Assembly: GCF_014191775.1 (NCBI RefSeq)
Contig: NZ_JACHXA010000007.1
Location: forward strand, 62,001-126,000
Length of the DNA: 64,000 nt
From: Limibacillus halophilus
Lineage (GTDB): Bacteria > Pseudomonadota > Alphaproteobacteria > Kiloniellales > CECT-8803
Direction of reading: 5' to 3'
The notes under the pieces: model-generated
Seen by the model: only the letters and a program-made list of their open reading frames with translations
Databases searched by the model: none
Told to the model about the DNA's origin: nothing
Shown here: positions 1-64,000 of the stretch, in pieces
Numbering within the stretch: position 1 is the stretch's first letter
Layout of the letters: each line of letters starts with the position of its first letter
Program-made: the position numbers and the translations under genes

Positions 1-244
1 ACTGCTCATTCCCACTCCCCCAGCGCCGCCAACGCCTCGGCCCAAATGCGCCTCACTTTGACGCCGCTTACGGCCAGCCTTTCCCCTTAGGCAGCTCTCG
101 AGGATCAGGATATACCAACTTTCACCTTGGTCGCCGTTTTTCTGCTTCTGCCTAGGTGGGCGGTGGCAAAAGCGTTTGGGGTCTGCGGGATTTTCGCAAA
201 GCAGGTTACACTGATGGAAGCCGACAACGATCAGGGGCGATGCT

Positions 245-1588
245 TTGGACCAGGAAGCAGACTTCATCCACTCCCTCGGTTTACTAGAATTGCCCGGCCA
301 TTTGCACGACTGGCTTCAGGATAACTTTCTGCGCCTGGAGACCTTGACGCAGGCCGGGATAATCGTCGCCGCTCTATTGGTGGCCTGGCTGTTGCGAGGC
401 AGTGTTAAAGGTGTCCTGGGGATACCGGCCAAGCGCACGCTTACATGGGACGCCAAGCTACACCGTGTTGCCGAAGCGCTCCCCGACCTCGCCTTTCCGA
501 TCGCACTGTTGCTCTTGATCCTTGCGGGTCGGGCCGTAGCCGAAGCGGCGGAGCTTCCCAGCGGTCTGCTGGTGGTGGCGATCAGTCTGACGGCGGCCTG
601 GATCGTGATCCGCTTGGGCGCTGCCGTTGTCCAAAGTCCGCAAACCTCCCGCATTCTGGCGGTTTCCGCCTGGGCGCTTGCGGCCCTCAATATCTTGGGT
701 TGGTTGGACGATACCATCAGAATCCTGGATGGAACCGCACTTCCCTTCGCAGGGCAGCGCATTACGCTTCTTGTGGCCTTGAAGGCGGCAATCCTGCTGC
801 TCCTGCTCCTGTGGCTTGCCCGCGTGCTGACGCGCTTTGCCCGTGGACGCATCGACCGTTCCAAGATGCTTACGCCTTCGATGAAGGTTTTGATCGAGAA
901 GTCGCTCAAGATCGTCGTCTTCTCTTTAGTTTTCCTGGTGACCCTTGATTACCTCGGTGTCGATTTGACGGCCTTTGCGGTTTTTACGGGTGCGTTGGGC
1001 GTGGGCGTCGGCTTTGGCTTGCAGAAGGTCGTTTCGAATCTGGTTAGTGGTTTCATTCTCTTGATGGATCGCTCTATCAAACCCGGTGACGTGATCGAAC
1101 TGGACGAAACGTTCGGATGGGTGACATCTCTTGGCGCACGCTATGTCGCGCTCTCGACCCGTGATGGTAAGGAGTGGCTCATACCGAATGAGGATCTGAT
1201 TACCCAGCGGGTCGTGAACTGGTCCTATTCCAACAAACTCCTGCGCCTGCCGGTTCGTTTCGGTGTCGCTTATCATTCGGATGTGCGCAAAGCGATGGAA
1301 TTGGCGATACAGGCCGCGAAATCCGAGCCTCGCGTGTTAACGGACCCGGCACCGGTATGCCGCCTTGTCGAATTCGGCGACAACTCAGTCAACTTTGAGC
1401 TGCGGGTCTGGATTTACGATCCCGAAGGCGGTGTCATGAATGTACGCAGCAACATTCTTTTGGCTCTATGGGATCTCCTACGCCAAGAAGAGATTGAGAT
1501 ACCCTTCCCGCAGCGCGACCTCCACATCAAGGAAGGTTCACGGCTGGTCGTGAAGTTGGACAAGGATCAACCGGACGATCAAAAGTAG
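245..1588 (+). CDS. MscS-family mechanosensitive ion channel
   Basis: Inner-membrane small-conductance channel that would release solutes on hypo-osmotic shock. The 447-residue product has several hydrophobic segments (about residues 35-50, 75-95, 108-125, 138-152, 170-190, 220-236), then the pore-lining helix and the MscS signature around residues 245-285 (GVGFGLQKVVSNLVSGF, LLMDRSIKPGD), followed by the cytoplasmic beta and alpha/beta domains. It is longer than E. coli MscS because of extra N-terminal membrane segments, as in many proteobacterial homologues. The start is TTG at 245 behind an AGGGG motif; the nearby ATG at 240 is out of frame. It is monocistronic and convergent with the DM13 gene. 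Confidence 0.9.
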   Translation: MDQEADFIHSLGLLELPGHLHDWLQDNFLRLETLTQAGIIVAALLVAWLLRGSVKGVLGIPAKRTLTWDAKLHRVAEALPDLAFPIALLLLILAGRAVAEAAELPSGLLVVAISLTAAWIVIRLGAAVVQSPQTSRILAVSAWALAALNILGWLDDTIRILDGTALPFAGQRITLLVALKAAILLLLLLWLARVLTRFARGRIDRSKMLTPSMKVLIEKSLKIVVFSLVFLVTLDYLGVDLTAFAVFTGALGVGVGFGLQKVVSNLVSGFILLMDRSIKPGDVIELDETFGWVTSLGARYVALSTRDGKEWLIPNEDLITQRVVNWSYSNKLLRLPVRFGVAYHSDVRKAMELAIQAAKSEPRVLTDPAPVCRLVEFGDNSVNFELRVWIYDPEGGVMNVRSNILLALWDLLRQEEIEIPFPQRDLHIKEGSRLVVKLDKDQPDDQK

Positions 1589-1628
1589 TGCGTGTCAGGA
1601 AATTTCATAGCGCCCGTCAACCCGACGG

Positions 1629-2003
1629 TCATTGCCGGATTTTGGCGACTCCTAGTGGGACCGCGTATTTCTTGCACCAGATGATGACTTCCGATGCCTC
1701 TTCGAGCGCGGCGGTTGCTGGCGCACTGTAGCTTTGTTCGCCGGTCCAGGATTCGAGCTTTTCGAGAATGCCGCCATCGGTTGGCTTTGATGCGTTACCC
1801 AATGCAACGTAGGCATCCGGGGCGCTATCGAGCGAGAAACTTTCATCTAGCTTGATCGTGATCGTGCCATTCTCGTTCGTAACGGAGACCGTCCCAGAGG
1901 TCTTGTGACCCGATGCGCCGGTGAAGGAGCCCTCGCCAGCAAAGGCCGGGGATGTGATGATCAAGACTGTCGCCACGGCTGCTAAAAAGGTCCGCTGGAA
2001 CAT
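1629..2003 (-). CDS. Secreted DM13-domain protein
   Basis: A 124-residue exported protein. Residues 1-22 form a Sec signal peptide ending in AFA. The rest matches the DM13 domain: G-x-GxxxSG start, a run of beta strands, a YVALGNASKP segment, and the near-C-terminal IIWCKKYAVPLGVAKI motif with the single conserved cysteine. DM13 domains have been proposed to take part in electron transfer or redox chemistry on the cell surface, but no reaction is established for the bacterial forms. Convergent with the MscS-type gene; no operon partner. Confidence 0.8.
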   Translation of the reverse strand: MFQRTFLAAVATVLIITSPAFAGEGSFTGASGHKTSGTVSVTNENGTITIKLDESFSLDSAPDAYVALGNASKPTDGGILEKLESWTGEQSYSAPATAALEEASEVIIWCKKYAVPLGVAKIRQ

Positions 2004-2418
2004 GATGTGCCTCCAGATATATCAAAGGAAGTTCTGTATCTTTAACACCTTTATCGGACTGTTGGCCCCGTCTTGCCAGTTAACATCTCGTGATGAAGCG
2101 GTGTTTACAAAGCTGGGGCAGGGTTCTACCGAAACCAGCCGAGTGCTGGCGAACCTGCGAGTTTCACCGAGGCAGCAACTGTTACAATTTCCGTATTGTC
2201 GGCCCTTTGACACGCGCCTATTGTCATCAAACGTTGGCTTTTGAAAGCCTGTTCCAACGTGCATCATGCGCCGCAGCGCGTCGGTGTCTGGTGCTAGGCC
2301 AAAAATGGTAAAGGTACCTTTGTAACGACCTAATCCTAGAACGTGCGCGCGCAGACGTTTCGGGCACCTGCCCAAAAAAAAGACCGCGGAAGCACCGGGG
2401 TCACGACGACAGGAGAGA
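2004..2418. other. Intergenic region with divergent promoters
   Basis: About 415 bases between the divergent DM13 gene and the binding-protein gene. The open frames here lack a signal peptide, domain or ribosome site and look like noise. Recognisable elements are a perfect 12-base palindrome at 2310-2321 and the GGAGAG ribosome site just before 2419. Confidence 0.5.
2310..2321. promoter_or_regulatory. Palindrome, possible operator
   Basis: AAAGGTACCTTT is a perfect 12-base palindrome with partly symmetric flanks (GGT on the left, GTAAC on the right), about 100 bases before the first gene of the polyamine-type operon. A role as operator is inferred only from symmetry and position. Confidence 0.3.
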
Positions 2419-3576
2419 ATGAAGATGGAAACAAAAATCACCTTAACGCCCCGCGCCAAGCGGGCCTTTAGCCGCCGCTCCGTTCTTGGTGGTGTCGCGG
2501 CTGCTGCACTTGCAGCACCCATGATTAGCCGCCGTGCCTTGTCTTCATCGGGCGAGGTCAATGTCTTTACCTGGGGTGACTACTTCCAGGACAACATGAC
2601 CGAGGCCTTCACCAAGGCGACGGGCATTAAGGTCAATGTATCGACCTATGGTTCGAACGAGGAGGCGCAAAGCAAGCTACGTGCCGCCAACGGTGCTGGC
2701 TTTGACCTGATCTTCCCATCGGTGGATACCCGTCCCAACTACGATGACGGGGACTTGCTCGCCGAGATCGACGAGAGCCGCATCAAGGTAGACAGGGTAC
2801 AGTCCGCGCTGTGGCGTAATTCCCTGCGATTGGGCGCCGCCCGTCGCGGCAAACGGTACCTCGTGCCGTTCAGCTGGGGTACCGAAGGCATCACCTATGA
2901 CAGCAGTGTTCATAACATCGGGCCGGGTGAGCTGTCCTATGGACACCTTTGGGCCGACGGACTGGACGGCAAGGTAGCCGCCCGTCAGAAATCGGTGCTG
3001 GTGAGCTTGGCGATCTATCTCGACTCGACCGGTGAGTTGAAGTCAGACCGTGCCATGGATTTCTATAAAACCGAAGCCGATTGCCGTCGGGTCTTCGAGG
3101 GCTGTCTGGCGTTTGCCGGTAAGCACAAGAAGAACATTGGCGCTTATTGGAACAATGCCACGGAAGCAACCGGCGCTTTCACGGATGCCGGCTGCACGGT
3201 CGGACAAACTTGGGACACCACCGGCATCAAGTTGCATCAGGATGTCGATCCGAAATGGCGCTATGCGGCGCCCAAGGAAGGCGCTCTGGGCTGGATGGAC
3301 ACCGTGGCCATTCCTTCCGGCGCGGCGAACGTCGATCAGGCCTACGAGCTGATCAACTTCCTGATGACGCCGGAGATCGGCGGCATGTTCGCGAACAACA
3401 CCGGCTATAACTCTGCCGCAGTGAATGCCAGCGAACATCTGACCGATGCCAGCAAGGAAGCCTTCGCATTCGCTTATCCGGGCGATGCAATCGATAACCT
3501 CTGGTGGTGGCCGATGTTCACGCCATGGTTCTCGGAAATGCGTCAGGAGTACGTTGAGAAACTGACGAACCTCTGA
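2419..3576 (+). CDS. Periplasmic polyamine-type substrate-binding protein (ABC)
   Basis: Substrate-binding subunit of a PotABCD-type importer (385 residues). The N terminus carries a twin-arginine signal (SRRSVLG at residues 18-24, then an alanine-rich hydrophobic stretch), so it is probably exported folded through Tat. The mature part starts VNVFTWGDYF, typical of PotD/PotF-like proteins in which an early aromatic stacks on the ligand, and continues with YGSNEEAQSKL and DLIFPSVDTRPNY. First gene of an operon with ATPase, two permeases and a TIM-barrel enzyme. A strong hairpin follows the stop and could give this gene excess mRNA. The ligand could be spermidine, putrescine or another cation; it cannot be fixed from the sequence. 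Start chosen for the GGAGAG ribosome site. Confidence 0.88.
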   Translation: MKMETKITLTPRAKRAFSRRSVLGGVAAAALAAPMISRRALSSSGEVNVFTWGDYFQDNMTEAFTKATGIKVNVSTYGSNEEAQSKLRAANGAGFDLIFPSVDTRPNYDDGDLLAEIDESRIKVDRVQSALWRNSLRLGAARRGKRYLVPFSWGTEGITYDSSVHNIGPGELSYGHLWADGLDGKVAARQKSVLVSLAIYLDSTGELKSDRAMDFYKTEADCRRVFEGCLAFAGKHKKNIGAYWNNATEATGAFTDAGCTVGQTWDTTGIKLHQDVDPKWRYAAPKEGALGWMDTVAIPSGAANVDQAYELINFLMTPEIGGMFANNTGYNSAAVNASEHLTDASKEAFAFAYPGDAIDNLWWWPMFTPWFSEMRQEYVEKLTNL

Positions 3577-3585
3577 TCTGTCGAG

Positions 3586-3616
3586 GGCGCGGGCGAAAAT
3601 TCGCCCGCGCCTTTTT
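3586..3616 (+). terminator. Intra-operon hairpin with T-run
   Basis: A 12-base perfect stem (GGCGCGGGCGAA / TTCGCCCGCGCC) with a 2-base loop followed by TTTTT. It lies between the binding-protein gene and the ATPase gene, so it probably acts as partial terminator or mRNA stabiliser giving more binding protein than transporter. Confidence 0.8.
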
Positions 3617-3646
3617 CCGCCAATGACATGGATAAAGGGCCGACAG

Positions 3647-4735
3647 ATGCGTGGTAAGGATATCGTTCTGGATGGCGCTTCGGTGATGTTCGGCAGTTTC
3701 ACTGCGGTGCACCCGACCGATCTCAAGATAGAAGCCGGAGAGTTCTTCTCCATTCTCGGCCCGTCGGGCTGCGGTAAAACAACCATTCTCAGGATGCTGT
3801 CAGGGTTCTTGCAGCCGACCGAGGGGGAAGTCCTGATCGGCGGCGAGCCGATGACCGGGATCGGACCCAGTAAACGTCCGACCGCTCTGATCTTTCAGAA
3901 TCTGGCGTTGTTTCCTCTGATGACGGTTTGGGAGAACGTTGCTTTCGGCCTGGAAATGCGGGGATGGAGCAAACCCAAACGCCGGGAACGAGCCTTGGAG
4001 CTCTTGGCGACCGTCGAATTGACCGATCATGCGGACAAGACACCTGCGGAGTTATCCGGCGGTCAGCGCCAGCGCGTTGCCATCGCCCGGGCTTTGGCGG
4101 TTGAACCTGCGGTGCTGTTGCTAGACGAGCCGCTGTCGGCCTTGGACCTAAAGTTGCGCCAGCACATGCGCGCCGAATTGAAACAGATCCAGAAGGCAAC
4201 CGGTATCACGTTCGTTTACATTACCCACGATCAGGGCGAAGCCTTGACCATGTCCGACCGGGTCGCGGTCATGAACCAAGGGCGCATCGAACAGGTCGGC
4301 ACTGCGGATCATATTTACAGCGCGCCAGCAAACTCCTTTGTCGCGTCCTTCGTCGGCGAGAACAACCTGCTGCACGGCGAGATCGCGGAGATCAACGGTG
4401 ATTACGCATTGCTTGCGGCGCCCCAAGGTCGTTTCAGAGCGCGTAACGCCCATGGCTTGAACCTGGGGGACAAGGCCATGCTTTTCGTTCGGCCTGAACG
4501 CATGCAGATTGTCGCCAACGGCGAAGCAACGGAAAACACCATGGCGGCAAAGTTTTTGAGACGTGATCTTGAAGGCCCTTTTGCTAACCTTTTCGTGCGC
4601 TGCAATGGCGGTGAATTCGCAATTCACCAAACCAATTTGGCTGAAGCCAGCGCCTCTCATCCCGAGGATTTGACCGTTACCTTTCCGGCCGATGCAGCCA
4701 TCGTGATGGCGGAGGGGATATTAGCCGATGAGTAA
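3647..4735 (+). CDS. Polyamine-type ABC transporter ATP-binding protein
   Basis: PotA-like ATPase that energises the importer at the cytoplasmic face of the membrane. Visible motifs: Walker A GPSGCGKTT, Q-loop LIFQNLALFPLMTVWENVAFG, ABC signature LSGGQRQRVAIARAL, Walker B VLLLDEPLSALD, and the switch histidine in ITHDQGEALTMSDRVAVM. The C-terminal third is a TOBE-type regulatory domain. The start at 3647 (362 residues) is chosen because AAGGG lies 7 bases upstream; ATG at 3623 in the same frame (370 residues) is the alternative. It overlaps the next gene by 8 bases, indicating translational coupling. Confidence 0.9.
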   Translation: MRGKDIVLDGASVMFGSFTAVHPTDLKIEAGEFFSILGPSGCGKTTILRMLSGFLQPTEGEVLIGGEPMTGIGPSKRPTALIFQNLALFPLMTVWENVAFGLEMRGWSKPKRRERALELLATVELTDHADKTPAELSGGQRQRVAIARALAVEPAVLLLDEPLSALDLKLRQHMRAELKQIQKATGITFVYITHDQGEALTMSDRVAVMNQGRIEQVGTADHIYSAPANSFVASFVGENNLLHGEIAEINGDYALLAAPQGRFRARNAHGLNLGDKAMLFVRPERMQIVANGEATENTMAAKFLRRDLEGPFANLFVRCNGGEFAIHQTNLAEASASHPEDLTVTFPADAAIVMAEGILADE

Positions 4736-5777
4736 TCTGCTGCGCTCCTTTGGCGGCCCCATGACGGCCGTTATTCTGTTCCTCGTCAGCCTGTGGGTGT
4801 TTGGGATGATCGCCGGCCCGCAGGTCATTATGATCGAGCAGTCCTTGTGGAAGATCGAGCGCGGCGAGGGTGGGGCGGAGCTCTCGAACCGGATCGACGG
4901 TCTATACAACCAGGTCGACATTCTTTCGTTGGACCGGATGGATCTAGAAGAAAAGCCGGCGACACCCGAACGCGACGCCAAACTTGCAGCGATAGACGCT
5001 GAGATCGCCGAGATACAGGCTGAAGTGAGCGAACTGGAGAGCCGCGAGATCGAGCCGAGAAAAGTCTACACCTGGGAAAATTACGGCCTCATGGGGTCGG
5101 CCCATCTGTCGATTTTCATCAAGACAATTCTGGCATCGCTCTCCGTAACGGCCATCGCTTTCGTGGTTTGCTATCCCATTGCTTTTGCGGTTGCCAAACT
5201 CGCCACGCCCGGGCGCGCGGCCATCATCATGCTTGGTCTCGTTATTCCCTATGCAATCAACGAGTTGTTGCGAATTTTCGCCTGGCAGATGATCTTGAAC
5301 TATAACGGGGTGGCGAACGTGTTGCTGGGGCTGCTCGGATTTGAGCCGATTCCCTTTTTGGAAAGCGGCACGGGCGTCTTCATCGCTATGGTTTATGCCT
5401 ACATCCTCTTCATGGTCTTCCCGATCTACAACACCATCGAAACTCTGGACATGAACCAGATAGAAGCCGCACGTGATCTCGGCGCGCCGACCTGGAAGAT
5501 TCACTGGCGCGTTGTTCTGCCCCACGCCAGACCTGGGATCGCAGTCGGGTGTATCATGACCTTCATGCTGTCGGCCGGGTCTTATGCCGTGCCCTACATC
5601 ATGACGCGCGGCATCGCCGAGCCCTGGTTCACACAATTAATCTACAATAAGTTCTTTGAGTCGACGAACTGGAACGCCGGATCGGCCTACGCCTTTACAC
5701 TGCTGTGCGCCTGTGTGGTCTTCATCTTTGTCATGATGAAACTCCTCAAGGTTCGACTACAGGATATTGCGAAATGA
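4728..5777 (+). CDS. Polyamine-type ABC permease (PotB-like) with coiled-coil insert
   Basis: Membrane subunit of the importer (349 residues). After TM1 (about residues 13-35) comes an unusual hydrophilic stretch of some 65 residues (about 45-108) rich in Glu, Asp, Leu and Ile with heptad-like spacing (IDAEIAEIQAEVSELES), predicted periplasmic coiled coil. Normal PotB-type helices follow, with the EAA loop near residues 243-262 (EAARDLGAPTWKIHWRVVLP) that docks on the ATPase. It overlaps the ATPase gene by 8 bases and the next permease gene by 4 bases. The insert is absent from the second PotB-like protein in this window (11670-12521). Confidence 0.88.
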   Translation: MSNLLRSFGGPMTAVILFLVSLWVFGMIAGPQVIMIEQSLWKIERGEGGAELSNRIDGLYNQVDILSLDRMDLEEKPATPERDAKLAAIDAEIAEIQAEVSELESREIEPRKVYTWENYGLMGSAHLSIFIKTILASLSVTAIAFVVCYPIAFAVAKLATPGRAAIIMLGLVIPYAINELLRIFAWQMILNYNGVANVLLGLLGFEPIPFLESGTGVFIAMVYAYILFMVFPIYNTIETLDMNQIEAARDLGAPTWKIHWRVVLPHARPGIAVGCIMTFMLSAGSYAVPYIMTRGIAEPWFTQLIYNKFFESTNWNAGSAYAFTLLCACVVFIFVMMKLLKVRLQDIAK

Positions 5778-6595
5778 CCGGGGTTGCTGCCGCCGCGCCA
5801 GGGGCCGCCAGCCGCATGGTATTGCGGGTCTACATGACGATTTTCTTCATCTACATGTTCTTCCCGCTCTTCATCATGGTGGCCGCCGGATTCAACGACT
5901 TCGCTCAGCCGTCCGTCACGGTCTGGCGGGGTTTTACCTTCAAATGGTTCGGCCTGCTGGCACAAGACGAGCGCATGTGGACCGGGTTGGCCAACTCGGT
6001 GATCATTGCCGTTGTGGTGATCATCGTAGCGTTGCCCCAAGGATTGGCCGGGGCGTTTTTGATTACGCGCCTGCAGTCGCGGTTCACGGGGCTCATTTAT
6101 GCAATCATGGTTTCACCCTTGCTGACCCCGGGGATCATTCTGGGAATCTCCACCTTGATCTTTTGGCGCAACCTGGGGGTTGCCGGCGGCCTCTTCACCG
6201 CTATCCTCGCGCAATCCACCTTCATTGCGTCGTATGCCATGTTGATGTTCATGGCGCGGTTGCAGCGCCAGGACTTGAGCCTGGAGGAGGCGGCATTGGA
6301 CCTTGGCGCCACACACTCGCAAGCATTCTGGCGGATCACCGTTCCCTTCTTGAAGCCAACGATCGTTACTGCCTCGGTCATTGCATTCCTGCAGTCTTTT
6401 GAAAACTACAATACGACCATCTTTGCGATCGGCGGTGAGCACACCTTGGTGACCGAAATTGGATCACGTATGCGCTTTGGTCTTAGCCCGACCATCAATG
6501 TGATCGGTATTCTTTTCATTGTTTTGACCGTGATCTTCGCCACGCTCTATGTGCTGGTGCGCGAACGCGAACGTCGCCGGGAGGCCGCCAAGTGA
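5774..6595 (+). CDS. Polyamine-type ABC permease (PotC-like)
   Basis: Second membrane subunit (273 residues) of the importer. About six hydrophobic segments; the EAA coupling loop is EEAALDLGATHSQAFWRITVPFLKP near residues 170-195. The open frame extends upstream to 5705 but the ATG at 5774 overlaps the previous stop as ATGA, the usual coupled start. The gene ends overlapping the GTG start of the TIM-barrel gene, so all five genes 2419-7629 form one transcription unit. Confidence 0.88.
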   Translation: MTGVAAAAPGAASRMVLRVYMTIFFIYMFFPLFIMVAAGFNDFAQPSVTVWRGFTFKWFGLLAQDERMWTGLANSVIIAVVVIIVALPQGLAGAFLITRLQSRFTGLIYAIMVSPLLTPGIILGISTLIFWRNLGVAGGLFTAILAQSTFIASYAMLMFMARLQRQDLSLEEAALDLGATHSQAFWRITVPFLKPTIVTASVIAFLQSFENYNTTIFAIGGEHTLVTEIGSRMRFGLSPTINVIGILFIVLTVIFATLYVLVRERERRREAAK

Positions 6596-7629
6596 ACGCG
6601 CCTGATGGTTTTGTGGGATCGGATCATGGATTGTGGGCACAGCGAATCGCAGGCCTGTCCAAGACGCAAGCAGCGGAGTTGGCAAGACGAGCACGCCACG
6701 CGCCCTTGTTTATGCACGCCTATTCATTGCACTTGAACTTTCGGTTCGGCGATTTCAAACCGATTGATCTGCTGGATTTTGCGGCGGAGCAGAAGCTGAT
6801 CGGCGTGAAAATCCATGTTGAGGATGGTGAGGAGGCAAACAGCCTGCTGACGGCTTCCGACAAGACGCGCGCGGCATTCGCAGATCATGCGCGCGCGCTG
6901 GGCTTGAAGGTGCATATCGAAACCAGTTCGACGGCGCTGGGAGACCTTGAGGCCGCCATTGAGGTGGCGCGTGCCGTTGGCGGCGTGTCCGTTCGTTCCT
7001 ATCCACGCTATGAGGCCCATGTTTCGGAGATAATCGCACGCACCATCGACGACCTCAAAGCCTTGTCCCGATTGGATCCGGAAGGAAAGTTGCTTTTTAC
7101 TCTCGAACAGCACGAAGACCTAAACTCCACAGACTTGGTCGGAATCGTCGAAGCCGTCGGCAATCCGCACCTTTCGTTGCTGTTCGATTTCGGCAACATG
7201 ATCAATGCCTATGAGCGTCCGCTGGAGGCACTTCGGATACAGGCACCGCACGTGACGGAGGTGCATGTCAAAGATTGTCACGTCGTCCCGGACCGGGGCG
7301 GATGGGCGCAAACCGGCTGTATCAGCGGCACGGGTGATCTGCCCTTCGCCGATCTGTTGGTGGAATTGCTCTTGTTGGGCCGCGACAAACCTCAGGTGAC
7401 GGCTTTGGCGCTGGAAGAAGAGGTTGATTACCACGCACCGGCGATGCGGTTTCCTGACGAGACGGATGACCCCTTCATTCCCTTTCGTACCGCGAGCCTG
7501 ACACCTTTCGATGTGGCGACGCTGCCCGAGCGCATGGCGCGGGAGCGCCAGGAAGCTCTCGGGCAGATCATTACGGTACGTAGCTTGCTACAGGAAATCG
7601 AAAGCCTGGCTCTCGAAGTTGCGTGCTAG
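6592..7629 (+). CDS. TIM-barrel sugar-phosphate isomerase/epimerase family protein
   Basis: Cytoplasmic 345-residue protein of the AP-endonuclease-2-like / xylose-isomerase-like TIM-barrel superfamily. Candidate metal ligands lie at the ends of strands: Glu in LFTLEQHED, Asp in LLFDFGN, His in EVHVKDCH and Glu in LALEEEVDYH. The reaction cannot be named; relatives are isomerases, epimerases or dehydratases of sugars and polyols. The GTG start overlaps the stop of the PotC-like gene, which ties the enzyme to the imported substrate. Its presence hints that the substrate of this PotABCD-type system is something isomerised or cleaved by a metal enzyme rather than a simple polyamine. Confidence 0.75.
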   Translation: MNAPDGFVGSDHGLWAQRIAGLSKTQAAELARRARHAPLFMHAYSLHLNFRFGDFKPIDLLDFAAEQKLIGVKIHVEDGEEANSLLTASDKTRAAFADHARALGLKVHIETSSTALGDLEAAIEVARAVGGVSVRSYPRYEAHVSEIIARTIDDLKALSRLDPEGKLLFTLEQHEDLNSTDLVGIVEAVGNPHLSLLFDFGNMINAYERPLEALRIQAPHVTEVHVKDCHVVPDRGGWAQTGCISGTGDLPFADLLVELLLLGRDKPQVTALALEEEVDYHAPAMRFPDETDDPFIPFRTASLTPFDVATLPERMARERQEALGQIITVRSLLQEIESLALEVAC

Positions 7630-7632
7630 ACC

Positions 7633-7998
7633 TCACTTCCAACCGGCCTCCGCAGCGTCGTCACTGCATTTAACCCGTACCGCGACCTTTGCCTGCGCGG
7701 ATTGGTCCGGCGATAGGTTCTTCCAACGCACACGCCAGGTGTTCTCGCTGACCGGAAGGTTCATGGTGATCCCGACACTGTTGACCTTCGGCTCAGCCGA
7801 CGGCATACCGCCGCCGCCAGACGACACATAGGGTTTGTCTGCGGGACAAGTGACCTCGAGGTTACATTCGTCGCCAGGGCCCATGTCGCACTGCTTTACC
7901 TCTGGCTTCTGCCAGGCGGACTCGGCCTTTGCCTTATAGGGTGTCATTCCGACCAAAATCGCCAAAGCAAATGGGATAACAAAATACCGTGCTTGCAT
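7633..7998 (-). CDS. Small secreted hypothetical protein
   Basis: A 121-residue protein starting MQARYFVIPFALAILVG, a Sec signal peptide with a likely cleavage near KAKA-ES. The mature part contains four cysteines (KQCDMGPGDECNLEVTCPAD and a late RVKCSD), probably two disulphides, and a glycine patch SSGGGG. I do not recognise a family. The start is chosen for the upstream GGGAGGAAG; a longer frame to 8064 lacks a signal. Convergent with the TIM-barrel gene, 3 bases away, so the two transcripts must overlap. Confidence 0.6.
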   Translation of the reverse strand: MQARYFVIPFALAILVGMTPYKAKAESAWQKPEVKQCDMGPGDECNLEVTCPADKPYVSSGGGGMPSAEPKVNSVGITMNLPVSENTWRVRWKNLSPDQSAQAKVAVRVKCSDDAAEAGWK

Positions 7999-8068
7999 TG
8001 TCAGTCTTCCTCCCGTTGAGCCTTTGTAACAATGAGTATGACGGTGGAGGAAAGAGGCCCGCAAGCGG

Positions 8069-8353
8069 TCAGATTGGCTGTCCGGTGATCGCTTCTCGCA
8101 GGAAGCCCGAGCGATCCTGGCCGAAGTAGGGCTCGTTCTTGTAGAAGTAAGTTGGTGAGCCGAACACGGCTTTTTCAGCGGCTAGGCTGGTGTTGCTCGC
8201 CAGTTCCTCCTGTATCGGGGCGGTCATGGCTTCCTCGCAAGTCTTGCGACCGGAAACGCCGAGGTTCAGGTGATCGAGAAGCGTCGAAATGACGCAGGGG
8301 TCTGCGATGTCGAAATCATCTCGCCCTCGAACCGAATGATGTGACTGCGTTCT
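8069..8353 (-). pseudogene. C-terminal remnant of a DsbA-like / HCCA-isomerase family gene
   Basis: The minus strand reads a continuous frame ending FGSPTYFYKNEPYFGQDRSG and then FLREAITGQPI-stop. This is the C-terminal signature of 2-hydroxychromene-2-carboxylate isomerase / DsbA-like proteins (GVFGxPtF...FwGQDR), preceded by a helical DIADPCVIST-LLDHLNLGVSG segment. An in-frame TAA at 8354-8356 and the absence of a start or ribosome site cut it off, and no other frame up to 8570 restores a full protein. It appears to be a decayed gene of which about 90 codons survive. Confidence 0.55.
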
Positions 8354-8576
8354 TTAGCTTGACGCGCCGACGCGTCTGTGTTCTTGTGCAGCGCAACATA
8401 AAGACCCTCGCGATTGCGCGACCGACCGATGCGATATGAGCCCCGGTCTTCCCGAGCGGATCTTCTTCCAAATCTTTCTGCACCATGATCGCGCATGGCT
8501 GGCGGACCAAAGCGCCGCCGAACAACCGGGCAACTCCGCAGGAGTGTCCGCATGGGTTGGTGCATGAGGATTAATT

Positions 8577-9953
8577 TTGACTAACACGACCTTTTCCGAT
8601 CTTGGCCTGACCGGCCAACTACTCTCGACCCTTGAGGCCGCGCGTTTCCACGTTCCTACGCCCATTCAGGCGAAAACCATTCCGTTGATCCTGTCCGGCA
8701 AGGACGTTTTGGGTATTGCCCAGACAGGCACCGGCAAGACGGGCGCCTTCGCGTTGCCGCTTTTGCAGCAGCTCGCAGAAAACCGCGTTAGCACAAAGAA
8801 CGGTCGCATTCGCGCCTTGATCCTGGCACCAACCCGCGAGTTGGCGGTGCAAATCGAAGCCGCTTTGCGGATCTTTGGCCGCCAGATGCGTTTGTATCAA
8901 GTCGCCGTGTACGGTGGCGTGGGCCGCCGTCCGCAGATCGAGCAGCTTCGCCGCGGCGTCGATATCGTCATCGCGACCCCGGGTCGTTTCTTGGACCTCT
9001 ATGACGAGGGCCACATCGACATGAGTAACCTCAGCCATTTGGTGCTGGATGAAGCCGACCGCATGTTGGATATGGGCTTCATCAATGATATCCGGCGGAT
9101 CGTTTCCGGGATGCCGAAGGAGCGCCGCTCCCTGTTGTTCTCGGCCACGATGCCAAAGACGATTGATCGCTTAGCTGCGGAAATCCTGAACCAGCCAGCG
9201 CGCGTGGAAATGCCGCGTGAAAGTGTGGCGCCAGCCGCCATCGAACAGCGTGTGATCCACGTCCCGACACCTGAAAAGCGCGAGCTTTTGACGACCTTGC
9301 TGCGCGATCCGGGTATGTCCAGGGTCATTGTTTTCACGCGCACCAAGCACATGGCCAATCGCGTGCAGGAGCACCTTTCCAAGGCCGGAACGCAGGCTGA
9401 AGCGCTGCATGGCAACAAGAGCCAAGCTGCCCGACAGCAGGCGCTCAAGCGCTTCCGTTCCGGTAATGCGCGTGTCCTTGTTGCAACAGATGTCGCCGCG
9501 CGTGGTATCGATGTGACCGCGATCAGCCATGTTATTAACTTCGATCTGCCGAACGAGCCAGAGAGCTATGTACATCGCATCGGCCGTACAGCGCGTGCGG
9601 GCGGCTCAGGTGTCGCGCTTTCTTTCTGTGGTCGTGACGAAATCGCCTATCTGCGTGATATCGAGCGGCTGATTGGCCTGTCCCTTCCAGCGGAGGGGGA
9701 CGTTCCCTCGGCGCAGGAGATGGCCAGCATGAAGCACGTCAAGCCGGGTCGTGGACGGCGTGGCCCAGGCGGTCACGGCGGCGGCAGAGGCCGTAACGGT
9801 TCGAGCCAGGGTGGCCCGGGACGCGGTGCCCCGGGTCGTAGTGGTGCAGGTCGCAACGGTCCGTCCGGGCAAGAAGGCGGACATCGTTCCGAAAGCCGCA
9901 AGGGCGGACAGGCAAACGCCGGCCGCTTCCGCGGTACCAAGCGCGCTGCCTAA
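8577..9953 (+). CDS. rhlE: DEAD-box ATP-dependent RNA helicase (RhlE-like)
   Basis: RNA unwinding and remodelling enzyme, 458 residues. All helicase motifs are present in order: Q motif (PTPIQAKTIPLIL), I (AQTGTGKT), Ia (PTRELAVQI), Ib (TPGR), II (DEAD), III (SAT), IV (VIVFTRTK), V (ARGIDV), VI (HRIGRTARAG). The last 70 residues are a low-complexity Gly/Arg tail (GRGRRGPGGHGGGRGRN), an RGG-type RNA-binding extension. The start is TTG at 8577 behind GAGGATT; no ATG or GTG fits better. Followed by a clear intrinsic terminator. Confidence 0.92.
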   Translation: MTNTTFSDLGLTGQLLSTLEAARFHVPTPIQAKTIPLILSGKDVLGIAQTGTGKTGAFALPLLQQLAENRVSTKNGRIRALILAPTRELAVQIEAALRIFGRQMRLYQVAVYGGVGRRPQIEQLRRGVDIVIATPGRFLDLYDEGHIDMSNLSHLVLDEADRMLDMGFINDIRRIVSGMPKERRSLLFSATMPKTIDRLAAEILNQPARVEMPRESVAPAAIEQRVIHVPTPEKRELLTTLLRDPGMSRVIVFTRTKHMANRVQEHLSKAGTQAEALHGNKSQAARQQALKRFRSGNARVLVATDVAARGIDVTAISHVINFDLPNEPESYVHRIGRTARAGGSGVALSFCGRDEIAYLRDIERLIGLSLPAEGDVPSAQEMASMKHVKPGRGRRGPGGHGGGRGRNGSSQGGPGRGAPGRSGAGRNGPSGQEGGHRSESRKGGQANAGRFRGTKRAA

Positions 9954-9994
9954 GGCATAGCCAAGCCCGATTTGAGGCTACAGGTTTAAGGATA

Positions 9995-10031
9995 ACCCCG
10001 CCGGTGTTTGATAGCACCGCGCGGGGTTTTC
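9995..10031 (+). terminator. Intrinsic terminator after helicase gene
   Basis: Inverted repeat AACCCCGC-CGGTG / CACCG-CGCGGGGTT with a TTTGATAG loop and a following TTTTCTT run, about 40 bases past the helicase stop and abutting the end of the convergent SDR gene. Confidence 0.85.
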
Positions 10032-10793
10032 TTATGCGATGGCTTCGCCGCCGTCGACAACAAGGGCATGCCCGGTCATGAAGGAAGACCGGTCGGAGGC
10101 TAGGAAAACAATCGCTTCGGCAATTTCTTCCGGGCGCGCCCATCGCCCGAGGGGAATCTTTTCCTTCACATAGTTTTCAATGGCTTGACGGCCGCCCATC
10201 TGGCGAATGAAGGGCTCGTTGAAGGGGGTGTCCACCCAGCCTGGACACAAGGCATTGATGCGAACGTTGTAGCGTCCGTAATCGATCGCGATCTGGCGTA
10301 CCATGGCTATCACCGCGTGCTTGGTCGTAGCATAGGCAAGCATTTCCCGGTCGTAGAACACGCCGGAGTTGGAAGAGGTCACGATGATCGAGCCACCGCC
10401 TTGTTCGCGCATCTGGGGCATCGCCAGCCGTGCCGCCATGAAATGTGCCCGAACATTCAATTCCCATGACGCGGTTAAACCGGACGGATCGACCTGTTCC
10501 AACGTCCCTTCCACTTGGATGCCCGCGTGACTGTGCAGGATATCAAGACGCCCGAAATCCCGAACTGTCCGGGCGATCAGCTCCGCAAGTTGCGCATCGT
10601 CGGTTACGTCCGTTGCCAGCGCGCTCGCGCGGCCACCCTCCGCTGCAATGAACGCTACAGTTTCACCACCTTTCTCGGCCGATAGGTCTGCAACAATCAC
10701 GTTTGCCCCCTCCAACGCCAAGGCACGTGCACCCGCCCGTCCTATGCCTGAGCCGGCGCCGGTAACGATTGCGATTCGATCCTTCAGAATCAT
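10032..10793 (-). CDS. SDR-family NAD(P)-dependent oxidoreductase
   Basis: Classical short-chain dehydrogenase, 253 residues. Cofactor loop TGAGSGIG (residues 10-17), an acidic residue after strand 2 (VADLS, favouring NAD+), the NAG-equivalent HSHAG, the catalytic Ser in TSSNSGVF and the Tyr/Lys pair YATTK, plus the C-terminal GHALVVDGG. It would oxidise an alcohol or reduce a ketone; substrate unknown. It is the last gene of a minus-strand operon (ATPase, binding protein, two permeases, SDR), 41 bases after the PotC-like gene, so it probably acts on the imported compound or its product. Confidence 0.85.
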   Translation of the reverse strand: MILKDRIAIVTGAGSGIGRAGARALALEGANVIVADLSAEKGGETVAFIAAEGGRASALATDVTDDAQLAELIARTVRDFGRLDILHSHAGIQVEGTLEQVDPSGLTASWELNVRAHFMAARLAMPQMREQGGGSIIVTSSNSGVFYDREMLAYATTKHAVIAMVRQIAIDYGRYNVRINALCPGWVDTPFNEPFIRQMGGRQAIENYVKEKIPLGRWARPEEIAEAIVFLASDRSSFMTGHALVVDGGEAIA

Positions 10794-10834
10794 CCAGATG
10801 GCTCCTTTGCCGAACGAACAGGCGGATAGGCGTA

Positions 10835-11659
10835 TCAGCGCCGGGTCGGCTTCTCCCGTTTGCGCAACATGAATTGGGCCGTGATCAACAGGGTCAGAGA
10901 GACAGCAAGAACCATTGTGCCGATGGCATTGATCTCCGGCGTGACGCCACGGCGTATCGAAGAGAACACATAGATAGGCAAAGTGGTTTGCGAGCCGGCG
11001 ACAAAGAAAGCAATGATGAAATCGTCAAAACTGAAGGTAAAGCTGAGCAGAAATCCGGCAAGGATCGCCGGAAAAATCTGCGGCAGTGTTACCTGCCAGA
11101 ACGTTCGCCAGGGCGTCGCATAGAGATCGGTGGACGCCTCGATCAACGCGCGGTCCATTCCTGCGATCCTCGCCCTTACGATGACAATCACCAACGACAT
11201 GGTGAAAAGCGTATGAGCGGCGATCAGCGACCCCAGCCCCATGTTTAACTTCGGCGCCGCTTCCGGCCCGGTGGGCCATATCGAGGCCAGGAAGGGGTTC
11301 ACTACCTCGAAGACCGTCACCAGGGCGATTAGTGTCGCAATGCCGATAACGATGCCCGGTATCATGATCGATACGTAAATCATGGCATCATAGAAAACCC
11401 GCATGCGACCCTTAACCTGTTGCAGGGCGAGCGCGGCCATGGTTCCGAACAGGCTCGCCATAACCGCACTCGCCAGGGCGACGGTAAAGCTGGTGGTCAG
11501 CGAATCCATGACGATCGGGTTGGCGAGCGCCTTGCCGTACCACTGAGTGGAAAACCCGCGTAGATCGCTGGCATGGCGTCCCGCATTGAAACTGAACAGC
11601 ACAATCACGCCGATCGGTATGTAGAGGAAGAGATAGACCGCCAAAGCATAGAGACGCAT
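10835..11659 (-). CDS. Polyamine-type ABC permease (PotC-like), second system
   Basis: Inner-membrane permease of 274 residues with about six hydrophobic helices and an EAA loop (IEASTDLYATPWRTFWQVTLPQ). Start at 11659 is chosen for the GGGAGGG site just upstream; the frame extends to 11716 inside the preceding gene. The 10-base gap to the PotB-like gene indicates co-transcription. Confidence 0.87.
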   Translation of the reverse strand: MRLYALAVYLFLYIPIGVIVLFSFNAGRHASDLRGFSTQWYGKALANPIVMDSLTTSFTVALASAVMASLFGTMAALALQQVKGRMRVFYDAMIYVSIMIPGIVIGIATLIALVTVFEVVNPFLASIWPTGPEAAPKLNMGLGSLIAAHTLFTMSLVIVIVRARIAGMDRALIEASTDLYATPWRTFWQVTLPQIFPAILAGFLLSFTFSFDDFIIAFFVAGSQTTLPIYVFSSIRRGVTPEINAIGTMVLAVSLTLLITAQFMLRKREKPTRR

Positions 11660-11669
11660 CCGGCCCTCC

Positions 11670-12521
11670 CTAGAACAGCGAGACATCGTCGCGCTGACCG
11701 GCGCGGCGCATGGCAAGGCGCATATAGAGGCTGACGGTTATCAGCATGATGACCACGAGTGTCGCCGCGACCGCCGATCCATAGGCCCAGTTCCGAGATT
11801 GCAGGAAAAGGTCGACCAGGGCGTTGCCGACGAAGAATACCTTTCCACCGCCAAGCAGAGCCGGGATGAGGAACTCGCCCATCAACAGGATGAAAACCAG
11901 CATGCAGCCGGTCGCCACACCTGGAAGCGACAGCGGCAAAGTCACCTGACGGAAGGTTGCAAAAGGAAGGGCGCCAAGGTCGCTGGAGGCCTCTAGCAGG
12001 CGCTTATCCAGCTTTTCCAAACTGACATAGATCGGGAAAACCATGAGTGGCAGGTAGCCGTAAACAATCCCAACAAGCACCGCGAATGAGGTGTTCATCA
12101 AGCGAACGTCGGCGATCCCGACCATATCCAGCAACAGGGGGAGGCCACGCCCGCCAAGGATGAATATCCAGGCGTAGGTTCGGATCAAGATGCTGGTCCA
12201 GAAGGGAACGATCACGAGAATGAGCAGCAGGGTTCGCCAACGAGGGCTGACACGAACCGCAAGATAGTAAGCCAGTGGATAGGCCACGACGAGTGCGGCT
12301 AGGGTGCCCAAGGGTGCCATGATCAAGGTGTTCTTGAAGGCAGTGAGGCGCGCCGGAAGATTGGCATATTGCGCCAGCGTGAAGGCCGGGACATAACCGC
12401 CTGCGGCCCCCCGTTCACCGAAGCTGAACACGATGACGACTATCAGCGGCAGGACGAGCATTCCCAGCAACCAGAGCGTTGCTGGCGCGAGTAGGGCTCT
12501 GTTGATCCAGGTACCTTTCAT
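11670..12521 (-). CDS. Polyamine-type ABC permease (PotB-like), second system
   Basis: Inner-membrane permease of 283 residues. Hydrophobic helices begin at residue 9 (LLAPATLWLLGMLVLPLIVVIV); the coupling loop is LEASSDLGALPFATFRQVTLPLS. Unlike the PotB-like protein at 4728-5777 it has no coiled-coil insertion after TM1. Lies between the binding-protein gene and the PotC-like gene on the same strand. Confidence 0.87.
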   Translation of the reverse strand: MKGTWINRALLAPATLWLLGMLVLPLIVVIVFSFGERGAAGGYVPAFTLAQYANLPARLTAFKNTLIMAPLGTLAALVVAYPLAYYLAVRVSPRWRTLLLILVIVPFWTSILIRTYAWIFILGGRGLPLLLDMVGIADVRLMNTSFAVLVGIVYGYLPLMVFPIYVSLEKLDKRLLEASSDLGALPFATFRQVTLPLSLPGVATGCMLVFILLMGEFLIPALLGGGKVFFVGNALVDLFLQSRNWAYGSAVAATLVVIMLITVSLYMRLAMRRAGQRDDVSLF

Positions 12522-12558
12522 TGCCGGGTCTACTCGTCCTTTGCGTAAGCCGCTTTCG

Positions 12559-13728
12559 TCAGGCCGACTTGAAGCGGGCCAACAACTCGGCCCGGTTTGG
12601 ATCGGTCAGCGTTGCCGCTGCGCCGAACTCAAGAGCATCCAGCAGTTCTTGCGCCGGATAGAGGATTGGGTCTTCCAGCAGTTCCTTGGGCAACAACGCA
12701 TTGGTGCGGCTGTCGGCGACCGGGTAGCCGTGGGCCAGCACCTCCTTCGCGTTGACCGCAGGGTCAAGCAGGAAGTCGATCAAGGCGTAACCGGCGGCAC
12801 GGTGCTCCGCTCCGCGCGGTACCGCATAGTAATCGCTCCAGATCTCCCCACCTTCGCGGCCGAGAACATAGCGCATCTCCGGCATGTCGTTGTTTAGCTG
12901 CTTACCGTCGCCGGTCCAGCACATTGACATCCAGGCATCGCCATTGCGCAGAGGCGGCTGATAGTCACTGTTGATGGCATAGAGGTGTGGCTTGACGTCG
13001 AGCAGCAGTTTTTCGGCATCAGCCAACTCTTTTGGATCAACAGAGTTGAAGGAGTAGCCGAAGTACTTGAGTGCGTTGCCGATGGTCGTAAGTTGGTAGT
13101 CGTGCACCATGGTGCGGCCGGAGAACTCGGCCTTGGTCATATCCCAGAATTCCTTCCAGGTCGTCGGTGTCATGCCGCCGCTATGGGCGGTATTGATAAC
13201 GTAGCCCGTCGTTCCCCAATTCTTGGGGACTGCGTAGAGCGTGCCGTTCACGGTGCCGGCGTCAGAGAACCGCGGGTCGAAGGCTGCCGCGTCGTAGTTT
13301 GAAAGCTTGCTGAGATCGAGTGGCTCAATCAGATCTTCCCCGACATAGGTGGTGATTGTGTAGTTTGTCGGCACGAAGACGTCCCAACCGCTGCCGCCGG
13401 CTTGCAGCTTAGCCAACATCTCTTCGTTTGAACCGAAGACATTGACTTGCACATAAGCCCCAGTCATTTCGGTGAACTTCTCAAAGTTTGCCGGATCGTG
13501 GTAGTTCGGCCAGGTCGCGAGCACGACCCGATCACCGATATCGCCGGCGGACCAAGCTTTGCGGGGTCGCAAGCCCGGAACGGCACCTGCCATCACGGCG
13601 CTGGCCATCCCTAAACCGGTGACGCCGAGGAAATGCCGCCGGGTGATGGAACCTTTTTGATAACGCCGCAACTGAGCGATGAATTCCTCACGGCTGATAG
13701 GCAGATTATCTTTGTAGTCTTTGGACAT
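12559..13728 (-). CDS. Periplasmic polyamine-type substrate-binding protein, second system
   Basis: 389-residue binding protein of the PotD family. A long hydrophilic N terminus (about 25 residues) precedes a twin-arginine motif TRRHFLG (residues 29-35) and an alanine/glycine-rich core, so export is probably through Tat. The mature part opens VVLATWPNYHDPANFEKFTEMTG and contains VFGSNEEMLAKLQAG, features of spermidine/putrescine-binding proteins. It is paralogous to the protein at 2419-3576 but the ligand region differs, suggesting a different cationic ligand. Second gene of the operon, 58 bases after the ATPase gene. Confidence 0.87.
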   Translation of the reverse strand: MSKDYKDNLPISREEFIAQLRRYQKGSITRRHFLGVTGLGMASAVMAGAVPGLRPRKAWSAGDIGDRVVLATWPNYHDPANFEKFTEMTGAYVQVNVFGSNEEMLAKLQAGGSGWDVFVPTNYTITTYVGEDLIEPLDLSKLSNYDAAAFDPRFSDAGTVNGTLYAVPKNWGTTGYVINTAHSGGMTPTTWKEFWDMTKAEFSGRTMVHDYQLTTIGNALKYFGYSFNSVDPKELADAEKLLLDVKPHLYAINSDYQPPLRNGDAWMSMCWTGDGKQLNNDMPEMRYVLGREGGEIWSDYYAVPRGAEHRAAGYALIDFLLDPAVNAKEVLAHGYPVADSRTNALLPKELLEDPILYPAQELLDALEFGAAATLTDPNRAELLARFKSA

Positions 13729-13786
13729 GATCTTCTCCCATGCAAATCACTTAGGGGTGCCGACGGTGATGCGCTGCTTCCCTTTT

Positions 13787-14917
13787 TTATCGGTCCTCCA
13801 AGACCAGGGCAGTGGCGCTTCGCCAAGATATCTGCACCTGATCGCCTGTGTTGAAACCGCCGGTCATGGCCTCGGCGTGCTTGGGGGCACGCACGAGGAT
13901 CTCGCCCAGGCCCTCGGCCTCGACGAGATATTCGGTCTGTTCACCCAGGAAGATGCGATTCCGAACCCTTGCAGGTACGCGAACATCGGCTTCCTGGGGG
14001 AGCATTTCGCTAGGTGAATCAATCGATATCAGTTCTGGGCGAATTGCGATGACGCCGGCTGCCCCCGGTGCCAACGCCTGCGCGGTTCGCGGCCTGCGAC
14101 CGACAAGCACTATCCCGGTCGCCGCCTCAATGCTGGTGTGCCCATCTGCAGTTTCGCCGGCTCTCCCGGCGATGAAGTTGGATTTTCCAACAAAATCAGC
14201 AACATATCGGTTGGCAGGCTCGTCGTAGAGTTCTGTAGGTCCGCCGGTCTGAACGATGCGTCCGTCCAGCATGATGCAGATGCTGTCGCTCATCGACAGT
14301 GCCTCCTCCTGATCATGCGTGACAAGGATGAAGGTGATGCCGACTTCCCGTTGCAGGGTTTGTAGCTCTATCTGCATTTCCCGGCGCAGCTTGCGATCCA
14401 ATGCGGCCAAAGGTTCGTCGAGCAGTAGGACTGTAGGGTGGTTAATCAGCGCCCGCGCCAGTGCAACCCGTTGCTGTTGGCCGCCCGACAGCTCCCATGT
14501 ACGCCGTTTCTCAAATCCGGCAAGGCGAACCAGGTCCAGCGCCTCGCCGACACTCTTGGTGACCTCGGCTTTAGCCGGACGCGGCTTAACCTGGCGCAAT
14601 CCGTAAGCGATATTGTCGAAAACGTTCAGATGCGGGAACAGGGCATAGTGCTGGAACACCATGTTGACCGGCCGGCGATAGGCAGGGATGCCGACCACGG
14701 AACGGCCTTCGATCAGAACATCGCCCTCGGTCGGCTGATCAAACCCGGCGATCATGCGCAACGAGGTTGTCTTGCCACAGCCCGAGGGCCCCAGAAAGCT
14801 GAAAAAGCCCCCGCGGGGTATGGAAAGGTCAACACTGTCGACCGCAACGACGTCGCCGAACCGTTTGGTGACCTTTTGGAACTCAATATCGTGATGATCC
14901 TTGGATTCTGTCACCAA
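13787..14917 (-). CDS. Polyamine-type ABC transporter ATP-binding protein, second system
   Basis: PotA-like ATPase of 376 residues: Walker A GPSGCGKTT, Q-loop VFQHYALFPHLNVFDNIAYG, signature LSGGQQQRVALARAL, Walker B VLLLDEPLAALD, switch VTHDQEEALSMSDSI, and a C-terminal TOBE-type domain. It is the first gene of the operon that runs down to 10032. Its upstream region is shared with the divergent LuxR-type gene and contains a family of symmetric GGG-TATA-CC elements. Confidence 0.9.
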   Translation of the reverse strand: MVTESKDHHDIEFQKVTKRFGDVVAVDSVDLSIPRGGFFSFLGPSGCGKTTSLRMIAGFDQPTEGDVLIEGRSVVGIPAYRRPVNMVFQHYALFPHLNVFDNIAYGLRQVKPRPAKAEVTKSVGEALDLVRLAGFEKRRTWELSGGQQQRVALARALINHPTVLLLDEPLAALDRKLRREMQIELQTLQREVGITFILVTHDQEEALSMSDSICIMLDGRIVQTGGPTELYDEPANRYVADFVGKSNFIAGRAGETADGHTSIEAATGIVLVGRRPRTAQALAPGAAGVIAIRPELISIDSPSEMLPQEADVRVPARVRNRIFLGEQTEYLVEAEGLGEILVRAPKHAEAMTGGFNTGDQVQISWRSATALVLEDR

Positions 14918-14959
14918 CCTATACCCTTACTCGACTTAATGGCCTTGTTTTCTTGATTA

Positions 14960-15035
14960 GAGGGTTATACCTCTGTTCGGGTCATAGGCTCGCAAATTTC
15001 ACTTACGAGGGATATACCTCCCAAGGAGTATATCC
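14960..15035. promoter_or_regulatory. Repeated symmetric operator elements between ABC operon and LuxR gene
   Basis: GAGGGTTATACCTC at 14960-14973 and GAGGGATATACCTC at 15007-15020 differ at one base. The second is part of a larger near-perfect inverted repeat: GGATATACCTCC at 15010-15021 and GGAGTATATCC at 15025-15035. Weaker relatives are GAGGGGTATCCC at 15099-15110 (overlapping the LuxR translation start region) and, on the minus strand, AAGGGTATAGG near 14918-14928. Such arrays between divergent genes usually bind the local regulator; the LuxR-type protein is the natural candidate. Confidence 0.6.
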
Positions 15036-15111
15036 GGGTTGGTAGAGGCAGGTAGCGCCAGCTCATCATGAGTTTTGGGTTTGGCACATAAGTCTTGCGA
15101 GGGGTATCCCG

Positions 15112-15942
15112 TTGAGCGGTGATCGAGACTGGCACCAGGAGCTTGCGAAAGCTGTAAGAGCTTTGCGAACCCCCGACTTTCCGCAAACGCTCGTGGCGGC
15201 GCTCGGGACGCTCGTAAGTTTCGATTTTTCAGTCATGTTCGCCTACCGCGGAGACGAACGGCCACTCGATCTGTTTGATAACTTCGGCGAGACAAGACGG
15301 GAGATTTTTGTCTCTATTTATCAGGAGGGGCCTTACCTGCTGGACCCCTTCTTCCAAGCATCGCGAGACAGTTGCGCCCCCGGGCTCTACCGGATTCGAG
15401 AGCTGGCGCCGGATCGCTTTTACCAGAGCGAGTACTTCCGTTCCTACTACGTGAGAACAGGGCTTTCCGAGGAGATTGGGTTCTTTATAGCCCTGCCGGA
15501 GGAAGTACGGGCGGTGATTTCTCTAATGCGGGCAGGCAAACGCCAGACCTTCAGTGAAAAGGAGATGGCACGCCTGCGGTTGGTGGAACCTGTGGTACGC
15601 GCCGCCGCCGAATATCATTGGGAGAACCTAAGCGCGCGCTTCTCTGCCGAACGCCCAGACCCGGAGCAGGAGATACTGGAGCGCCATATTGATGCGACCT
15701 TCAGAAACTTCGGCCGTTCGCTTTTGTCTCCCCGGGAGCGCGAGGTTGCGGGTTTGATTTTGCGCGGACATTCGTCGGATTCGATTTCCAAGATATTGGG
15801 AATCGCGGCTGGAACCGTGAAAGTCCACCGCAAGAACACCTATTCGAAACTTGGCATTGCGTCCCAATCGGAGCTCTTCTCAATTTTTCTCGGGTCTCTC
15901 TCGCAGATGCGATCAACCGTGGTACCGCCCCCAAGGAAATAG
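15112..15942 (+). CDS. LuxR-type transcriptional regulator
   Basis: 276-residue regulator. The C-terminal 60 residues are a LuxR/GerE helix-turn-helix (LLSPREREVAGLILRG, then SISKILGIAAGTVKVHRKNT). The N-terminal 190 residues are an aromatic- and charge-rich sensory region that does not show a receiver domain; I cannot show an acyl-homoserine-lactone pocket. TTG start at 15112 behind GAGGGG. Divergent from the second polyamine-type operon and upstream of a GMC oxidoreductase, so it probably controls both; operator-like repeats lie in the shared promoter region. Confidence 0.82.
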   Translation: MSGDRDWHQELAKAVRALRTPDFPQTLVAALGTLVSFDFSVMFAYRGDERPLDLFDNFGETRREIFVSIYQEGPYLLDPFFQASRDSCAPGLYRIRELAPDRFYQSEYFRSYYVRTGLSEEIGFFIALPEEVRAVISLMRAGKRQTFSEKEMARLRLVEPVVRAAAEYHWENLSARFSAERPDPEQEILERHIDATFRNFGRSLLSPREREVAGLILRGHSSDSISKILGIAAGTVKVHRKNTYSKLGIASQSELFSIFLGSLSQMRSTVVPPPRK

Positions 15943-16046
15943 GGCTCCTGTGGCTCAATAATCGCTGATATGTTCTGAGCGATCCTGACGCGCCGAAGCG
16001 TTCAGGGCGTTGGCGATTGAACCGTAGGCGGATCGGGGCTCATGGA

Positions 16047-17669
16047 ATGACGGAGGCGTTTGATTACATCATCGTCGGTGCCGGATCGGCGGGCTGTGTA
16101 CTAGCTAATCGCTTGACCGCGGATCACCGAAACCGGGTGCTGCTTCTTGAGGCAGGAGGGTCGGATGCGCGGTTCTGGATTACGGTACCGATCGGCTACG
16201 GTAAAACCTTCTATGACCGTCGTGTGAACTGGTCGTACGAAACGGAGATTGAGCCCGGACTTGCCGGGCGAAGCAGTTACTGGCCCCGTGGCAAGGTTTT
16301 AGGCGGTTCCAGCTCTATCAACGCTATGGTCTATGTTCGCGGCAATCCTGCTGACTACGACGATTGGGCCGCCATGGATTGCGCTGGCTGGGGTTGGTCG
16401 GAGGTCGAGCCCTATTTCCGTAAGATGGAGTCTTGGCGCGGAGAGCCGTCCGAACTACGAGGATCGAACGGCCCGTTGAGCGTTTCCGATACGTCCCGCG
16501 AAATCCATCCTCTTTGCGATCATTACCTGCAGGCTGCCCAGGAAGCGGGCTTGAAACGGAACCCGGACTACAACGGCGCTTCTATGGAAGGCGTCGGTCC
16601 TTATCAGATAACGGTGCGCGATGGTCGCAGGGCTTCAGCTTCTCAGGCCTATCTGCGTCCTGCGATGGGGCGTAAGAACTTGACCGTCGTTACCAACGCC
16701 CTGGTCGAAAAAGTATTGATTGAAGAACAGCGTGCGAGCGGTGTGCGCTATCGTCACGGCGGTCGTGTGCGGGAGGCGCGAGCCAATGTGGAAGTCATCA
16801 TCAGCGCCGGCGCTGTAAACTCGCCGCAGGTGTTGCAGTTATCGGGTATCGGCGAGGCCGAGAAGCTCCGCGATCTCGGGATTCCGCCGATCTTGGATGC
16901 GCCACAGGTCGGGAAAAATCTCCAGGACCATCTGGGTATCGACTATCATTACCGCGCCAACCGGCCAACGTTGAACTCTCAACTCAGACCCTGGTGGAGT
17001 CAGTTGTTGCTGGGCGCGCGCTATCTGCTGACGCGCGGCGGACCTTTGGCGTTGAGCGTCAATCAAGCGGGCGGATTCGTGCGCTCGGATGCGGGGCGAT
17101 CACGCCCGAACATGCAGCTATACTTCTCGCCCCTGACATTCGATACCGCGCCAACCGGTACGCGACCGGTGACCCGCGTCGATCCTTATCCAGCCTTTCG
17201 GCTGGGCGTCTCTCCCTGCCGCCCCCTCAGCCGGGGTTGGCTCTCCATACGCTCTCCTGATCCGACCGACGCGCCGGAAATCCGGCCCGGTTACCTAAGC
17301 GTGGAGGAAGATGTGGAAGAGATGTTGAGCGGCGTTCGCTTGATCAGACGGCTGGCCGCAATGCCGGGTCTGAGCGAAGTGATCGCCGAAGAGATGCAGC
17401 CTGGGCCGATCGTCTCTGGTGACGATCAACTGCGTGAGGATATCCACAAGCGGGCATGGAGCGTTTTCCACCCCTGCGGCACCTGCCGGATGGGTTCGGA
17501 CCCGAGCCGGTCGGTTGTGGATCCCAGTTTCAGGGTTCATGGTTTGCGGGGAATGCGGGTTGTCGACGCTTCGGTCTTCCCGACAGTTACTTCCGGAAAC
17601 ATCAATGGGCCGGTGATCATGGTTGCAGAACGCGCCAGCAACATGATTTTAGCTGACAGGAACCGGTGA
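16047..17669 (+). CDS. GMC-family FAD-dependent alcohol/choline dehydrogenase
   Basis: 540-residue flavoprotein of the glucose-methanol-choline family. The Rossmann motif DYIIVGAGSAGCVLANRL starts at residue 6, the GMC signature 1 is around WPRGKVLGGSSSINAMVYVRG, signature 2 is SAGAVNSPQVLQLSGIG, and the active-site His/Asn pair is in VFHPCGTCRMG and GNINGPVIMVAER. It would oxidise a primary alcohol to an aldehyde. ATG at 16047 is preferred over the in-frame TTG at 16017. Lies 104 bases after the LuxR-type gene on the same strand, next to the transporter plus SDR operon; together they could oxidise an imported amino-alcohol. Confidence 0.87.
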   Translation: MTEAFDYIIVGAGSAGCVLANRLTADHRNRVLLLEAGGSDARFWITVPIGYGKTFYDRRVNWSYETEIEPGLAGRSSYWPRGKVLGGSSSINAMVYVRGNPADYDDWAAMDCAGWGWSEVEPYFRKMESWRGEPSELRGSNGPLSVSDTSREIHPLCDHYLQAAQEAGLKRNPDYNGASMEGVGPYQITVRDGRRASASQAYLRPAMGRKNLTVVTNALVEKVLIEEQRASGVRYRHGGRVREARANVEVIISAGAVNSPQVLQLSGIGEAEKLRDLGIPPILDAPQVGKNLQDHLGIDYHYRANRPTLNSQLRPWWSQLLLGARYLLTRGGPLALSVNQAGGFVRSDAGRSRPNMQLYFSPLTFDTAPTGTRPVTRVDPYPAFRLGVSPCRPLSRGWLSIRSPDPTDAPEIRPGYLSVEEDVEEMLSGVRLIRRLAAMPGLSEVIAEEMQPGPIVSGDDQLREDIHKRAWSVFHPCGTCRMGSDPSRSVVDPSFRVHGLRGMRVVDASVFPTVTSGNINGPVIMVAERASNMILADRNR

Positions 17670-17802
17670 TCGGCCACTGAAACGCTCTTCGATTTCCCAG
17701 ACTCTACAAGCCATGCAACGCGGCGGGGATGCTTGGCGCGGTTGCTCCGTACTACCCAGTGAGGGCAAAACACCCAACAGGGATAGATTGGAGCTAAATA
17801 CC

Positions 17803-18696
17803 ATGATTGGTAAAGCAAAGCAGTTTCTCAAACCAAAGCGGTTGATGCTTTTCGTGGGCGCTTGCGCCCTCGGGTTCTCCTTCGCCGCTATGCCCTATTC
17901 TCCGGCGCTGGCAGGCCACAGCCGCCAGGACACTTCCGGCTGGAACGGCAGCCGAGATAATGATGGCAACAGGCGTGTGCAGTCACGTGACAGGTATGAG
18001 GAAAAAGACTATCCCAAGTCCCGCTCCGGTGAGAGGCGCGTTGGTAACGGCGATGAGCGACCCCGCGCCAGTGATCGCAATTACAATGACCGGGACCGTT
18101 ACAGAAACCGTACCGACCGCGCTGTCGTCAGTCGCGATGACCAGCACTACCAGCGCGACTATGACAAACGCAAAAAGTACAAGAAGTACGAGAAGCATGA
18201 TCACAACAAGCACGGCACGCACGGTCATTGGAACCAGGGGCAAGGGCACTGGAAAGACGACCACAAAAAATACAGCAAGAAGCATGCCCACAATCACGAC
18301 AGGCGCCGTTATTACAGAGATGTTGTGATCTATCGACCTCACGGGCACTGGTATTCGGGCTACGGCTATTACCGCAACGACAACGATGCCTATAAATGGT
18401 TGGCGTTCACAGCCATCACGCTAAAGCTTTTGGATAACCTCAACGAATCGCAGCAGCGCGCTCATGAACGCGCTCAGATCAACGCTGCAACAGCACCGAT
18501 TGGCGAAACCATTTACTGGCGTGAAGCCGGGGCTTATGGCTCAGTTACGCCGCTACGCGACGGAAATAGTAACTCCGGGCGTTACTGCAGAGAGTTCCAG
18601 CAGACCGTGACGATCGGCGGTCGAAACGAACAGGCTTACGGCACCGCTTGCCTGCAGCCGGATGGCAGTTGGGAGGTTGTCTCCTCCAACAACTGA
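17803..18696 (+). CDS. Secreted His/Lys/Tyr-rich protein with 17-kDa-surface-antigen-like C terminus
   Basis: 297 residues. A Sec signal peptide ends near residue 42 (SPALAG). The middle (about 45-205) is very hydrophilic and repetitive, rich in Arg, Asp, Lys, His and Tyr (EKHDHNKHGTHGHW, KKYSKKHAHNHDRRRYY, RPHGHWYSGYGYYR), a composition suggesting metal or polyanion binding. The last 70 residues (GRYCREFQQTVTIGGRNEQA, then YGTACLQPDGSWEVV) match the C-terminal domain of rickettsial-type 17 kDa surface antigens, with its Cys pair. ATG at 17803 follows GGAG at suitable distance; the longer frame from 17713 lacks a signal. Function unknown; probably periplasmic or outer-membrane associated. Confidence 0.65.
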   Translation: MIGKAKQFLKPKRLMLFVGACALGFSFAAMPYSPALAGHSRQDTSGWNGSRDNDGNRRVQSRDRYEEKDYPKSRSGERRVGNGDERPRASDRNYNDRDRYRNRTDRAVVSRDDQHYQRDYDKRKKYKKYEKHDHNKHGTHGHWNQGQGHWKDDHKKYSKKHAHNHDRRRYYRDVVIYRPHGHWYSGYGYYRNDNDAYKWLAFTAITLKLLDNLNESQQRAHERAQINAATAPIGETIYWREAGAYGSVTPLRDGNSNSGRYCREFQQTVTIGGRNEQAYGTACLQPDGSWEVVSSNN

Positions 18697-18698
18697 CT

Positions 18699-19886
18699 TC
18701 AGCGCGCCAGAGCGGTCTTCATGTTGCGGACCGCCTGGCGGATGCGCTGCTCGTTTTCAACCAAGCCCAAACGAACAAAACCCTCTCCGTACTCTCCGAA
18801 TCCGACGCCGGGGGCAACCGCGACCTTGGCTTCTGTCAGTAGGTGCTTGGAAAACTCCAGGGACCCTAAATGGGTGAAGGCCTCGGGGAGGGGGGCCCAT
18901 ACGAACATCGTTGCGGGCGGGCTCGGCGTTTCCCAACCGGCTGTACGCATTCCTTCGACAAGACAGTCACGCCGTTGTTTGTAGCGTTTCCGCATCTCGT
19001 CAACACAGTCCTGCGGGCCATTCAACGCTGCGGTAGCAGCGACCTGTACAGCGGTGAAGATGCCGTAGTCTACATAGGATTTTACACGCGCAAGCGCTGC
19101 GATCAGCTTGGGATTTCCGGCGCAAAACCCGACCCTCCATCCCGGCATGGAGTAGGTTTTCGACAGCGAGGTGAACTCTACGGCCACGTCCTTTGCGCCC
19201 GGCACCTGAAGAATGGACGGCGGCGGGCCACTCTCGAAATAGACCTCTGAATAAGCGAGATCGGAAATAATGTAGATTCCGTGCTGGCGGCAGAAGGCGA
19301 CGACCTCCTCGTAGAAGTCGAGGTCGACGACTTGGCCCGTTGGATTGGCGGGATAATTCAGAACGACAGCAAGTGGCTTGGGGACCGAATGGCGGAGTGC
19401 GCGCGACAATTGCTCGACCACCGTTGCGCTATCACCAAGCTGAAACTGCCTGATGGACGCGCCGGCGATTATGAAGCCGAATGCATGGATCGGATAGCTG
19501 GGCGAGGGGACAAGAATGATATCGCCCGGGCTCGTGATGGCTTGGGCAAGGTTCGCCAAGCCTTCCTTTGAGCCCAAGGTTACGATTACCTCTCGGTCAA
19601 AATCCAGATCGACATTGAAGCGCCGGTCGTAGTAGGCGGCGAGGGCTTTTCGCAGGCCGGGAATCCCGCGGGATTGCGAATAACGGTGGATGCGTGGATC
19701 CGACAGGGTTTCCACCAGCTTTGCCGTAACGTGCGCCGGTGGCGGCTGATCAGGGTTTCCCATGCCGAAATCGATGATGTCCTGACCGGCGGCGCGACCC
19801 GCGGCCTTCAAAGCGTTCACTTCGGCAAAAACGTATGGTGGTAGGCGCTTAATGCGATGAAACTGCTCTGCGTTATCCAATTCCAC
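18699..19886 (-). CDS. alaC: Class I/II aminotransferase, AlaC-like
   Basis: PLP-dependent aminotransferase of 395 residues, closest in appearance to AlaC/YfdZ, which makes alanine from pyruvate and glutamate. Motifs: FGMGNPDQPPP near the N terminus, NYPANPTG (carboxylate and PLP contacts), DLAYSEVYF (PLP pyridine-contacting Asp), and SLSKTYSMPGWRVGF with the Schiff-base Lys and the distal Arg. In many genomes an AlaC-like gene precedes homoserine dehydrogenase; that neighbour is not seen here. It is convergent with the surface-antigen-like gene, with only 2 bases between stops. Confidence 0.85.
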   Translation of the reverse strand: MELDNAEQFHRIKRLPPYVFAEVNALKAAGRAAGQDIIDFGMGNPDQPPPAHVTAKLVETLSDPRIHRYSQSRGIPGLRKALAAYYDRRFNVDLDFDREVIVTLGSKEGLANLAQAITSPGDIILVPSPSYPIHAFGFIIAGASIRQFQLGDSATVVEQLSRALRHSVPKPLAVVLNYPANPTGQVVDLDFYEEVVAFCRQHGIYIISDLAYSEVYFESGPPPSILQVPGAKDVAVEFTSLSKTYSMPGWRVGFCAGNPKLIAALARVKSYVDYGIFTAVQVAATAALNGPQDCVDEMRKRYKQRRDCLVEGMRTAGWETPSPPATMFVWAPLPEAFTHLGSLEFSKHLLTEAKVAVAPGVGFGEYGEGFVRLGLVENEQRIRQAVRNMKTALAR

Positions 19887-20127
19887 CTGTGGATACTCCC
19901 ATCTCAGGCTAATGACGAGGGAATCGCGCTCACCTCAAGTGGTGGCGCTCGTTCCGGCGGGCGTAGAGTTCTGCGGCAGTTTGCCCGCCGTCAAGGGCAA
20001 ACTTCGGTTGGTCCGCCTAATTTTACACGAGATGATGAAACGCACTGTGGAATTACTGGCATCCTGCAGGGGAGTCAGTTACCCTTCGGCTGAGGGGGCG
20101 CGATTGTTTCCACACAGTTTTAGGGTG

Positions 20128-20210
20128 TTCGGATTTGGCGCGGCCGAAAGAGTTTACCTCCTTGCCGGGAGGAAGGGCGGCCACGGATTTACTGGGCCGC
20201 CCTCTTTTTT
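20128..20210 (+). ncRNA. Candidate structured small RNA
   Basis: Three successive inverted repeats on the plus strand: TTCGG...CCGAA (about 20128-20148), CCTCC...GGAGG (about 20158-20172), and AGGGCGGCC...GGCCGCCCT (20174-20203) followed by TCTTTTTT. The order of hairpins ending in a terminator, with no coding gene on that strand, is what an intergenic sRNA or an antisense RNA to the downstream end of the iron-linked gene would look like. No known RNA family is recognised and no promoter is convincing. Confidence 0.3.
20174..20210 (+). terminator. Intrinsic terminator, plus-strand orientation
   Basis: Perfect 9-base stem AGGGCGGCC / GGCCGCCCT with a 12-base loop, then C and TTTTTT at 20205-20210. 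The T-run is on the plus strand; in the minus direction only TTCC follows the stem, so it would be a weak terminator for the gene ending at 20215. Confidence 0.7.
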
Positions 20211-20214
20211 CCAT

Positions 20215-21036
20215 TCAATCCTTAAGGCTTAAAGCGGCGATTTCAATGCGTGCCGCCGCGCCATATAGAGCCGATGGGTCCATAGTCGCCTGTACCGGTG
20301 GGACCACCGACGGCCACGCCGGCTTGATGGCCGCAATCTGCTCTTTGATCTCAGCGACCAAAGAGGTGTCCGCATCGGATTGGGCGAGCAGATCGGTCAA
20401 GGCTTCGGCGATGCGAGTAAAGCCCAAAGCGTCCTGATACTCGTGCCCATTGACAATCTTGCCGTCATCAACGCCCTCGTCGTATTCCTCCGCGGCGGTG
20501 TGGATGAGGTCGTAGATCACCTCGGCGATTTCATCAGCAGGTTGAGGGCCCGCGGCAGCTTCAGCGCGCGTGATAGCCTCAAGAACGGCTGCATAGGCTG
20601 CTTGAACCTTAGCATTATCGGCTTGGTTTTCCACCAACGTGGCCAGGGTTTCCAGTTCCTCCTCGAACCCCGGAGCGCCGCGATCCTTCAAGGCATCTTC
20701 CATCGACTCATACAACTCATCCTCGGGGTGCTTCATGTGCGTTGCGGCATTGGCAAGTTCCCCCAGACCGTACAGTTCGACACCAACGCTCAAGTGGCCG
20801 CGCATAAGACCAAGCTGTGTCAGGTAAGCGGAGTCCGAATGGCTAAGCTCACCACCTTCGCCGCCTTCTCCAGCCTCTCCCGCTTCGCCGGATGCCAACT
20901 GAACTTTGCTCCAGACAGTGTCTCGTGACCGCTCTGTGTTATCTGGTGTATCGCCGGCAAGAGCCGCGGTCGCTAACGAGGTGCTGGCGAGAAGTGCGGC
21001 ACCTAGGCCGACCCAGACTTTGTTCCTAATAACCAT
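20215..21036 (-). CDS. Uncharacterised acidic periplasmic protein, probably iron-regulated
   Basis: 273 residues with a Sec signal peptide (cleavage near ATAALA-GDT). The mature protein is strongly acidic and mostly helical. It has a curious GEAGEAGEGGEGGE run near residue 50 and a HMKHPEDELYESMEDAL stretch that could bind metal. I do not recognise a named family. ATG at 21036 is preferred over GTG at 21039 because of an upstream AAGGA. It is divergent from a PiuC-like iron-dependent hydroxylase, and a Fur/Irr-type box lies between them, so a role in periplasmic iron handling is inferred. Confidence 0.65.
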   Translation of the reverse strand: MVIRNKVWVGLGAALLASTSLATAALAGDTPDNTERSRDTVWSKVQLASGEAGEAGEGGEGGELSHSDSAYLTQLGLMRGHLSVGVELYGLGELANAATHMKHPEDELYESMEDALKDRGAPGFEEELETLATLVENQADNAKVQAAYAAVLEAITRAEAAAGPQPADEIAEVIYDLIHTAAEEYDEGVDDGKIVNGHEYQDALGFTRIAEALTDLLAQSDADTSLVAEIKEQIAAIKPAWPSVVPPVQATMDPSALYGAAARIEIAALSLKD

Positions 21037-21103
21037 CACTAAATCCTTTGGCAGAGTGTTTCTGTTGCCGCTTGCACCGCGGCGTTGAAAGCACTAACTT
21101 AGA

Positions 21104-21124
21104 TGCGAATGATTATCAATAGCA
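21104..21124. promoter_or_regulatory. Fur/Irr-type iron-responsive box
   Basis: 21-base near-palindrome beginning TGCGAATGAT and ending ATCAATAGCA, centred between two divergent genes. It resembles alphaproteobacterial Fur-family sites (TGC-AAT-AT-ATT-GCA) and contains the classical ATGATTATCA core. One of the two flanking genes is a PiuC-like protein, a family usually repressed by iron, which supports the call. Confidence 0.65.
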
Positions 21125-21136
21125 AATAATGCTCCT

Positions 21137-21799
21137 ATGATTCTGCAACTTGGTGAAGTCGTTTCCGCTCCTGTCCGGGGCGCCTTACAAGCCGCTATGG
21201 CAAAGTCGGAGATGTTTGAAGACGGCGCGAAAACCGCCGGTTGGCGTGCGCGTGAACGCAAAAACAACCTGCAAGCAGGCAAAACAGCCCTGGCATCGGG
21301 GGCAATAAAGAAGGTGGAGAAGGCGTTGCTGGAAAATACGCTTTTCCTGTCTGCTGCCCGTCCGAAAGAGATCGTCCGGATATTGCTCAGTCGATATGAG
21401 GTGGGCATGCATTATGGCGCACATGTGGATGACGCGGTCATGGCGGGGCGCCGTACCGACCTTTCCTTTACGCTGTTTCTGGCTGATCCGGAAAGCTACG
21501 ACGGCGGTGCGTTGGTTATTGATCGGACGGAGGGTGAACGAGCCTTCAAGCTGCCGGCTGGTCACTTGCTTCTCTATCCCTCGACGACGTTGCATAGGGT
21601 CGAACCGGTAACCCGTGGATCACGATTGGCGGCCGTTGGTTGGGTCCGCAGTCTTATCCGCGACGATGCTCAGCGAGAACTTCTCTTTGACCTGGATCAA
21701 GCAGCGGTCTTGCTTCGCAGTGAAGCGGGGCGCGACGCGGCCATCGATCTAGTGCTCAAGACGCGCAGCAATCTGCTTCGCCGTTGGGTGGATGATTGA
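21137..21799 (+). CDS. piuC: Fe(II)/2-oxoglutarate dioxygenase, PiuC/PKHD-type hydroxylase
   Basis: 220-residue cytoplasmic iron-dependent hydroxylase of the PiuC/YbiX family. Iron ligands are His96 and Asp98 (YGAHVDDAVM) and His153 (STTLHRVEPVTRGSR), with Arg163 for 2-oxoglutarate. The N terminus (MILQLGEVVSAP) and the RSLIRDDAQRELLFDLDQA segment are characteristic. Family members sit beside TonB siderophore receptors and are iron-repressed; the target is not established. Here no TonB receptor is visible; the partner is instead the divergent acidic periplasmic protein, with a Fur/Irr-type box in between. Confidence 0.87.
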   Translation: MILQLGEVVSAPVRGALQAAMAKSEMFEDGAKTAGWRARERKNNLQAGKTALASGAIKKVEKALLENTLFLSAARPKEIVRILLSRYEVGMHYGAHVDDAVMAGRRTDLSFTLFLADPESYDGGALVIDRTEGERAFKLPAGHLLLYPSTTLHRVEPVTRGSRLAAVGWVRSLIRDDAQRELLFDLDQAAVLLRSEAGRDAAIDLVLKTRSNLLRRWVDD

Positions 21800-21835
21800 A
21801 GCGCTGGCGCGTCGCCCGCCGCGGTCCTGTTGGGA

Positions 21836-22606
21836 TCAGAGTATCTGCGACAGGAATTCCTTGGTGCGCGGGTCGCGTGGATTGGCAAAGAATTCCTTCG
21901 GCGGGCCGTCCTCTACGATGATGCCGCGATCGGTAAAGTACATATGATCGGCGATCTCGCGTGCAAAGCCCATTTCGTGTGTGACCAACAAGCAGGTCAT
22001 ACCCTCCTCGGCCAGTTGACGGATGGTGACAAGGACCTCCTTCACGGTTTCCGGGTCAAGGGCTGCCGTCACCTCATCAAAGAGCATCACGTCCGGACTC
22101 ATGGCGAGTGAGCGGGCGATGGCCACGCGCTGCTGTTGCCCACCGGAAAGCTCGCCTGGATACTGCAACTCCTTGCCCTCAAGCCTCACCTTTTTCAGCA
22201 AACGATAGGCTCGCTCCTCGACCTCCTTGCGGTTCTGCTTCAAGACGATGGTGGGCGCCATCATGACATTCTGCAAAGCCGTGCGATGAGGAAAGAGGTT
22301 GTATTGCTGGAAAACCATGCCGACCTTGCGCCGCAGCGCGAGCTTATCCAATCGAGGATTGTTGACCTCCTGGCCTTCAACCTTGATTGAGCCCTGGTTG
22401 ATGGGTACCAGCGCGTTGATGCAGCGAAGCAATGTCGATTTGCCGGATCCCGACGGCCCGATAATACAAATCACATCGCCCTTTCGAACATTCATCGAGA
22501 CACCCTTTAGCACCTCCACGGCTCCAAAGGACTTATGCACATCCGAGACTTCGATGATCGGTTGGTCCGGGCTCCAGGCGCTTGCTGTGGCCATGGCGGT
22601 CATCAC
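21836..22606 (-). CDS. Polar amino-acid ABC transporter ATP-binding protein (GlnQ-like)
   Basis: 256-residue ATPase: Walker A GPSGSGKST, Q-loop VFQQYNLFPHRTALQNVMMAP, signature LSGGQQQRVAIARSL, Walker B VMLFDEVTAALDPE, switch VTHEMGFAREIADHMYF. The aspartate-glutamate to valine variation (DEVTAALD) is common in this family. It is the last gene of the minus-strand operon running from 25244: binding protein, two permeases, ATPase. 12 bases separate it from the upstream permease gene. Confidence 0.9.
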   Translation of the reverse strand: MMTAMATASAWSPDQPIIEVSDVHKSFGAVEVLKGVSMNVRKGDVICIIGPSGSGKSTLLRCINALVPINQGSIKVEGQEVNNPRLDKLALRRKVGMVFQQYNLFPHRTALQNVMMAPTIVLKQNRKEVEERAYRLLKKVRLEGKELQYPGELSGGQQQRVAIARSLAMSPDVMLFDEVTAALDPETVKEVLVTIRQLAEEGMTCLLVTHEMGFAREIADHMYFTDRGIIVEDGPPKEFFANPRDPRTKEFLSQIL

Positions 22607-22618
22607 TCCTGTTTCATC

Positions 22619-23524
22619 CTAAAGCTTTACCTGGAAGCGCTGCTCCAAGCGCACGGTGAAGCGGGCAATGGGGTAGCAGTAAACAAAAAAGCACAACAAC
22701 ACGAAGCTGTAGATCGGGATCAAGAGGTCCGGTCGATCTTCGGCCGCCAGCACGCGTCCAGCCTGCGTCATCATCTCCGATACGCCAACGATCGAGGCCA
22801 GCACGGTAGCCATGGTCAAGATCGCATAGAGGTTCATCCAAGGCGGCAGCATACGCTTGACGCATTGTGGCAGAATGATCTGCCAAAGCGTCTGCCGTCT
22901 TGAGAATGCGAGCGATTCAGAAGCCTCCCACTGACCCGACGGGATGGAGGCGATGGCGCCACGGACGATCTCCGATACGTTGGCCATCACAGGCAGTGCC
23001 AAGCCAATGGTTGCTTTGATCCAATCGGGGAAGGGTATGACCAATCCGCCGAGGCGAAACTCGAAGGGCAGCAGGAACATGCAGTAAAACAGCAACACCA
23101 ACCAAGGCGCATTTCGGAAGAACTGCGTGACCAACCAGGAGCCCTGGCGCACCGGCAGCAGCAACGAGATCTGCATCAGGCCAAGACTGGTCCCTACCAG
23201 CGTGCCAATCGCCATCGCCATGAAGGAAATAAGAATGTTGAAGCCGAAGCCTGTAAGGAGCACTGGCAGCCACTTGAAAATCACTTCGTAGGCCGGTTGG
23301 CGCGCGTCACCGCTCTGCGCCGCTGCAACCCCTGACGAAAGAACCAAAATAGCAAGCAGCCAAAGCCCGTGTTTTGCCGTTAGACGCGGCAGGAAACCGC
23401 CGACCAGCCGATCACGTTCCGCTTGTTGTTGGAGCCGTTGCGCAGCGGGCAGCAGCACCGGCAGATCGGTGCCGCCGGTTCGAAGTGCGGGGTGGTCGAA
23501 AGGAGTCTTCATCAAACACTTCAT
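22619..23524 (-). CDS. Polar amino-acid ABC transporter permease
   Basis: Membrane subunit of 301 residues in the HisM/GlnP family. The hydrophilic N terminus of about 45 residues is followed by a hydrophobic segment, a short periplasmic stretch (AAAQSGDARQPAYEVIFKW) and the conserved permease core; the coupling loop is WEASESLAFSRRQTLWQIILPQ. The open frame runs up to 23653, but ATG at 23524 overlaps the upstream stop as ATGA, so the longer form is rejected. The extra N-terminal segment makes it longer than typical 220-240 residue members. Confidence 0.87.
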   Translation of the reverse strand: MKCLMKTPFDHPALRTGGTDLPVLLPAAQRLQQQAERDRLVGGFLPRLTAKHGLWLLAILVLSSGVAAAQSGDARQPAYEVIFKWLPVLLTGFGFNILISFMAMAIGTLVGTSLGLMQISLLLPVRQGSWLVTQFFRNAPWLVLLFYCMFLLPFEFRLGGLVIPFPDWIKATIGLALPVMANVSEIVRGAIASIPSGQWEASESLAFSRRQTLWQIILPQCVKRMLPPWMNLYAILTMATVLASIVGVSEMMTQAGRVLAAEDRPDLLIPIYSFVLLCFFVYCYPIARFTVRLEQRFQVKL

Positions 23525-24273
23525 TGGCCGAACCCCGGTAATCGCATGGCGCGTTCCCAACGATGCATGCCCATCACAAGAACGCCCACGAGGAGAACAT
23601 AAGCGACCAGCAAGAAGGTCATCATCTCCGGTACGTTTACCGAGTCGGACCAAATCTGGTTCGCCATGTAGAGCATCTCGGGAACAGCGATGGCATAGGC
23701 CAGCGTCGTTGTCTTCACTAGATTGACGAGATTATTGTTCAGCGCCGGCAGGCAAACCCTGAAGGCCAACGGCATGACAATGTAAATGTAAATCTGCAGC
23801 CGGTTGAAACCCAACGCCTCAGCCGCCTCGACGGTCGACTCCGGGACCGCTTCGATACCCGAACGGAAGATTTCGACATTGAAGGCGCCGGCAAAGAACG
23901 ACAGCGAGATAACCGCCCAGGTGAAGTTGTCCAGCATAGGCTCTTGAAAACCGAAACGGTTCTCAACCGTGGGCAGGAGGCTGCCGATGGCGAAATAGAA
24001 AAAGTAAAGCTGAACGAGCGGCGGCGTATTGCGGAAAAACTGAATATAGCCCTGCACGACCCGACGGGTCCAAACCAACTTGGACCCTTGAAGCCAGGCG
24101 CCGACAAGACCGATTACGATCGAGAAGGCGAGGCAGATCAGAGAGATGTAGACGCTGTTCAGGAATCCTCGGGCTAAGCGATTCCTGTCGAAGGAATCGT
24201 AAATGAACGTCAGGTTTATCCCGGTCTCCCGGTACAACTCCTGCGCCCAGTCAAATAGCCACTGCATGTCCAT
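23521..24273 (-). CDS. Polar amino-acid ABC transporter permease
   Basis: 250-residue permease with the family signature near the N terminus (NSVYISLICLAFSIVIGLVGAW, FFRNTPPLVQLYFFYF) and the coupling loop VEAAEALGFNRLQIYIYIVMPLA. Couples by a 4-base overlap to the next permease gene. The RNTPPLVQ motif is typical for amino-acid permeases of the His/Glu/Arg class. Confidence 0.88.
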   Translation of the reverse strand: MDMQWLFDWAQELYRETGINLTFIYDSFDRNRLARGFLNSVYISLICLAFSIVIGLVGAWLQGSKLVWTRRVVQGYIQFFRNTPPLVQLYFFYFAIGSLLPTVENRFGFQEPMLDNFTWAVISLSFFAGAFNVEIFRSGIEAVPESTVEAAEALGFNRLQIYIYIVMPLAFRVCLPALNNNLVNLVKTTTLAYAIAVPEMLYMANQIWSDSVNVPEMMTFLLVAYVLLVGVLVMGMHRWERAMRLPGFGQ

Positions 24274-24360
24274 CCAATAACTCGCCGCTGTTATAATTAA
24301 GCAAGCCTAACGGTCGTCCTTGCCTGCACAGGTCGGGCGGTGCTTGAAGGTGGGGCGGCA

Positions 24361-24387
24361 AGGGTGACGCTATCGCTGCGTCACCCT
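24361..24387. terminator. Stem-loop between binding-protein and permease genes
   Basis: A perfect 10-base inverted repeat (AGGGTGACGC / GCGTCACCCT) with a 7-base loop lies in the 167-base gap after the binding-protein gene. No U-tract follows on the minus strand, so it is more likely an mRNA-stabilising or attenuating structure than a full terminator. Confidence 0.6.
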
Positions 24388-24440
24388 CTCGATTGACCGC
24401 CTTAAAAGCCGTGCAAGCGAATCAAGGTGCCGTAAGGAAG

Positions 24441-25244
24441 TTACTTCAGCTTGTCGTGCATGGTCTTGGCGAAAGGCGTGTTCGGAACACCGTACTTCGT
24501 CTCAAGCTCAAGGATACGCCCAGAAGCGTGCCATGATGTGATCATCTCGCTCATGAGGTCGTAAAAGGCCTGTTCACCCTTGGCGACGGCCAGGCCCCAA
24601 GGGGCGTCATCAATGGTCTCGAGGGGCATCTCGAAGTCGGCCCACTCAGGCTCGTTCAGCTTCGATACAATGAAGGAATCGTCATAGACGAATGCCAGGC
24701 AGCTGCCTTGTCCCAATGCCGTGAGTGCTTCGGAGGTGCCTTTGAAGGCGACGATCTGCGCGCCGAATTCTTCCTCGGTCTTGCGATTGTAGAAAGCGCC
24801 CTGAATACCGCAGACCGGAAGGCCCTTCAGGTCTTCCCATTTCTTGAAGCCGGCTTTTTTGACCGCCAGAACATTTGTGCCGGAGGAGTAGTAGTTGGGC
24901 TCCACAATATAGACCACTTCGCGGCGGTCGGGCCGATCTGTCATGGTGGCGATCATCAGATCGATCTTGCCCTGCTCAAGGAACTGCATGCGGTTGGATG
25001 ACACAACCGGCACCAACTCCAGCGCGACACCAAGCTTGTCAGCAACGTCCTGTGCCAATTCGGGCTCAATACCGATGATCTTTCCGTCTTCGTTGAGGTA
25101 GCCGTAGGGCTTGTAGTCGGCTTTGACGCCGACAATCAGCTTACCGCGCGCCTTGATCTGCTCGATCGCATCCGCGGCAGCCTGTGTTGTCAGGCCGGCC
25201 GTAAGGAAAGCGGCAGCCAGCAGTAATCCCAGGAATTTTTTCAT
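24441..25244 (-). CDS. Periplasmic amino-acid-binding protein (ABC)
   Basis: Substrate-binding protein of bacterial family 3, 267 residues, with Sec signal MKKFLGLLLAAAFLTAGLTTQAA cut into residues 1-24. The mature region shows the family pattern: GKLIVGVKADYKPYGYLNEDGKIIGIEPELAQDVA given in two parts (VGVKADYKPYG; GIEPELAQDVA), then DLMIATMTDRPDRREVVYIV. A cysteine pair (LPVCGIQGAFY, GQGSCLAFVYDD) may form a disulphide. ATG at 25244 follows GGGAGAG. Ligand is a polar amino acid or opine-like compound, not determinable here. Confidence 0.88.
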   Translation of the reverse strand: MKKFLGLLLAAAFLTAGLTTQAAADAIEQIKARGKLIVGVKADYKPYGYLNEDGKIIGIEPELAQDVADKLGVALELVPVVSSNRMQFLEQGKIDLMIATMTDRPDRREVVYIVEPNYYSSGTNVLAVKKAGFKKWEDLKGLPVCGIQGAFYNRKTEEEFGAQIVAFKGTSEALTALGQGSCLAFVYDDSFIVSKLNEPEWADFEMPLETIDDAPWGLAVAKGEQAFYDLMSEMITSWHASGRILELETKYGVPNTPFAKTMHDKLK

Positions 25245-25325
25245 TTCAACTCTCTCCCTATCTATCACTCGTATCCCGTCTAGAGCGAGATCTTGCTGGA
25301 CGGTACATGGACCAAGGCCGTTTTT

Positions 25326-25853
25326 CTAGCCCTCAGGCGGTGGTTTCTGATTCTCCAGGTCACTCCGAGCGCGGCTGAACCGGGAAAACGAGCGGTAACT
25401 CTTGCTTGGTCCCGTGACGCAGTGCGTGATGTAGAAACAGCCGTCCGAGCGGAAGGTATAGCGGCTTCGATAGCGGTCTGGTGGACAGCAATGCTCGGCC
25501 ATACCGGTCAGGCCGCCACCCAAAAGGGGCGTCAGGCGAACTTCTTGAAAAAGCCGGTCCGGCGACTGGTCGTAGTAAACGGCAAAGCCGTCGCCGAGCG
25601 CCCGGAACAAATAGCTGCGCGATGCCTGAAAGGATTCGCCATTCTTCAGCTTTAGGCATCCCTGTTCGACATACCGCAGGCGATCTGCGTCAAGCCGCAC
25701 GACATGGGCTTTGCCCTCCATCCCGGCGATGCCGGGAATGCGCCGCTTGAGGGTCCAGTCTCCGGCAAGAGTCTCGAAAACAGCGCCAACGCCTCCCCAT
25801 GCATCGAGGGATGCCGTTGTCGGTGGCCTATAAAATTTAAAGCTAACCGTCAT
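25326..25853 (-). CDS. DUF6314-family protein
   Basis: A 175-residue protein whose features match the DUF6314 family: LAGDWTLKRRIPG near the start, a YVEQGCLKL beta segment, FQASRSYLFRA, HCCPPDRYRSRYTF and CVTGPSKSYRSFSRF near the end. The fold is probably a lipocalin-like barrel; no function is established. The ATG at 25853 is chosen since the longer frame to 26090 adds a low-quality N terminus that runs under the divergent AraC gene. Downstream of it lies the start region of the amino-acid ABC operon. Confidence 0.65.
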   Translation of the reverse strand: MTVSFKFYRPPTTASLDAWGGVGAVFETLAGDWTLKRRIPGIAGMEGKAHVVRLDADRLRYVEQGCLKLKNGESFQASRSYLFRALGDGFAVYYDQSPDRLFQEVRLTPLLGGGLTGMAEHCCPPDRYRSRYTFRSDGCFYITHCVTGPSKSYRSFSRFSRARSDLENQKPPPEG

Positions 25854-25949
25854 CACGCCGAAGCATGCGACCGGGACCGCATTCCGGCAAGGCGGATAGA
25901 ATCCTTGAAATGAGAATAGTGCGAGGGATAATTTGCAGATACACCCAAA

Positions 25950-26894
25950 ATGAAGGATGAATGGCAAATGGACGTGTTGAATGATGTTCTTGATACGCTC
26001 AATTTGAAAGGCGCACTTTATTTTCGAACCGACTTCTCTGGCCCGTGGGGCGTCACGGTTCCCGACCTTCAGCAGGCCGCGCGCTTTCATTTAGTGGTGC
26101 AGGGCCGTTGTCATGTGTCTTTTGCATCCGGCGCATCGGTCGATTTGGGGCCGGGTGACATTGTTCTGATTCCGCGTGGGCGGTCTCATGTTCTGGCGGA
26201 TACGGTGTCGCGCCAAGCGCCTCCGCTGGAGACGGTGCTTGAGCTTTCGGGGTATGACGGACAGGGGGTTTTGGTTGTTGGGGAGCGCGACCCCCAAGCG
26301 TCAACGCAAATGGTTTGTGGCCATTTCAGTTTTCGTAAAGGCGCAGATCATCCGCTCTTGAGGGCCCTTCCGGAGTACCTCGTGACTACCACGGGGATGC
26401 GGGCTAGAGAGCCGTGGCTTGATGAGATGCTGCGCCTTGTGGTTCATCGGATGTTTTCTGAGGAAATCGGATCGCTGGCCGCCGTGACCCGCCTTTCGGA
26501 GATCGTCTTCATTGAGTTGCTCCGCGTCGGGATATCCCAAAGCCCGGATCTCAAAGCCATTCTCGAGGCTTTCCGTGACCGACAAATTGGCCAGGCACTG
26601 CAACTGATTCACAATCAACCTGCTGAATCTTGGACGGTGGAGCGGATCGCGGCGGCGGTTGGTATGTCTCGGAGCCGGTTTGCTGAAAAGTTCAGCGAGC
26701 TTATTGGCACCGGCCCAATGGCCTATCTTTCGGAGTGGCGATTGCAAAAGGCCCTCGCGCTTCTGGATGGGTCGCGTTCATCCATCCAGCAGGTGGCTCT
26801 GCAGGCCGGGTATCAGTCGCCGGCAGCCTTCACGCGCGCCTTTGCGGGAAAATTCGGTCTGCCGCCGACGGAATATCGCCGAAGTTTGGATTAA
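25950..26894 (+). CDS. AraC-family transcriptional regulator with cupin sensor
   Basis: 314-residue regulator. Residues 15-185 are a cupin-type (cupin_6) sensing domain (RFHLVVQGRCHV, LGPGDIVLIPRGRSH). The C-terminal 100 residues are the double helix-turn-helix of AraC/XylS proteins (WTVERIAAAVGMSRSRFAEK and VALQAGYQSPAAFTRAFAGK, with GLPPTEYRR at the end). A second in-frame ATG at 25968 has a better placed AAGGA and may be the true start. In this family the regulator usually controls a neighbouring oxidoreductase; here the next genes are an AhpD-like and a YHS protein. Confidence 0.85.
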   Translation: MKDEWQMDVLNDVLDTLNLKGALYFRTDFSGPWGVTVPDLQQAARFHLVVQGRCHVSFASGASVDLGPGDIVLIPRGRSHVLADTVSRQAPPLETVLELSGYDGQGVLVVGERDPQASTQMVCGHFSFRKGADHPLLRALPEYLVTTTGMRAREPWLDEMLRLVVHRMFSEEIGSLAAVTRLSEIVFIELLRVGISQSPDLKAILEAFRDRQIGQALQLIHNQPAESWTVERIAAAVGMSRSRFAEKFSELIGTGPMAYLSEWRLQKALALLDGSRSSIQQVALQAGYQSPAAFTRAFAGKFGLPPTEYRRSLD

Positions 26895-27012
26895 TTTTGC
26901 AGATCGTCCCAAAGCGCTTGCACTAAGTCCTGGTATTAAGCCAGGTTCTTGATCTATCGCGCCGTCCCTCACAATTTCCCTCCTGTCGATCCCATAGACC
27001 GTAGGAGGTATC

Positions 27013-27564
27013 ATGCAAAGGATTGAAAGACTGAGCGAGGCAGACGCCCCGCAGAAAACCCAAGACCTGTTGACCGCCGTCAAGAAACAGATGGGCGGTG
27101 TCCCGAATATCATCGCAACGCTTGCCCAATCATCCGCCGCGCTTGGCGGCTACCTCGGATTTGCCGGTGCTCTGGGCGGCGGTACGCTTTCCGCTCGTTT
27201 CCGCGAGCAGATCGCGCTGGCGGTTGCCGGTGCCAACCGTTGCGACTACTGCGCTTCGGCGCACACCGCGCTTGGCGGCATGCAGGGCTTAGAAGCCGAG
27301 GAGCTTGATCGCAACCTGAAGGGCAGGTCTAGCGATACCAAGGTTGACGCGGCCCTTCGATTCGCTTCGCGGATCGTATCATTGCGCGGCAATGTCACCG
27401 ACGAAGACCTCGCTGCGGTTCGCAACGCTGGGCTTACCGAGGAAGAGATCGTGGAGATCGTGGCAAACACGGTGCTCAACATCTTCACTAACTACTTCAA
27501 CCATATCGCCGGAACGGAAATCGACTTCCCGGTCGTTAACACGGCCGCAGTCGAAGCGGCCTGA
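27013..27564 (+). CDS. Carboxymuconolactone decarboxylase / AhpD-like alkylhydroperoxidase
   Basis: 183-residue cytoplasmic protein of the CMD superfamily. The redox-active motif is CDYCASAHTA with the CxxC pair and the downstream His, inside an AhpD-like helix bundle (SARFREQIALAVAGANRCDY). Likely role: thiol-dependent peroxide or alkylhydroperoxide reduction. A strong ribosome site GTAGGAGGT precedes the ATG. Forms a two-gene unit with the YHS protein (36-base gap) behind the AraC gene, which may be its activator. Confidence 0.87.
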   Translation: MQRIERLSEADAPQKTQDLLTAVKKQMGGVPNIIATLAQSSAALGGYLGFAGALGGGTLSARFREQIALAVAGANRCDYCASAHTALGGMQGLEAEELDRNLKGRSSDTKVDAALRFASRIVSLRGNVTDEDLAAVRNAGLTEEEIVEIVANTVLNIFTNYFNHIAGTEIDFPVVNTAAVEAA

Positions 27565-27600
27565 TCAACGAGGCTCCATTCTCACGAAAAGGAAAAAGAC

Positions 27601-28083
27601 ATGTCTGGAAAACTTACGCTCTCTGCCTTAGCTCTGATCGGCGCCATTGCGTCGGCGCCGGCCTTTGCGGCTGACGAACACAACACGGTTCCCGGCCTGA
27701 CGGCTGCCGGTGCGCCCTTGGGTCTGCACGGAGTGGACCCCGTGGCTTTCATTCAGCTTGGTAACCGAATTGAAGGTACGGCGACCTACACGGCGATCCA
27801 TGATGGCGTCGCCTACTATTTTGCCAGTGAAGAAAACAAGGAAACCTTCGAGGACGCCCCGGAGAAGTTTGTGCCCGAGAACGGCGGCTTTTGCACCTAC
27901 GGGGTTTCGGTGGGTAAGAAGTTCGATGGAGACCCGAAGTACTCGGCCGTGGTCGACGGGAAGCTCTACGTCTTTTTGAACGAAGAGATATTCAAGGCGT
28001 TCCAGCAGGATCGTGCCGGCACGATCGCCAAGGCGGAAGAGAACTGGGCCAAGATCCAACACACCGCAGCAGGCGACCTTTAG
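27601..28083 (+). CDS. Secreted YHS-domain protein
   Basis: 160 residues with a Sec signal (cleavage near PAFA-ADE). The mature part is a YHS domain: GLHGVDPVAFIQLG, GVAYYFASEENKETFEDAPEKF, then YGVSVGKKFDGDPKYSAVVDGKLYVFLN. YHS domains are thought to bind metals; in the periplasm they are often linked to copper or heme handling, but no activity is established. Cotranscribed with the AhpD-like gene and followed by a clear terminator. Confidence 0.82.
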   Translation: MSGKLTLSALALIGAIASAPAFAADEHNTVPGLTAAGAPLGLHGVDPVAFIQLGNRIEGTATYTAIHDGVAYYFASEENKETFEDAPEKFVPENGGFCTYGVSVGKKFDGDPKYSAVVDGKLYVFLNEEIFKAFQQDRAGTIAKAEENWAKIQHTAAGDL

Positions 28084-28096
28084 TCCCTGCTTGGGA

Positions 28097-28130
28097 GGGC
28101 GCGGGTTTCTCCCCAAACTCGCGCCCTTTT
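28097..28130 (+). terminator. Intrinsic terminator after YHS gene
   Basis: Stem GGGCGCGGGTTT / AAACTCGCGCCC with a CTCCCC loop (one bulge) followed by TTTT, 14 bases past the YHS stop. Confidence 0.85.
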
Positions 28131-28293
28131 AACCGTCAACGTTTGTTGAGAACCGGATAGCCTCGTACATAGAGTAAGTCGTCAGGTCGTTGGCCAGAAC
28201 CGAAGAAGTCCCAAGCTGGCCCCATTCTTTCTGAAAATTGATACCGGGTATCTACAGCAGCGCATCTGTCGAAGCCGCCACGGCGCCGATTGC

Positions 28294-28971
28294 TCAGATC
28301 AGATCGCCTAAATGCCCGCTTTTCGTCCAGACGGTAGCGCCTTGGCTTCCCGCCACGGCGGTCGCATTTTGATCGGCTGGTAAGCCAGGGGGTAAGCGCA
28401 ACCAGGAGTGACGCTGGAGGGTGTCGCCGCCCTGCTCGAAGCTGCCATCCAGTACGAAGATTTCCATGCCGCCGGCGGCGGTAAGAGGAACAGCCGTACC
28501 GGCGTCCCAGCGTTCGACGCGAACCGTTTCACGAGAATCCCGAAACAATGGGGTGACCGAAACACCTTCCCGTCCGGCAATCGCGAGAGCTTCGATCTTG
28601 TTCAGGTCAATTCGAACGAAGGTGCGGTCGTCAGGCGCGAACTGCCGGAGCTTCACCAGAATAGTGCAGCCAAGCTCAGAAGCGGGTGCGTGACTGGACG
28701 TCGGTGGGTTCCGAACATATGTGCCGGTGGGGTAGTCACCATGTTCGTCTTGAAAGACTCCCTCCAGTACGAGGAACTCCTCTCCGGCTTCATGGCAATG
28801 TGTCGGAAATCGGCTACCGGCCGCATAGCGGACAATGGTCGTGGCCCGGGCTACCTCGCCGCCGATGCGATCAAGCATTCGGCGGCTAACCCCCGGTGTT
28901 GGGGACTCTTGCCAGTCGATATTCTCGGCATGGAGGGCAATACGGCAGGTGAAGTCTGCATTCAGTTCCAT
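28294..28971 (-). CDS. ChrR-like double-cupin protein
   Basis: 225-residue protein made of two cupin repeats. The first (residues 45-110) holds a complete metal site THCHEAGEEFLVLEG with a later histidine in PTSSHAPA; the second (about 150-210) retains the barrel but lacks most histidines. This arrangement matches the ChrR-type cupin family, which in sigma-factor systems senses singlet oxygen, but no zinc-binding anti-sigma N terminus is visible, so it is more likely a stand-alone cupin. It is 39 bases downstream of the GST gene in the same operon, under the TetR-type operators. Confidence 0.78.
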   Translation of the reverse strand: MELNADFTCRIALHAENIDWQESPTPGVSRRMLDRIGGEVARATTIVRYAAGSRFPTHCHEAGEEFLVLEGVFQDEHGDYPTGTYVRNPPTSSHAPASELGCTILVKLRQFAPDDRTFVRIDLNKIEALAIAGREGVSVTPLFRDSRETVRVERWDAGTAVPLTAAGGMEIFVLDGSFEQGGDTLQRHSWLRLPPGLPADQNATAVAGSQGATVWTKSGHLGDLI

Positions 28972-29010
28972 GACGATACTCCTTGTACCCAGAAGACGAG
29001 CCGGTAGCTG

Positions 29011-29637
29011 CTAAACGGCCCGAGCCAAGCTCGGGCGGGCGGTGACGCGTTGATGCCAAGCAGTCAGTCTCGTCAGATCGTCGGGTATCGCAATGCCCGC
29101 GGCCGAAGCGAAAGCAAAACCCGCCATCGCCGTTATGTCGACGACCGTGAACTGATCGCCTGCAAGGTAATCATGCTCTTCCAGTAGCCCATCCATCCAG
29201 ACCAGTGTCTTTAGGGCGATTTCGCGTTGGTGCCTACCCCAGTCCTGGTTCTGATAGGTTTCGAGAACCGGTCCCAAGCCGTCGGTGGCATGATGGAAGT
29301 AGGCGCCCACGGCATTCAGAAACCCTGCTTCAACCTTACGTTGGAGCATATGAATGATACCACGCTCTAGGGCGGTTCTTCCTGTCAGCGTCTTTTCACC
29401 ATGGGCATGATCGAGATACTCGGTGATAGCCGTGCACTCAGACAGAAAGGTGCCGTCGTCCAGCTCCAAAACCGGGACAGTGCCGCTCGGGTTCTTAGCC
29501 AGAAACGCAGGTTTGCGGTGCTCGCCCCCCATTACGTCGACAGGCACGAACTCGACTTGGTCAAGCAGTCCTTTCTCAGCCAGAGCGATGCGAACGCGTA
29601 AGGGATTGGCGAAACCTGCAATGTCATGAATCTTCAT
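29011..29637 (-). CDS. Glutathione S-transferase
   Basis: 208-residue cytosolic GST. The thioredoxin-fold N domain shows the glutathione-binding NPSGTVPVLELDDG and the SECTAITEYLD segment; the helical C domain contains FTVVDITAMAGFAF with the conserved N-capping Asp. It would conjugate glutathione to an electrophile. Divergent from the TetR-type gene and followed by the cupin gene; the shared promoter carries two palindromic operators. Confidence 0.88.
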   Translation of the reverse strand: MKIHDIAGFANPLRVRIALAEKGLLDQVEFVPVDVMGGEHRKPAFLAKNPSGTVPVLELDDGTFLSECTAITEYLDHAHGEKTLTGRTALERGIIHMLQRKVEAGFLNAVGAYFHHATDGLGPVLETYQNQDWGRHQREIALKTLVWMDGLLEEHDYLAGDQFTVVDITAMAGFAFASAAGIAIPDDLTRLTAWHQRVTARPSLARAV

Positions 29638-29686
29638 GGTGACTTCCTCAAGTTGATTTCCTCATGGGGGAACGGCAAGCAAAAAA

Positions 29687-29704
29687 CTATCTATCGATAG
29701 ATAG
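29687..29704. promoter_or_regulatory. TetR-type operator 1 (perfect palindrome)
   Basis: CTATCTATCGATAGATAG is an 18-base perfect palindrome 50 bases before the GST start, adjacent to a TATAAT-like sequence. It closely resembles the second site at 29743-29760. Confidence 0.7.
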
Positions 29705-29742
29705 GATATAATAAGGCGCAGGGGTTTGACGCTTGTCAATAC

Positions 29743-29760
29743 CTATCTGCTGATAGATAA
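29743..29760. promoter_or_regulatory. TetR-type operator 2
   Basis: CTATCTGCTGATAGATAA shares the outer CTATCT and GATAGATA blocks with operator 1 but has a different centre. It lies just before the TetR-type start codon and downstream of TTGACG (29727-29732), well placed for autorepression. Confidence 0.65.
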
Positions 29761-29770
29761 ATGCTTTGTG

Positions 29771-30334
29771 ATGACAGACGAAATCAGAGGCAAGGCAGCA
29801 GAGATCTTGGATGCAGCGGAACGTCGTATCCGCTGCGGCGGGTTTGATAGCGTCAGCTTCCGTGATCTGGCGGCCGACGTTGGCATCAAAAGCGCGAGTG
29901 TCCATTACCATTTTCCGCAGAAAGCCAACCTTGGAGAGGCGGTTGTGGAGCGCTATGGCGAACGGTTCATAGCTGCTCTGGGCGACCCGGACGATCCCAA
30001 GGAGAGTGCTAAGACCCGTATCAAGCGTCTGTGCGAGGCTTACCGTATCTCGACCCTTGACCAGGGGATGATTTGCCTTTGCTCCGTACTCGGCAGCGCG
30101 ACATTAGAACTTCCTCCGCAGGTTTCGCGGGCAGTGGTGCGGTTCTTTCATCGTCTGATGGAATGGACGGACCGGGCCCTTGAAGACGCTGACGGGGTGA
30201 CAAGTGCGCTGGGTCCGCCTAGCGCTGGACATATCATCGCAAGCCTACAGGGGACCGTCATTCTAGCGCTTACCCTTGAAAAGCCGTCGCTTTTTGCGGA
30301 AACCCAGGAGCGCCTGCTCCGCGACCTTGCGTAA
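29771..30334 (+). CDS. TetR-family transcriptional repressor
   Basis: 187-residue regulator. The N-terminal helix-turn-helix is ILDAAERRIRCGGFDSVSFRDLA followed, in pieces, by DVGIKSASVHYHFPQKANL, typical of TetR proteins; the C-terminal region resembles the TetR_C ligand-binding families with a Cys-containing helix (GMICLCSVLGS). ATG at 29771 is chosen since the frame from 29726 overlaps the promoter and operator 2. Probably represses itself and the divergent GST-cupin operon, responding to an electrophile. Confidence 0.87.
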   Translation: MTDEIRGKAAEILDAAERRIRCGGFDSVSFRDLAADVGIKSASVHYHFPQKANLGEAVVERYGERFIAALGDPDDPKESAKTRIKRLCEAYRISTLDQGMICLCSVLGSATLELPPQVSRAVVRFFHRLMEWTDRALEDADGVTSALGPPSAGHIIASLQGTVILALTLEKPSLFAETQERLLRDLA

Positions 30335-30391
30335 GCCACGGTGGCAGGCCAATCTGGCAGGATAATCAAAGCAATTTCCGAATAGGAAAAG

Positions 30392-31324
30392 ATGCAATTC
30401 TCATCGGATAACGCGCGCGGGGCGACCTACATGGTCGCCTGTATGGTGGGCTACGTACTGAACGACGCCATGATCAAGCTGGCGTCAGCCGACCTGGGCC
30501 TGTTCCAGACAGTGTTCCTGCGCGGCGGTGTCATATCCTTGCTGATCGGTATTCTTGCCTGGAACCGTGGCCAACTGTTGTGCCGCCTTTCGAAACAGGA
30601 TTGGCGTCTGCTTGGCTTGCGAATCTTCGGCGAGCTTGGTGGCACGGTTTGTTTCCTGATGGCGCTATTCAATATGCCGCTCGCCAATGCGACGGCGATC
30701 ATGCAGGCGATGCCGCTGGCCGTCACGTTGGCGGCGGCGCTATTTTTGGGTGAAGCGGTTGGGTGGCGGCGCTACAGCGCAATCCTGATTGGATTCCTGG
30801 GTGTTCTTGTCATCGTGCGCCCAGGTACCGAAGGCTTCACAAGCTATTCCTTCTGGGCGGTGGGTGCGCTGGGATTTCTGGTGCTGCGCGATCTCACGAC
30901 GCGGCGGTTCTCAGAAAAGCTGCCGTCAGTTTTCGCGGTTTTGATGACGTCGCTTGCCGCCACAGTGATGGGCGGCGTTGCCTCGGTCGCGGTTCCCTGG
31001 AATCCGGTGACACTGCAAAGCTTCTTGCTGTTGACTGCAGCAGCCGTTTTTCTGTTGTTCGGTTATCTCTTCAGCGTCATGGCGATGCGCGTGGGGGAGA
31101 TCGGTTTCGTGTCGCCGTTTCGCTACACGGTATTGATCTGGGCCATCATTCTCGGGTACCTCGTCTTCGGCGATGTGCCCGACGGCTGGATGCTTTTGGG
31201 TAGTCTAATCGTCGTTGGCATGGGATCCTACACATTCTACCGGGAGCGTCAGCGCCGTGCGCAGGAAGGCAAACCCGATGTCCCGCCTCTCGCCGGACCT
31301 TCGGCCCCTAGCACGCGGCCATAA
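30392..31324 (+). CDS. EamA/DMT-family transporter
   Basis: 310-residue inner-membrane protein with about ten hydrophobic helices arranged as two EamA repeats (first repeat ends near LFLGEAVGWRRYSAILIGFLGVLVIVRP read as two parts; second ends near GYLVFGDVPDGWMLLGSLIVVG). Family members export metabolites or amino acids. AGGAAAAG precedes the ATG. It lies 57 bases after the TetR-type gene and its last 17 bases overlap, tail to tail, the end of the amidase gene. Confidence 0.85.
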   Translation: MQFSSDNARGATYMVACMVGYVLNDAMIKLASADLGLFQTVFLRGGVISLLIGILAWNRGQLLCRLSKQDWRLLGLRIFGELGGTVCFLMALFNMPLANATAIMQAMPLAVTLAAALFLGEAVGWRRYSAILIGFLGVLVIVRPGTEGFTSYSFWAVGALGFLVLRDLTTRRFSEKLPSVFAVLMTSLAATVMGGVASVAVPWNPVTLQSFLLLTAAAVFLLFGYLFSVMAMRVGEIGFVSPFRYTVLIWAIILGYLVFGDVPDGWMLLGSLIVVGMGSYTFYRERQRRAQEGKPDVPPLAGPSAPSTRP

Positions 31325-32603
31325 TCTCCTCAAGGTGCTGTGCTTCTGCTAGCAAGGCGAGATCCTGGCCGCCACGCTTGGTCAGCATGATCCCGAGTGG
31401 AACGCCCCCTTCCCGAGTTGGCAGGGACACACTACAGCCGTCAATGACATTGGCCAGCGTCGTGTTGCGCAAGGTCATCAAGTTCACGCGGTCATAGGCT
31501 TCTTGCGATTCCAGCTCGCTGCGGCGCGGCGGCCCGATCGCCACGGTCGGCAACAGCAGTGTATCTTCGCCGATTGCCGCGTTGAATGCTGCGATAAGGC
31601 TCTCTCGTCTGTCCAACGTTTGGCGGTACTCGATTGCGGAGAGCCCCTCGGCCCGTTGCATGCGGATCAGAACGCGCGGGTCGAAAAGCTCCGGCTTCTC
31701 TTCTACCAAGGTGGCAAAAGTGGCGCGGGACTCAACGGCGGCAAATTGCCAGAGGGGAAGTGTTTTGTAAGAATCGAGCACCGGCAGCGGCCGTTCCTCA
31801 ACCGTCATGCCGGCGACAATCATTGCTGCGACTGTTGCGCGGAACTTTCGTTCGACTGCAGGGTCCAGAGCATCGAGGCCGAAGTTGCTAGGGATCAGAT
31901 AACGCCGTTTCCGGTCCTGTTCGGATTGAAGGGCTGCATAAGGGCAACCGGCAAGTACCGACCAAGCGGCATGGCAGGCCGCGACCGTCCGGGCCATCGG
32001 CCCCACGCTATCAAGCGAACCGGACAGCGGTACGACACCGCGTCGCGAGGTGCTTTCCTGACTGGGCTTAAACCCGACAATACCTGTAAAGGCAGCAGGA
32101 ATCCGGAGCGAACCGCCGGTATCGCTGCCAAACGCAATATCAGCCAGTCCGAGCGCGACGGATACCGCACCGCCGGACGTGGACCCGCCAGGCACGTGGC
32201 CGGGACAAACCGGGTTCTCAGGTGTGCCGTAGTGCGGATTGAGACCAAGCCCCGAGTAGGCAAACTCCGTCATGTTGCTATGCCCCAACATCACGGCGCC
32301 CGCGGCTCGTACCGCAGCAACCGCATCGGAGTCAGCTTGTGCTACGGGCTGGGTTGCGCGCACCTTGGTTCCCGCGGTTGTGACGTAGCCTTTTACGTCG
32401 TAGAGGTCCTTGATGGTGACCAGGGCTCCGGCCAATGGAGATGTCGTTGCCGACGGCAAAGACGCTGCGGTCTGCAGCGCTTCCTCCTTGAACAGCCTGA
32501 CGAAGACGGAACGAAAGGCTTCCGTGTCCGATTCGATCCGCTTGAAGGCTGCGACGGTTCGTTCGGACGCGGTCTGCGGCGACCAGGGGAACTCAGTCTT
32601 CAT
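31308..32603 (-). CDS. Amidase (amidase-signature family)
   Basis: 431-residue amidohydrolase. The Ser-Ser-Lys triad is visible: Lys in GALVTIKDLYDVKG, cis-Ser in GHVPGGSTSGGAVSVA, and nucleophilic Ser in AFGSDTGGSLRIPAAF. It would hydrolyse a small amide; the substrate is not evident. It follows the EthD-like gene by only 4 bases, so the two are probably co-expressed, and overlaps the convergent EamA gene by 17 bases. Confidence 0.88.
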   Translation of the reverse strand: MKTEFPWSPQTASERTVAAFKRIESDTEAFRSVFVRLFKEEALQTAASLPSATTSPLAGALVTIKDLYDVKGYVTTAGTKVRATQPVAQADSDAVAAVRAAGAVMLGHSNMTEFAYSGLGLNPHYGTPENPVCPGHVPGGSTSGGAVSVALGLADIAFGSDTGGSLRIPAAFTGIVGFKPSQESTSRRGVVPLSGSLDSVGPMARTVAACHAAWSVLAGCPYAALQSEQDRKRRYLIPSNFGLDALDPAVERKFRATVAAMIVAGMTVEERPLPVLDSYKTLPLWQFAAVESRATFATLVEEKPELFDPRVLIRMQRAEGLSAIEYRQTLDRRESLIAAFNAAIGEDTLLLPTVAIGPPRRSELESQEAYDRVNLMTLRNTTLANVIDGCSVSLPTREGGVPLGIMLTKRGGQDLALLAEAQHLEEIMAAC

Positions 32604-32607
32604 GGGT

Positions 32608-33288
32608 TTAGGCGCTCGTGGTCTTTGCTGTGTAGGCCGTCAGGTCATCGGCGTGGAGGTCCCAGAGGAGAGAGAATGTCATGCCGCGCTCTGCCGGCAA
32701 GCCGAGCGTCTCCAGGGCATTTGAGAGCGCCGCCGTCGCGGTCGCACTTGAGGACGCCTCGATCAGGATCAAGGCTTCCAACTTACGTGTTGCGAGGTCT
32801 TCCGACGGGAGCGGTGTTGAAAGACCTGAATCTGGCTCCATTGCCCGCGCAGAGAAGACGCCATCCAGCATAACGACTTCTGCCAAGACCGGCTCGACCT
32901 CGGCGTTGTCGATCTCGCCTGCGGTAAGAGTGATAAGTGCAACGGCACCGCCGCTCCCGACGCCGGCCTCCAGCGCCAAGGTTGAGACCCGACGCTTGGT
33001 GTTTCGCATGCGCTCAAAGTTCCGATAAGACCAATCGGTTTGCTGTTCGAAGGCCTTCTTGTAGGAAGCGGAAGTGAAGGTTTCTACGCCGGCTGCACGA
33101 TACAGTGCCAGATACCGGCGGGCGCTATCGCTGGTGGCCCGATAGCGCCTCGCCCAGCGAAATCCCTCGATTGCAACGCGTTCGGCCATATGTTCGCGGT
33201 CGTACCAGCGGTTGAAGTCGTCCTCGTGGGCCGGATCGACGTCCGTCCAGACAAGAAGCTCCGCCTCACGACCAGCGTTCTTTTGCAT
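32608..33288 (-). CDS. EthD-like / DUF4286-type protein
   Basis: 226-residue protein made of two ferredoxin-like dimeric alpha-beta-barrel halves. The first opens LLVWTDVDPAHEDDFNRWYD then REHMAERVAIEGFRWARRY, the hallmark of EthD/DUF4286-type proteins, and the second half starts near ALITLTAGEID. No enzymatic activity can be assigned; such proteins often sit in catabolic operons. Followed at 4 bases by the amidase gene. Confidence 0.65.
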   Translation of the reverse strand: MQKNAGREAELLVWTDVDPAHEDDFNRWYDREHMAERVAIEGFRWARRYRATSDSARRYLALYRAAGVETFTSASYKKAFEQQTDWSYRNFERMRNTKRRVSTLALEAGVGSGGAVALITLTAGEIDNAEVEPVLAEVVMLDGVFSARAMEPDSGLSTPLPSEDLATRKLEALILIEASSSATATAALSNALETLGLPAERGMTFSLLWDLHADDLTAYTAKTTSA

Positions 33289-33345
33289 CCCTAGGTCTCC
33301 CAGCTAAAAAATGGCTCTTACTGTGCCGCGTTCGGCCGCACTGTT

Positions 33346-33357
33346 ACAAACGTTTGT
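33346..33357. promoter_or_regulatory. Palindrome upstream of the EthD-like gene
   Basis: ACAAACGTTTGT is a perfect 12-base palindrome about 58 bases before the start of the minus-strand EthD-like and amidase genes. Could bind a repressor; inferred from symmetry and position only. Confidence 0.35.
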
Positions 33358-33427
33358 TGTTCTTACCGGCAATTTCCCGACGAGGGTTCAGGAGGGCGAA
33401 TTGCTCGGAATCTCGCTTGCAAGGAAA

Positions 33428-34408
33428 TCACTTCCGGCGGTGCATTGCAAAGAGCAGACGCCATATCAGGTCGTGCTCCCGTTGGCTCCACTCTGCCTCG
33501 CTCAATTCCAATCGGTCGGGCAAATTGCTTTCGTCGAACAAAGTCTCTTGATCCGGAAAGTAAGTTTTCCGCAAACGTTCGTTCCCGGCACGAAAGCGAT
33601 CGAGCAGCCTCTGGCGATCTTCCTTGCCTAGATGAATCGAACCGCCTTCCTTTTCATAGACGACCGACCCCAGGTGCTCGCCCAGGAACGCAAAGAAACG
33701 GTTATCATGCGGCCCGTCGAACAGGTCGCGATTCCTTTCGGCGATGCGCAATGTCAGCTCGCTAAAACCACGGTTCTGCTCTGTGTTGCCAAGGTCGAAA
33801 GTTTTCCCATCCAGCCCCAGAATGTTAAAGAAATCCAATACGACGTCGTTGCCGTGGAGCTTCGGACGCTCGAACGTTCTGACGATTATCTGCTTTTTAA
33901 AAGCGGCAGCTTCCCAATCCGCCAGCGCAACATCCCAATTGGCGATATCACCCAGCCCATTGGCGATCCAGTCGTCGAAATCCGGGTGGCTCTTGAATCC
34001 CCATTGCTGCCAGTGAGCTTGGATGTATTGGTCCTGCCGCCGAAGGTAGGCAATCACGACAACGCGAAAATGTTTGTCCACGTCAAGAAAGAGGTCGGGA
34101 AATTTGCGGCGGTTGATCAGGTTCTCCGCGCTGACGACCAACGAGTGGCACTCTTGTTCCGCCATCGCGTTCTTACAGCGCAGGAGTCGGCGTAAGACCT
34201 TTTTCTGTGATTCCGGCTCATCCTTCGGCAAGCCTTGAAAAAACCAAAGCTGATGCCCGCTTACCGTGGCATCTGGCTCCAGCTTATCGCCTGGAACCAA
34301 GAAACCCTGTTCGCGCAAGGGCACCGCGCAGCGGGCGAGGGCTGCCTGTATGGAAGAACTGCCGGATTTTCCAGCGCCGATATGCAGATAAAGGGTTGGT
34401 TTGGTCAA
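33428..34408 (-). CDS. Sulfotransferase-like P-loop protein
   Basis: 326-residue protein with the sulfotransferase nucleotide loop at the very N terminus (YLHIGAGKSGSSSIQAAL), a VVSAENL strand, and a VIAYLRRQDQYIQAHWQQW segment that fits the 3'-phosphate-binding region. Such proteins transfer sulfate from PAPS to carbohydrates. The start is TTG at 34408, directly after an in-frame stop, so no upstream start is possible and a downstream one would remove the P-loop. Paralogue of the protein at 37420-38439. Last gene of the minus-strand glycan-type cluster. Confidence 0.7.
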   Translation of the reverse strand: MTKPTLYLHIGAGKSGSSSIQAALARCAVPLREQGFLVPGDKLEPDATVSGHQLWFFQGLPKDEPESQKKVLRRLLRCKNAMAEQECHSLVVSAENLINRRKFPDLFLDVDKHFRVVVIAYLRRQDQYIQAHWQQWGFKSHPDFDDWIANGLGDIANWDVALADWEAAAFKKQIIVRTFERPKLHGNDVVLDFFNILGLDGKTFDLGNTEQNRGFSELTLRIAERNRDLFDGPHDNRFFAFLGEHLGSVVYEKEGGSIHLGKEDRQRLLDRFRAGNERLRKTYFPDQETLFDESNLPDRLELSEAEWSQREHDLIWRLLFAMHRRK

Positions 34409-34482
34409 CTACGTTCCAGCCTGCTTCGGGTGATGCGCCGGTGGCTCAAGCAGATGGCGCGGCGCAACTTATCCTTTGTTAG

Positions 34483-35244
34483 CTACAGCGCCATAATGTC
34501 AGGAGTCAAACCAAACTCTTTGCAAATCGCCTTTAACTCTTTTGCCGGGTCGATTCCGAGGGATCGCACGAACCGGTAGTAAGCGCCGTCTTCAGTGTTA
34601 ATTTCCTTCGTATGACGTGCCTGCACGCTGTCGATCACTTGAGGCGCCTGGTCGAAATGCTGACTTACGCGTTCTCCGCAGAGAAAATCCAGCCCCCAGC
34701 CGCTGAGGGACCGCGGGAAGTCCGATAGACAAAGGTTCAGGGCCTCGCCCGAGAACCCAGGCATCATAATCTCGACAGCATTGACGGGGCGGGCGTCCCT
34801 TTCCCCCTTTTGATGGTGGAGCAATGGCCAGGCGCAATAGGAGTCGGCGGTCAGCGAAGATTGGAAGAGATGTAGGTCCTTTTCTTCCGCAATACGGAAC
34901 AGTTGGCTCAAGGCTTCGACCCCGAAGAGCAGATCATCGTCGAGCAAGAGAATATGCCGATAGCTCAATAGGGACGGAAAAACCTGTGCCACATTGTAGA
35001 CACCGGAAAACTTTGTGCCACGTTGATAGAAGGCAATATCGCCGATCGGCGAATGGAGGTAGGAATCATCATAATAATTGACGATCAGGTCCCAGTTGCG
35101 CCCAGTGTTGGAAAGCCATTTATGGTGAATCGATCCACGCCCGCACTGCAGGAAAACCGCCTGCTCGCCGGATAGGGTTTGAGGATCGCCCCATAACATT
35201 TCCGGTGTGTCACCGAAAAAGGGCTTCTGTACCGTGCTGGCCAT
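34483..35244 (-). CDS. DUF707-family, glycosyltransferase-like protein
   Basis: 253 residues. Features match DUF707 (a GT-A-like family best known in plants): WDLIVNYYDDS, YRHILLLDDDLLFG (acidic cluster like the metal-binding DxD of GT-A enzymes), SYCAWPLLHH, VEIMMPGFSGEAL and SGWGLDFLCGERV. A glycosyltransferase role is likely but not proven. The start follows the stop of the large fusion gene by only 4 bases, so the two are translationally linked. Confidence 0.65.
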   Translation of the reverse strand: MASTVQKPFFGDTPEMLWGDPQTLSGEQAVFLQCGRGSIHHKWLSNTGRNWDLIVNYYDDSYLHSPIGDIAFYQRGTKFSGVYNVAQVFPSLLSYRHILLLDDDLLFGVEALSQLFRIAEEKDLHLFQSSLTADSYCAWPLLHHQKGERDARPVNAVEIMMPGFSGEALNLCLSDFPRSLSGWGLDFLCGERVSQHFDQAPQVIDSVQARHTKEINTEDGAYYRFVRSLGIDPAKELKAICKEFGLTPDIMAL

Positions 35245-35248
35245 CGTG

Positions 35249-37264
35249 TCAGCTGCTGCCGGTCAGGCGACGTTTGAGCCAGCGCAAGGGAGCGGTGACC
35301 CGCCATGAGGTAGAATTGTAGACCAGTTGAAGCTCATGATGCAGGCGCAGAACTTCGGGTTGCTCGGCCATCGGTGTGGCGGCGCCGACAGACTGCGCGT
35401 TACCGCGGCCGGATTTCAAAGATTGCTTCAAGTCCTGGTTCTCGAAGGACAACAGCTTGCGCTGTAGGGATAGCTCTCCGACACTGGCGAAGAAGTGACG
35501 CAGGATGTCTCCCTCGGTTTCATTGGAGAGATAAGCCGCCAAACGTTGAGCGGGACTGCCGTCGGCTGCGCCAGGCATGAAGAGAATGCCCAGACCATGG
35601 CAATGCAGGAACTCGAAGGTTTGATACTGTTTCTTCAACTCCTTCCAAAGCCGCCAAACCCCAAAGTCCTTGGTGTATACATTGATGTCGTGGAAAAGAA
35701 TGACGCCGCCGGGCGACACCTTATCCTTCCAGGTCTTGAAATCGTGCGAAACCGCCTCGTAGGTGTGCAATCCGTCGATGTGCAAAAGGTCAATTGACCC
35801 TTCATCGAATTTTTCCGCTGCCTCGTCGAAGTACATCTTCAGGTAACGCCCGATGCCCTTGTAACGCTGTTCCAAAAGATGCTCGAAACGTTCCAGGACG
35901 GAATTGTCGTAGAAGCCGGCCTGTGAATCCCCAGACCAAGTATCGACAGCAATGGCCTGGCCGCCAATTTCCCGTCGCTTGAGTGCTTGGCACACCGCAA
36001 AAAAGCTCGCACCGTGATGCGTCCCAAGCTCGACGAACACCCGCGGGCGAAGGATGGAAACCACTGCCAGCATGAAGGGGATGTGCTCACCCCATGATGT
36101 CGGCACCAGTGTTTCGATATCCCAAGTCGCACACTGCATCAGCTCTTTGCGGATCTCGTCAGCCGAACTGACACCGGCCCTGTTTCCTGTGGAGGATAGT
36201 GTCGTGTAATGCAAATGATTGGCCCGCAAGCTATTGCCGACTAAATCGTCACTCTGTTCAAGATTCCATTCCTGGCTCAAGGTTCTCGCTTTCTCCTGGT
36301 CTACGATGCCGGACCGAGCAATTGTCCGCAGGCACTCGGCCGTCATTTCGCTCCACATGGGCGTCGGTAACGCATCTTCGCAGCGCACACCCTTCATGGT
36401 ACTCGGCAGTTTCTGTACCACATAGCCGGTGGCAAGCAAGCTTTCGTCCGTCATCCCCGCCGTTTCCGAGGAATCTGTTTCACCATACTGCAGAGCGATC
36501 CTGTTCAAATCGCTCTTGGAAAGGTGAGAATCCGCAAGCTTGCGAAAGAGCTCGAACCAATGGGCACCGTGGGCGTTGTTACGGCGCCGACCTTGTTTCC
36601 AATAGCCGATAATACCCTGACAGATTTTAAGGCGGAACTGATCTTGGGTTCGCAGCGGTAGATGGTAAAGATGGCCTTCCGCCTTAGGGGACGAAGGCGT
36701 TCTCTTGCCTTTCGGGTACTCCAGGAAATGGTTTCCCTGACCCATCACGAAAGTGCCCTTCAGAAACAGCTGGCGGCTCCAGAATACCTTGCCATGGCCG
36801 GCAAACTGAGGAGGAATGAACCAGGAATCCGTTCGAGGATTTCCTTTATTGGGGAGCAGAGGGGCGCAGTTCTTCCAGAGTAGCGTGAAAGCCTTGCGAC
36901 CTTGCAGGCGTTTCAAGAACCGGACGAATTCGTCGCGTGAACCAAAGGTCAGAAACTCGTCGGCATCAAGGGAGGTAATCCAGGAGATTCCGGCCTCCCG
37001 CGCCAACAGCCCTTCTGCCAGAAAGTTCATCAGCCGCGCCTGATCGTATTCTGGTTCTATGTAGCGGACGATCTTGAGGCGCTCGGGAATCTTTGATTCA
37101 ACCGCCTTCAAGTACTCGAATGTGCCGTCGGTAGAGTTGTGGTCGGCAATCACAATATGGTCGAAAAGATCGGTCACATGCGCCAACCAATCGGCGATGA
37201 TGTCCGCTTCGTTCTTGACCATTGAAACCAGGCCCGTCACTGGAAGTTCGTTGGAATTTGCCAT
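35249..37264 (-). CDS. Bifunctional GT2-like glycosyltransferase / class I methyltransferase
   Basis: 671-residue two-domain enzyme. Residues 10-330 form a family-2-type glycosyltransferase (LVSMVKNEADIIADWLAHV, IVIADHNSTDGTFEYL, WITSLDADEFL with the metal-binding DxD). Residues 390-600 form a SAM-dependent methyltransferase (RVFVELGTHHGASFF, AVDTWSGDSQ, IDLLHIDGLHTYEAVSHD, GGVILFHDINVY). A short helical, basic tail ends RWLKRRLTGSS. It probably adds a sugar to a surface glycan or lipid and methylates it or an adjacent sugar. First gene of the tight group 37264-34483. Confidence 0.78.
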   Translation of the reverse strand: MANSNELPVTGLVSMVKNEADIIADWLAHVTDLFDHIVIADHNSTDGTFEYLKAVESKIPERLKIVRYIEPEYDQARLMNFLAEGLLAREAGISWITSLDADEFLTFGSRDEFVRFLKRLQGRKAFTLLWKNCAPLLPNKGNPRTDSWFIPPQFAGHGKVFWSRQLFLKGTFVMGQGNHFLEYPKGKRTPSSPKAEGHLYHLPLRTQDQFRLKICQGIIGYWKQGRRRNNAHGAHWFELFRKLADSHLSKSDLNRIALQYGETDSSETAGMTDESLLATGYVVQKLPSTMKGVRCEDALPTPMWSEMTAECLRTIARSGIVDQEKARTLSQEWNLEQSDDLVGNSLRANHLHYTTLSSTGNRAGVSSADEIRKELMQCATWDIETLVPTSWGEHIPFMLAVVSILRPRVFVELGTHHGASFFAVCQALKRREIGGQAIAVDTWSGDSQAGFYDNSVLERFEHLLEQRYKGIGRYLKMYFDEAAEKFDEGSIDLLHIDGLHTYEAVSHDFKTWKDKVSPGGVILFHDINVYTKDFGVWRLWKELKKQYQTFEFLHCHGLGILFMPGAADGSPAQRLAAYLSNETEGDILRHFFASVGELSLQRKLLSFENQDLKQSLKSGRGNAQSVGAATPMAEQPEVLRLHHELQLVYNSTSWRVTAPLRWLKRRLTGSS

Positions 37265-37419
37265 AATCGCGTTCTTACCCGCAGTGCTTTTAGCCCGATG
37301 TTATCGCCGCCCCGGTGTATACCGTGGAATGTTTAAAGTCTGTAGATTTATAGCAGGTTAAGCGACAAGGGCGCTTTCGGTTAATTGCATAAATTTGCAT
37401 AATTGGGACGCCGCTGTGC

Positions 37420-38439
37420 CTACTTCCGCTTGTTGCTCCAGATCGCAGCCGTCAACTCGATTGCACGCTCAACCGTCAATGTGGGGCCGCTGTATTGCGT
37501 TTTGCCCTTTTCCTCTGTCGGCGTAGCGAAGAGAGTCGGATTTTCTCGTCCAAGGTATTCGGCGGCCACCCGGGCATTGGATTCTTTGTATCTCGCAAAG
37601 AAAGCGAGACGTTCGGCAGCCGTCAAAAACCTGGAATCACCAGCAGGAAGATCTTCGAGAATCCTGACCACTTCGGCCCTCGACCGATTGGGACCCAACT
37701 CCGAGAAGTTCGGTAAGGCTTGATTGAGTAGCCGCAGAAACTCGACCGTATCGCAGCCAAGGCGACGGTTCTGAATTGAAGGACGGGTAAAGCCGGCCAG
37801 GGAAAAGGTCATTCCAACCGCCTCAGCGAAATCCTCGATGATGCTGCCGTGCTTGGTGACGGCGTCTTCGAAGAGTCGAACGGCAATGTTTTGCTTGCCA
37901 AAGCTTGCCGACCAAAGCTGGAGTAAGTGCCAATAATCATAGCGATGCTTGGCTGCTGCTGCTGTCGGTATCTTGAAGGGCTCTGTGCGTCCGGCTTTTA
38001 CGGCGGTGGAGTATGTACTCTCCAACAATTCATCCTGGCGGCGAAGGTATACGATGATCTTTGGATTGTCGTCGTATGTCGCAAGGAAATCCCGAAGCGC
38101 CTGTATCTCCGACCGGCTGTTAAGGCGGGATGAACAGTGTTCGCTGCTGAGAATGATCTTGCCTCGCCGTTTGCTGATTTCTTTGTCAAAATCGGCGGCG
38201 AAGGTGGTGCGGAAGTTCGCGATAGCCTGCGCATCGTTTATCCCAAGCATCTGAGCCAAGTGCTTCTTTCGATCGTGGTCGTGGCAGTAGGCCGCAAGTC
38301 GGACATGGCTGTACGGTCCGGGCGATGTCGGAAAGTAAAATCCTTTGGATTGCAGTGCCTGCCGATTGCTGGCCAGGAAATGCTGGATGGCGGTTGTCCC
38401 GGTTTTTTCGAGGCCGATATGCAGACAAATCTTTGGCAT
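37420..38439 (-). CDS. Sulfotransferase-like P-loop protein
   Basis: 339 residues. The N terminus MPKICLHIGLEKTGTTAIQH is the PAPS-binding P-loop; KIILSSEHC and KIIVYLRRQDELLESTYST are the following strand and phosphate-contact segments. Same family as 33428-34408 and similar in architecture (PxxCLHIGxxKxG). Carbohydrate sulfation is the likely role. ATG at 38439 is preferred over GTG at 38454 because the family begins right before the P-loop; neither has a good ribosome site. 155 bases separate it from the fusion gene downstream. Confidence 0.7.
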   Translation of the reverse strand: MPKICLHIGLEKTGTTAIQHFLASNRQALQSKGFYFPTSPGPYSHVRLAAYCHDHDRKKHLAQMLGINDAQAIANFRTTFAADFDKEISKRRGKIILSSEHCSSRLNSRSEIQALRDFLATYDDNPKIIVYLRRQDELLESTYSTAVKAGRTEPFKIPTAAAAKHRYDYWHLLQLWSASFGKQNIAVRLFEDAVTKHGSIIEDFAEAVGMTFSLAGFTRPSIQNRRLGCDTVEFLRLLNQALPNFSELGPNRSRAEVVRILEDLPAGDSRFLTAAERLAFFARYKESNARVAAEYLGRENPTLFATPTEEKGKTQYSGPTLTVERAIELTAAIWSNKRK

Positions 38440-38629
38440 TGGTAGTCTAGTCACTTCTCGACAATGTGAGCCGTTCCTGAATCTTGTCAGCCCAGCAGTG
38501 AATAATGCTGCTTAGTGTATTTTTGAGATAGCGGCATTGATGAGGGCAACTTAGGTGCGACCACCAGCCAATTGCAACGGTGCAGTTGATTAAATCTGCG
38601 ACGAGGGCACGGGCTCGGCGCTTTAAGGC

Positions 38630-39034
38630 CTAATCGTCGCTTGAGCGGCGCAACGATCCGTTGTCGGGCAGCGGTGGGCGCTCCCCTTGACGAAGTTTGC
38701 GTACGCGCTCATTGCTGCCGTCCGCCGCGTCAGCGCCGCTATTGCCGCCTGCCGCACCGGTAGCGGCATTGCTCTGCCGGCGTTCCAGCAATAGATAGTC
38801 GTAGCCCAAACCATCGCTCTTGCGAGGTTCCCCGGATGTGCGGATGCAGGTAACGACGATGGGGGCGTCAGATGGCCTTGCCTCTTCAATCACGCCCTTG
38901 TCCTGCAATTGCGTTGCCCAGTCGATACGCATCTGCCAAGCGGCCATGCGGCAAAGATCCTGCGACGGAAAGGCAACCTCAAGCGGCGCGGCGGTTGTAC
39001 GTTCAAGAAAGAATACCAGCAACAACCATTCCAT
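38630..39034 (-). CDS. Small hypothetical protein
   Basis: 134 residues starting MEWLLLVFFLERTTAAPLEV, a short hydrophobic N terminus that might be a signal or anchor. The middle contains two cysteines (DLCRMAAWQMR, IVVTCIRTSG); the C-terminal 50 residues are low-complexity (Ala/Gly/Asn then basic and acidic). No family recognised. The frame extends to 39079 but the ATG at 39034 is the more natural start. Genuine coding status is moderately supported. Confidence 0.45.
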   Translation of the reverse strand: MEWLLLVFFLERTTAAPLEVAFPSQDLCRMAAWQMRIDWATQLQDKGVIEEARPSDAPIVVTCIRTSGEPRKSDGLGYDYLLLERRQSNAATGAAGGNSGADAADGSNERVRKLRQGERPPLPDNGSLRRSSDD

Positions 39035-39088
39035 TGTATTTCGCCCCTCGTGTTTTTGCTCAGCGGCACCCGATGACACCGAAAGAGT

Positions 39089-39121
39089 AAAAAAAAGCCG
39101 GGCCTAGTGAAAGGCCCGGCT
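39089..39121 (-). terminator. Intrinsic terminator of the first beta-helix gene
   Basis: Perfect 9-base stem AGCCGGGCC / GGCCCGGCT with an 8-base loop; on the minus strand it is followed by an uninterrupted T-run, 23 bases after the stop at 39144. Confidence 0.88.
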
Positions 39122-39143
39122 GAATCTGACGATGAGGCAACGC

Positions 39144-40610
39144 CTACGGAGCTTGATCGCGGCAGATCGTCAGACCGAACATCGTTCCGCTGGTGTTGTC
39201 GGTGTTGCAATCCATTACGCCGTTGAAAACGGAGTCGGAACGCGCCCGAACGTAGGCGAGTCCGCCCGCAGCGATATCTCCGTTCACGGTCGCGCCGCCA
39301 CGGAATTCGAACAGGGATTGATGGAAGACCGACGCCGCTGCCCCCTGCACCCCGCCGTTGAGTGTGGAGGTGCCGCGAACCTCGGCGTATCCCTGTCGAT
39401 AGATATCGATACCGACCGGACAGTTGAAGTTGTTCAGGAAGTCGCAGCCACCATCATCCGCAGCGGTCAGAGTGTCGCCGTTGTCGGAACGGAAAAAGCT
39501 CTGTGCGCCGACTTCAACGGCCGCGTAACCGTTGCCGGTAGCAGTATTGTCCCGGCTGCGGACTGAGCTATGATGGGCGATCTGGAATCCGGCGTTAAAG
39601 TCCACAAAGACTCCGTTCGAGTTCAGGGTCGATCCGGTCACATAAGCGAAGGAATCGCGGAAAACACCGATACCGTCGTCGCCGTTGTTACTCATGGTGC
39701 TGTTGATCACGCGCACACTTGAGCCGTTTGCGACCTCGATTCCAGCGCCGTAGTCAACGGTGCCGTTGCCGGTGAAGCTGCTGTCAACCACGCCTGCAAT
39801 CGAGGCCAGGTTGAGAAGAAACCCTGAGCCGTTATGGCCGGTCGATACAACGTTGTTCAAAAACCCTATGACGGCGCCATCAAACCAGATACCTGGGCCG
39901 GTGCCGTTTTGGACCGTCAGGTACTCCAGGATGGCTGTGCGGTTATCTACGAATATCGTACCGGTCAGGGTGTGGTCGCCGCCGAGGTTCATGTTGCCGT
40001 CCTCGTCGCCGGAAATAGTCAGCCCCATTGCGCCAACTATCACCACATCCTCGGCGCAATCGGACAAGAGCAGGATACGGTCAGCGCCGCTGGAGGCGTC
40101 GACTGCGTCCTGAATGGATGTGAAATCACCTGTCGCGCCCACACAATCAACGGTATGCGTGGCGCCGCCGGCAGCGGCGTTTATGGCGTCGATGACTTCC
40201 TGGTTCAGGTCTTCCAACAGGACCGTGCCGTTGGTGATCTTGGAGCTTGTGACGACACCGTCGGCGATCTTGTTGCCGGTCACCGAACTGTTGGCCAGCG
40301 TCGTGGTGTTGATTGAGCCGGGGATGAGTTTGGCCGGGCTGATGGTGCTGTTGGCGATCTTAGCGCCGGTCACCGCGCCGCCGGAGATCTTATTCCCCGT
40401 GATCGACAGGTTGGCGATGGTGTTGGTATTGATCGAGCCTGGAATCAGATCAAGTGGGCTGATGGTGCCGTCCTCGATATCCGAGGATTGCACGCATCCG
40501 ACGCATTGCACGTCCGTCGCGAGCTGAGCAAGAGTTGTTCCCGGCACAGCCACTGTAAGTCCAAGGGCGGCAATGGCGAGACCTAGGGTAAAGGTGCTTT
40601 CCTTTGTCAT
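39144..40610 (-). CDS. Secreted parallel beta-helix protein with 40-residue N-terminal repeats
   Basis: 488 residues with a Sec signal (cleavage near TLAQL). After DVQCVGCVQSSDIEDG come two tandem copies of a roughly 40-residue unit (ISPLDLIPGSINTNTIANLS... and ISPAKLIPGSINTTTLANSS...), a coiled HxxD-like linker, then a Cys-linked region opening THTVDCVGATGDFTSIQDAV. The remaining 300 residues are a right-handed parallel beta-helix of pectate-lyase-like coils (Asn/Thr/Gly ladders, SFAYVTGSTLN). No catalytic acid cluster is obvious. Start at 40610 is favoured by GGGGGAAG; probably an outer-surface structural or polysaccharide-binding protein. Paralogue of 41032-42510. Confidence 0.75.
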   Translation of the reverse strand: MTKESTFTLGLAIAALGLTVAVPGTTLAQLATDVQCVGCVQSSDIEDGTISPLDLIPGSINTNTIANLSITGNKISGGAVTGAKIANSTISPAKLIPGSINTTTLANSSVTGNKIADGVVTSSKITNGTVLLEDLNQEVIDAINAAAGGATHTVDCVGATGDFTSIQDAVDASSGADRILLLSDCAEDVVIVGAMGLTISGDEDGNMNLGGDHTLTGTIFVDNRTAILEYLTVQNGTGPGIWFDGAVIGFLNNVVSTGHNGSGFLLNLASIAGVVDSSFTGNGTVDYGAGIEVANGSSVRVINSTMSNNGDDGIGVFRDSFAYVTGSTLNSNGVFVDFNAGFQIAHHSSVRSRDNTATGNGYAAVEVGAQSFFRSDNGDTLTAADDGGCDFLNNFNCPVGIDIYRQGYAEVRGTSTLNGGVQGAAASVFHQSLFEFRGGATVNGDIAAGGLAYVRARSDSVFNGVMDCNTDNTSGTMFGLTICRDQAP

Positions 40611-40838
40611 GACTTCCCCCAATAACCCGAGTTTTGGAACATTCGGTATTCTTATATATATCCTATAATGAATATGTCGTAATTCAATAAAAATGATCGT
40701 ATATTCAATGTATATTTAGAGATAATAAGAATAAATAAAGAACAAATCATATATATCCCATAAAAATCTAGTAGATATAATGATTTATTCATAATTAATG
40801 TGTAAATTGTCTCGTAACCATTTGTCTACTGGAAACAA
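40611..40838. other. AT-rich intergenic DNA
   Basis: About 230 bases of markedly AT-rich sequence (runs such as ATATATATCC and AATAAATAAAG) upstream of the minus-strand beta-helix gene. It contrasts sharply with the GC-rich genes around it. No open frame; likely promoter and possibly acquired DNA. Confidence 0.6.
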
Positions 40839-41009
40839 ATGGCCCGCGACATGCCCCGATTGATGTTCCAGGCGCTGTTTGGCGTGGTTGGAGAGTGCGG
40901 CCAAACCGGGGAAATCGATGCCGATCTCCTTCTGGCTTACTTGTCGCGGGCGAAAGGAAAGGGGTTAGGCAGAAAAAAGGCCGGACCCGTTACCGAGCCC
41001 GGCCGTTAG
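40839..41009 (+). CDS. Possible small ORF (56 codons)
   Basis: ATG at 40839 opens a GC-rich frame reading MARDMPRLMFQALFGVVGEC and then GQTGEIDADLLLAYLS, ending in a basic tail before TAG. Codon use looks like a real gene and the base composition jumps at its start. However it has no ribosome site, and its 3' end lies under the terminator of the convergent beta-helix gene. It is bordered by a 10-base inverted repeat (GCCCGCGACA at about 40842 and TGTCGCGGGC at about 40942). It may be a remnant of a longer gene. Confidence 0.3.
   Translation: MARDMPRLMFQALFGVVGECGQTGEIDADLLLAYLSRAKGKGLGRKKAGPVTEPGR
40973..41004 (-). terminator. Intrinsic terminator of the second beta-helix gene
   Basis: Imperfect stem GGCCGG...CCGGCC with one mismatch and, on the minus strand, a TTTTTT run after it; 28 bases beyond the stop at 41032. 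Confidence 0.8.
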
Positions 41010-41031
41010 ATCTAGATTCCATAAAGTTGGA

Positions 41032-42510
41032 CTAGGGGAAATTCACCTGGTCGCGGCAGATGCTGAACCCTGGTCCCTCTCGGGTTGTATTGTTGCAACC
41101 AAGCATCCCGCCGGTGAAGGTTGCGCCGCTCCGTGCACGAACAAAGGCGAGCTGCCCTAAGGAGACGTCGCCCGTGACCGAGACTGTGTCCCTGAACTCA
41201 AAGAGCGACTGGTGAAATACCTGCGCTGCAGCATCCTGTGTTCCGCCATTGACGGTTGAGTCGCCTCGGACCTCGACATAACCCTGGCGGTAGATATCGA
41301 TCGCGACAGGGCAATCGCCGGAGCCGCTGAAATCACAGGTGTCGTTGGCGGCGGTAAAGGTGTCGCCGCCGTCCGAACGGAAAAAGCTTTGACCGCCGAT
41401 TTCAATGGCAGCGTAGCCATTTCCGGTTGCTGTGTTGTTTGTACTGCGCACCGAACTGTGATGAGCGACCTGGAAGCCTGCATCGAAGTTGGACTCGACG
41501 CCGTTGTTGTTGAGGGTTGAACCGGTCACATAAGCAAAGGAATCGCGGAATACGCCGATGCCATCGTTCCCGTTGTTGTTCATGGTTGAGTTCTGGACAA
41601 TGACCTTGGAGGCGTTCGCAACTTCGACACCTGCGCCATAGCTACCGGTGCCGTTGTTGGTAAAGATGCTGTCCTCCACGCCGACTGTGGAGGCGAGGTT
41701 CACCAGCAGGCCGGAACCGACGTTGTTATTGGAATCGACGCCTGTGACGCTGCCATCAGAATTGCCGTGGAACCAGATTCCGGGACCCGAGCTACCGGTA
41801 ACGGTCAAATACTCAATCTCCACGTCGCCGAAGTCTACCAAGATTGAACCAGTCAAGGTGTGGTCGCCGCCTTGAGTCTGGGTATTGGACTCGTCGCCTG
41901 AAATGACGAGGCCATCCACGTCCTCAATAACCACATCCTCGGCACAATCGGACAAGAGCAGGATACGGTCATCAAAACCCGCCGCATTGACGGCGTCTTG
42001 AATGGATGTGAAGTCGCCTGTTGCGCCGACGCAGTCCACGGTGTGGGTGACGCCTCCGCCGCCGCCGCCGCCACCTGCGTTGATAGCGTCGATGACTTCT
42101 TGGTTCAGGTCCTCCAACAGGATCGCGCCGTTGGTGATCTTGGCGCTGTTGACGACACCGTCGGCAATCTTGTTGCCGGTTACCGAACTGTTGGCCAGCG
42201 TCGTGGTGTTGATTGAGCCGGGGATGAGTTTGGCCGGGCTGATGGTGCTGTTGGCGATCTTAGCGCCGGTCACCGCGCCGCCGGAAATCTTGTTCCCCGT
42301 GATCGACAGGTTGGCGATGGTGTTGGTATTGATCGAGCCGGGAATCAGATCAAGCGGGCTGATGGTGCCGTCCTCGATATCCGAGGATTGCACGCAACCG
42401 GTGCACTGCACGTCCGTCGCCAACTGGGCTTGAGCAGCCTGTGGTGTAGCAATTGCAAGTCCAATTGCCGCCAGCAACAAGGCCAGATTGTTAGAGCTTC
42501 TCTTCCTCAT
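41032..42510 (-). CDS. Secreted parallel beta-helix protein, paralogue
   Basis: 492 residues with a Sec signal (cleavage near AQAQL). Same layout as 39144-40610: CTGCVQSSDIEDG, two 40-residue repeats, a GGGGGGG linker, a Cys-linked THTVDCVGATGDFTSIQDAV and a right-handed beta-helix. The N-terminal coding stretch (42161-42420) differs from the paralogue by about ten bases in 260 with a run of 104 identical bases, while the helix part is much more divergent. Start at 42510 behind GAGAGGG is preferred to the far-upstream frame start. Function unknown; probably surface-exposed. Confidence 0.77.
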   Translation of the reverse strand: MRKRSSNNLALLLAAIGLAIATPQAAQAQLATDVQCTGCVQSSDIEDGTISPLDLIPGSINTNTIANLSITGNKISGGAVTGAKIANSTISPAKLIPGSINTTTLANSSVTGNKIADGVVNSAKITNGAILLEDLNQEVIDAINAGGGGGGGGVTHTVDCVGATGDFTSIQDAVNAAGFDDRILLLSDCAEDVVIEDVDGLVISGDESNTQTQGGDHTLTGSILVDFGDVEIEYLTVTGSSGPGIWFHGNSDGSVTGVDSNNNVGSGLLVNLASTVGVEDSIFTNNGTGSYGAGVEVANASKVIVQNSTMNNNGNDGIGVFRDSFAYVTGSTLNNNGVESNFDAGFQVAHHSSVRSTNNTATGNGYAAIEIGGQSFFRSDGGDTFTAANDTCDFSGSGDCPVAIDIYRQGYVEVRGDSTVNGGTQDAAAQVFHQSLFEFRDTVSVTGDVSLGQLAFVRARSGATFTGGMLGCNNTTREGPGFSICRDQVNFP

Positions 42511-42758
42511 GTCTACCCTCTCAGTGGTTTTTCTTTGCCCAAATTTTGTAGATAAAACCAGAATAACTTGAGGATTTATGTTTTCAACCAGCAAATAATT
42601 TAAATGCAAATTTTGGAATTACACGCACGAGCGGTGAAATTGAACAACGCTCTGGTTTTATATACTGCACTTTAATTGAATATTGATGTAGTAATCGATA
42701 CAGAATGCCTAATCCTGTGACATCATTCTCATACGAGTCGGCGCAGCGAATCGCTCCA

Positions 42759-43661
42759 CTAATCCTTGAGTTTCAGGTTCCCTTCACCGATCACCACGGC
42801 ACTGCCCCCGAGCGTTACACGAGCTAGCTTATTACTTGCGATCCTAAGGTCGAGGTCCAGGCGACTGGGGCGTCCCATGGCCTCGCCTTGCCGAATGACG
42901 ACTGCGTGGTCACCATCACGGAGGCTGAGAACGGTCGCATATTCGCCCGCAAAAGCAGCCGCTGCGCCGCCGGTGGCTGCGTCCTCGGCAATACCCATCG
43001 CCGGCGCAAACATGCGGGCCTGTACTTCTTCGGGTTGCCGGGGGTCGAGAAGATAGGGATAGAGGTGCGGGGCGGGGCTCTGGGACACCGAGGTCTTCCA
43101 TAGGCCTAGGTCAACCAGGATCGAAGCCAGGGCGTCCTCGCTTGTGAGCGGGATAAAGACAAACGGCACCCCTGCCGACCAAGCTGTCGGCCCCCATTTT
43201 GCGATAGCGGAGACTGGGAGGCCCAAAAGCTTTGCTGCTAAAGCGGCGTCGCATTTCACCGGGAGCCGCTCGGGCAACTTGGGCGCCGTAAAGCGCGCGC
43301 GCCCCGTATCGCTACCCAAACGTTCTGCTTGCGCAGCTATCGGACCAATGGGTGGTACCAGAGTAAAGGTCATCGCTGGCCCCGGTTCATTCGCTGCCAA
43401 GGCAAGAGTTACGGCGGTACCTACTGTTGGGTGACCAGCGAAAGGAAGTTCTATCTGTGGCGTCATGATGCGAAGATCGAAGGTTGTGTCGGAATCACGG
43501 CGAGGGAACACAAACACTGTCTCCGAGAGATTGAATTCAGCGGCGATGCTTTGCATTGTCGCGTCGCTCAGTCCATGGGCGTCGGTGACCACGGCCAAGG
43601 GGTTGCCGGCGAAGGGCTTGTCCGTGAAAACGTCCAGGAGGCGGTAGGGATAGAGCTTCAT
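42759..43661 (-). CDS. PhzF-family isomerase/epimerase
   Basis: 300-residue protein of the PhzF family. Markers: [16 protein letters not shown] near the N terminus, [10 protein letters not shown] (containing the catalytic Glu of the family), [11 protein letters not shown] and the C-terminal [17 protein letters not shown]. PhzF enzymes act as isomerases or epimerases on small acids; the substrate is not known here. The start overlaps the stop of the dioxygenase gene by 4 bases, so the two form a coupled pair. Confidence 0.87.
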
Positions 43662-44713
43662 TGCGGCTGGAAATCCTTGTTTTGGTGCTCAGGGCTTACT
43701 GTCGTCCCGTGTTCGAGATGATCTGCGCCAAGCGTCGGAAACACCTTGGCGACCTTGCTTAAGAGGTAATCGCCATAGCGGCCAGAGAAAATATGAGGAT
43801 CTTCGCCGTCCCAACGCGGTGCATCGATGTGATCTCTCGCTAACCGCGGAAGGGGGACAATTTCCGCGGCGAAATCTGGATCAAGAAACAATGGAAAAGA
43901 CAAACGATCGTGACCGCTCCGGTTCATGACCCGGTGCAGGGTCGAGCGGTAGGTACCGCCGGTCAAGCGCTCCAGCATGTCGCCGATGTTACAAACCAAC
44001 GCCCCTTCTATCGGCGGTGCTTGAATCCAACCATTGGGGGTCTTGACCTCCAGACCGCCGTAGCGATCCTGTGCCAGCAAGGTCAACAGGCCATAATCGC
44101 AATGTGCGCCGGCACCCCAGGATTCCCGCCAGGATTCGGGCATTTCTGCCGGGTAATGGAATACCCGGAACAAGACTGTAGGGTTGGCTGTGTAGGTGTT
44201 CAGGAAGTAGTACCGGTCCAACCCCAGGCTAAGAGAAATGCCCTCCAACAACGCTTGTCCCGCTCGCGTGGTGGCCGTCATGTAGGTCTCGACGGCATTG
44301 CGTAGGCCGGCTGGTTTGCTCGGCCAAAGGTTGGCGCCATGCAGCGGCCATCCGCCCCGTACCCGCGGATGATCGTTCGGCAGATCGCTGCCGAAATACA
44401 ATCCCTCCTTGTTATCGGGCTTGCCTGAAGTCAGTTCGTTGCCAACAGGAAAGTATCCGCGCCACGCAGCACCGCCCCGCGCCATGGCTACCTGCATTTT
44501 TTCAGTCAGGGGTAGCGCAAAGAAAGCGCGGCTTTCGGCCTCCAAATCGGTGAGGCATTGCGAGGGGATCGCGTGGCCAACAACGTAAAAGAACCCCACC
44601 TTGCGGCAAGCGGTGTCGATTGCACGTGCAACCTGCTGGCGTGCTTTGTCGTCATCGCCAAATAGAGGTGTCATGTCGATTACCGGCAGACTGAGCATCG
44701 GGTCGCGCGTCAT
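43658..44713 (-). CDS. Isopenicillin-N-synthase-like Fe(II)/2OG dioxygenase
   Basis: 351-residue enzyme of the IPNS/DIOX family. N-terminal DIOX_N region ([26 protein letters not shown]), then the iron site [15 protein letters not shown] with HxD, the third ligand in [17 protein letters not shown], and the [10 protein letters not shown] segment that holds the cosubstrate Arg and Ser. It would hydroxylate or oxidise a small molecule. The frame extends to 44836, but GGTGGAG places the start at one of the paired ATGs 44713/44716. Coupled to the PhzF gene. Confidence 0.87.
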
Positions 44714-44879
44714 CATCCTCTCCACCCTGAGCTGACCTGAGCTTACCCCATTTGGTAAACTTGGTGCAGTGCTCTCCAATCTGTGAATGGAACGGATCAG
44801 CGCGGATCGTAACCTATTACGAAGAACTGCATCCAATACTCCAGTGCGCCTACTAAGCCGTAAATTGCAGGGAGCCCAA

Positions 44880-45332
44880 ATGGTGTCTTATTCGCGTAGC
44901 ACATTCTATTCGGCGGAGGCCTCAGTGCCTCTCTCCAATTCAAGGCTTCCTGATCTTGAGGGCAAGCTCCGGTTCGAGCGCTCTACCGCCAACACGGTGG
45001 GGGATTTGACGGCGCTGGGCCTGGTTTCGGAACTAACCGCCGACGAACATGCGTTGGTTGTGCAGGCCTTTCAGCTTGAAGCGGCCGATCTCGAACAACG
45101 TGAATATGACGAAGCGCTCGAAGATCGAGGTTTGCCCCCGGCAGATGATGCAAAATTGATGGCGCTGTGGCGTTATGCACGGAGCCTCACCCACTGCGGC
45201 GGTTGGGCTGAAGGCGCCGAACGGGAGGCTTTCCAAGCTGCCGGGTATTCGGCTCGTTCGCTTCTTGAGGTGGCGGTGCTCTACGGCTCAATCGTGCTGC
45301 AGCGCTATAGGAAGGCAGATCCCAACGAATGA
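44880..45332 (+). CDS. Conserved-looking hypothetical protein
   Basis: 150 residues from ATG 44880, which follows GGGAG. It is alpha-helical by eye, Glu/Ala/Leu rich ([20 protein letters not shown]), with one cysteine in [13 protein letters not shown] and an [19 protein letters not shown] end. No family recognised. Divergent from the dioxygenase gene; convergent with the first kinase-like gene. Confidence 0.5.
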
Positions 45333-45354
45333 CGGCACTGGCTGTACAGGCGTT

Positions 45355-46290
45355 CTAAGGACCGGCCCGCACGGCGGAAACGTGGTCCACAAATCCTTCG
45401 CTTCCCATAAGAGATTTGCAGCGTTCGAAGCGTTCCGTCGAATAGGCCCAAAAGTCGTCCACCGGATTTTTATTGGCGTGTTGGATCAGGCCCCACAGGG
45501 TCCACAGTAGATCGCACATAGCCTTGTAAATAACCATCCGACCCTGTTCGCCGGGCGCTGGTTCCCGTCCGAAATAGGCGCAAAGCATTTCGTGGTCCTG
45601 CGCCTCGCTGAAAACGCCTTCGACAGAAAGGTCGCCCAGATCCCATAGCGGATCATTCATGCCGGAATATTCCCAGTCGACCATCCACATACGGCTGCCC
45701 GTATCGAGAAAATTCTCGCAAAGGGGATCGCAATGACAGGGTGCCAGCGGCAGTGGGTGCGCAGCAAGGGCTGCGCGCAGTGTTTCAGCTTCGCCCAGTA
45801 CTTGGTGGTAGCCTTCTGGTAAATCGACCGTTTTGCCAGAAAGAATTTTTAGATAATCGTCGATCATCGCGAATAGCTCGAAACGAAAATCGAACTTGGC
45901 GCCGCTATGGTGCAGCTTACGGAAAGCTTCTCCAGCACGTGCCGCTGCGCCCTTGCGCTGTGCGAAGGCCTTTGGGGTCATCGTGATCGTATCCTCGATG
46001 AATGCAGTGACCATGATGCCGCTATCGGGATCGACAAAGAGCAGTTCCGGACTGACACCGGCCTTCGCCGTTTCCCGTGCGGCCTTCGCTTCGTTCTTCC
46101 GGTCGATGTATTCCTCGGTACCCTTACCGGGGATACGCAGGCACCAAGCGCACTCGCCAGACGAGACCCTGAAGACCAGGTTGGTCAGGCCGCCAAGGCG
46201 CTCCAGTTTCACGTTTGCCGGATCAATCCCGGCAAAAATCGGTAGCTGGTCCAGAACGGCACGAGCCTGATCTAGCGCGTCATCAGTCAT
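45355..46290 (-). CDS. Choline-kinase-like phosphotransferase (APH fold)
   Basis: 311-residue kinase-fold protein of the choline/ethanolamine kinase branch. The glycine loop is near LGGLTNLVFRV (residues 32-42), the catalytic loop is HCDPLCENFL (His186, Asp188, Asn193), and the metal-binding segment is VDWEYSGMNDPLWDLGD (Asp205). It would transfer the ATP gamma-phosphate to a hydroxyl of a small amine-alcohol; the substrate is unknown. Start at 46290 follows GGAGGA. Last gene of the betaine-type operon, 11 bases after a dimethylglycine-dehydrogenase-like gene; a second paralogue lies at 51184-52068. Confidence 0.8.
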   Translation of the reverse strand: MTDDALDQARAVLDQLPIFAGIDPANVKLERLGGLTNLVFRVSSGECAWCLRIPGKGTEEYIDRKNEAKAARETAKAGVSPELLFVDPDSGIMVTAFIEDTITMTPKAFAQRKGAAARAGEAFRKLHHSGAKFDFRFELFAMIDDYLKILSGKTVDLPEGYHQVLGEAETLRAALAAHPLPLAPCHCDPLCENFLDTGSRMWMVDWEYSGMNDPLWDLGDLSVEGVFSEAQDHEMLCAYFGREPAPGEQGRMVIYKAMCDLLWTLWGLIQHANKNPVDDFWAYSTERFERCKSLMGSEGFVDHVSAVRAGP

Positions 46291-46301
46291 GGGGTCCTCC
46301 G

Positions 46302-48722
46302 TCAAGCTTTCAGTCGCTCCATCTTTGGGTCGTAGAGGCAACGTGCGCCGCGCGTGGCGTGCCAGTTCTGTCCAAAGGCCTCGATCTCAAAAGCGGTCTT
46401 TCCGGCGATTTTTGTCGGTAGATAGGCAAAAGCGATGGTCTTGCCGGTCCAGTGACCATAACCGCAAGAGGTCGTCGAACCGACGACTTTGCCATCCAGC
46501 AAGATTGGCTCCCCACCCAAGAGTGGGGCGAAACCATCGATTGCCAGGGACACCAGCTTACGGCTGACGCCTTTTTCATGAATGTGGGTTAACGCTTTGC
46601 GACCAGTGAAGTCGCCCTTTTCCAAGGCGACGCAAAAGCCCAACCCAGCTTCATAGGGGTTGTAGTCCGGGCTGATGTCGCCCGACCAGTAAAGGTAACC
46701 CTTTTCTAAGCGGCAACTTTCAACCGCACGGTAGCCCGCATTGGACATGCCATGAGTTTCACCGGCCTCCCACAGGGCTTCGTAAACGGCGGCGGCAAAC
46801 TCCTGTGGGATATAGAGCTCGTATCCGAGTTCACCGACATAGCCGACACGAACGGCCAGGGCCTGCGCGTTGGCTAATCCAATCTTGCGGATTGCGAGAA
46901 AGGGGAAAGCCTCGTTGGATAGATCATCGTCGCTGACGGTTTGCAGAACTTTGCGCGCGTGCGGCCCGCAAACATTGATGGTGGCGTATGCGCCTGTGAT
47001 CTCAACCATCGACACGCCTGCGCCGGGCAATTGTCGTTCGATCCAGTCGCTATCGCGAACGCCAAAGCCTGACCCGGTGACAAGCCAGAAGTGATCATCG
47101 TCCAAATGCAACAGCGTTACATCGGCCTCGATCCCGCCCCGGTCGTTGCAGAGTTGAGTGTAGATTGCTTTTCCCTTGGGCCCCGAGAGATCGTTGGCGG
47201 CGATCCTTTGCAAGGCTGCAAACGTTCCCGGCCCTCGCAATTCGAACTTTGAGAAGGAGCTTTGGTCGATTAGGGCCACGCGCTCTCGAATGGCGCGCAC
47301 CTCTTCTCCCACACCGTCGAACCAACTTGGTTTGCCTTCGAAGCTCGGCACGTCTTCCAGTGGGTCGCCGTCGCGACGGAACCAATTCGGCCGCTCCCAA
47401 CCAAACTTGGAGCCGAAGACCGCGCCGCGCGCCTTTAGCGGTTCGTAGAGGGCTGAGCGGCGCAGACCGCGTCCGGCGAGCGATTCCTCTGCGGGCCAGT
47501 GGATCTTATAGTACGCGGCATAGGCCTCGACGGCGCGCTGTTCCAAGTAGCGAGCCTGCGCGTGTACCGGGCCGAAACGCCGAACGTCCAAAGACCAGAG
47601 GTCCATACCCGGGTCGCCTTCGAGGATCCAGTTCGACATGGCCTGACCGGCCCCTCCCGAAGCGGCAATCCCGGCCGTGAAACCGCAGGCGACGAAGAAA
47701 TTATCCAGACCGGGCGCCAGGCCCATCATTGGCTCGCCATCGGCGGAGACCGGGATCGGGCCGTTAATGATCGTCTGAATGCCGATCTCATTCAAAACCG
47801 GCAGGCGTTCCGCAGCGGGTAACGCGAAACGCTCCAGGCGATCCAGGTTGCCTTCAAAAAGCTCGCGGCCGAAATCCAGTGGCGGCTTGCCGCGCCAGCA
47901 CCCGCGCGTGCCTTCCTCCCAACCGCCGATGGCGAAGGACCCGGTATCGGGTTTCAGATAAAAGTTCTTGTCCGGGTCGCGCAGGGTCGTCAGGTCTTTC
48001 GGTAAGTCCAGTGTTTTTTCCGTAAGGAAGTATTGATGCTCGACAACTCCTGCGGCCAGCGCTACCCCGGCCATCTCACCAACGCGCTTGGCCCAAAGGC
48101 CGGCACAGTTGACTAGAATATCGCAGCCAATAGTTCCGTGATCGGTGACCACGCCCAGGATGCGGCGGCCACGGCGGACAATCTCAACGACACTGGTGTG
48201 CTCTTCGATCTTTGCGCCGTATTTGCGCGCGGCCTTAGCGAAAGCCTGGGTCAGAGCATAGGGGTCGATGTAACCATCGCCGGGAATGAAGGCAGCACCC
48301 TCGATTCCCTCTGTCGTGATGTAGGGGAAAAGCTTGGCGGCTTCCTCGGCAGAGAGCGCGTGGCACTCCACGTCGAAACTGCGAGCCTGGCCCATCGAGC
48401 GGCGGATTTCACTCCAGCGATCCGGGGAGGAAGCAAGGCGTAGGGAGCCGACTTTCTTCCAGTCGATCGCCGCATCGGCTTCTTCGGCGAGGCGATCGAA
48501 AACCGCGACCGAGTTCTGCATCAGGCGCGTCAGGTTTCGTTTGCTGCGCAGTTGCCCGACCAGTCCGGCTGCGTGCCAGGTACAGCCCTCGGTGATCTGA
48601 GCCTTTTCAAGCAACAGAACATCTTTTTCGCCGGCTCTGGCCAGATGGTAAGCAACGGAGGTGCCAATGGCCCCGCCGCCGATGACGATGATGCGTGCGT
48701 GACGGTCAGCGGAAAAGGTCAT
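46302..48722 (-). CDS. Sarcosine/dimethylglycine-dehydrogenase-like flavoprotein with GcvT domain
   Basis: 806-residue oxidative N-demethylase. Residues 10-400 form the FAD (DAO) domain: IIVIGGGAIGTSVAYHL, then CTWHAAGLVGQL with His50 at the position of covalent FAD attachment in this family. Residues about 440-800 form the folate-binding GcvT-like and barrel domains (LIDQSSFSKFELRGPG, YVGELGYELYIP, YRAVESCRLEKGYLYW). It should remove an N-methyl group from a secondary or tertiary amine and pass the one-carbon unit to tetrahydrofolate. Cotranscribed with a very similar paralogue just upstream; the physiological substrate is not certain. Confidence 0.87.
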   Translation of the reverse strand: MTFSADRHARIIVIGGGAIGTSVAYHLARAGEKDVLLLEKAQITEGCTWHAAGLVGQLRSKRNLTRLMQNSVAVFDRLAEEADAAIDWKKVGSLRLASSPDRWSEIRRSMGQARSFDVECHALSAEEAAKLFPYITTEGIEGAAFIPGDGYIDPYALTQAFAKAARKYGAKIEEHTSVVEIVRRGRRILGVVTDHGTIGCDILVNCAGLWAKRVGEMAGVALAAGVVEHQYFLTEKTLDLPKDLTTLRDPDKNFYLKPDTGSFAIGGWEEGTRGCWRGKPPLDFGRELFEGNLDRLERFALPAAERLPVLNEIGIQTIINGPIPVSADGEPMMGLAPGLDNFFVACGFTAGIAASGGAGQAMSNWILEGDPGMDLWSLDVRRFGPVHAQARYLEQRAVEAYAAYYKIHWPAEESLAGRGLRRSALYEPLKARGAVFGSKFGWERPNWFRRDGDPLEDVPSFEGKPSWFDGVGEEVRAIRERVALIDQSSFSKFELRGPGTFAALQRIAANDLSGPKGKAIYTQLCNDRGGIEADVTLLHLDDDHFWLVTGSGFGVRDSDWIERQLPGAGVSMVEITGAYATINVCGPHARKVLQTVSDDDLSNEAFPFLAIRKIGLANAQALAVRVGYVGELGYELYIPQEFAAAVYEALWEAGETHGMSNAGYRAVESCRLEKGYLYWSGDISPDYNPYEAGLGFCVALEKGDFTGRKALTHIHEKGVSRKLVSLAIDGFAPLLGGEPILLDGKVVGSTTSCGYGHWTGKTIAFAYLPTKIAGKTAFEIEAFGQNWHATRGARCLYDPKMERLKA

Positions 48723-48734
48723 TGCAGACCTCCC

Positions 48735-51176
48735 TTACACCTTGATGCGGGCGTTGGCAGCGTCATAGAGCGCTTCCAAGTGCAGCGTTGCCGGGACGCG
48801 TTCGGTCGCCACCACCAGTTCGTATTTACCGCTGCTCAGGTAATCGTCGTTGACGCCATCGGCGTGGCGGACATATCCGAAACCGATCGACTTGCCGACG
48901 CTATAACCGAAGCCGGCACTGGTCAGGTATCCTGCAAATTCGCCGTTGCGGAGGATCGTCTCCCGGCCCAGCAAAACGACGCCTGGGTCCTCAACCGTGA
49001 AGCAGGCCAGCTTCTTTTTGAGGGGTGAGTTGGCGGTACGCTCTGCGGCAGCACGGCCGATGAAGTTCATGTCTCTCTTCAGCTTAACGGCCCAACCAAG
49101 TCCAGCCTCGAATGGAGAATCGTTCGGCGTGATGTCAGAGCCCCAGGCGCGGTAGCCCTTTTCCAGCCGCAAGGATTCGATGGCCCGATATCCACAGGGT
49201 CGAATCCCGTGGGCTGCGCCTGCCGTCATCAAGGCATCGAAGATGTCCCCGGTCGCCGAGAGTGGCGTGTGCAATTCCCAACCCAATTCTCCGACGTAGG
49301 TGATGCGCAGCGCGCGCACTGGATGCCCCGCAATCTCGACTTCTTGAACATGGCCGAAGGGGAAGGCTTCGTTCGTGCAGTCGGCTGTGGTGACAGCCTG
49401 CAACACGTCGCGTGCTTTGGGGCCCATCAGGGAAAGCGTTCCGAAATCCTCGGTGACGTCGGTCAGAGTCGCTTCGCTACCATCGGGCAGGTGGTCACGG
49501 ATCCAGGTGCCGTCATGTGTTCGGAAGCCCGTGCCGGTCACGATGTAGAAGTGATCGTCGGCCAATCGCGCCACCGTCAGGTCGCATTCGATGCCGCCGC
49601 GGCTGTTAAGAAGCTGCGTGTAGGTCAGCCGGCCCGCAGGCTTGGAGACATGGTTTGCGCAGATAGCATCCATCGCCGCCGCAGCGCCGGACCCACGCAG
49701 TTCAAACTTGGCAAAGGACGATTGGTCGAACAGGCCTACGGCCTCGCGTACGGCGCGATGCTCCTCGCCGACGGCGTCGAACCAATTCTGCCGTCCCATG
49801 CTGTACTGGTCCTGCGGTTCGGTTCCCGGCGGTGCGAACCAATTGGGTCTCTCCCATCCCAGCTTCGAGCCAAAGACCGCCCGGCGTTCCTTCAGGCGTT
49901 CATAGAGCGGCGAAACGATGCGGGGGCGGCCTGTTTCATACTCCTCGTGCGGGAATCCGATGGTGTAGTGCTTGCCGTATGCCTCGAGCGTGCGGTCGCA
50001 GACCCACTGACGATCCCGGTGAAGTTCCGAAAAGCGCCGGATGTCCACCGTCCAGAGGTCGAGCGGGGCCTCCCCGCTCATCACCCATTCCGCGAGCACC
50101 CAACCCGCGCCGCCGCCCGAGGCGATGCCGAAGGCATTAAAACCGGCGCCGACATACATGTTTTCGCATTCGGGAGCCCTCCCGAGGATGAAGTTGCCAT
50201 CAGGCGTGAAGCTTTCCGGCCCGTTGATCATCTGCTTGACCCCGGTGTTTTCCAAGGCGGGTACGCGGGCGATGGCCTGATGCAGATGTTGTTCGAAGTG
50301 GTCCCAATCGTCATCGAATAGCTGAAACTCGAAGCTGTCAGGCACGTCGCCGGTCGTCCAGGCCTGCGGGTTAGGTTCGTAACCACCCATGACGAGGCCG
50401 CCGACTTCTTCCTTGAAGTAAGTGCGGCGGTCCGGGTCACGCACGGTCGCGGTGTCGCTGGCCAGCCCCGCGATGGGCTCGGTAACGATGTACTGATGCT
50501 TGACTGGTTGCAGCGGCACATTGATGCCAGCCAGTTCGCCCAGTTGCCGAGCCCACTGTCCGGCGCAGTTGACGACAGTCTCGCAGGCAATCGTTCCTTG
50601 CGCGGTTTCAACAGCAGTGATGCGCTCGCCGTCCATCCGGAATCCGGTAACACGCTCGCCTTCGACGATCCGGACGCCGTGCATCCGCGCGCCCTTCGCC
50701 AGTGACTGCGTAATGTCGGTCGGGTTGGCCTGACCGTCCGTTGGCAAGAAGGTGGCGCCAACAAGATCGCTCACATCCATCAGCGGCCACATGGCCTTGA
50801 CCTCGCTGGGGCTCAACAAATGCATGTCCATGTTGAAACTGCGGGCTGTCGTCGCCAAGCGCTTGAATTCGATCCAGCGGTCTTCGTTGCAGGCAAGCCG
50901 CAAGCAACCGCTCATCTTCCAACCCGTCTCCAGCCCGGTCTCAGCGTCCAGTTTCTTGTAGAGATCGACCGAGTATCGTAGCACCTGGGTGATGCTGGCA
51001 GACGAGCGCAACTGGCCGACCAGCCCGGCAGCATGCCATGTCGAACCAGAGGTCAACTTGCCTTGTTCCAGCAGCAGCACCTCGGCTTTGTGGTCCTTGG
51101 CCAGATGATAGGCGGTGGAACAGCCGATGATCCCGCCGCCGATGACGATGATCTGGGAATGGGAGGGAAGCGACAT
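48735..51176 (-). CDS. Sarcosine/dimethylglycine-dehydrogenase-like flavoprotein, paralogue
   Basis: 813 residues, same two-part layout: QIIVIGGGIIGCSTAYHLAK, STWHAAGLVGQL with the FAD-linking His48, and C-terminal folate-binding GcvT-like domain (LFDQSSFAKFELRGSG, YVGELGWELHTP, CGYRAIESLRLEKGYRAWG). It is only about half identical by eye to the 46302-48722 protein, so the pair is old and the two may act on consecutive methyl groups, such as dimethyl then monomethyl species. Follows the second kinase-like gene by 7 bases in the operon. Confidence 0.87.
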   Translation of the reverse strand: MSLPSHSQIIVIGGGIIGCSTAYHLAKDHKAEVLLLEQGKLTSGSTWHAAGLVGQLRSSASITQVLRYSVDLYKKLDAETGLETGWKMSGCLRLACNEDRWIEFKRLATTARSFNMDMHLLSPSEVKAMWPLMDVSDLVGATFLPTDGQANPTDITQSLAKGARMHGVRIVEGERVTGFRMDGERITAVETAQGTIACETVVNCAGQWARQLGELAGINVPLQPVKHQYIVTEPIAGLASDTATVRDPDRRTYFKEEVGGLVMGGYEPNPQAWTTGDVPDSFEFQLFDDDWDHFEQHLHQAIARVPALENTGVKQMINGPESFTPDGNFILGRAPECENMYVGAGFNAFGIASGGGAGWVLAEWVMSGEAPLDLWTVDIRRFSELHRDRQWVCDRTLEAYGKHYTIGFPHEEYETGRPRIVSPLYERLKERRAVFGSKLGWERPNWFAPPGTEPQDQYSMGRQNWFDAVGEEHRAVREAVGLFDQSSFAKFELRGSGAAAAMDAICANHVSKPAGRLTYTQLLNSRGGIECDLTVARLADDHFYIVTGTGFRTHDGTWIRDHLPDGSEATLTDVTEDFGTLSLMGPKARDVLQAVTTADCTNEAFPFGHVQEVEIAGHPVRALRITYVGELGWELHTPLSATGDIFDALMTAGAAHGIRPCGYRAIESLRLEKGYRAWGSDITPNDSPFEAGLGWAVKLKRDMNFIGRAAAERTANSPLKKKLACFTVEDPGVVLLGRETILRNGEFAGYLTSAGFGYSVGKSIGFGYVRHADGVNDDYLSSGKYELVVATERVPATLHLEALYDAANARIKV

Positions 51177-51183
51177 GGGGGTA

Positions 51184-52068
51184 TCAGGCCTTTCCGTAAC
51201 GTGACCGGTAGCGCGCCAGTTCAGCGGCGAGGCGGTCCAGGTTTTCTTGTGTGTAAGCTTCGTAGTCGACGCCGGGTGCTGAGAGGTGGAGTTCGGAAAC
51301 CAAGCTCCAGAGTGTCTCGCGCAGCAAGGATGCGCATTTCATGGCGGCTTGACTCCGCAGCAGGGCGGGCGACGGTTTCTCATTGAAGTAACGGGCCAGA
51401 AGCGCTTCGTCCTGCTCGGGCGAGAAACCGGCATTCGAGGCGATACCCGCCAGATCGAACATTGCGGTGGAGAAACCGGCGTACTCGAAATCGATCAGCC
51501 AAATCCGCTCGTCGTCCTCGATGAAATTGGCGGGCAGCAGATCATTGTGACCGAAGATGATCGGCAGCGGCACCTGCACGGCCTCCAACTCCTCGGATAA
51601 ATCCAGAAACTCCGGCAACTTTGCCGCCATTCGGCTACCGCCGGCCTCCAATGTGCGGGCATAATCTCGGATTACATGGAATACCCAGAACAGAAAAGCG
51701 GCGCCGCTAACATGACGCGGCATCGCTTGGTGAAACCCTCGGATCAGATCGGCGATCGGCTCCAGATTGGTCTGAACTTCATCAGCTCCATAGGTTTGAC
51801 CCTCGATAAAGACCGTAACCATCAGACCAGGCGCGGCATAGGTCACCTCCGGTGCGAAGCCCGCCCGGACAGCGGCCCGGGTGGTCATTAGTTCCCGGTC
51901 ACGAAAGACGTGATGAAAAGGGAAATCACGGCCCAGGCGGACAACCTGTTTCCGGCCCGCGTCGATCACGGTATAGCTTTCGTTGCTCAGGCCGCCTTTC
52001 AACAACACCGGGTCAACCGATCCAGCCCAGATTGGCAAGCCCTTGATGCGCGTGATGCTGTCGCTCAT
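51184..52068 (-). CDS. Choline-kinase-like phosphotransferase (APH fold), paralogue
   Basis: 294-residue kinase-fold protein. Glycine loop LKGGLSNESYTV (residues 23-34), catalytic loop HNDLLPAN (174-181; the His-x-Asp and Asn are intact), and metal site LIDFEYAGF (Asp193). The HNDLLPANF form is close to choline/ethanolamine kinases. Overlaps the stop of the fused permease gene by 4 bases, so its expression is tied to the transporter; it may phosphorylate the imported compound and trap it in the cell. Confidence 0.82.
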   Translation of the reverse strand: MSDSITRIKGLPIWAGSVDPVLLKGGLSNESYTVIDAGRKQVVRLGRDFPFHHVFRDRELMTTRAAVRAGFAPEVTYAAPGLMVTVFIEGQTYGADEVQTNLEPIADLIRGFHQAMPRHVSGAAFLFWVFHVIRDYARTLEAGGSRMAAKLPEFLDLSEELEAVQVPLPIIFGHNDLLPANFIEDDERIWLIDFEYAGFSTAMFDLAGIASNAGFSPEQDEALLARYFNEKPSPALLRSQAAMKCASLLRETLWSLVSELHLSAPGVDYEAYTQENLDRLAAELARYRSRYGKA

Positions 52069-54083
52069 GTCTCGTCTCCCGCGCCCGGCGAGAGGCCAAG
52101 TCGGGCCCGGGTCTTGGCCGCGCCTGCCGAGATCAGGCGGTCAGCGATGATGGCTATGAAAGCCACAGCCAATCCTGAAACCAAACCCCTGCCGGTATCG
52201 GCCTTGGTAAGAGCGATGTAGACCTCCTGACCGAGGTCGCGCGTGCCCACCAGGGCCGTGATGACCAGCATGGAAAGAGCCAGCATGATGGTTTGATTGA
52301 GGCCCAACATGATCGCCGGCAAGGCAAGCTTCAGCTTGATCTTGAGAAGCAGTTGGATAGGCGTGCAACCGGCGACCGTTCCGGCCTCCACCAACTGCGG
52401 GTCGATACGCTGGAGGCCGTGGGCGGTGTAGCGTATGGCAGGGGAAATCGCATAGGCAATGACCGCCAGCATGGCCGTGAAGTCACCGACCCGAAACAAC
52501 ATCACCGCAGGCATGAGATAAACGAAGGAAGGCAGCGTCTGGAGCGTGTCGATAATCACCCGAACGAACCGCCAAACGCGCTCGCGCTCGGCCGATAGGA
52601 TGCCGATCGGAATGCCGATCAGCCCCGCGAGAACGACCGAGATGCCGCAGAGGTAGACCGTGATCATGGCCTTTTCCCATTGCCCGGTCGCGGCAATCAG
52701 GAAGGCTAGTGCAGCGACGGTCGCGGCCAAACGCCAGCGGCCGAGGCTCCAACCCGCCAGCGCCAGGAGTGCTGCGACGCCAAGCCAAGGGAGGTCGAGA
52801 AGGAAGCGTTTGAAGGGAATCAGAAGGTTCAGTAGCAGGGCATTCTTCAACCCTTCGAGCTGATCGAAGAAATTGATATTGATCCAGCGCAGGATGTCGC
52901 CCCAGAAGGTGCCGGTCGAGATTTCAGCCGCCGACGGATAGCTCTGGAAAGCAACGCTGCCGAGGCCCAGCACAAAAGTGACGGCAATGAGCGCGACCGC
53001 GGAAAGACTGTAAGGGTAGCGTCGCCAGACGGATAATTGCTGATCGTCATCGCCGCTATGTTGACGACTTCGTGCCGCATAGGCTTGCGAGAGGCGATCC
53101 AGCGCTATGGCCAGGGCGACAATGGCAAACCCAGCCTCGAAGCCGGTACCGATGTCCAGCCGCCGCAAGGCTGCAAGCACCTCGTATCCTAACCCCCCGG
53201 CGCCGATCATGGAGGCAATGATCACCATGTTCAAAGACAGCATGATCACCTGATTGACGCCGACCATGAGCCCTGGTCTTGCCGAGGGAACCAGCACGCG
53301 CCAAGTCATTTGCCGTCGGGTGCAACCGATCATCCGGCCCAAGTCCTTAATCTCGGGCGGTACGCTGCGCAGCGAGACAATGCTGATGCGTGTCATGGGT
53401 GGCAGGGCATAGATGATGGTGGCGACGATGGCTGCCGTCGGACTAAAGCCGAAGAGGAAAAGGATCGGCACAAGGTAGGCAAAAACCGGGATCGTCTGCA
53501 TCAGATCCAGGATGGGCGTAATGGCTCGCTCAAACCCGCGGGAGCGATAGCCGAGAATACCCAGTAACAGGCCACCGACGATGCCGATCGGGACGGCGAT
53601 CAAGATCGAGGCCAGCGTTACCATGGCGCTGTCCCACTGACCAAAGAGTGCAATGAAGCCGAAACAGCCCGCGACCAGCAACGCCAAGCGAACGCCCCCG
53701 GCGTAAAGCCCCATCATCGCGATGATGCCGATGATCGCGACCCAAGACAGGGGAGGCACAACCTGTACGGCGTCGGACCCCTGGCCTTCGAGGAAGCCGG
53801 TGGAAAGCAAGCTGAGCGCCACGCGATATGGGAAGTCGATGACATCTGCGATGAAGCGCGTCATTTCCGTAAAGGAAAAGAGGCCAAAACCGGCGTCATC
53901 CAACAGCCAGTTCATGAAATCCCGAATCCAGTAGCGCAGTGGAATTTCATAGGCGCCGGGATACTCGAAAGCCCACGCGAACAGGGTTTCGCCAAACTGC
54001 CAGAGGAGCACGAATAGTGTCAGCGCGACGAGCCAAACGAGGTTTCGTCCCTTGAAGCTGCGCCTTGCACTGCTGCTGTCCAT
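52065..54083 (-). CDS. proW: Glycine-betaine/proline-type ABC permease, two ProW domains fused
   Basis: 672-residue membrane protein containing two complete permease domains. The first has the coupling region YALPPMTRISIVSLRSVPPE then IGCTRRQMTWRVLVPSA and SLNMVIIASMIGAGGLGYEV; the second repeats this as YAISPAIRYTAHGLQRIDPQ then VAGCTPIQLLLKIKLKLALP and LSMLVITALVGTRDLGQEVY. About six helices per half plus extra N-terminal helices in each. One polypeptide would thus provide both halves of the channel normally formed by a ProW homodimer. One base separates it from the ATPase gene, and it overlaps the kinase-like gene. Confidence 0.88.
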   Translation of the reverse strand: MDSSSARRSFKGRNLVWLVALTLFVLLWQFGETLFAWAFEYPGAYEIPLRYWIRDFMNWLLDDAGFGLFSFTEMTRFIADVIDFPYRVALSLLSTGFLEGQGSDAVQVVPPLSWVAIIGIIAMMGLYAGGVRLALLVAGCFGFIALFGQWDSAMVTLASILIAVPIGIVGGLLLGILGYRSRGFERAITPILDLMQTIPVFAYLVPILFLFGFSPTAAIVATIIYALPPMTRISIVSLRSVPPEIKDLGRMIGCTRRQMTWRVLVPSARPGLMVGVNQVIMLSLNMVIIASMIGAGGLGYEVLAALRRLDIGTGFEAGFAIVALAIALDRLSQAYAARSRQHSGDDDQQLSVWRRYPYSLSAVALIAVTFVLGLGSVAFQSYPSAAEISTGTFWGDILRWININFFDQLEGLKNALLLNLLIPFKRFLLDLPWLGVAALLALAGWSLGRWRLAATVAALAFLIAATGQWEKAMITVYLCGISVVLAGLIGIPIGILSAERERVWRFVRVIIDTLQTLPSFVYLMPAVMLFRVGDFTAMLAVIAYAISPAIRYTAHGLQRIDPQLVEAGTVAGCTPIQLLLKIKLKLALPAIMLGLNQTIMLALSMLVITALVGTRDLGQEVYIALTKADTGRGLVSGLAVAFIAIIADRLISAGAAKTRARLGLSPGAGDET

Positions 54084-54084
54084 C

Positions 54085-55122
54085 TCAGCCTCGCATCATG
54101 ACCGCGACCACATCGTCGCGCAGCAGAAGGCCCTGAGGTTGGCCGGCGTCATCAACCACTCTTAGCGTACTGATGCCTTGTTCCAGGAGCGGGGCGATTT
54201 CGGCGATGGTAGCCTTGAGAGAAACCTCTGGCCCGAGCGCGTCGGCAGGCAACTGGTCGTTGAGCGGCCGCATCAAGGAGGCCGCGCGCATCACCTTCGC
54301 TTTGGCGACGCTGCGCGTGAACTCGGCCACGTAGTCGGTTGCGGGGTTCAACACCAGATCTTCGGGTGATCCAATCTGGACGACCGCGCCGTCTTTCATG
54401 ATCGCGATGCGGTCGGCCAGACGGATGGCTTCGTCAAAATCGTGTGTTATGAAGACGATGGTCTTCTGCAAGACGGACTGCAGGCGCAAAAACTCGTCCT
54501 GCATTTCCCGTCGGATCAAGGGATCGAGGGCGGAGAAGGGCTCGTCCAGGAACCAGAGTTCCGGTTCGACGGCCAGGGAGCGGGCGATACCGACCCTTTG
54601 CTGCTGACCGCCCGACAGTTCGCGTGGATAGAAGCCCTCACGGCCCGCCAAACCGACCAAATCGACCATTTTGGCGGCGCGTTCTTCGCGGCTGCGCCGG
54701 TTCAATCCCTGAACCTCAAGTGGGAAGGCAACGTTTTCCAGCACCGTCATATGCGGGAGCAGGGCGAAGTGCTGAAACACCATCCCCATGTGATGGCGCC
54801 TGATTTGGACCATGCGCTCCGCGCTGGCTTCCAACAGATTTTCACCATTGAAGAGAATTTCACCTGAGGTTGGCTCGATCAAGCGAGACATGCAGCGCAC
54901 CAGCGTCGACTTGCCAGAGCCCGATAGACCCATAATGACAAAGCTCTCGCCTTCGCGAACCTCCAGGTTTACGTCGCGGACAGCGCCGATGAGGCCGGCC
55001 TCTTGTAGAGTTTCTTCAGTGATGGGATGGGCAGTATCGCGCGCGGCCATGAAACTCTCCGCGTGCGGGCCGAATATTTTCCAGACGGACCGGCAGACGA
55101 GCTTCGCTTCTGATTCGGACAT
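54085..55122 (-). CDS. proV: Glycine-betaine/proline-type ABC ATPase with CBS domain
   Basis: 345-residue OpuAA/ProV-type ATPase. Walker A GLSGSGKST, Q-loop VFQHFALLPHMTVLENVAFP, signature LSGGQQQRVGIARSL, Walker B LWFLDEPFSALD, switch FITHDFDEAIRLADRIAIM. The C-terminal 80 residues are CBS-like (LKATIAEIAPLLEQGISTLRVV, GLLLRDDVVAVM), the module that senses ionic strength in OpuA. Preceded by a 105-base gap containing a hairpin. Together with the fused permease and the binding protein it forms one importer. Confidence 0.9.
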   Translation of the reverse strand: MSESEAKLVCRSVWKIFGPHAESFMAARDTAHPITEETLQEAGLIGAVRDVNLEVREGESFVIMGLSGSGKSTLVRCMSRLIEPTSGEILFNGENLLEASAERMVQIRRHHMGMVFQHFALLPHMTVLENVAFPLEVQGLNRRSREERAAKMVDLVGLAGREGFYPRELSGGQQQRVGIARSLAVEPELWFLDEPFSALDPLIRREMQDEFLRLQSVLQKTIVFITHDFDEAIRLADRIAIMKDGAVVQIGSPEDLVLNPATDYVAEFTRSVAKAKVMRAASLMRPLNDQLPADALGPEVSLKATIAEIAPLLEQGISTLRVVDDAGQPQGLLLRDDVVAVMMRG

Positions 55123-55177
55123 GGCCTACCTGTCGGCTCCCAGGCTTGAGTGCGGTGAGTGCGGCTCGATTGGCGCG

Positions 55178-55211
55178 GGCCGCCGGCGAACCTTGAGGCT
55201 CGTCGGCGGCC
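55178..55211. terminator. Hairpin between binding-protein and ATPase genes
   Basis: Perfect 8-base inverted repeat GGCCGCCG (55178-55185) and CGGCGGCC (55204-55211) in the 105-base gap after the binding-protein gene. No U-tract, so more an mRNA-processing or attenuation structure than a terminator. Confidence 0.45.
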
Positions 55212-55227
55212 AACACAGCCTTGCGGC

Positions 55228-56199
55228 TTACTTGATCCAGGTGGACCAGCGCGCCTCGTTGTTTGCCATCCAGTCGGCGACCACTTCGTCGATCGACTTC
55301 CCTTCGAGATCGACGGCGGTGATCATCGCACCCATCTCGCCGTTGTTGATGTTGAAGGCTTTGACGGCGTTGCTGGCGCCCGGCCACTTATCTTTGAGCC
55401 CGGCCCAAGAGACCTTCCAGATCGGTCCGCGCGGTTTACCGCAGTCGTAGGTTTCGTTGGGATTGCTGCCCCAGGACGGATCTTCGTAGCACTCTTTCGT
55501 ATAGGCCGGAAATTCGACCCATTCGCCCTCGTACTTCGCAGGTGCCCAGTGCGGCGCATAAACCCAAAGCATGACCGGCGCTTTGCGTTGGTACGCACTT
55601 TCCAACTCTGCAAACAGCGCGGCATCGGTGCCGGCGTGCACGACCTCGAATGGCAGGTCGAGAGCTTCGGCGCGCTCATCGTCGAAGCCGCCCCAGGTAA
55701 CGGGGCCTCCCAGATAGCGCCCCTTAGGAGCGGTTTCGGCGGTCGCAAAGGCTTCGGCGCAGGACGCTTCTTTCAAGGCTTCCCAGTTCGGCAATCCCGG
55801 GCACTTTTCTTTCATGTAGGTCGGGTACCACCACTCCTCGATCGCCTGCATCCCGGTTTCACCGAGATTCTCGACCTTGCCGGTTGCCGTCGCCTCATCC
55901 ATGGCGTCGCGTCCCGTGGTCTCCCAGATTTCCATCGCAACATGTAAATCGCCGCTCTTCAAACCGGCGAACTGGGCAATGTAGTCCGCTTGCACGTACT
56001 CGATATTGTAGCCGGCCTTCTTGAGAACCTCGCCCATGATCTGGGTGGTGATCAATTGACCTGTCCAGTCGTGTAGCGTCAGCTTGATCGGGTCGCGCGA
56101 TTCGACCTCCGCCTGAACGTTGGCTGCGGCCAGGCTCAGCCCCGCGGTCACAGCAAGGCCGATGAAAGCGCGCCTCAATGTCATATTGACGGTCTTCAT
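55228..56199 (-). CDS. proX: Glycine-betaine/proline-type substrate-binding protein
   Basis: 323-residue periplasmic protein with a Sec signal (cleavage near VQA-EVE). It has the OpuAC/ProX layout: IKLTLHDWTGQLITTQIMG with an early Trp, AMEIWETTGRDAM, EEWWYPTYM, PVTWGGFDDER, LWVYAPHWAPAKY. Several tryptophans and tyrosines (W-box residues) would form the aromatic cage for a quaternary ammonium group. Cysteines in CPGLPNWEALKEASC, KECYEDPS and YDCGKPRG may form disulphides. A GGGAGAC ribosome site precedes ATG 56199. First gene of the betaine-type operon; divergent from the DeoR-type gene. Confidence 0.88.
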   Translation of the reverse strand: MKTVNMTLRRAFIGLAVTAGLSLAAANVQAEVESRDPIKLTLHDWTGQLITTQIMGEVLKKAGYNIEYVQADYIAQFAGLKSGDLHVAMEIWETTGRDAMDEATATGKVENLGETGMQAIEEWWYPTYMKEKCPGLPNWEALKEASCAEAFATAETAPKGRYLGGPVTWGGFDDERAEALDLPFEVVHAGTDAALFAELESAYQRKAPVMLWVYAPHWAPAKYEGEWVEFPAYTKECYEDPSWGSNPNETYDCGKPRGPIWKVSWAGLKDKWPGASNAVKAFNINNGEMGAMITAVDLEGKSIDEVVADWMANNEARWSTWIK

Positions 56200-56313
56200 A
56201 TGATTGTCTCCCTACCTCGACGGCGCCCTTCTCCAGACGCTCCCCTGTTTACTTCTAAGGGGCATAGTCTGGCGGCGGCAGTTCGTTGGAGTCAATCAGC
56301 TTTGAGGTGAAAA

Positions 56314-56349
56314 ATTGGTGTTTTTCGAATAATCTGTGGTTTTACCAAT
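56314..56349. promoter_or_regulatory. Inverted repeat in the DeoR/ProX divergent promoter
   Basis: ATTGGT at 56314-56319 and ACCAAT at 56344-56349 form an inverted repeat with a 24-base AT-rich spacer, between the divergent ProX and DeoR-type genes. A plausible regulator site; inferred from symmetry and position. Confidence 0.35.
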
Positions 56350-56400
56350 AAAGGTTGCGCAATATCATCTTAGTATTTGGCATTTTTAACCGGTAACCAC

Positions 56401-57162
56401 ATGAATACCACAAAGAGAAGAAACGCGATCCTGGAACGCGTGGTAGAGCAGGGGTCGGCCAGAGTGAGCGATCTCGCCAGCGATCTGGGTGTTTCGCTGG
56501 AAACCATCAGGCGCGATGTGCGGCCGCTGGTGGAGCGTGGCGAACTTGTGAAAACCCATGGTGCGGTCTTCGCGGTCGATGCCTCTCGGGAAGCGCCATT
56601 TGAGCGCCGTTTGCGTGAACACGCGGAAGGCAAACGCCGGATCGCCCGCCATGTCGCTGGCCTGATTGAAGACGGCGACAGCGTCATGATGGATACCGGA
56701 ACCACGACCAGTATTCTGGCGCGTGAGTTGCTGGCGAAGAAGCGTTTGATCATCGTCACCAATTCTTCTGACGTCGCGCGCATCCTGGCGACGGTCAATG
56801 GCAACAAGGTCTACATGGCGGGCGGCGAGTTGCATGGCGACAACGGTGCGGCGTTTGGGCGTTCCGCCATCGATTTCATAAGCAATTTCAAGGTCCGTTT
56901 CGCCATCATCTCGATCGGCGCCATCGATGCCCGCGTTGGGCCGATGGATTTCAGATTGGCGGAGGCCGAGTTCGCCCGCCGGGTTCTAGAGTGCGGCGAC
57001 GAGCGCCTCGTGATCACGGATCACTCGAAGTTTCAGCGCTCGGCGCTGGTCAAGGTTTGTGATTTCGAAGAGTTTGATCACCTGGTAACCGATGTGCCGC
57101 CGCCCGAGGATATTGCCAAGCGCCTGACCGCGGCCGGGACCAAGGTCACAGTGGTTCCCTAA
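56401..57162 (+). CDS. DeoR-family transcriptional regulator
   Basis: 253-residue regulator. N-terminal helix-turn-helix of DeoR type (RNAILERVVEQGSARVSDLA, LGVSLETIRRDV, then ELVKTHGAV); C-terminal sugar-phosphate-binding-like DeoR domain (DSVMMDTGTTTSILA, LIIVTNSSDVARIL, ERLVITDHSKF). The ATG at 56401 is preferred over 56377. These regulators respond to phosphorylated metabolites, which fits an operon that contains two kinases. Divergent from ProX, so it probably represses the operon until the phosphorylated compound accumulates. Confidence 0.87.
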   Translation: MNTTKRRNAILERVVEQGSARVSDLASDLGVSLETIRRDVRPLVERGELVKTHGAVFAVDASREAPFERRLREHAEGKRRIARHVAGLIEDGDSVMMDTGTTTSILARELLAKKRLIIVTNSSDVARILATVNGNKVYMAGGELHGDNGAAFGRSAIDFISNFKVRFAIISIGAIDARVGPMDFRLAEAEFARRVLECGDERLVITDHSKFQRSALVKVCDFEEFDHLVTDVPPPEDIAKRLTAAGTKVTVVP

Positions 57163-57201
57163 CCGTGCCCGGAAGCTTGATTGCCGGTGTGCGTCAAGCA
57201 G

Positions 57202-57216
57202 GAACAAAAAAAGAAC
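57202..57216 (+). promoter_or_regulatory. LexA (SOS) box 1
   Basis: GAAC-AAAAAAA-GAAC exactly fits the alphaproteobacterial LexA consensus GAAC-N7-GAAC. It lies immediately upstream of the -35 element of the promoter at 57224-57252. Confidence 0.75.
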
Positions 57217-57223
57217 AAATCGC

Positions 57224-57252
57224 TTGACCGTCTACCTCTCCCTGTTTAGAAC
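57224..57252 (+). promoter_or_regulatory. Sigma-70-type promoter of the cell-wall hydrolase gene
   Basis: TTGACC (57224-57229), a 17-base spacer, then TAGAAC (57247-57252). The -10 overlaps the start of the second LexA box, a standard geometry for repression. Confidence 0.6.
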
Positions 57253-57263
57253 AAAAAAAGAAC
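57249..57263 (+). promoter_or_regulatory. LexA (SOS) box 2
   Basis: A second exact GAAC-AAAAAAA-GAAC, overlapping the -10 element and 25 bases before the hydrolase ATG. Two identical boxes 47 bases apart strongly suggest cooperative or looping repression by LexA. Confidence 0.75.
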
Positions 57264-57288
57264 GAATGTGGCGGCAGGGAGCGATGAC

Positions 57289-57684
57289 ATGGAAATCGGC
57301 GGTATCATTGCAACGGCACTGACCTGTTTGGCATTGAACGTTTATCACGAGGCCAGGGGCGAACCTTTCCTGGGGCAAGTTGCCGTGGCTCAGGTCACCA
57401 TGAACCGCGTGGCGAGTGCCTCCTATCCGGACAATGTCTGTGATGTTGTGACCCAGCCCTATCAATTTTCCTGGACCGGTGACGGGCTTTCGGATCAGCC
57501 CAGCGACCCCCGCGCCTGGCAGGACGCCTTGTCAGTGGCGGCAATGGTCCTGGATTTTGGTGCGCGTACTGCGGGCGTGAACGATCAAACCCTGCATTAT
57601 CATGCCACCAGCGTGACACCGGCCTGGAGTGCCGAAATGGCTTCCTTGGGCAAGATCGGCAATCATCGCTTCTATCGCCAGTAG
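57289..57684 (+). CDS. SleB-type cell-wall hydrolase (Hydrolase_2)
   Basis: 131-residue protein of the SleB/Hydrolase_2 family, whose members cut peptidoglycan. Conserved features: CLALNVYHEARGEPFLGQVA with the catalytic Glu, VAQVTMNRVAS, YPDNVCDVVTQPYQFSWTGD, and the closing TLHYHATSVTPAW-type segment. The N-terminal hydrophobic stretch (residues 2-20) may serve as signal or anchor but a clean cleavage site is not seen. ATG 57289 is chosen for GGGAGCG upstream (GTG at 57268 is the alternative). Its promoter lies between two SOS boxes, so the gene is probably induced by DNA damage. Confidence 0.85.
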   Translation: MEIGGIIATALTCLALNVYHEARGEPFLGQVAVAQVTMNRVASASYPDNVCDVVTQPYQFSWTGDGLSDQPSDPRAWQDALSVAAMVLDFGARTAGVNDQTLHYHATSVTPAWSAEMASLGKIGNHRFYRQ

Positions 57685-57697
57685 AAGAGGCCGGCGG

Positions 57698-59317
57698 TCA
57701 GGCGCGTTCGCGTGTCTTGTGAAAGCCTATTTTCGGCCAGTCCTGAATCGTGCGGTTCAGTTCCCAACTGTTACGCGCCATGAAAACCGGACCGCTGTCG
57801 CGGTCCTCCGCCATGCTGGCGCGGTGGCGCTCCTGGAACCGTTTCATTTCCGCCGGGTCTTCGGCGGTAACCCACCGCGCCGCCTCATATGGCGCGGTTT
57901 CAAAACCGGCGGCGATCTTGTACTCGGCGGCAATGCGCGAGGCGAGCACCTCAAGTTGCAACTGGCCGACCACACCGACAATCCATTCCGAACCTAGCAG
58001 CGGGCGGAATACCTGTGTCACGCCTTCCTCAGCCAAATCCTCTAAGGCGCGGCGAAGCTGTTTGGCCCGCATCGGATCATCGAGCCGAACCCGACGCAGG
58101 ATTTCCGGCGCGAAGTTTGGAATGCCGGTGAAGCGCACTTCTGCGCCTTCCGAAAGAGTGTCTCCCACGCGCAGGGTCCCATGGTTTGGTATCCCGATGA
58201 TGTCGCCGGGAAAGGCCTCTTCCGCCAACTCGCGCTCCTGGGCGAAGAAGAAGATCGGGTTATGCACGGCCATGGTTTTTCCGCTCCGCGCTTGACGTAG
58301 TTTCATGCCGCGTTGGAAACGCCCCGAGCAGAGCCGAAGGAAGGCGATGCGATCCCTGTGGTTTGGGTCCATGTTGGCTTGCACTTTAAACACGAACCCC
58401 GTAACGCGGTCTTCTTCCGGCCGAACTTCCGTGGGTTCAGCCGGTTGCGGCCGTGGCGCCGGCGCGTGGGTGGCAAGTGCCTGCAGGAGTTCGTCTACCG
58501 CATAGTCATAGAGCGCACTGCCGAAGATCACCGGCGTCATGTGGCCGTCGCGGTAAGCCTTTGGGTCGAACTCCGGGTATCCCGCAAGGGCAAGCTCCAG
58601 GCTTTCGCGGAATGCGCTCAAGATGTGCTCGGGAATGCGTTCGTCCAGCTTCGGATCGTCCGGCCCTTCAAACTGGATCCGCTGCGAAAAAGCACCGCCG
58701 CGACCGCGGTCGGAGGTTAGCAGCTGATTCGTCTGGAGATCGTAAACGCCATAGAATTGGCCGCCCATGCCCATCGGCCACATGAGAGGAGTGACATCTA
58801 GCGCCAGTCCGCTTTCGATCTCGTCCAGCAGTTCGAAGGGATCGCGACCTTCCCGATCGACCTTGTTCACAAAGGTAATGATCGGAATGTTGCGTAAGCG
58901 ACAGACCTCGAAGAGCTTTCGGGTCTGCGCCTCGATCCCCTTGGCTGCATCGATCACCATGATCGCTGAATCGACGGCGGTTAACGTGCGGTAGGTGTCT
59001 TCGCTAAAGTCTTCGTGGCCGGGGGTGTCCAGCAAGTTGAAAACGATGCCATCATGATCAAAGGTCATGACCGAGCTTGTGATCGAAATCCCGCGCGACC
59101 GTTCCATTTCCATCCAGTCCGATTGCGTGCGGCGGCGCTCGCCACGCGCACGAACCTGTCCTGCCAGACGGATGGCGTCGCCGAACAGCAAAAGCTTTTC
59201 GGTCAATGTCGTCTTACCCGCATCGGGGTGCGAGATGATTGCGAAGGTGCGTCGTGGCGCATCCGCCGCCGTCTCACCGTTGCGTTGCCCGCTTGCCGCT
59301 TTACCTGTTGGCGCCAA
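57698..59317 (-). CDS. prfC: Peptide chain release factor 3
   Basis: 539-residue translational GTPase that recycles class I release factors from the ribosome. G1 loop SHPDAGKTT, switch region RGISITSSVMTF, G3 LLDTPGHEDFSEDTYR, G4 TFVNKVDREGRDP, and domain III/IV continuing to the C terminus (FRPLLGSEWIVGVVGQLQLEVL). An N-terminal extension of about 20 residues precedes RRTFAIISHPDAGK. The start is TTG. Convergent with the SleB-type gene with 13 bases between them. Confidence 0.95.
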   Translation of the reverse strand: MAPTGKAASGQRNGETAADAPRRTFAIISHPDAGKTTLTEKLLLFGDAIRLAGQVRARGERRRTQSDWMEMERSRGISITSSVMTFDHDGIVFNLLDTPGHEDFSEDTYRTLTAVDSAIMVIDAAKGIEAQTRKLFEVCRLRNIPIITFVNKVDREGRDPFELLDEIESGLALDVTPLMWPMGMGGQFYGVYDLQTNQLLTSDRGRGGAFSQRIQFEGPDDPKLDERIPEHILSAFRESLELALAGYPEFDPKAYRDGHMTPVIFGSALYDYAVDELLQALATHAPAPRPQPAEPTEVRPEEDRVTGFVFKVQANMDPNHRDRIAFLRLCSGRFQRGMKLRQARSGKTMAVHNPIFFFAQERELAEEAFPGDIIGIPNHGTLRVGDTLSEGAEVRFTGIPNFAPEILRRVRLDDPMRAKQLRRALEDLAEEGVTQVFRPLLGSEWIVGVVGQLQLEVLASRIAAEYKIAAGFETAPYEAARWVTAEDPAEMKRFQERHRASMAEDRDSGPVFMARNSWELNRTIQDWPKIGFHKTRERA

Positions 59318-59468
59318 AACTAATCACTTCCCTCTCGGTTACAGCACGCGGGGTCTAACCGACAAAGCGGCCCGCTGTCACGTTCTTCTTGTGATCAAAA
59401 TTTCAGCCGCGCTCTGAAACATGCCTCCTATGCGCGAAAAATCGTAGCTTCCCGGCAAAGGCTGCGAA

Positions 59469-60413
59469 ATGCTAGCACCCATGCCGCAGTCGTCTAGCAC
59501 CGTCATCGCCGCTCGATCTGGTGCCAGTTCATTGGCGGCAATCGGCTTCATGGTTGCAGCCGGCTTTCTGAATACGATCATGCTGTCGGCAATAAAGCAC
59601 TTGGCGGACGACTTGCACCCCCTGGAAGTCGGATTCTTCCGTTGTCTCGTCGGCTTGATCGTGTTGCTTCCAGTCATCTGGCACGCGGGCGGCCTAGCGG
59701 TGGTGCGCACCGAAAGGATCGGCGCCCACATGCTGCGTGGTGCGCTCAACGCGGCGGGCATGCTTACGTTCTTCTGGGCAATAAGCTTGGCACCGTTGGC
59801 CACGATCTCTGCGATTGGTTTCACCGCGCCGCTGTTTGCATCGTTACTGGCAATCGTGATCTTGGCGGAGCGGGTCGGTTTGCGGCGCTGGATAGGAATC
59901 GGCGTTGGCTTTGCCGGCACGCTCATCATTCTGCGGCCGGGGGCGGATTCAATAGGGCTGGGGGCGTTGATGGCTTTGGGGTCCAGCGTTGCCTGGGCCG
60001 GCGCTATGATCGTCATCAAGCGCCTGACCGCAACCGAGTCGCCCTTGTCGATCACGGCCTGGGCTGCTTTCTTTGTCGGGCTTTTCTCGTTTATCCCAAC
60101 GCTATTCGTGTGGCAGTGGCCAAGCGGCGCGCAGTGGTGGATGCTGGCTGGAATCGGGGCCCTGGGCAGCATGATTCAATTCTGTTTTGCAAAGGCTTTT
60201 TCGTTGGCCGACACCACTGTGGTCTTGCCGTTCGATTTTCTGAAGTTGGTGTGGGCCAGCATCCTGGGGTTCCTAATCTTTCAGGAGGTGCCCGATCTAT
60301 GGACCTGGGTCGGCGGCTCGGTAATCTTTGGGGGGTCGATCTACATTGCCTACCGGGAGCGTAAGAGCGGAATCGAAACCGCTGTGACCGCGGCAAAGAG
60401 TCCGCCACCTTGA
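59469..60413 (+). CDS. EamA/DMT-family transporter
   Basis: 314-residue inner-membrane protein with ten hydrophobic segments in two EamA repeats (VILAERVGLRRWIGIGVGFA ends the first; IFQEVPDLWTWVGGSVIFGG ends the second). Distinct from the EamA protein at 30392-31324, though similar in layout. Probable metabolite or drug exporter. Divergent from prfC. Confidence 0.85.
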   Translation: MLAPMPQSSSTVIAARSGASSLAAIGFMVAAGFLNTIMLSAIKHLADDLHPLEVGFFRCLVGLIVLLPVIWHAGGLAVVRTERIGAHMLRGALNAAGMLTFFWAISLAPLATISAIGFTAPLFASLLAIVILAERVGLRRWIGIGVGFAGTLIILRPGADSIGLGALMALGSSVAWAGAMIVIKRLTATESPLSITAWAAFFVGLFSFIPTLFVWQWPSGAQWWMLAGIGALGSMIQFCFAKAFSLADTTVVLPFDFLKLVWASILGFLIFQEVPDLWTWVGGSVIFGGSIYIAYRERKSGIETAVTAAKSPPP

Positions 60414-60504
60414 TACAGATGCCGCTGCCGCGCACAGTATATTGAGTAAGCCGTTACACCCGATGTCTCGGTCATTGTCATCGGGACAGGAGAAAGGCTC
60501 GGAT

Positions 60505-60711
60505 ATGTCCGGTGTTTGCCTTATGGCGGATCTAGAGGCCCGCATTTCCACGCTTCAAGGGCAACTGCCCGAGGACCTGACGCGACAGGAATTAAAGGTG
60601 CGCCTCGTGGCCTTGCTCGCGGCCGAGATGGGTGTGCAGGAGTATGTCGCCGAAGAGGCCGTAGAGGCTTGGACCGCCACACATTTGCGAGATGGCGAAG
60701 AGCGCGGCTAG
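60505..60711 (+). CDS. Small acidic hypothetical protein
   Basis: 68 residues from ATG 60505 behind GGAGAAAGG. Helical, acidic (LEARISTLQGQLPEDLTRQE, AAEMGVQEYVAEEAVEAW). No family recognised. A longer frame from 60442 starts at TTG and lacks a ribosome site. Its stop overlaps the stop of the convergent LysR gene by 4 bases. Confidence 0.5.
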   Translation: MSGVCLMADLEARISTLQGQLPEDLTRQELKVRLVALLAAEMGVQEYVAEEAVEAWTATHLRDGEERG

Positions 60712-61598
60712 GCGTCGCGGGCAAATTTCTCCTCTAGTATCCGCCGAAACCCTGTTATCGCGAGTGTTGCCGCAGGACTGTCCTGCGAATTTCGCGCCAG
60801 CGCATAGATCGGTAGCTTCAGAACGGGAGCGGTCTCAACACGCTTCAGGCGTCCGCTTTTCAGATCGCCACCAACCAGGCTGAAGGGGAGGTAGCCGCTG
60901 CCTTTGGTTTCCAGCACCATTCGGTAGGCAAGCAGTCCTATGGAAATTACCAGTCCCGGATCGGCAAACTCCGGAAAGTGGGCCCGGTGCGCCACGGCAA
61001 AGTCACGCCCCCAGTCGACGTAGATATAACCTTTTGGAAGGTTTCGCGACATCCGGCCCTGACCGGAACCGGTGCGCTCCAGCGATCCCGGGTCGCCGAC
61101 CAAAACAAGATCTTCCTCGCCGAGTCTGATGAGGTTTAGTCCAGGCCGGCTGTCGGGTGTGTACATGACAACCAGGTCGAAAAGCCCCTCAGCCATGCGC
61201 GACATCAATGTTTCCGGCGTTCCTGAATCAAGGCGCAGCGCGACATCGGGTGCCGTGCTGCGCATCCAAGGGACCCAGCTATCGAGGAGACGAAGCCAGA
61301 GTCCTGCTTCACTGCCGATGCGAAGCCGCTCGCTGTAACGTTCCGGCAGTACCACATCCTGGCGTGCATGCTCCCAGGTCTCCACAAGCTGAAGGGCATG
61401 TCGGTGAAAATGGCGCCCGGCGGCGGTCAACTCCGCGCCGCGCTTGCCGCGCTGAAACAGGCTCGCGCCCAGGGAATCCTCCAATGTCTTGATGCGGCTG
61501 CTGACAGTGGATTGCGATACATGCAGCCGCTCCGAAGCTTCGGAGAAGCTGCCGTAGGTCGTGACATCGATGAATGTCCGAATCAGAGATAAGTCCAT
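60708..61598 (-). CDS. LysR-family transcriptional regulator
   Basis: 296-residue regulator with the N-terminal winged helix (SLIRTFIDVTTYGSFSEASE, RLHVSQSTVSSRIKTLEDSL, LFQRGKRGAELTAAG) and a LysR substrate-binding domain. Divergent from the 5-formyl-THF cyclo-ligase gene. The gap carries an inverted repeat TGGCAA...GGCGG / CCGCC...TTGCCA at 61681-61710, which may be part of the regulated promoter. Ligand unknown. Confidence 0.88.
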   Translation of the reverse strand: MDLSLIRTFIDVTTYGSFSEASERLHVSQSTVSSRIKTLEDSLGASLFQRGKRGAELTAAGRHFHRHALQLVETWEHARQDVVLPERYSERLRIGSEAGLWLRLLDSWVPWMRSTAPDVALRLDSGTPETLMSRMAEGLFDLVVMYTPDSRPGLNLIRLGEEDLVLVGDPGSLERTGSGQGRMSRNLPKGYIYVDWGRDFAVAHRAHFPEFADPGLVISIGLLAYRMVLETKGSGYLPFSLVGGDLKSGRLKRVETAPVLKLPIYALARNSQDSPAATLAITGFRRILEEKFARDA

Positions 61599-61680
61599 GT
61601 TGTGGACTATATATCGGAATTATCGATAGATATTAGAGAAAAGTTTCGTTTGTCAGATATAAAAATCTACGGAACGATAG

Positions 61681-61710
61681 TGGCAAGGCGGCGCTGACCG
61701 CCATTTGCCA
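61681..61710. promoter_or_regulatory. Inverted repeat before the cyclo-ligase gene
   Basis: TGGCAAGGCGG and CCGCCATTTGCCA flank a CGCTGA loop; a possible LysR-type site or RNA hairpin in the 5' region of the cyclo-ligase gene. Confidence 0.35.
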
Positions 61711-61730
61711 TTATTGGGACATGGTCGCTT

Positions 61731-62378
61731 ATGAACAATGCGTCGCCGATACTTCAACTATCCAAATCGCCTGGGGCTTGCGGAGGGGATGTCGGACCGG
61801 ACCCTACTGACTGGGAGGCCGTCCGCCCTTGGCGCCGCAACACCCGTGCTTTGATGCGCTCACGCCGGATGGCGATGAATCGAACCGAGCGCGCTGAGAA
61901 AACAACGGCGCTGCTATCCAACCTCCGGGCCGCATTCGGATTGTCCGATCCCAGTTGTATCGGCTTTTACTGGCCCTTCAAGGGCGAGCCGGACATGCGC
62001 GGCTTTGTGCGGGAGCAGATTCGCCATGGCGCTGCGGCAGCGCTTCCGGTGGTTGTCGAGAAAGCTGCGCCGGTCGAATTCTGGCGTTGGCAGCCCCGCC
62101 AACCCTTGGCGCGTGGCATATGGGACATCCCCATTCCCGCAGAACGGGAGGTTGTGCTGCCGACAGTACTGTTGGTTCCGCTGCTGGGTTTCGATCAGCA
62201 AGGGTACCGTTTGGGGTATGGCGGCGGCTACTACGATCGGACGCTGGCCTCTTGCCGGCAACGTCCACATGCGATCGGCGTCGGTTTCGAGGTTGGCAGA
62301 TTGGACTCAATTCATCCTTTTCCGCATGACATTCCGATGGATGTAATCGTGACGGAAGAGGGAATCTTCAGGAGGTAA
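61731..62378 (+). CDS. 5-formyltetrahydrofolate cyclo-ligase family protein
   Basis: 215 residues. Family marks: the Arg-rich N-terminal helix (WRRNTRALMRSRRMAMNRTE), IGFYWPFKGEPDMRGF, FWRWQPRQPLARGIWDIPIP and the hallmark LGYGGGYYDRTLA. It would convert 5-formyl-THF to 5,10-methenyl-THF using ATP. The folate link fits with the folate-dependent demethylases elsewhere in the window, but the gene is not near them. The first ~25 residues are an unusual extension; 6 bases separate its stop from the next gene. Confidence 0.85.
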   Translation: MNNASPILQLSKSPGACGGDVGPDPTDWEAVRPWRRNTRALMRSRRMAMNRTERAEKTTALLSNLRAAFGLSDPSCIGFYWPFKGEPDMRGFVREQIRHGAAAALPVVVEKAAPVEFWRWQPRQPLARGIWDIPIPAEREVVLPTVLLVPLLGFDQQGYRLGYGGGYYDRTLASCRQRPHAIGVGFEVGRLDSIHPFPHDIPMDVIVTEEGIFRR

Positions 62379-62383
62379 TCGGC

Positions 62384-62671
62384 ATGGATTTCAACAGCGA
62401 GAGCTTTGACAGAGTATTCTTGACCCTCAATGCGCGCCGATTGGAGGAACGCTCGGTCGTTACCAAGGCCGCGCTGTTGGCGACACTGGGGACACTTTCC
62501 GTACTGATCTTGTACCTCCTCTACGCCGAAGTACAAGTCATGGCTTACCTGGCCGATGCCGGGGGGTTCGCCGCCGTCTTCTTGATCTATGGGGTCATGG
62601 TGCCCTTGGCGGGCGTCCTGTGGATCTGGTTGTTTAGCCGCCTGTTGCCGCTCTACTCCGACAGAAGCTGA
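62384..62671 (+). CDS. Small two-helix membrane protein
   Basis: 95 residues with two hydrophobic helices (about 28-46 and 58-82; VLILYLLYAEVQVMAYLADA between). N-terminal amphipathic segment. No family recognised. Starts 5 bases after the cyclo-ligase stop, so it is probably in its operon. Confidence 0.55.
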   Translation: MDFNSESFDRVFLTLNARRLEERSVVTKAALLATLGTLSVLILYLLYAEVQVMAYLADAGGFAAVFLIYGVMVPLAGVLWIWLFSRLLPLYSDRS

Positions 62672-62819
62672 GCGCCGGGTTTCGGGCGGGATTCCAGCAG
62701 TGACAGGCCTGACAATACCTGCATCGGGAACCTTTTCTTCCTTGTGTGCATCAAATGACTGTACGGCGCTTTTTGTCGCCGCAGGCATTCCAGATGTACG
62801 ACAGCAAGGGAGATACTCC

Positions 62820-63425
62820 GTGTCCATTCAGAACCCTTTTCCGACCTCGTTCCTTTCCCGTGAACTCTTGACCAAGCCGTTGAATCGCCGTGTTGCCTTG
62901 GGCCGTCTTGGTGGCGGCGTTCTCAGCGCTGCGGCGGTTGCGCTTATGGCCGGGCAAGACAATGTTGCAAAGGCGCACAGCAGCGGCGATACCGCCAATG
63001 ACGTAACGATCCTGAACACGGCGCTTAGCGCAGAATTGGAAGCGATCGCAGCCTATCAGGTCGGCGCTGAGAGCGGCTTGCTGAGCAAAGGCGTGTTGGG
63101 CGTGGCGGTGCAATTCCAAGGCCACCACAAGGAACATGCAGACGTTCTGGCTGACACCGTCAAGAAGTTGGGCGGAACACCCTCCGAAGCCAAGCAAGAG
63201 TACATGTTCCCGACCGATCAGTTGAAATCCGAGGCCGATGTGCTGCAGTTTGCCGCAGGGCTTGAGCGCGGCGCGGTCAGCGCTTATCTGGGCGCTGTGC
63301 CACTGTTCGATAATCGCGACCTCGCAAAGGCGGCGGCCTCGATCCTTGGCGACGAAGCGATGCACTGGGCTGTCCTTCGTCAGGCACTGGGCGAGAACCC
63401 GGTTCCCTCCGCCTTCGTAAACTGA
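62820..63425 (+). CDS. Tat-exported ferritin-like protein
   Basis: 201 residues. GTG at 62820 follows AGGGAG at a normal distance. The N terminus has a twin-arginine-like LNRRVALGRLGGGVLSAAAV signal. The mature part is a ferritin-like four-helix bundle (LNTALSAELEAIAAYQVGAE, FQGHHKEHADVLADTVKKL, AAGLERGAVSAYLGA, ILGDEAMHWAVLRQAL) with Glu/His pairs that could bind a diiron site. Related families include DUF4439 and Ferritin_2-like proteins. Located in the periplasm next to a cytochrome c gene, so iron or redox handling is plausible. Confidence 0.75.
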   Translation: MSIQNPFPTSFLSRELLTKPLNRRVALGRLGGGVLSAAAVALMAGQDNVAKAHSSGDTANDVTILNTALSAELEAIAAYQVGAESGLLSKGVLGVAVQFQGHHKEHADVLADTVKKLGGTPSEAKQEYMFPTDQLKSEADVLQFAAGLERGAVSAYLGAVPLFDNRDLAKAAASILGDEAMHWAVLRQALGENPVPSAFVN

Positions 63426-63443
63426 TTACACCCTCTCTCCCCC

Positions 63444-63481
63444 GGGGCGGCACCTTTCCCTCTCTCCTCTGGTGCCGCCCC
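63444..63481. terminator. GC-rich hairpin after the ferritin-like gene
   Basis: Perfect 11-base inverted repeat GGGGCGGCACC (63444-63454) and GGTGCCGCCCC (63471-63481) with a 16-base pyrimidine loop, 18 bases after the stop. No T-run; a processing or attenuation hairpin before the cytochrome gene. Confidence 0.55.
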
Positions 63482-63520
63482 ACTCGTTACTCATCCAAGC
63501 AGGAAAGGTTGAAGGAGATC

Positions 63521-63913
63521 ATGCTTCGGCTTGCCTTATCTCTGGTTCTTTCAGTCTTCATGGCCTCGGTCGCGTCGGCAGAAACAGCAACGACCGGCGA
63601 CCCGCAGCGTGGTGAAGACCTCTATGGGCGGTGTCTGGCTTGTCACGCGCAGAGTTACGACCGAACCGGCCCCAAACATTGTGGTCTGATGGGCCGGGCG
63701 GCGGGCGGCGTCGAGGGGTTCCACTACTCCAAGGCCCTTCGGAACTCCGGCATCATCTGGGATGCGCAATCCCTGGATCAATTCCTCGAAGCACCCCGTC
63801 GCGCGGTACCGGGAACGACGATGGCTTATGCTGGCATTCCCGACCAAAAGGACCGACAGGACTTGATTGCTTATATCGCTACCTTGACGCCGGAAAACCC
63901 TGCCTGCCAGTAG
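63521..63913 (+). CDS. Class I cytochrome c
   Basis: 130-residue periplasmic cytochrome with a Sec signal (cleavage near VASA-ETA). Heme motif CLACH; the GPKHCGLMGRAAGGVEGFHYS segment and the axial Met in PGTTMAYAGI are typical of cytochrome c2-like proteins, as is YIATLT near the end. Extra cysteines (KHCGLMG, ENPACQ) may form a disulphide. ATG 63521 behind GAAGGAGAT. Likely electron carrier; possible partner of the ferritin-like protein upstream. Confidence 0.88.
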   Translation: MLRLALSLVLSVFMASVASAETATTGDPQRGEDLYGRCLACHAQSYDRTGPKHCGLMGRAAGGVEGFHYSKALRNSGIIWDAQSLDQFLEAPRRAVPGTTMAYAGIPDQKDRQDLIAYIATLTPENPACQ

Positions 63914-63921
63914 TCGCCGAT

Positions 63922-64000
63922 CTAGCGGTACCTGTAGAACTGCCGAAAGGCGGCGCAACAGCGCTCCAGTCCATCATCGTCGATGTCCTTGTGCAAGACG
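63922..64000 (-). CDS. Partial gene at the right edge
   Basis: The minus strand from the window end reads VLHKDIDDDGLERCCAAFRQ and then FYRYR-stop at 63922-63924, a plausible C-terminal end of a protein whose body lies outside the window. Too short for a family call. Confidence 0.35.
   Translation of the reverse strand, partial: VLHKDIDDDGLERCCAAFRQFYRYR

Follow-up and report, generated by a model that had tools for sequence, protein, structure and literature searches.

In the 64,000-nucleotide stretch of Limibacillus halophilus DNA analysed here (the window), the genes for an ABC importer, two proteins of the choline/ethanolamine kinase family and two folate-linked flavoproteins follow one another on the minus strand, from SBP to K2, and are faced by the gene of a DeoR/GlpR-family regulator (Table 1). 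An earlier note on this DNA had described seven co-directional genes of these families opposite a DeoR gene, spaced by 1-12 bases or overlapping after the first gene, and the ORF coordinates and family matches bear this out: SBP and ATP are 105 bases apart, and the junctions that follow are a gap of 1 base (ATP-PERM), an overlap of 4 (PERM-K1) and gaps of 7 (K1-D1), 12 (D1-D2) and 11 bases (D2-K2). The last of these figures follows from setting the K2 start at ATG 46290, which has a GGAGG just upstream and is most likely the true start, rather than at TTG 46341 as in the ORF list; for the DeoR gene, ATG 56401 is likelier than 56377. A search for a DeoR operator in the intergenic stretch between SBP and DeoR returned three weak inverted repeats only. 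The genes for a PhzF protein and a 2OG-Fe(II) dioxygenase at 42759-44836 were considered as further members of the module and set aside, because they had no match above 60 bits in 38 stretches of relatives.

Table 1. Genes of the operon and its facing regulator, with positions in the window and the basis of each assignment.
Gene	Product	Position	Strand	Basis
SBP	OpuAC-type periplasmic binding protein	55228..56199	-	Family match; nearest solved relative TmoX (4xz6)
ATP	ProV/ChoV-type ATPase	54085..55122	-	TIGR01186, 342.6 bits (cut-off 326.6)
PERM	Single permease of double length, matching BPD_transp_1 in two stretches	52065..54083	-	Family match
K1	Choline/ethanolamine-kinase-family protein (Choline_kinase/APH), pairs with D1	51184..52068	-	Pfam; conserved residues
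D1	FAD demethylase with a fused GcvT (folate) domain	48735..51176	-	Architecture; own tree branch
D2	Second FAD demethylase-GcvT protein	46302..48722	-	Architecture; branch other than that of D1
K2	Second choline/ethanolamine-kinase-family protein, pairs with D2	45355..46290	-	Pfam; close relative of 3dxq
DeoR	DeoR/GlpR-family regulator, divergent from the operon	56377..57162	+	Family match; DeoR relative in 92/124 loci examined

The importer is of the ProU/ChoXWV type, combining an OpuAC binding protein, a ProV-type ATPase and a BPD_transp_1 permease. Against the NCBIfam models for ChoXWV, the permease scores 403.7 (cut-off 363) but is of double length and matches in two stretches, while the ATPase scores 308.6 (cut-off 483.75) and the binding protein 32 (cut-off 379.05). 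In a structure search, SBP matches the TMAO-binding protein TmoX (4xz6, E 4e-68), whose pocket, in the available part of its published description, comprises W55, W102, F106, E131, W177, F220 and W222 (PMC8918994). Counting along the SBP-TmoX alignment maps W55, W102, E131 and W177 onto W45, W92, E121 and W169 of SBP, which do not vary across 19 aligned rows, F220 and W222 onto W212 and Y214, which are kept in at least 90% of the rows, and F106 onto a glycine; four of the seven residues listed for TmoX are thus identical in SBP and two are swapped for other aromatics. Such an aromatic cage with a glutamate would suit a methylated ammonium compound carrying a hydroxyl better than a carboxylate ligand, and as the nearest relative of SBP is a TMAO binder, other methylated amines are conceivable ligands as well.

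Both kinases exceed the cut-off of the Pfam Choline_kinase model (29 bits), K2 with 72.5 and K1 with 58 bits, and both also pass that of APH. In K1, residues H174, D176, N181, D193 and Y196 are invariant over 24 aligned rows, and K2 likewise aligns with the conserved catalytic residues of the choline/ethanolamine kinase family. Structure searches place K2 close to 3dxq (E 4e-136), a solved choline/ethanolamine kinase family protein that carries the family name only, and K1 at a greater distance from the solved structures of this family (E 4e-26).

D1 and D2 have the DAO, FAO_M, GCV_T and GCV_T_C domains of DMGDH/SARDH-type folate-linked flavoproteins. Almost the full length of each aligns with mammalian DMGDH (best E 3e-163 for D1 and 2e-168 for D2); both are homologous nearly end to end, through FAD, linker and folate domains, to DMGDH (5l46, 4p9s) and dimethylglycine oxidase (1pj5), and share with DMGDH the motif TWHAAG, its flavin attachment site. 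Unlike DMGDH and dimethylglycine oxidase, they are tied to kinase genes and amino-alcohol contexts, and this points to a substrate other than dimethylglycine or sarcosine. In the database records consulted, the kinases and demethylases bear general names only, such as ‘phosphotransferase’ and ‘FAD-dependent oxidoreductase’.

In a tree of 96 rows, built by a quick method with SH-aLRT support only and midpoint rooting, with some long branches and with the named D1 rows thinned to every sixth, 45 D1 rows form one branch (support 99) and 28 D2 rows, together with one truncated D2, form a separate one (support 100); one D1-type row (L160) is placed outside the D1 branch. D1 groups with 18 paralogues that have no link to these kinases (support 97), so that the kinase link would have been either gained twice or lost in between. 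A new phosphate site was looked for among the residues that D1 and D2 share and other paralogues seldom have, but none emerged; several of these residues, e.g., R93, are also present in outgroup rows, and no such site is claimed.

Across genomes, the units of the operon are two kinase-demethylase pairs, K1-D1 and K2-D2, which also occur apart. The gene order that the earlier note had singled out is found beyond this genome: the complete arrangement DeoR / SBP ATP PERM K1 D1 D2 K2 is annotated on a plasmid of Rhizobium rosettiformans (NZ_CP032406.1) and was met in several other genomes among the 38 stretches read around the kinases. Some genomes, by comparison, have K1-D1 with the importer and a DeoR gene at one site and K2-D2 with another DeoR gene elsewhere, and on a Ruegeria plasmid D2-K2 has its own DeoR gene and no importer. 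This separability in relatives rules out a single seven-gene unit.

K1-like genes occur in 31 of the 38 genomes, the window's own included and weak and K2-type matches counted; in 29 of these 31 the K1 match is strong (E 3e-77 or better), and the remaining two have a K2-type or weak match. K1-D1 is present in Hyphomicrobiales, Rhodospirillales and Rhodobacterales; one of the searches for relatives behind this spread kept the best 80 of 562 rows, many of them from Mesorhizobium. D2 was seen in 19 of the 38 genomes (again including the window's own), all of which also show K1 or D1, with two cut by contig ends, whereas 11 strong-K1 genomes have no D2 in the stretches read, one of them (G014) being unread for D2; these figures come from reading the kinase stretches, not from a search for D2 itself, and several of the assemblies are fragmented.

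In a count over 144 loci, which omits two that share contigs with others (L104 and L112, on the contigs of L023 and L024) and includes both of two overlapping Salipiger loci (L064 and L173), and thereby one region twice, D1 directly follows K1 in 115 of the 125 K1 loci away from contig edges, and K2 directly follows D2 in 26 of 28 D2 loci. Seen from K2, the neighbour is D2 in 27 of 70 loci, a SAM-dependent methyltransferase gene in 38, neither in 5 and both in none, and the 38 loci with a methyltransferase are not accounted for by the pathway proposed below. K1 lies upstream of D1 in 111 of 113 D1 loci, a biased figure, since the 144 loci were mostly recruited through K1. Less biased is a class-wide sample of 241 genomes, in which the D1 search scored the best four candidates per genome: among the matches listed, 17 of 19 D1-type matches (at least 56% identity) adjoin a separately found K1. 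The same sample contains 27 genomes with a strong K1-type match, 18 of which adjoin a match of the D1 search and 9 of which do not, among the matches listed, and these 9 count against the pathway reading. No D gene adjoins K1 in the 8 regions that were read out of the 9, one of which (G252) has two D paralogues 1.8 kb from K1 on the opposite strand, and another (G172) K1 after an importer and a D1-type gene on a different contig, with IMPase-family genes on both sides.

The surroundings of K1-D1 in relatives point to ethanolamine. A EutH gene directly follows D1 in 6 of 113 D1 loci, the family being confirmed at one and annotated at another. The ethanolamine context is found in full in one record only, the Salipiger abyssi plasmid NZ_CP015091.1 (gene names for Salipiger, Shinella and Ruegeria are those of the record annotation), where IMPase and DeoR genes lie on one strand and an importer-K1-D1 run on the other. 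After D1, this run continues with ETF beta, ETF alpha (‘FAD-binding protein’ in the record), FolD and PurU, followed by an N-formylglutamate amidohydrolase, a GS-like protein, an aldehyde dehydrogenase and an iron alcohol dehydrogenase, and it ends with GlyA, L-serine ammonia-lyase and a HAD hydrolase; about 3 kb beyond lie a second importer, an ‘aminomethyltransferase family’ protein, a response regulator and a DeoR gene facing D2-K2. GlnA4 in Streptomyces reportedly belongs to a gamma-glutamyl ethanolamine pathway. The four Salipiger genes from the amidohydrolase to the alcohol dehydrogenase match in type, by comparison of annotation and not of sequence, those of the gamma-glutamyl ethanolamine operon of Phaeobacter MED193, for which the available part of the report gives a gamma-glutamylglycine amidohydrolase, an ethanolamine gamma-glutamylase and two dehydrogenases; unlike the K1-D1 module, that operon has a TRAP importer and, as far as described there, neither a kinase nor a demethylase (PMC10132767).

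Parts of this context recur elsewhere. In Shinella records, genes for RpiR, a GS-like protein, an N-formylglutamate amidohydrolase and an isochorismatase lie just upstream of the module, and at 6 loci, all from one genus, D1 is followed by a relative of the Salipiger iron alcohol dehydrogenase with 56-57% identity. Phosphatase-family (IMPase) genes stand beside the module or D1 in four places (Salipiger, Ruegeria and two other genomes), the gene coming after D1 in Ruegeria and at locus L049; altogether, IMPase relatives occur in 5 of 144 loci, a figure that includes one double count, and the operon in the window has none. At two loci from 1.4-Mb genomes, ETF genes are found downstream of D1, with ETF beta, ETF alpha and ETF-QO past a short reverse-strand ORF at one (L153) and relatives of both ETF subunits at the other (L154), where the ORF in third place has the length of that in L153.

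The window's own genome holds related genes outside the operon. On contig 2, a GS-like gene and an iron alcohol dehydrogenase gene, 52% and 59% identical to those of Salipiger, are adjacent to each other, and some 75 kb from the operon, on its own contig, a GS-like gene sharing 68% identity with that of Shinella lies beside an amidohydrolase-like gene 39% identical to that of Salipiger. The same distant cluster includes genes that, judged by position and appearance only, we call RpiR-type and isochorismatase-type. EutH had no match across the genome. Six MttB-family genes are present, one of them adjoining a DMGDH paralogue, so other loci in the genome probably handle ordinary betaine use.

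By analogy, the nearest published precedent is the MthK/MthB choline pathway of Eubacterium limosum. In the available part of that report, the MthK-MthB-MthC-MthA system is described as demethylating choline anaerobically and in a cobalamin-dependent manner: the choline kinase makes the phosphate ester required by the demethylase, which acts on phosphocholine, the kinase also transfers phosphate from product to substrate, and the authors suggest that the phosphate renders the substrate acidic (PMC12155760). Kinase and demethylase genes are adjacent in both systems, and the methyl carbon ends on THF in both, here by proposal; whereas the E. limosum system, as described, relies on corrinoid methyl transfer from a quaternary amine by the MttB superfamily, the operon in the window encodes FAD proteins with a GcvT domain, and it has two pairs, an ABC importer and a DeoR gene (PMC12155760). 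As D1 and D2 are DAO/GCV_T flavoproteins and not members of the MttB superfamily, the operon is not of the Mth type and would share a similar logic only.

From gene content, pairing, conservation, context and domain make-up, we infer that the operon serves the catabolism of N-methylated ethanolamines, which would be phosphorylated and then oxidatively demethylated, a reading to which we assign a probability of roughly 0.6. Its most likely substrates are N,N-dimethylethanolamine and N-methylethanolamine, and possibly choline after the loss of one methyl group elsewhere. The ABC importer would take in the methylated ethanolamine, a kinase would phosphorylate its hydroxyl, and the partner flavoprotein would oxidise an N-methyl group of the phosphate ester, with electrons passing to ETF and the GcvT domain transferring the methyl carbon to tetrahydrofolate as methylene-THF. 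Repeated demethylation would yield phosphoethanolamine, whose phosphate may be removed by an IMPase- or HAD-type phosphatase encoded outside the operon or by the kinase acting as a phosphotransferase, and the resulting ethanolamine would proceed to glycine via the gamma-glutamyl route. The phosphate would thereby provide an anionic handle, the role played by the carboxylate in dimethylglycine and sarcosine. As for the division of labour, K1-D1 may carry out the common, last demethylation and K2-D2 an accessory, earlier one, a placement for which the nesting of D2 within K1/D1 genomes is suggestive only. In Salipiger, FolD and PurU would oxidise the THF-bound carbon, and GlyA and serine ammonia-lyase would turn glycine and methylene-THF into pyruvate.

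That the phosphate is transient is suggested, mostly by the Salipiger record, by kinase and phosphatase-family genes flanking a demethylase and a pathway with ethanolamine as its entry point. Should K1 and K2 likewise hand the phosphate of the product on to the substrate, a dedicated kinase would be expected for each demethylase, and the doubling would be explained. Choline as the direct substrate was set aside on the grounds of DMGDH-type chemistry, as we know of no DMGDH-type enzyme that attacks quaternary amines; given the six MttB-family genes in the genome, an earlier quaternary-amine step could take place elsewhere. The operon is real, widespread and conserved, and this specific functional reading of it, drawn from sequence comparison, appears plausible. 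More tentatively, and with the balance tipping slightly against it, the pairs may represent an aerobic oxidative pathway of phosphorylation followed by demethylation across Alphaproteobacteria, formed perhaps twice, in which a transient phosphate ester lets DMGDH-type enzymes use amino alcohols and the kinases may recycle phosphate, sparing ATP.

The two pairs might instead be independent routes for two methylated amino alcohols, with phosphorylation and demethylation of each compound handled by its own pair, and their union in this operon would reflect a shared importer for both substrates. Such parallel use is itself a form of the main explanation, and the odds of the two overlap. The pairs are indeed separable, each can have its own DeoR gene and K2-D2 sometimes its own importer, and the tree does not place D1 and D2 as sister branches; we nevertheless consider it rather unlikely, as the nesting of D2 in K1/D1 genomes (19/19) and the 11 strong-K1 genomes in which no D2 was seen fit a D2 that feeds D1. 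The order of events could also be reversed, with the flavoproteins taking free N-methylethanolamines and the kinases phosphorylating the product or serving lipid or regulatory needs, e.g., by supplying the DeoR effector. This order would agree with the unphosphorylated amine substrates of known DMGDH-family enzymes and with the phosphorylated metabolites that regulators of the DeoR family often sense. We find it improbable, however, because demethylases of two distinct branches nearly always adjoin a kinase gene, and because in Salipiger the gene types of an ethanolamine-starting route share the run of the kinase and phosphatase-family genes border it on either side, an arrangement that fits a transient phosphate better.

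Little weight likewise falls on another hydroxylated methylated amine as substrate, such as a methylated amino sugar alcohol, serinol or a carnitine-like alcohol. The relatives of SBP bind varied methylated amines, and sugar operons commonly carry DeoR regulators, but EutH and ethanolamine-route genes neighbour D1 in relatives, and K1 and K2 both score above the cut-off of the Choline_kinase model and match structures of the choline kinase family. Ordinary catabolism of glycine betaine, dimethylglycine or sarcosine, with the kinases unrelated to it, would account for the DMGDH-like domain architecture and the ProU-like importer; it is set back by the kinase pairing and the ethanolamine context, and is very improbable also in view of the other D paralogues in the genome, one of them by an MttB-family gene suited to betaine use, and of the pocket glutamate, which would disfavour a carboxylate ligand. 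The earlier note had proposed import, phosphorylation and stepwise N-demethylation, and this part of it fits the comparative evidence (EutH, the Salipiger genes, the phosphatases and the SBP glutamate) better than does a betaine pathway, whereas its treatment of the seven genes as the unit gives way to the two pairs.

In the literature searched, which left subscription journals mostly outside its coverage, no title dealt with an oxidative bacterial route for methylated ethanolamines, compounds related to the head groups of lipids, and no title or displayed abstract described this operon. If the proposed pathway of phosphorylation and oxidative demethylation is correct, it would provide a function for two kinase families, one of them with a solved structure (3dxq), and for two branches of demethylases, and phosphorylation before demethylation would serve oxidative, folate-linked chemistry too, beside the published anaerobic, cobalamin-dependent case.

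A gene for a SAM-dependent methyltransferase adjoins K2, the second of the two choline/ethanolamine-kinase-family genes, in 38 of the 70 K2 loci counted, and in none of those in which the gene for D2, its partner FAD demethylase-GcvT protein, adjoins the kinase. The locus layouts place the methyltransferase gene divergent to K2. Its product in cluster c6, found at L093 and at 26 further loci, is a small class I SAM-dependent methyltransferase of the Methyltransf_11 family, to which the Limibacillus halophilus genome yielded only a partial match (39%). At such loci, K2 has a methyltransferase as neighbour instead of a demethylase.

Other arrangements occur among the relatives. Two kinase genes, one K1-like and one K2-like (L162 and L169, the latter locus also carrying the importer), each adjoin a HAD-family hydrolase gene, with no demethylase gene adjoining either. 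In genome G172, a D1-type gene (L160) has IMPase-family genes to either side but no K1; the K1 gene lies together with the importer on a separate contig (L159). On the Salipiger abyssi plasmid, the 'aminomethyltransferase family' protein following a second importer is possibly a third demethylase, encoded between the two kinase-demethylase pairs.

Just past K2 in the window, the PhzF-family isomerase and 2OG-Fe(II) dioxygenase genes overlap by 4 bases; no relatives of either were found in the 38 stretches read around kinase genes of relatives. The two adjacent proteins beyond them share long stretches, e.g., GTISPLDLIPGSINT.

Coordinates of the features discussed
Feature	Location	Strand
Similar secreted-looking proteins, 492 and 525 aa	39144-42609	minus
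PhzF-family isomerase and 2OG-Fe(II) dioxygenase genes	42759-44836	minus
Cluster c6 methyltransferase gene	L093:13329-14069	
Kinase and HAD-family hydrolase genes	L162:9846-11445	
Kinase and HAD-family hydrolase genes	L169:8595-10499	
D1-type gene, IMPase-family genes	L160:7493-11614	
Second importer, 'aminomethyltransferase family' protein (Salipiger plasmid)	L173:28649-31001	

The retention of K1-D1 with downstream ETF genes in two very small genomes of ∼1.4 Mb (L153 in G061, L154 in G250) hints that the natural substrate is abundant.
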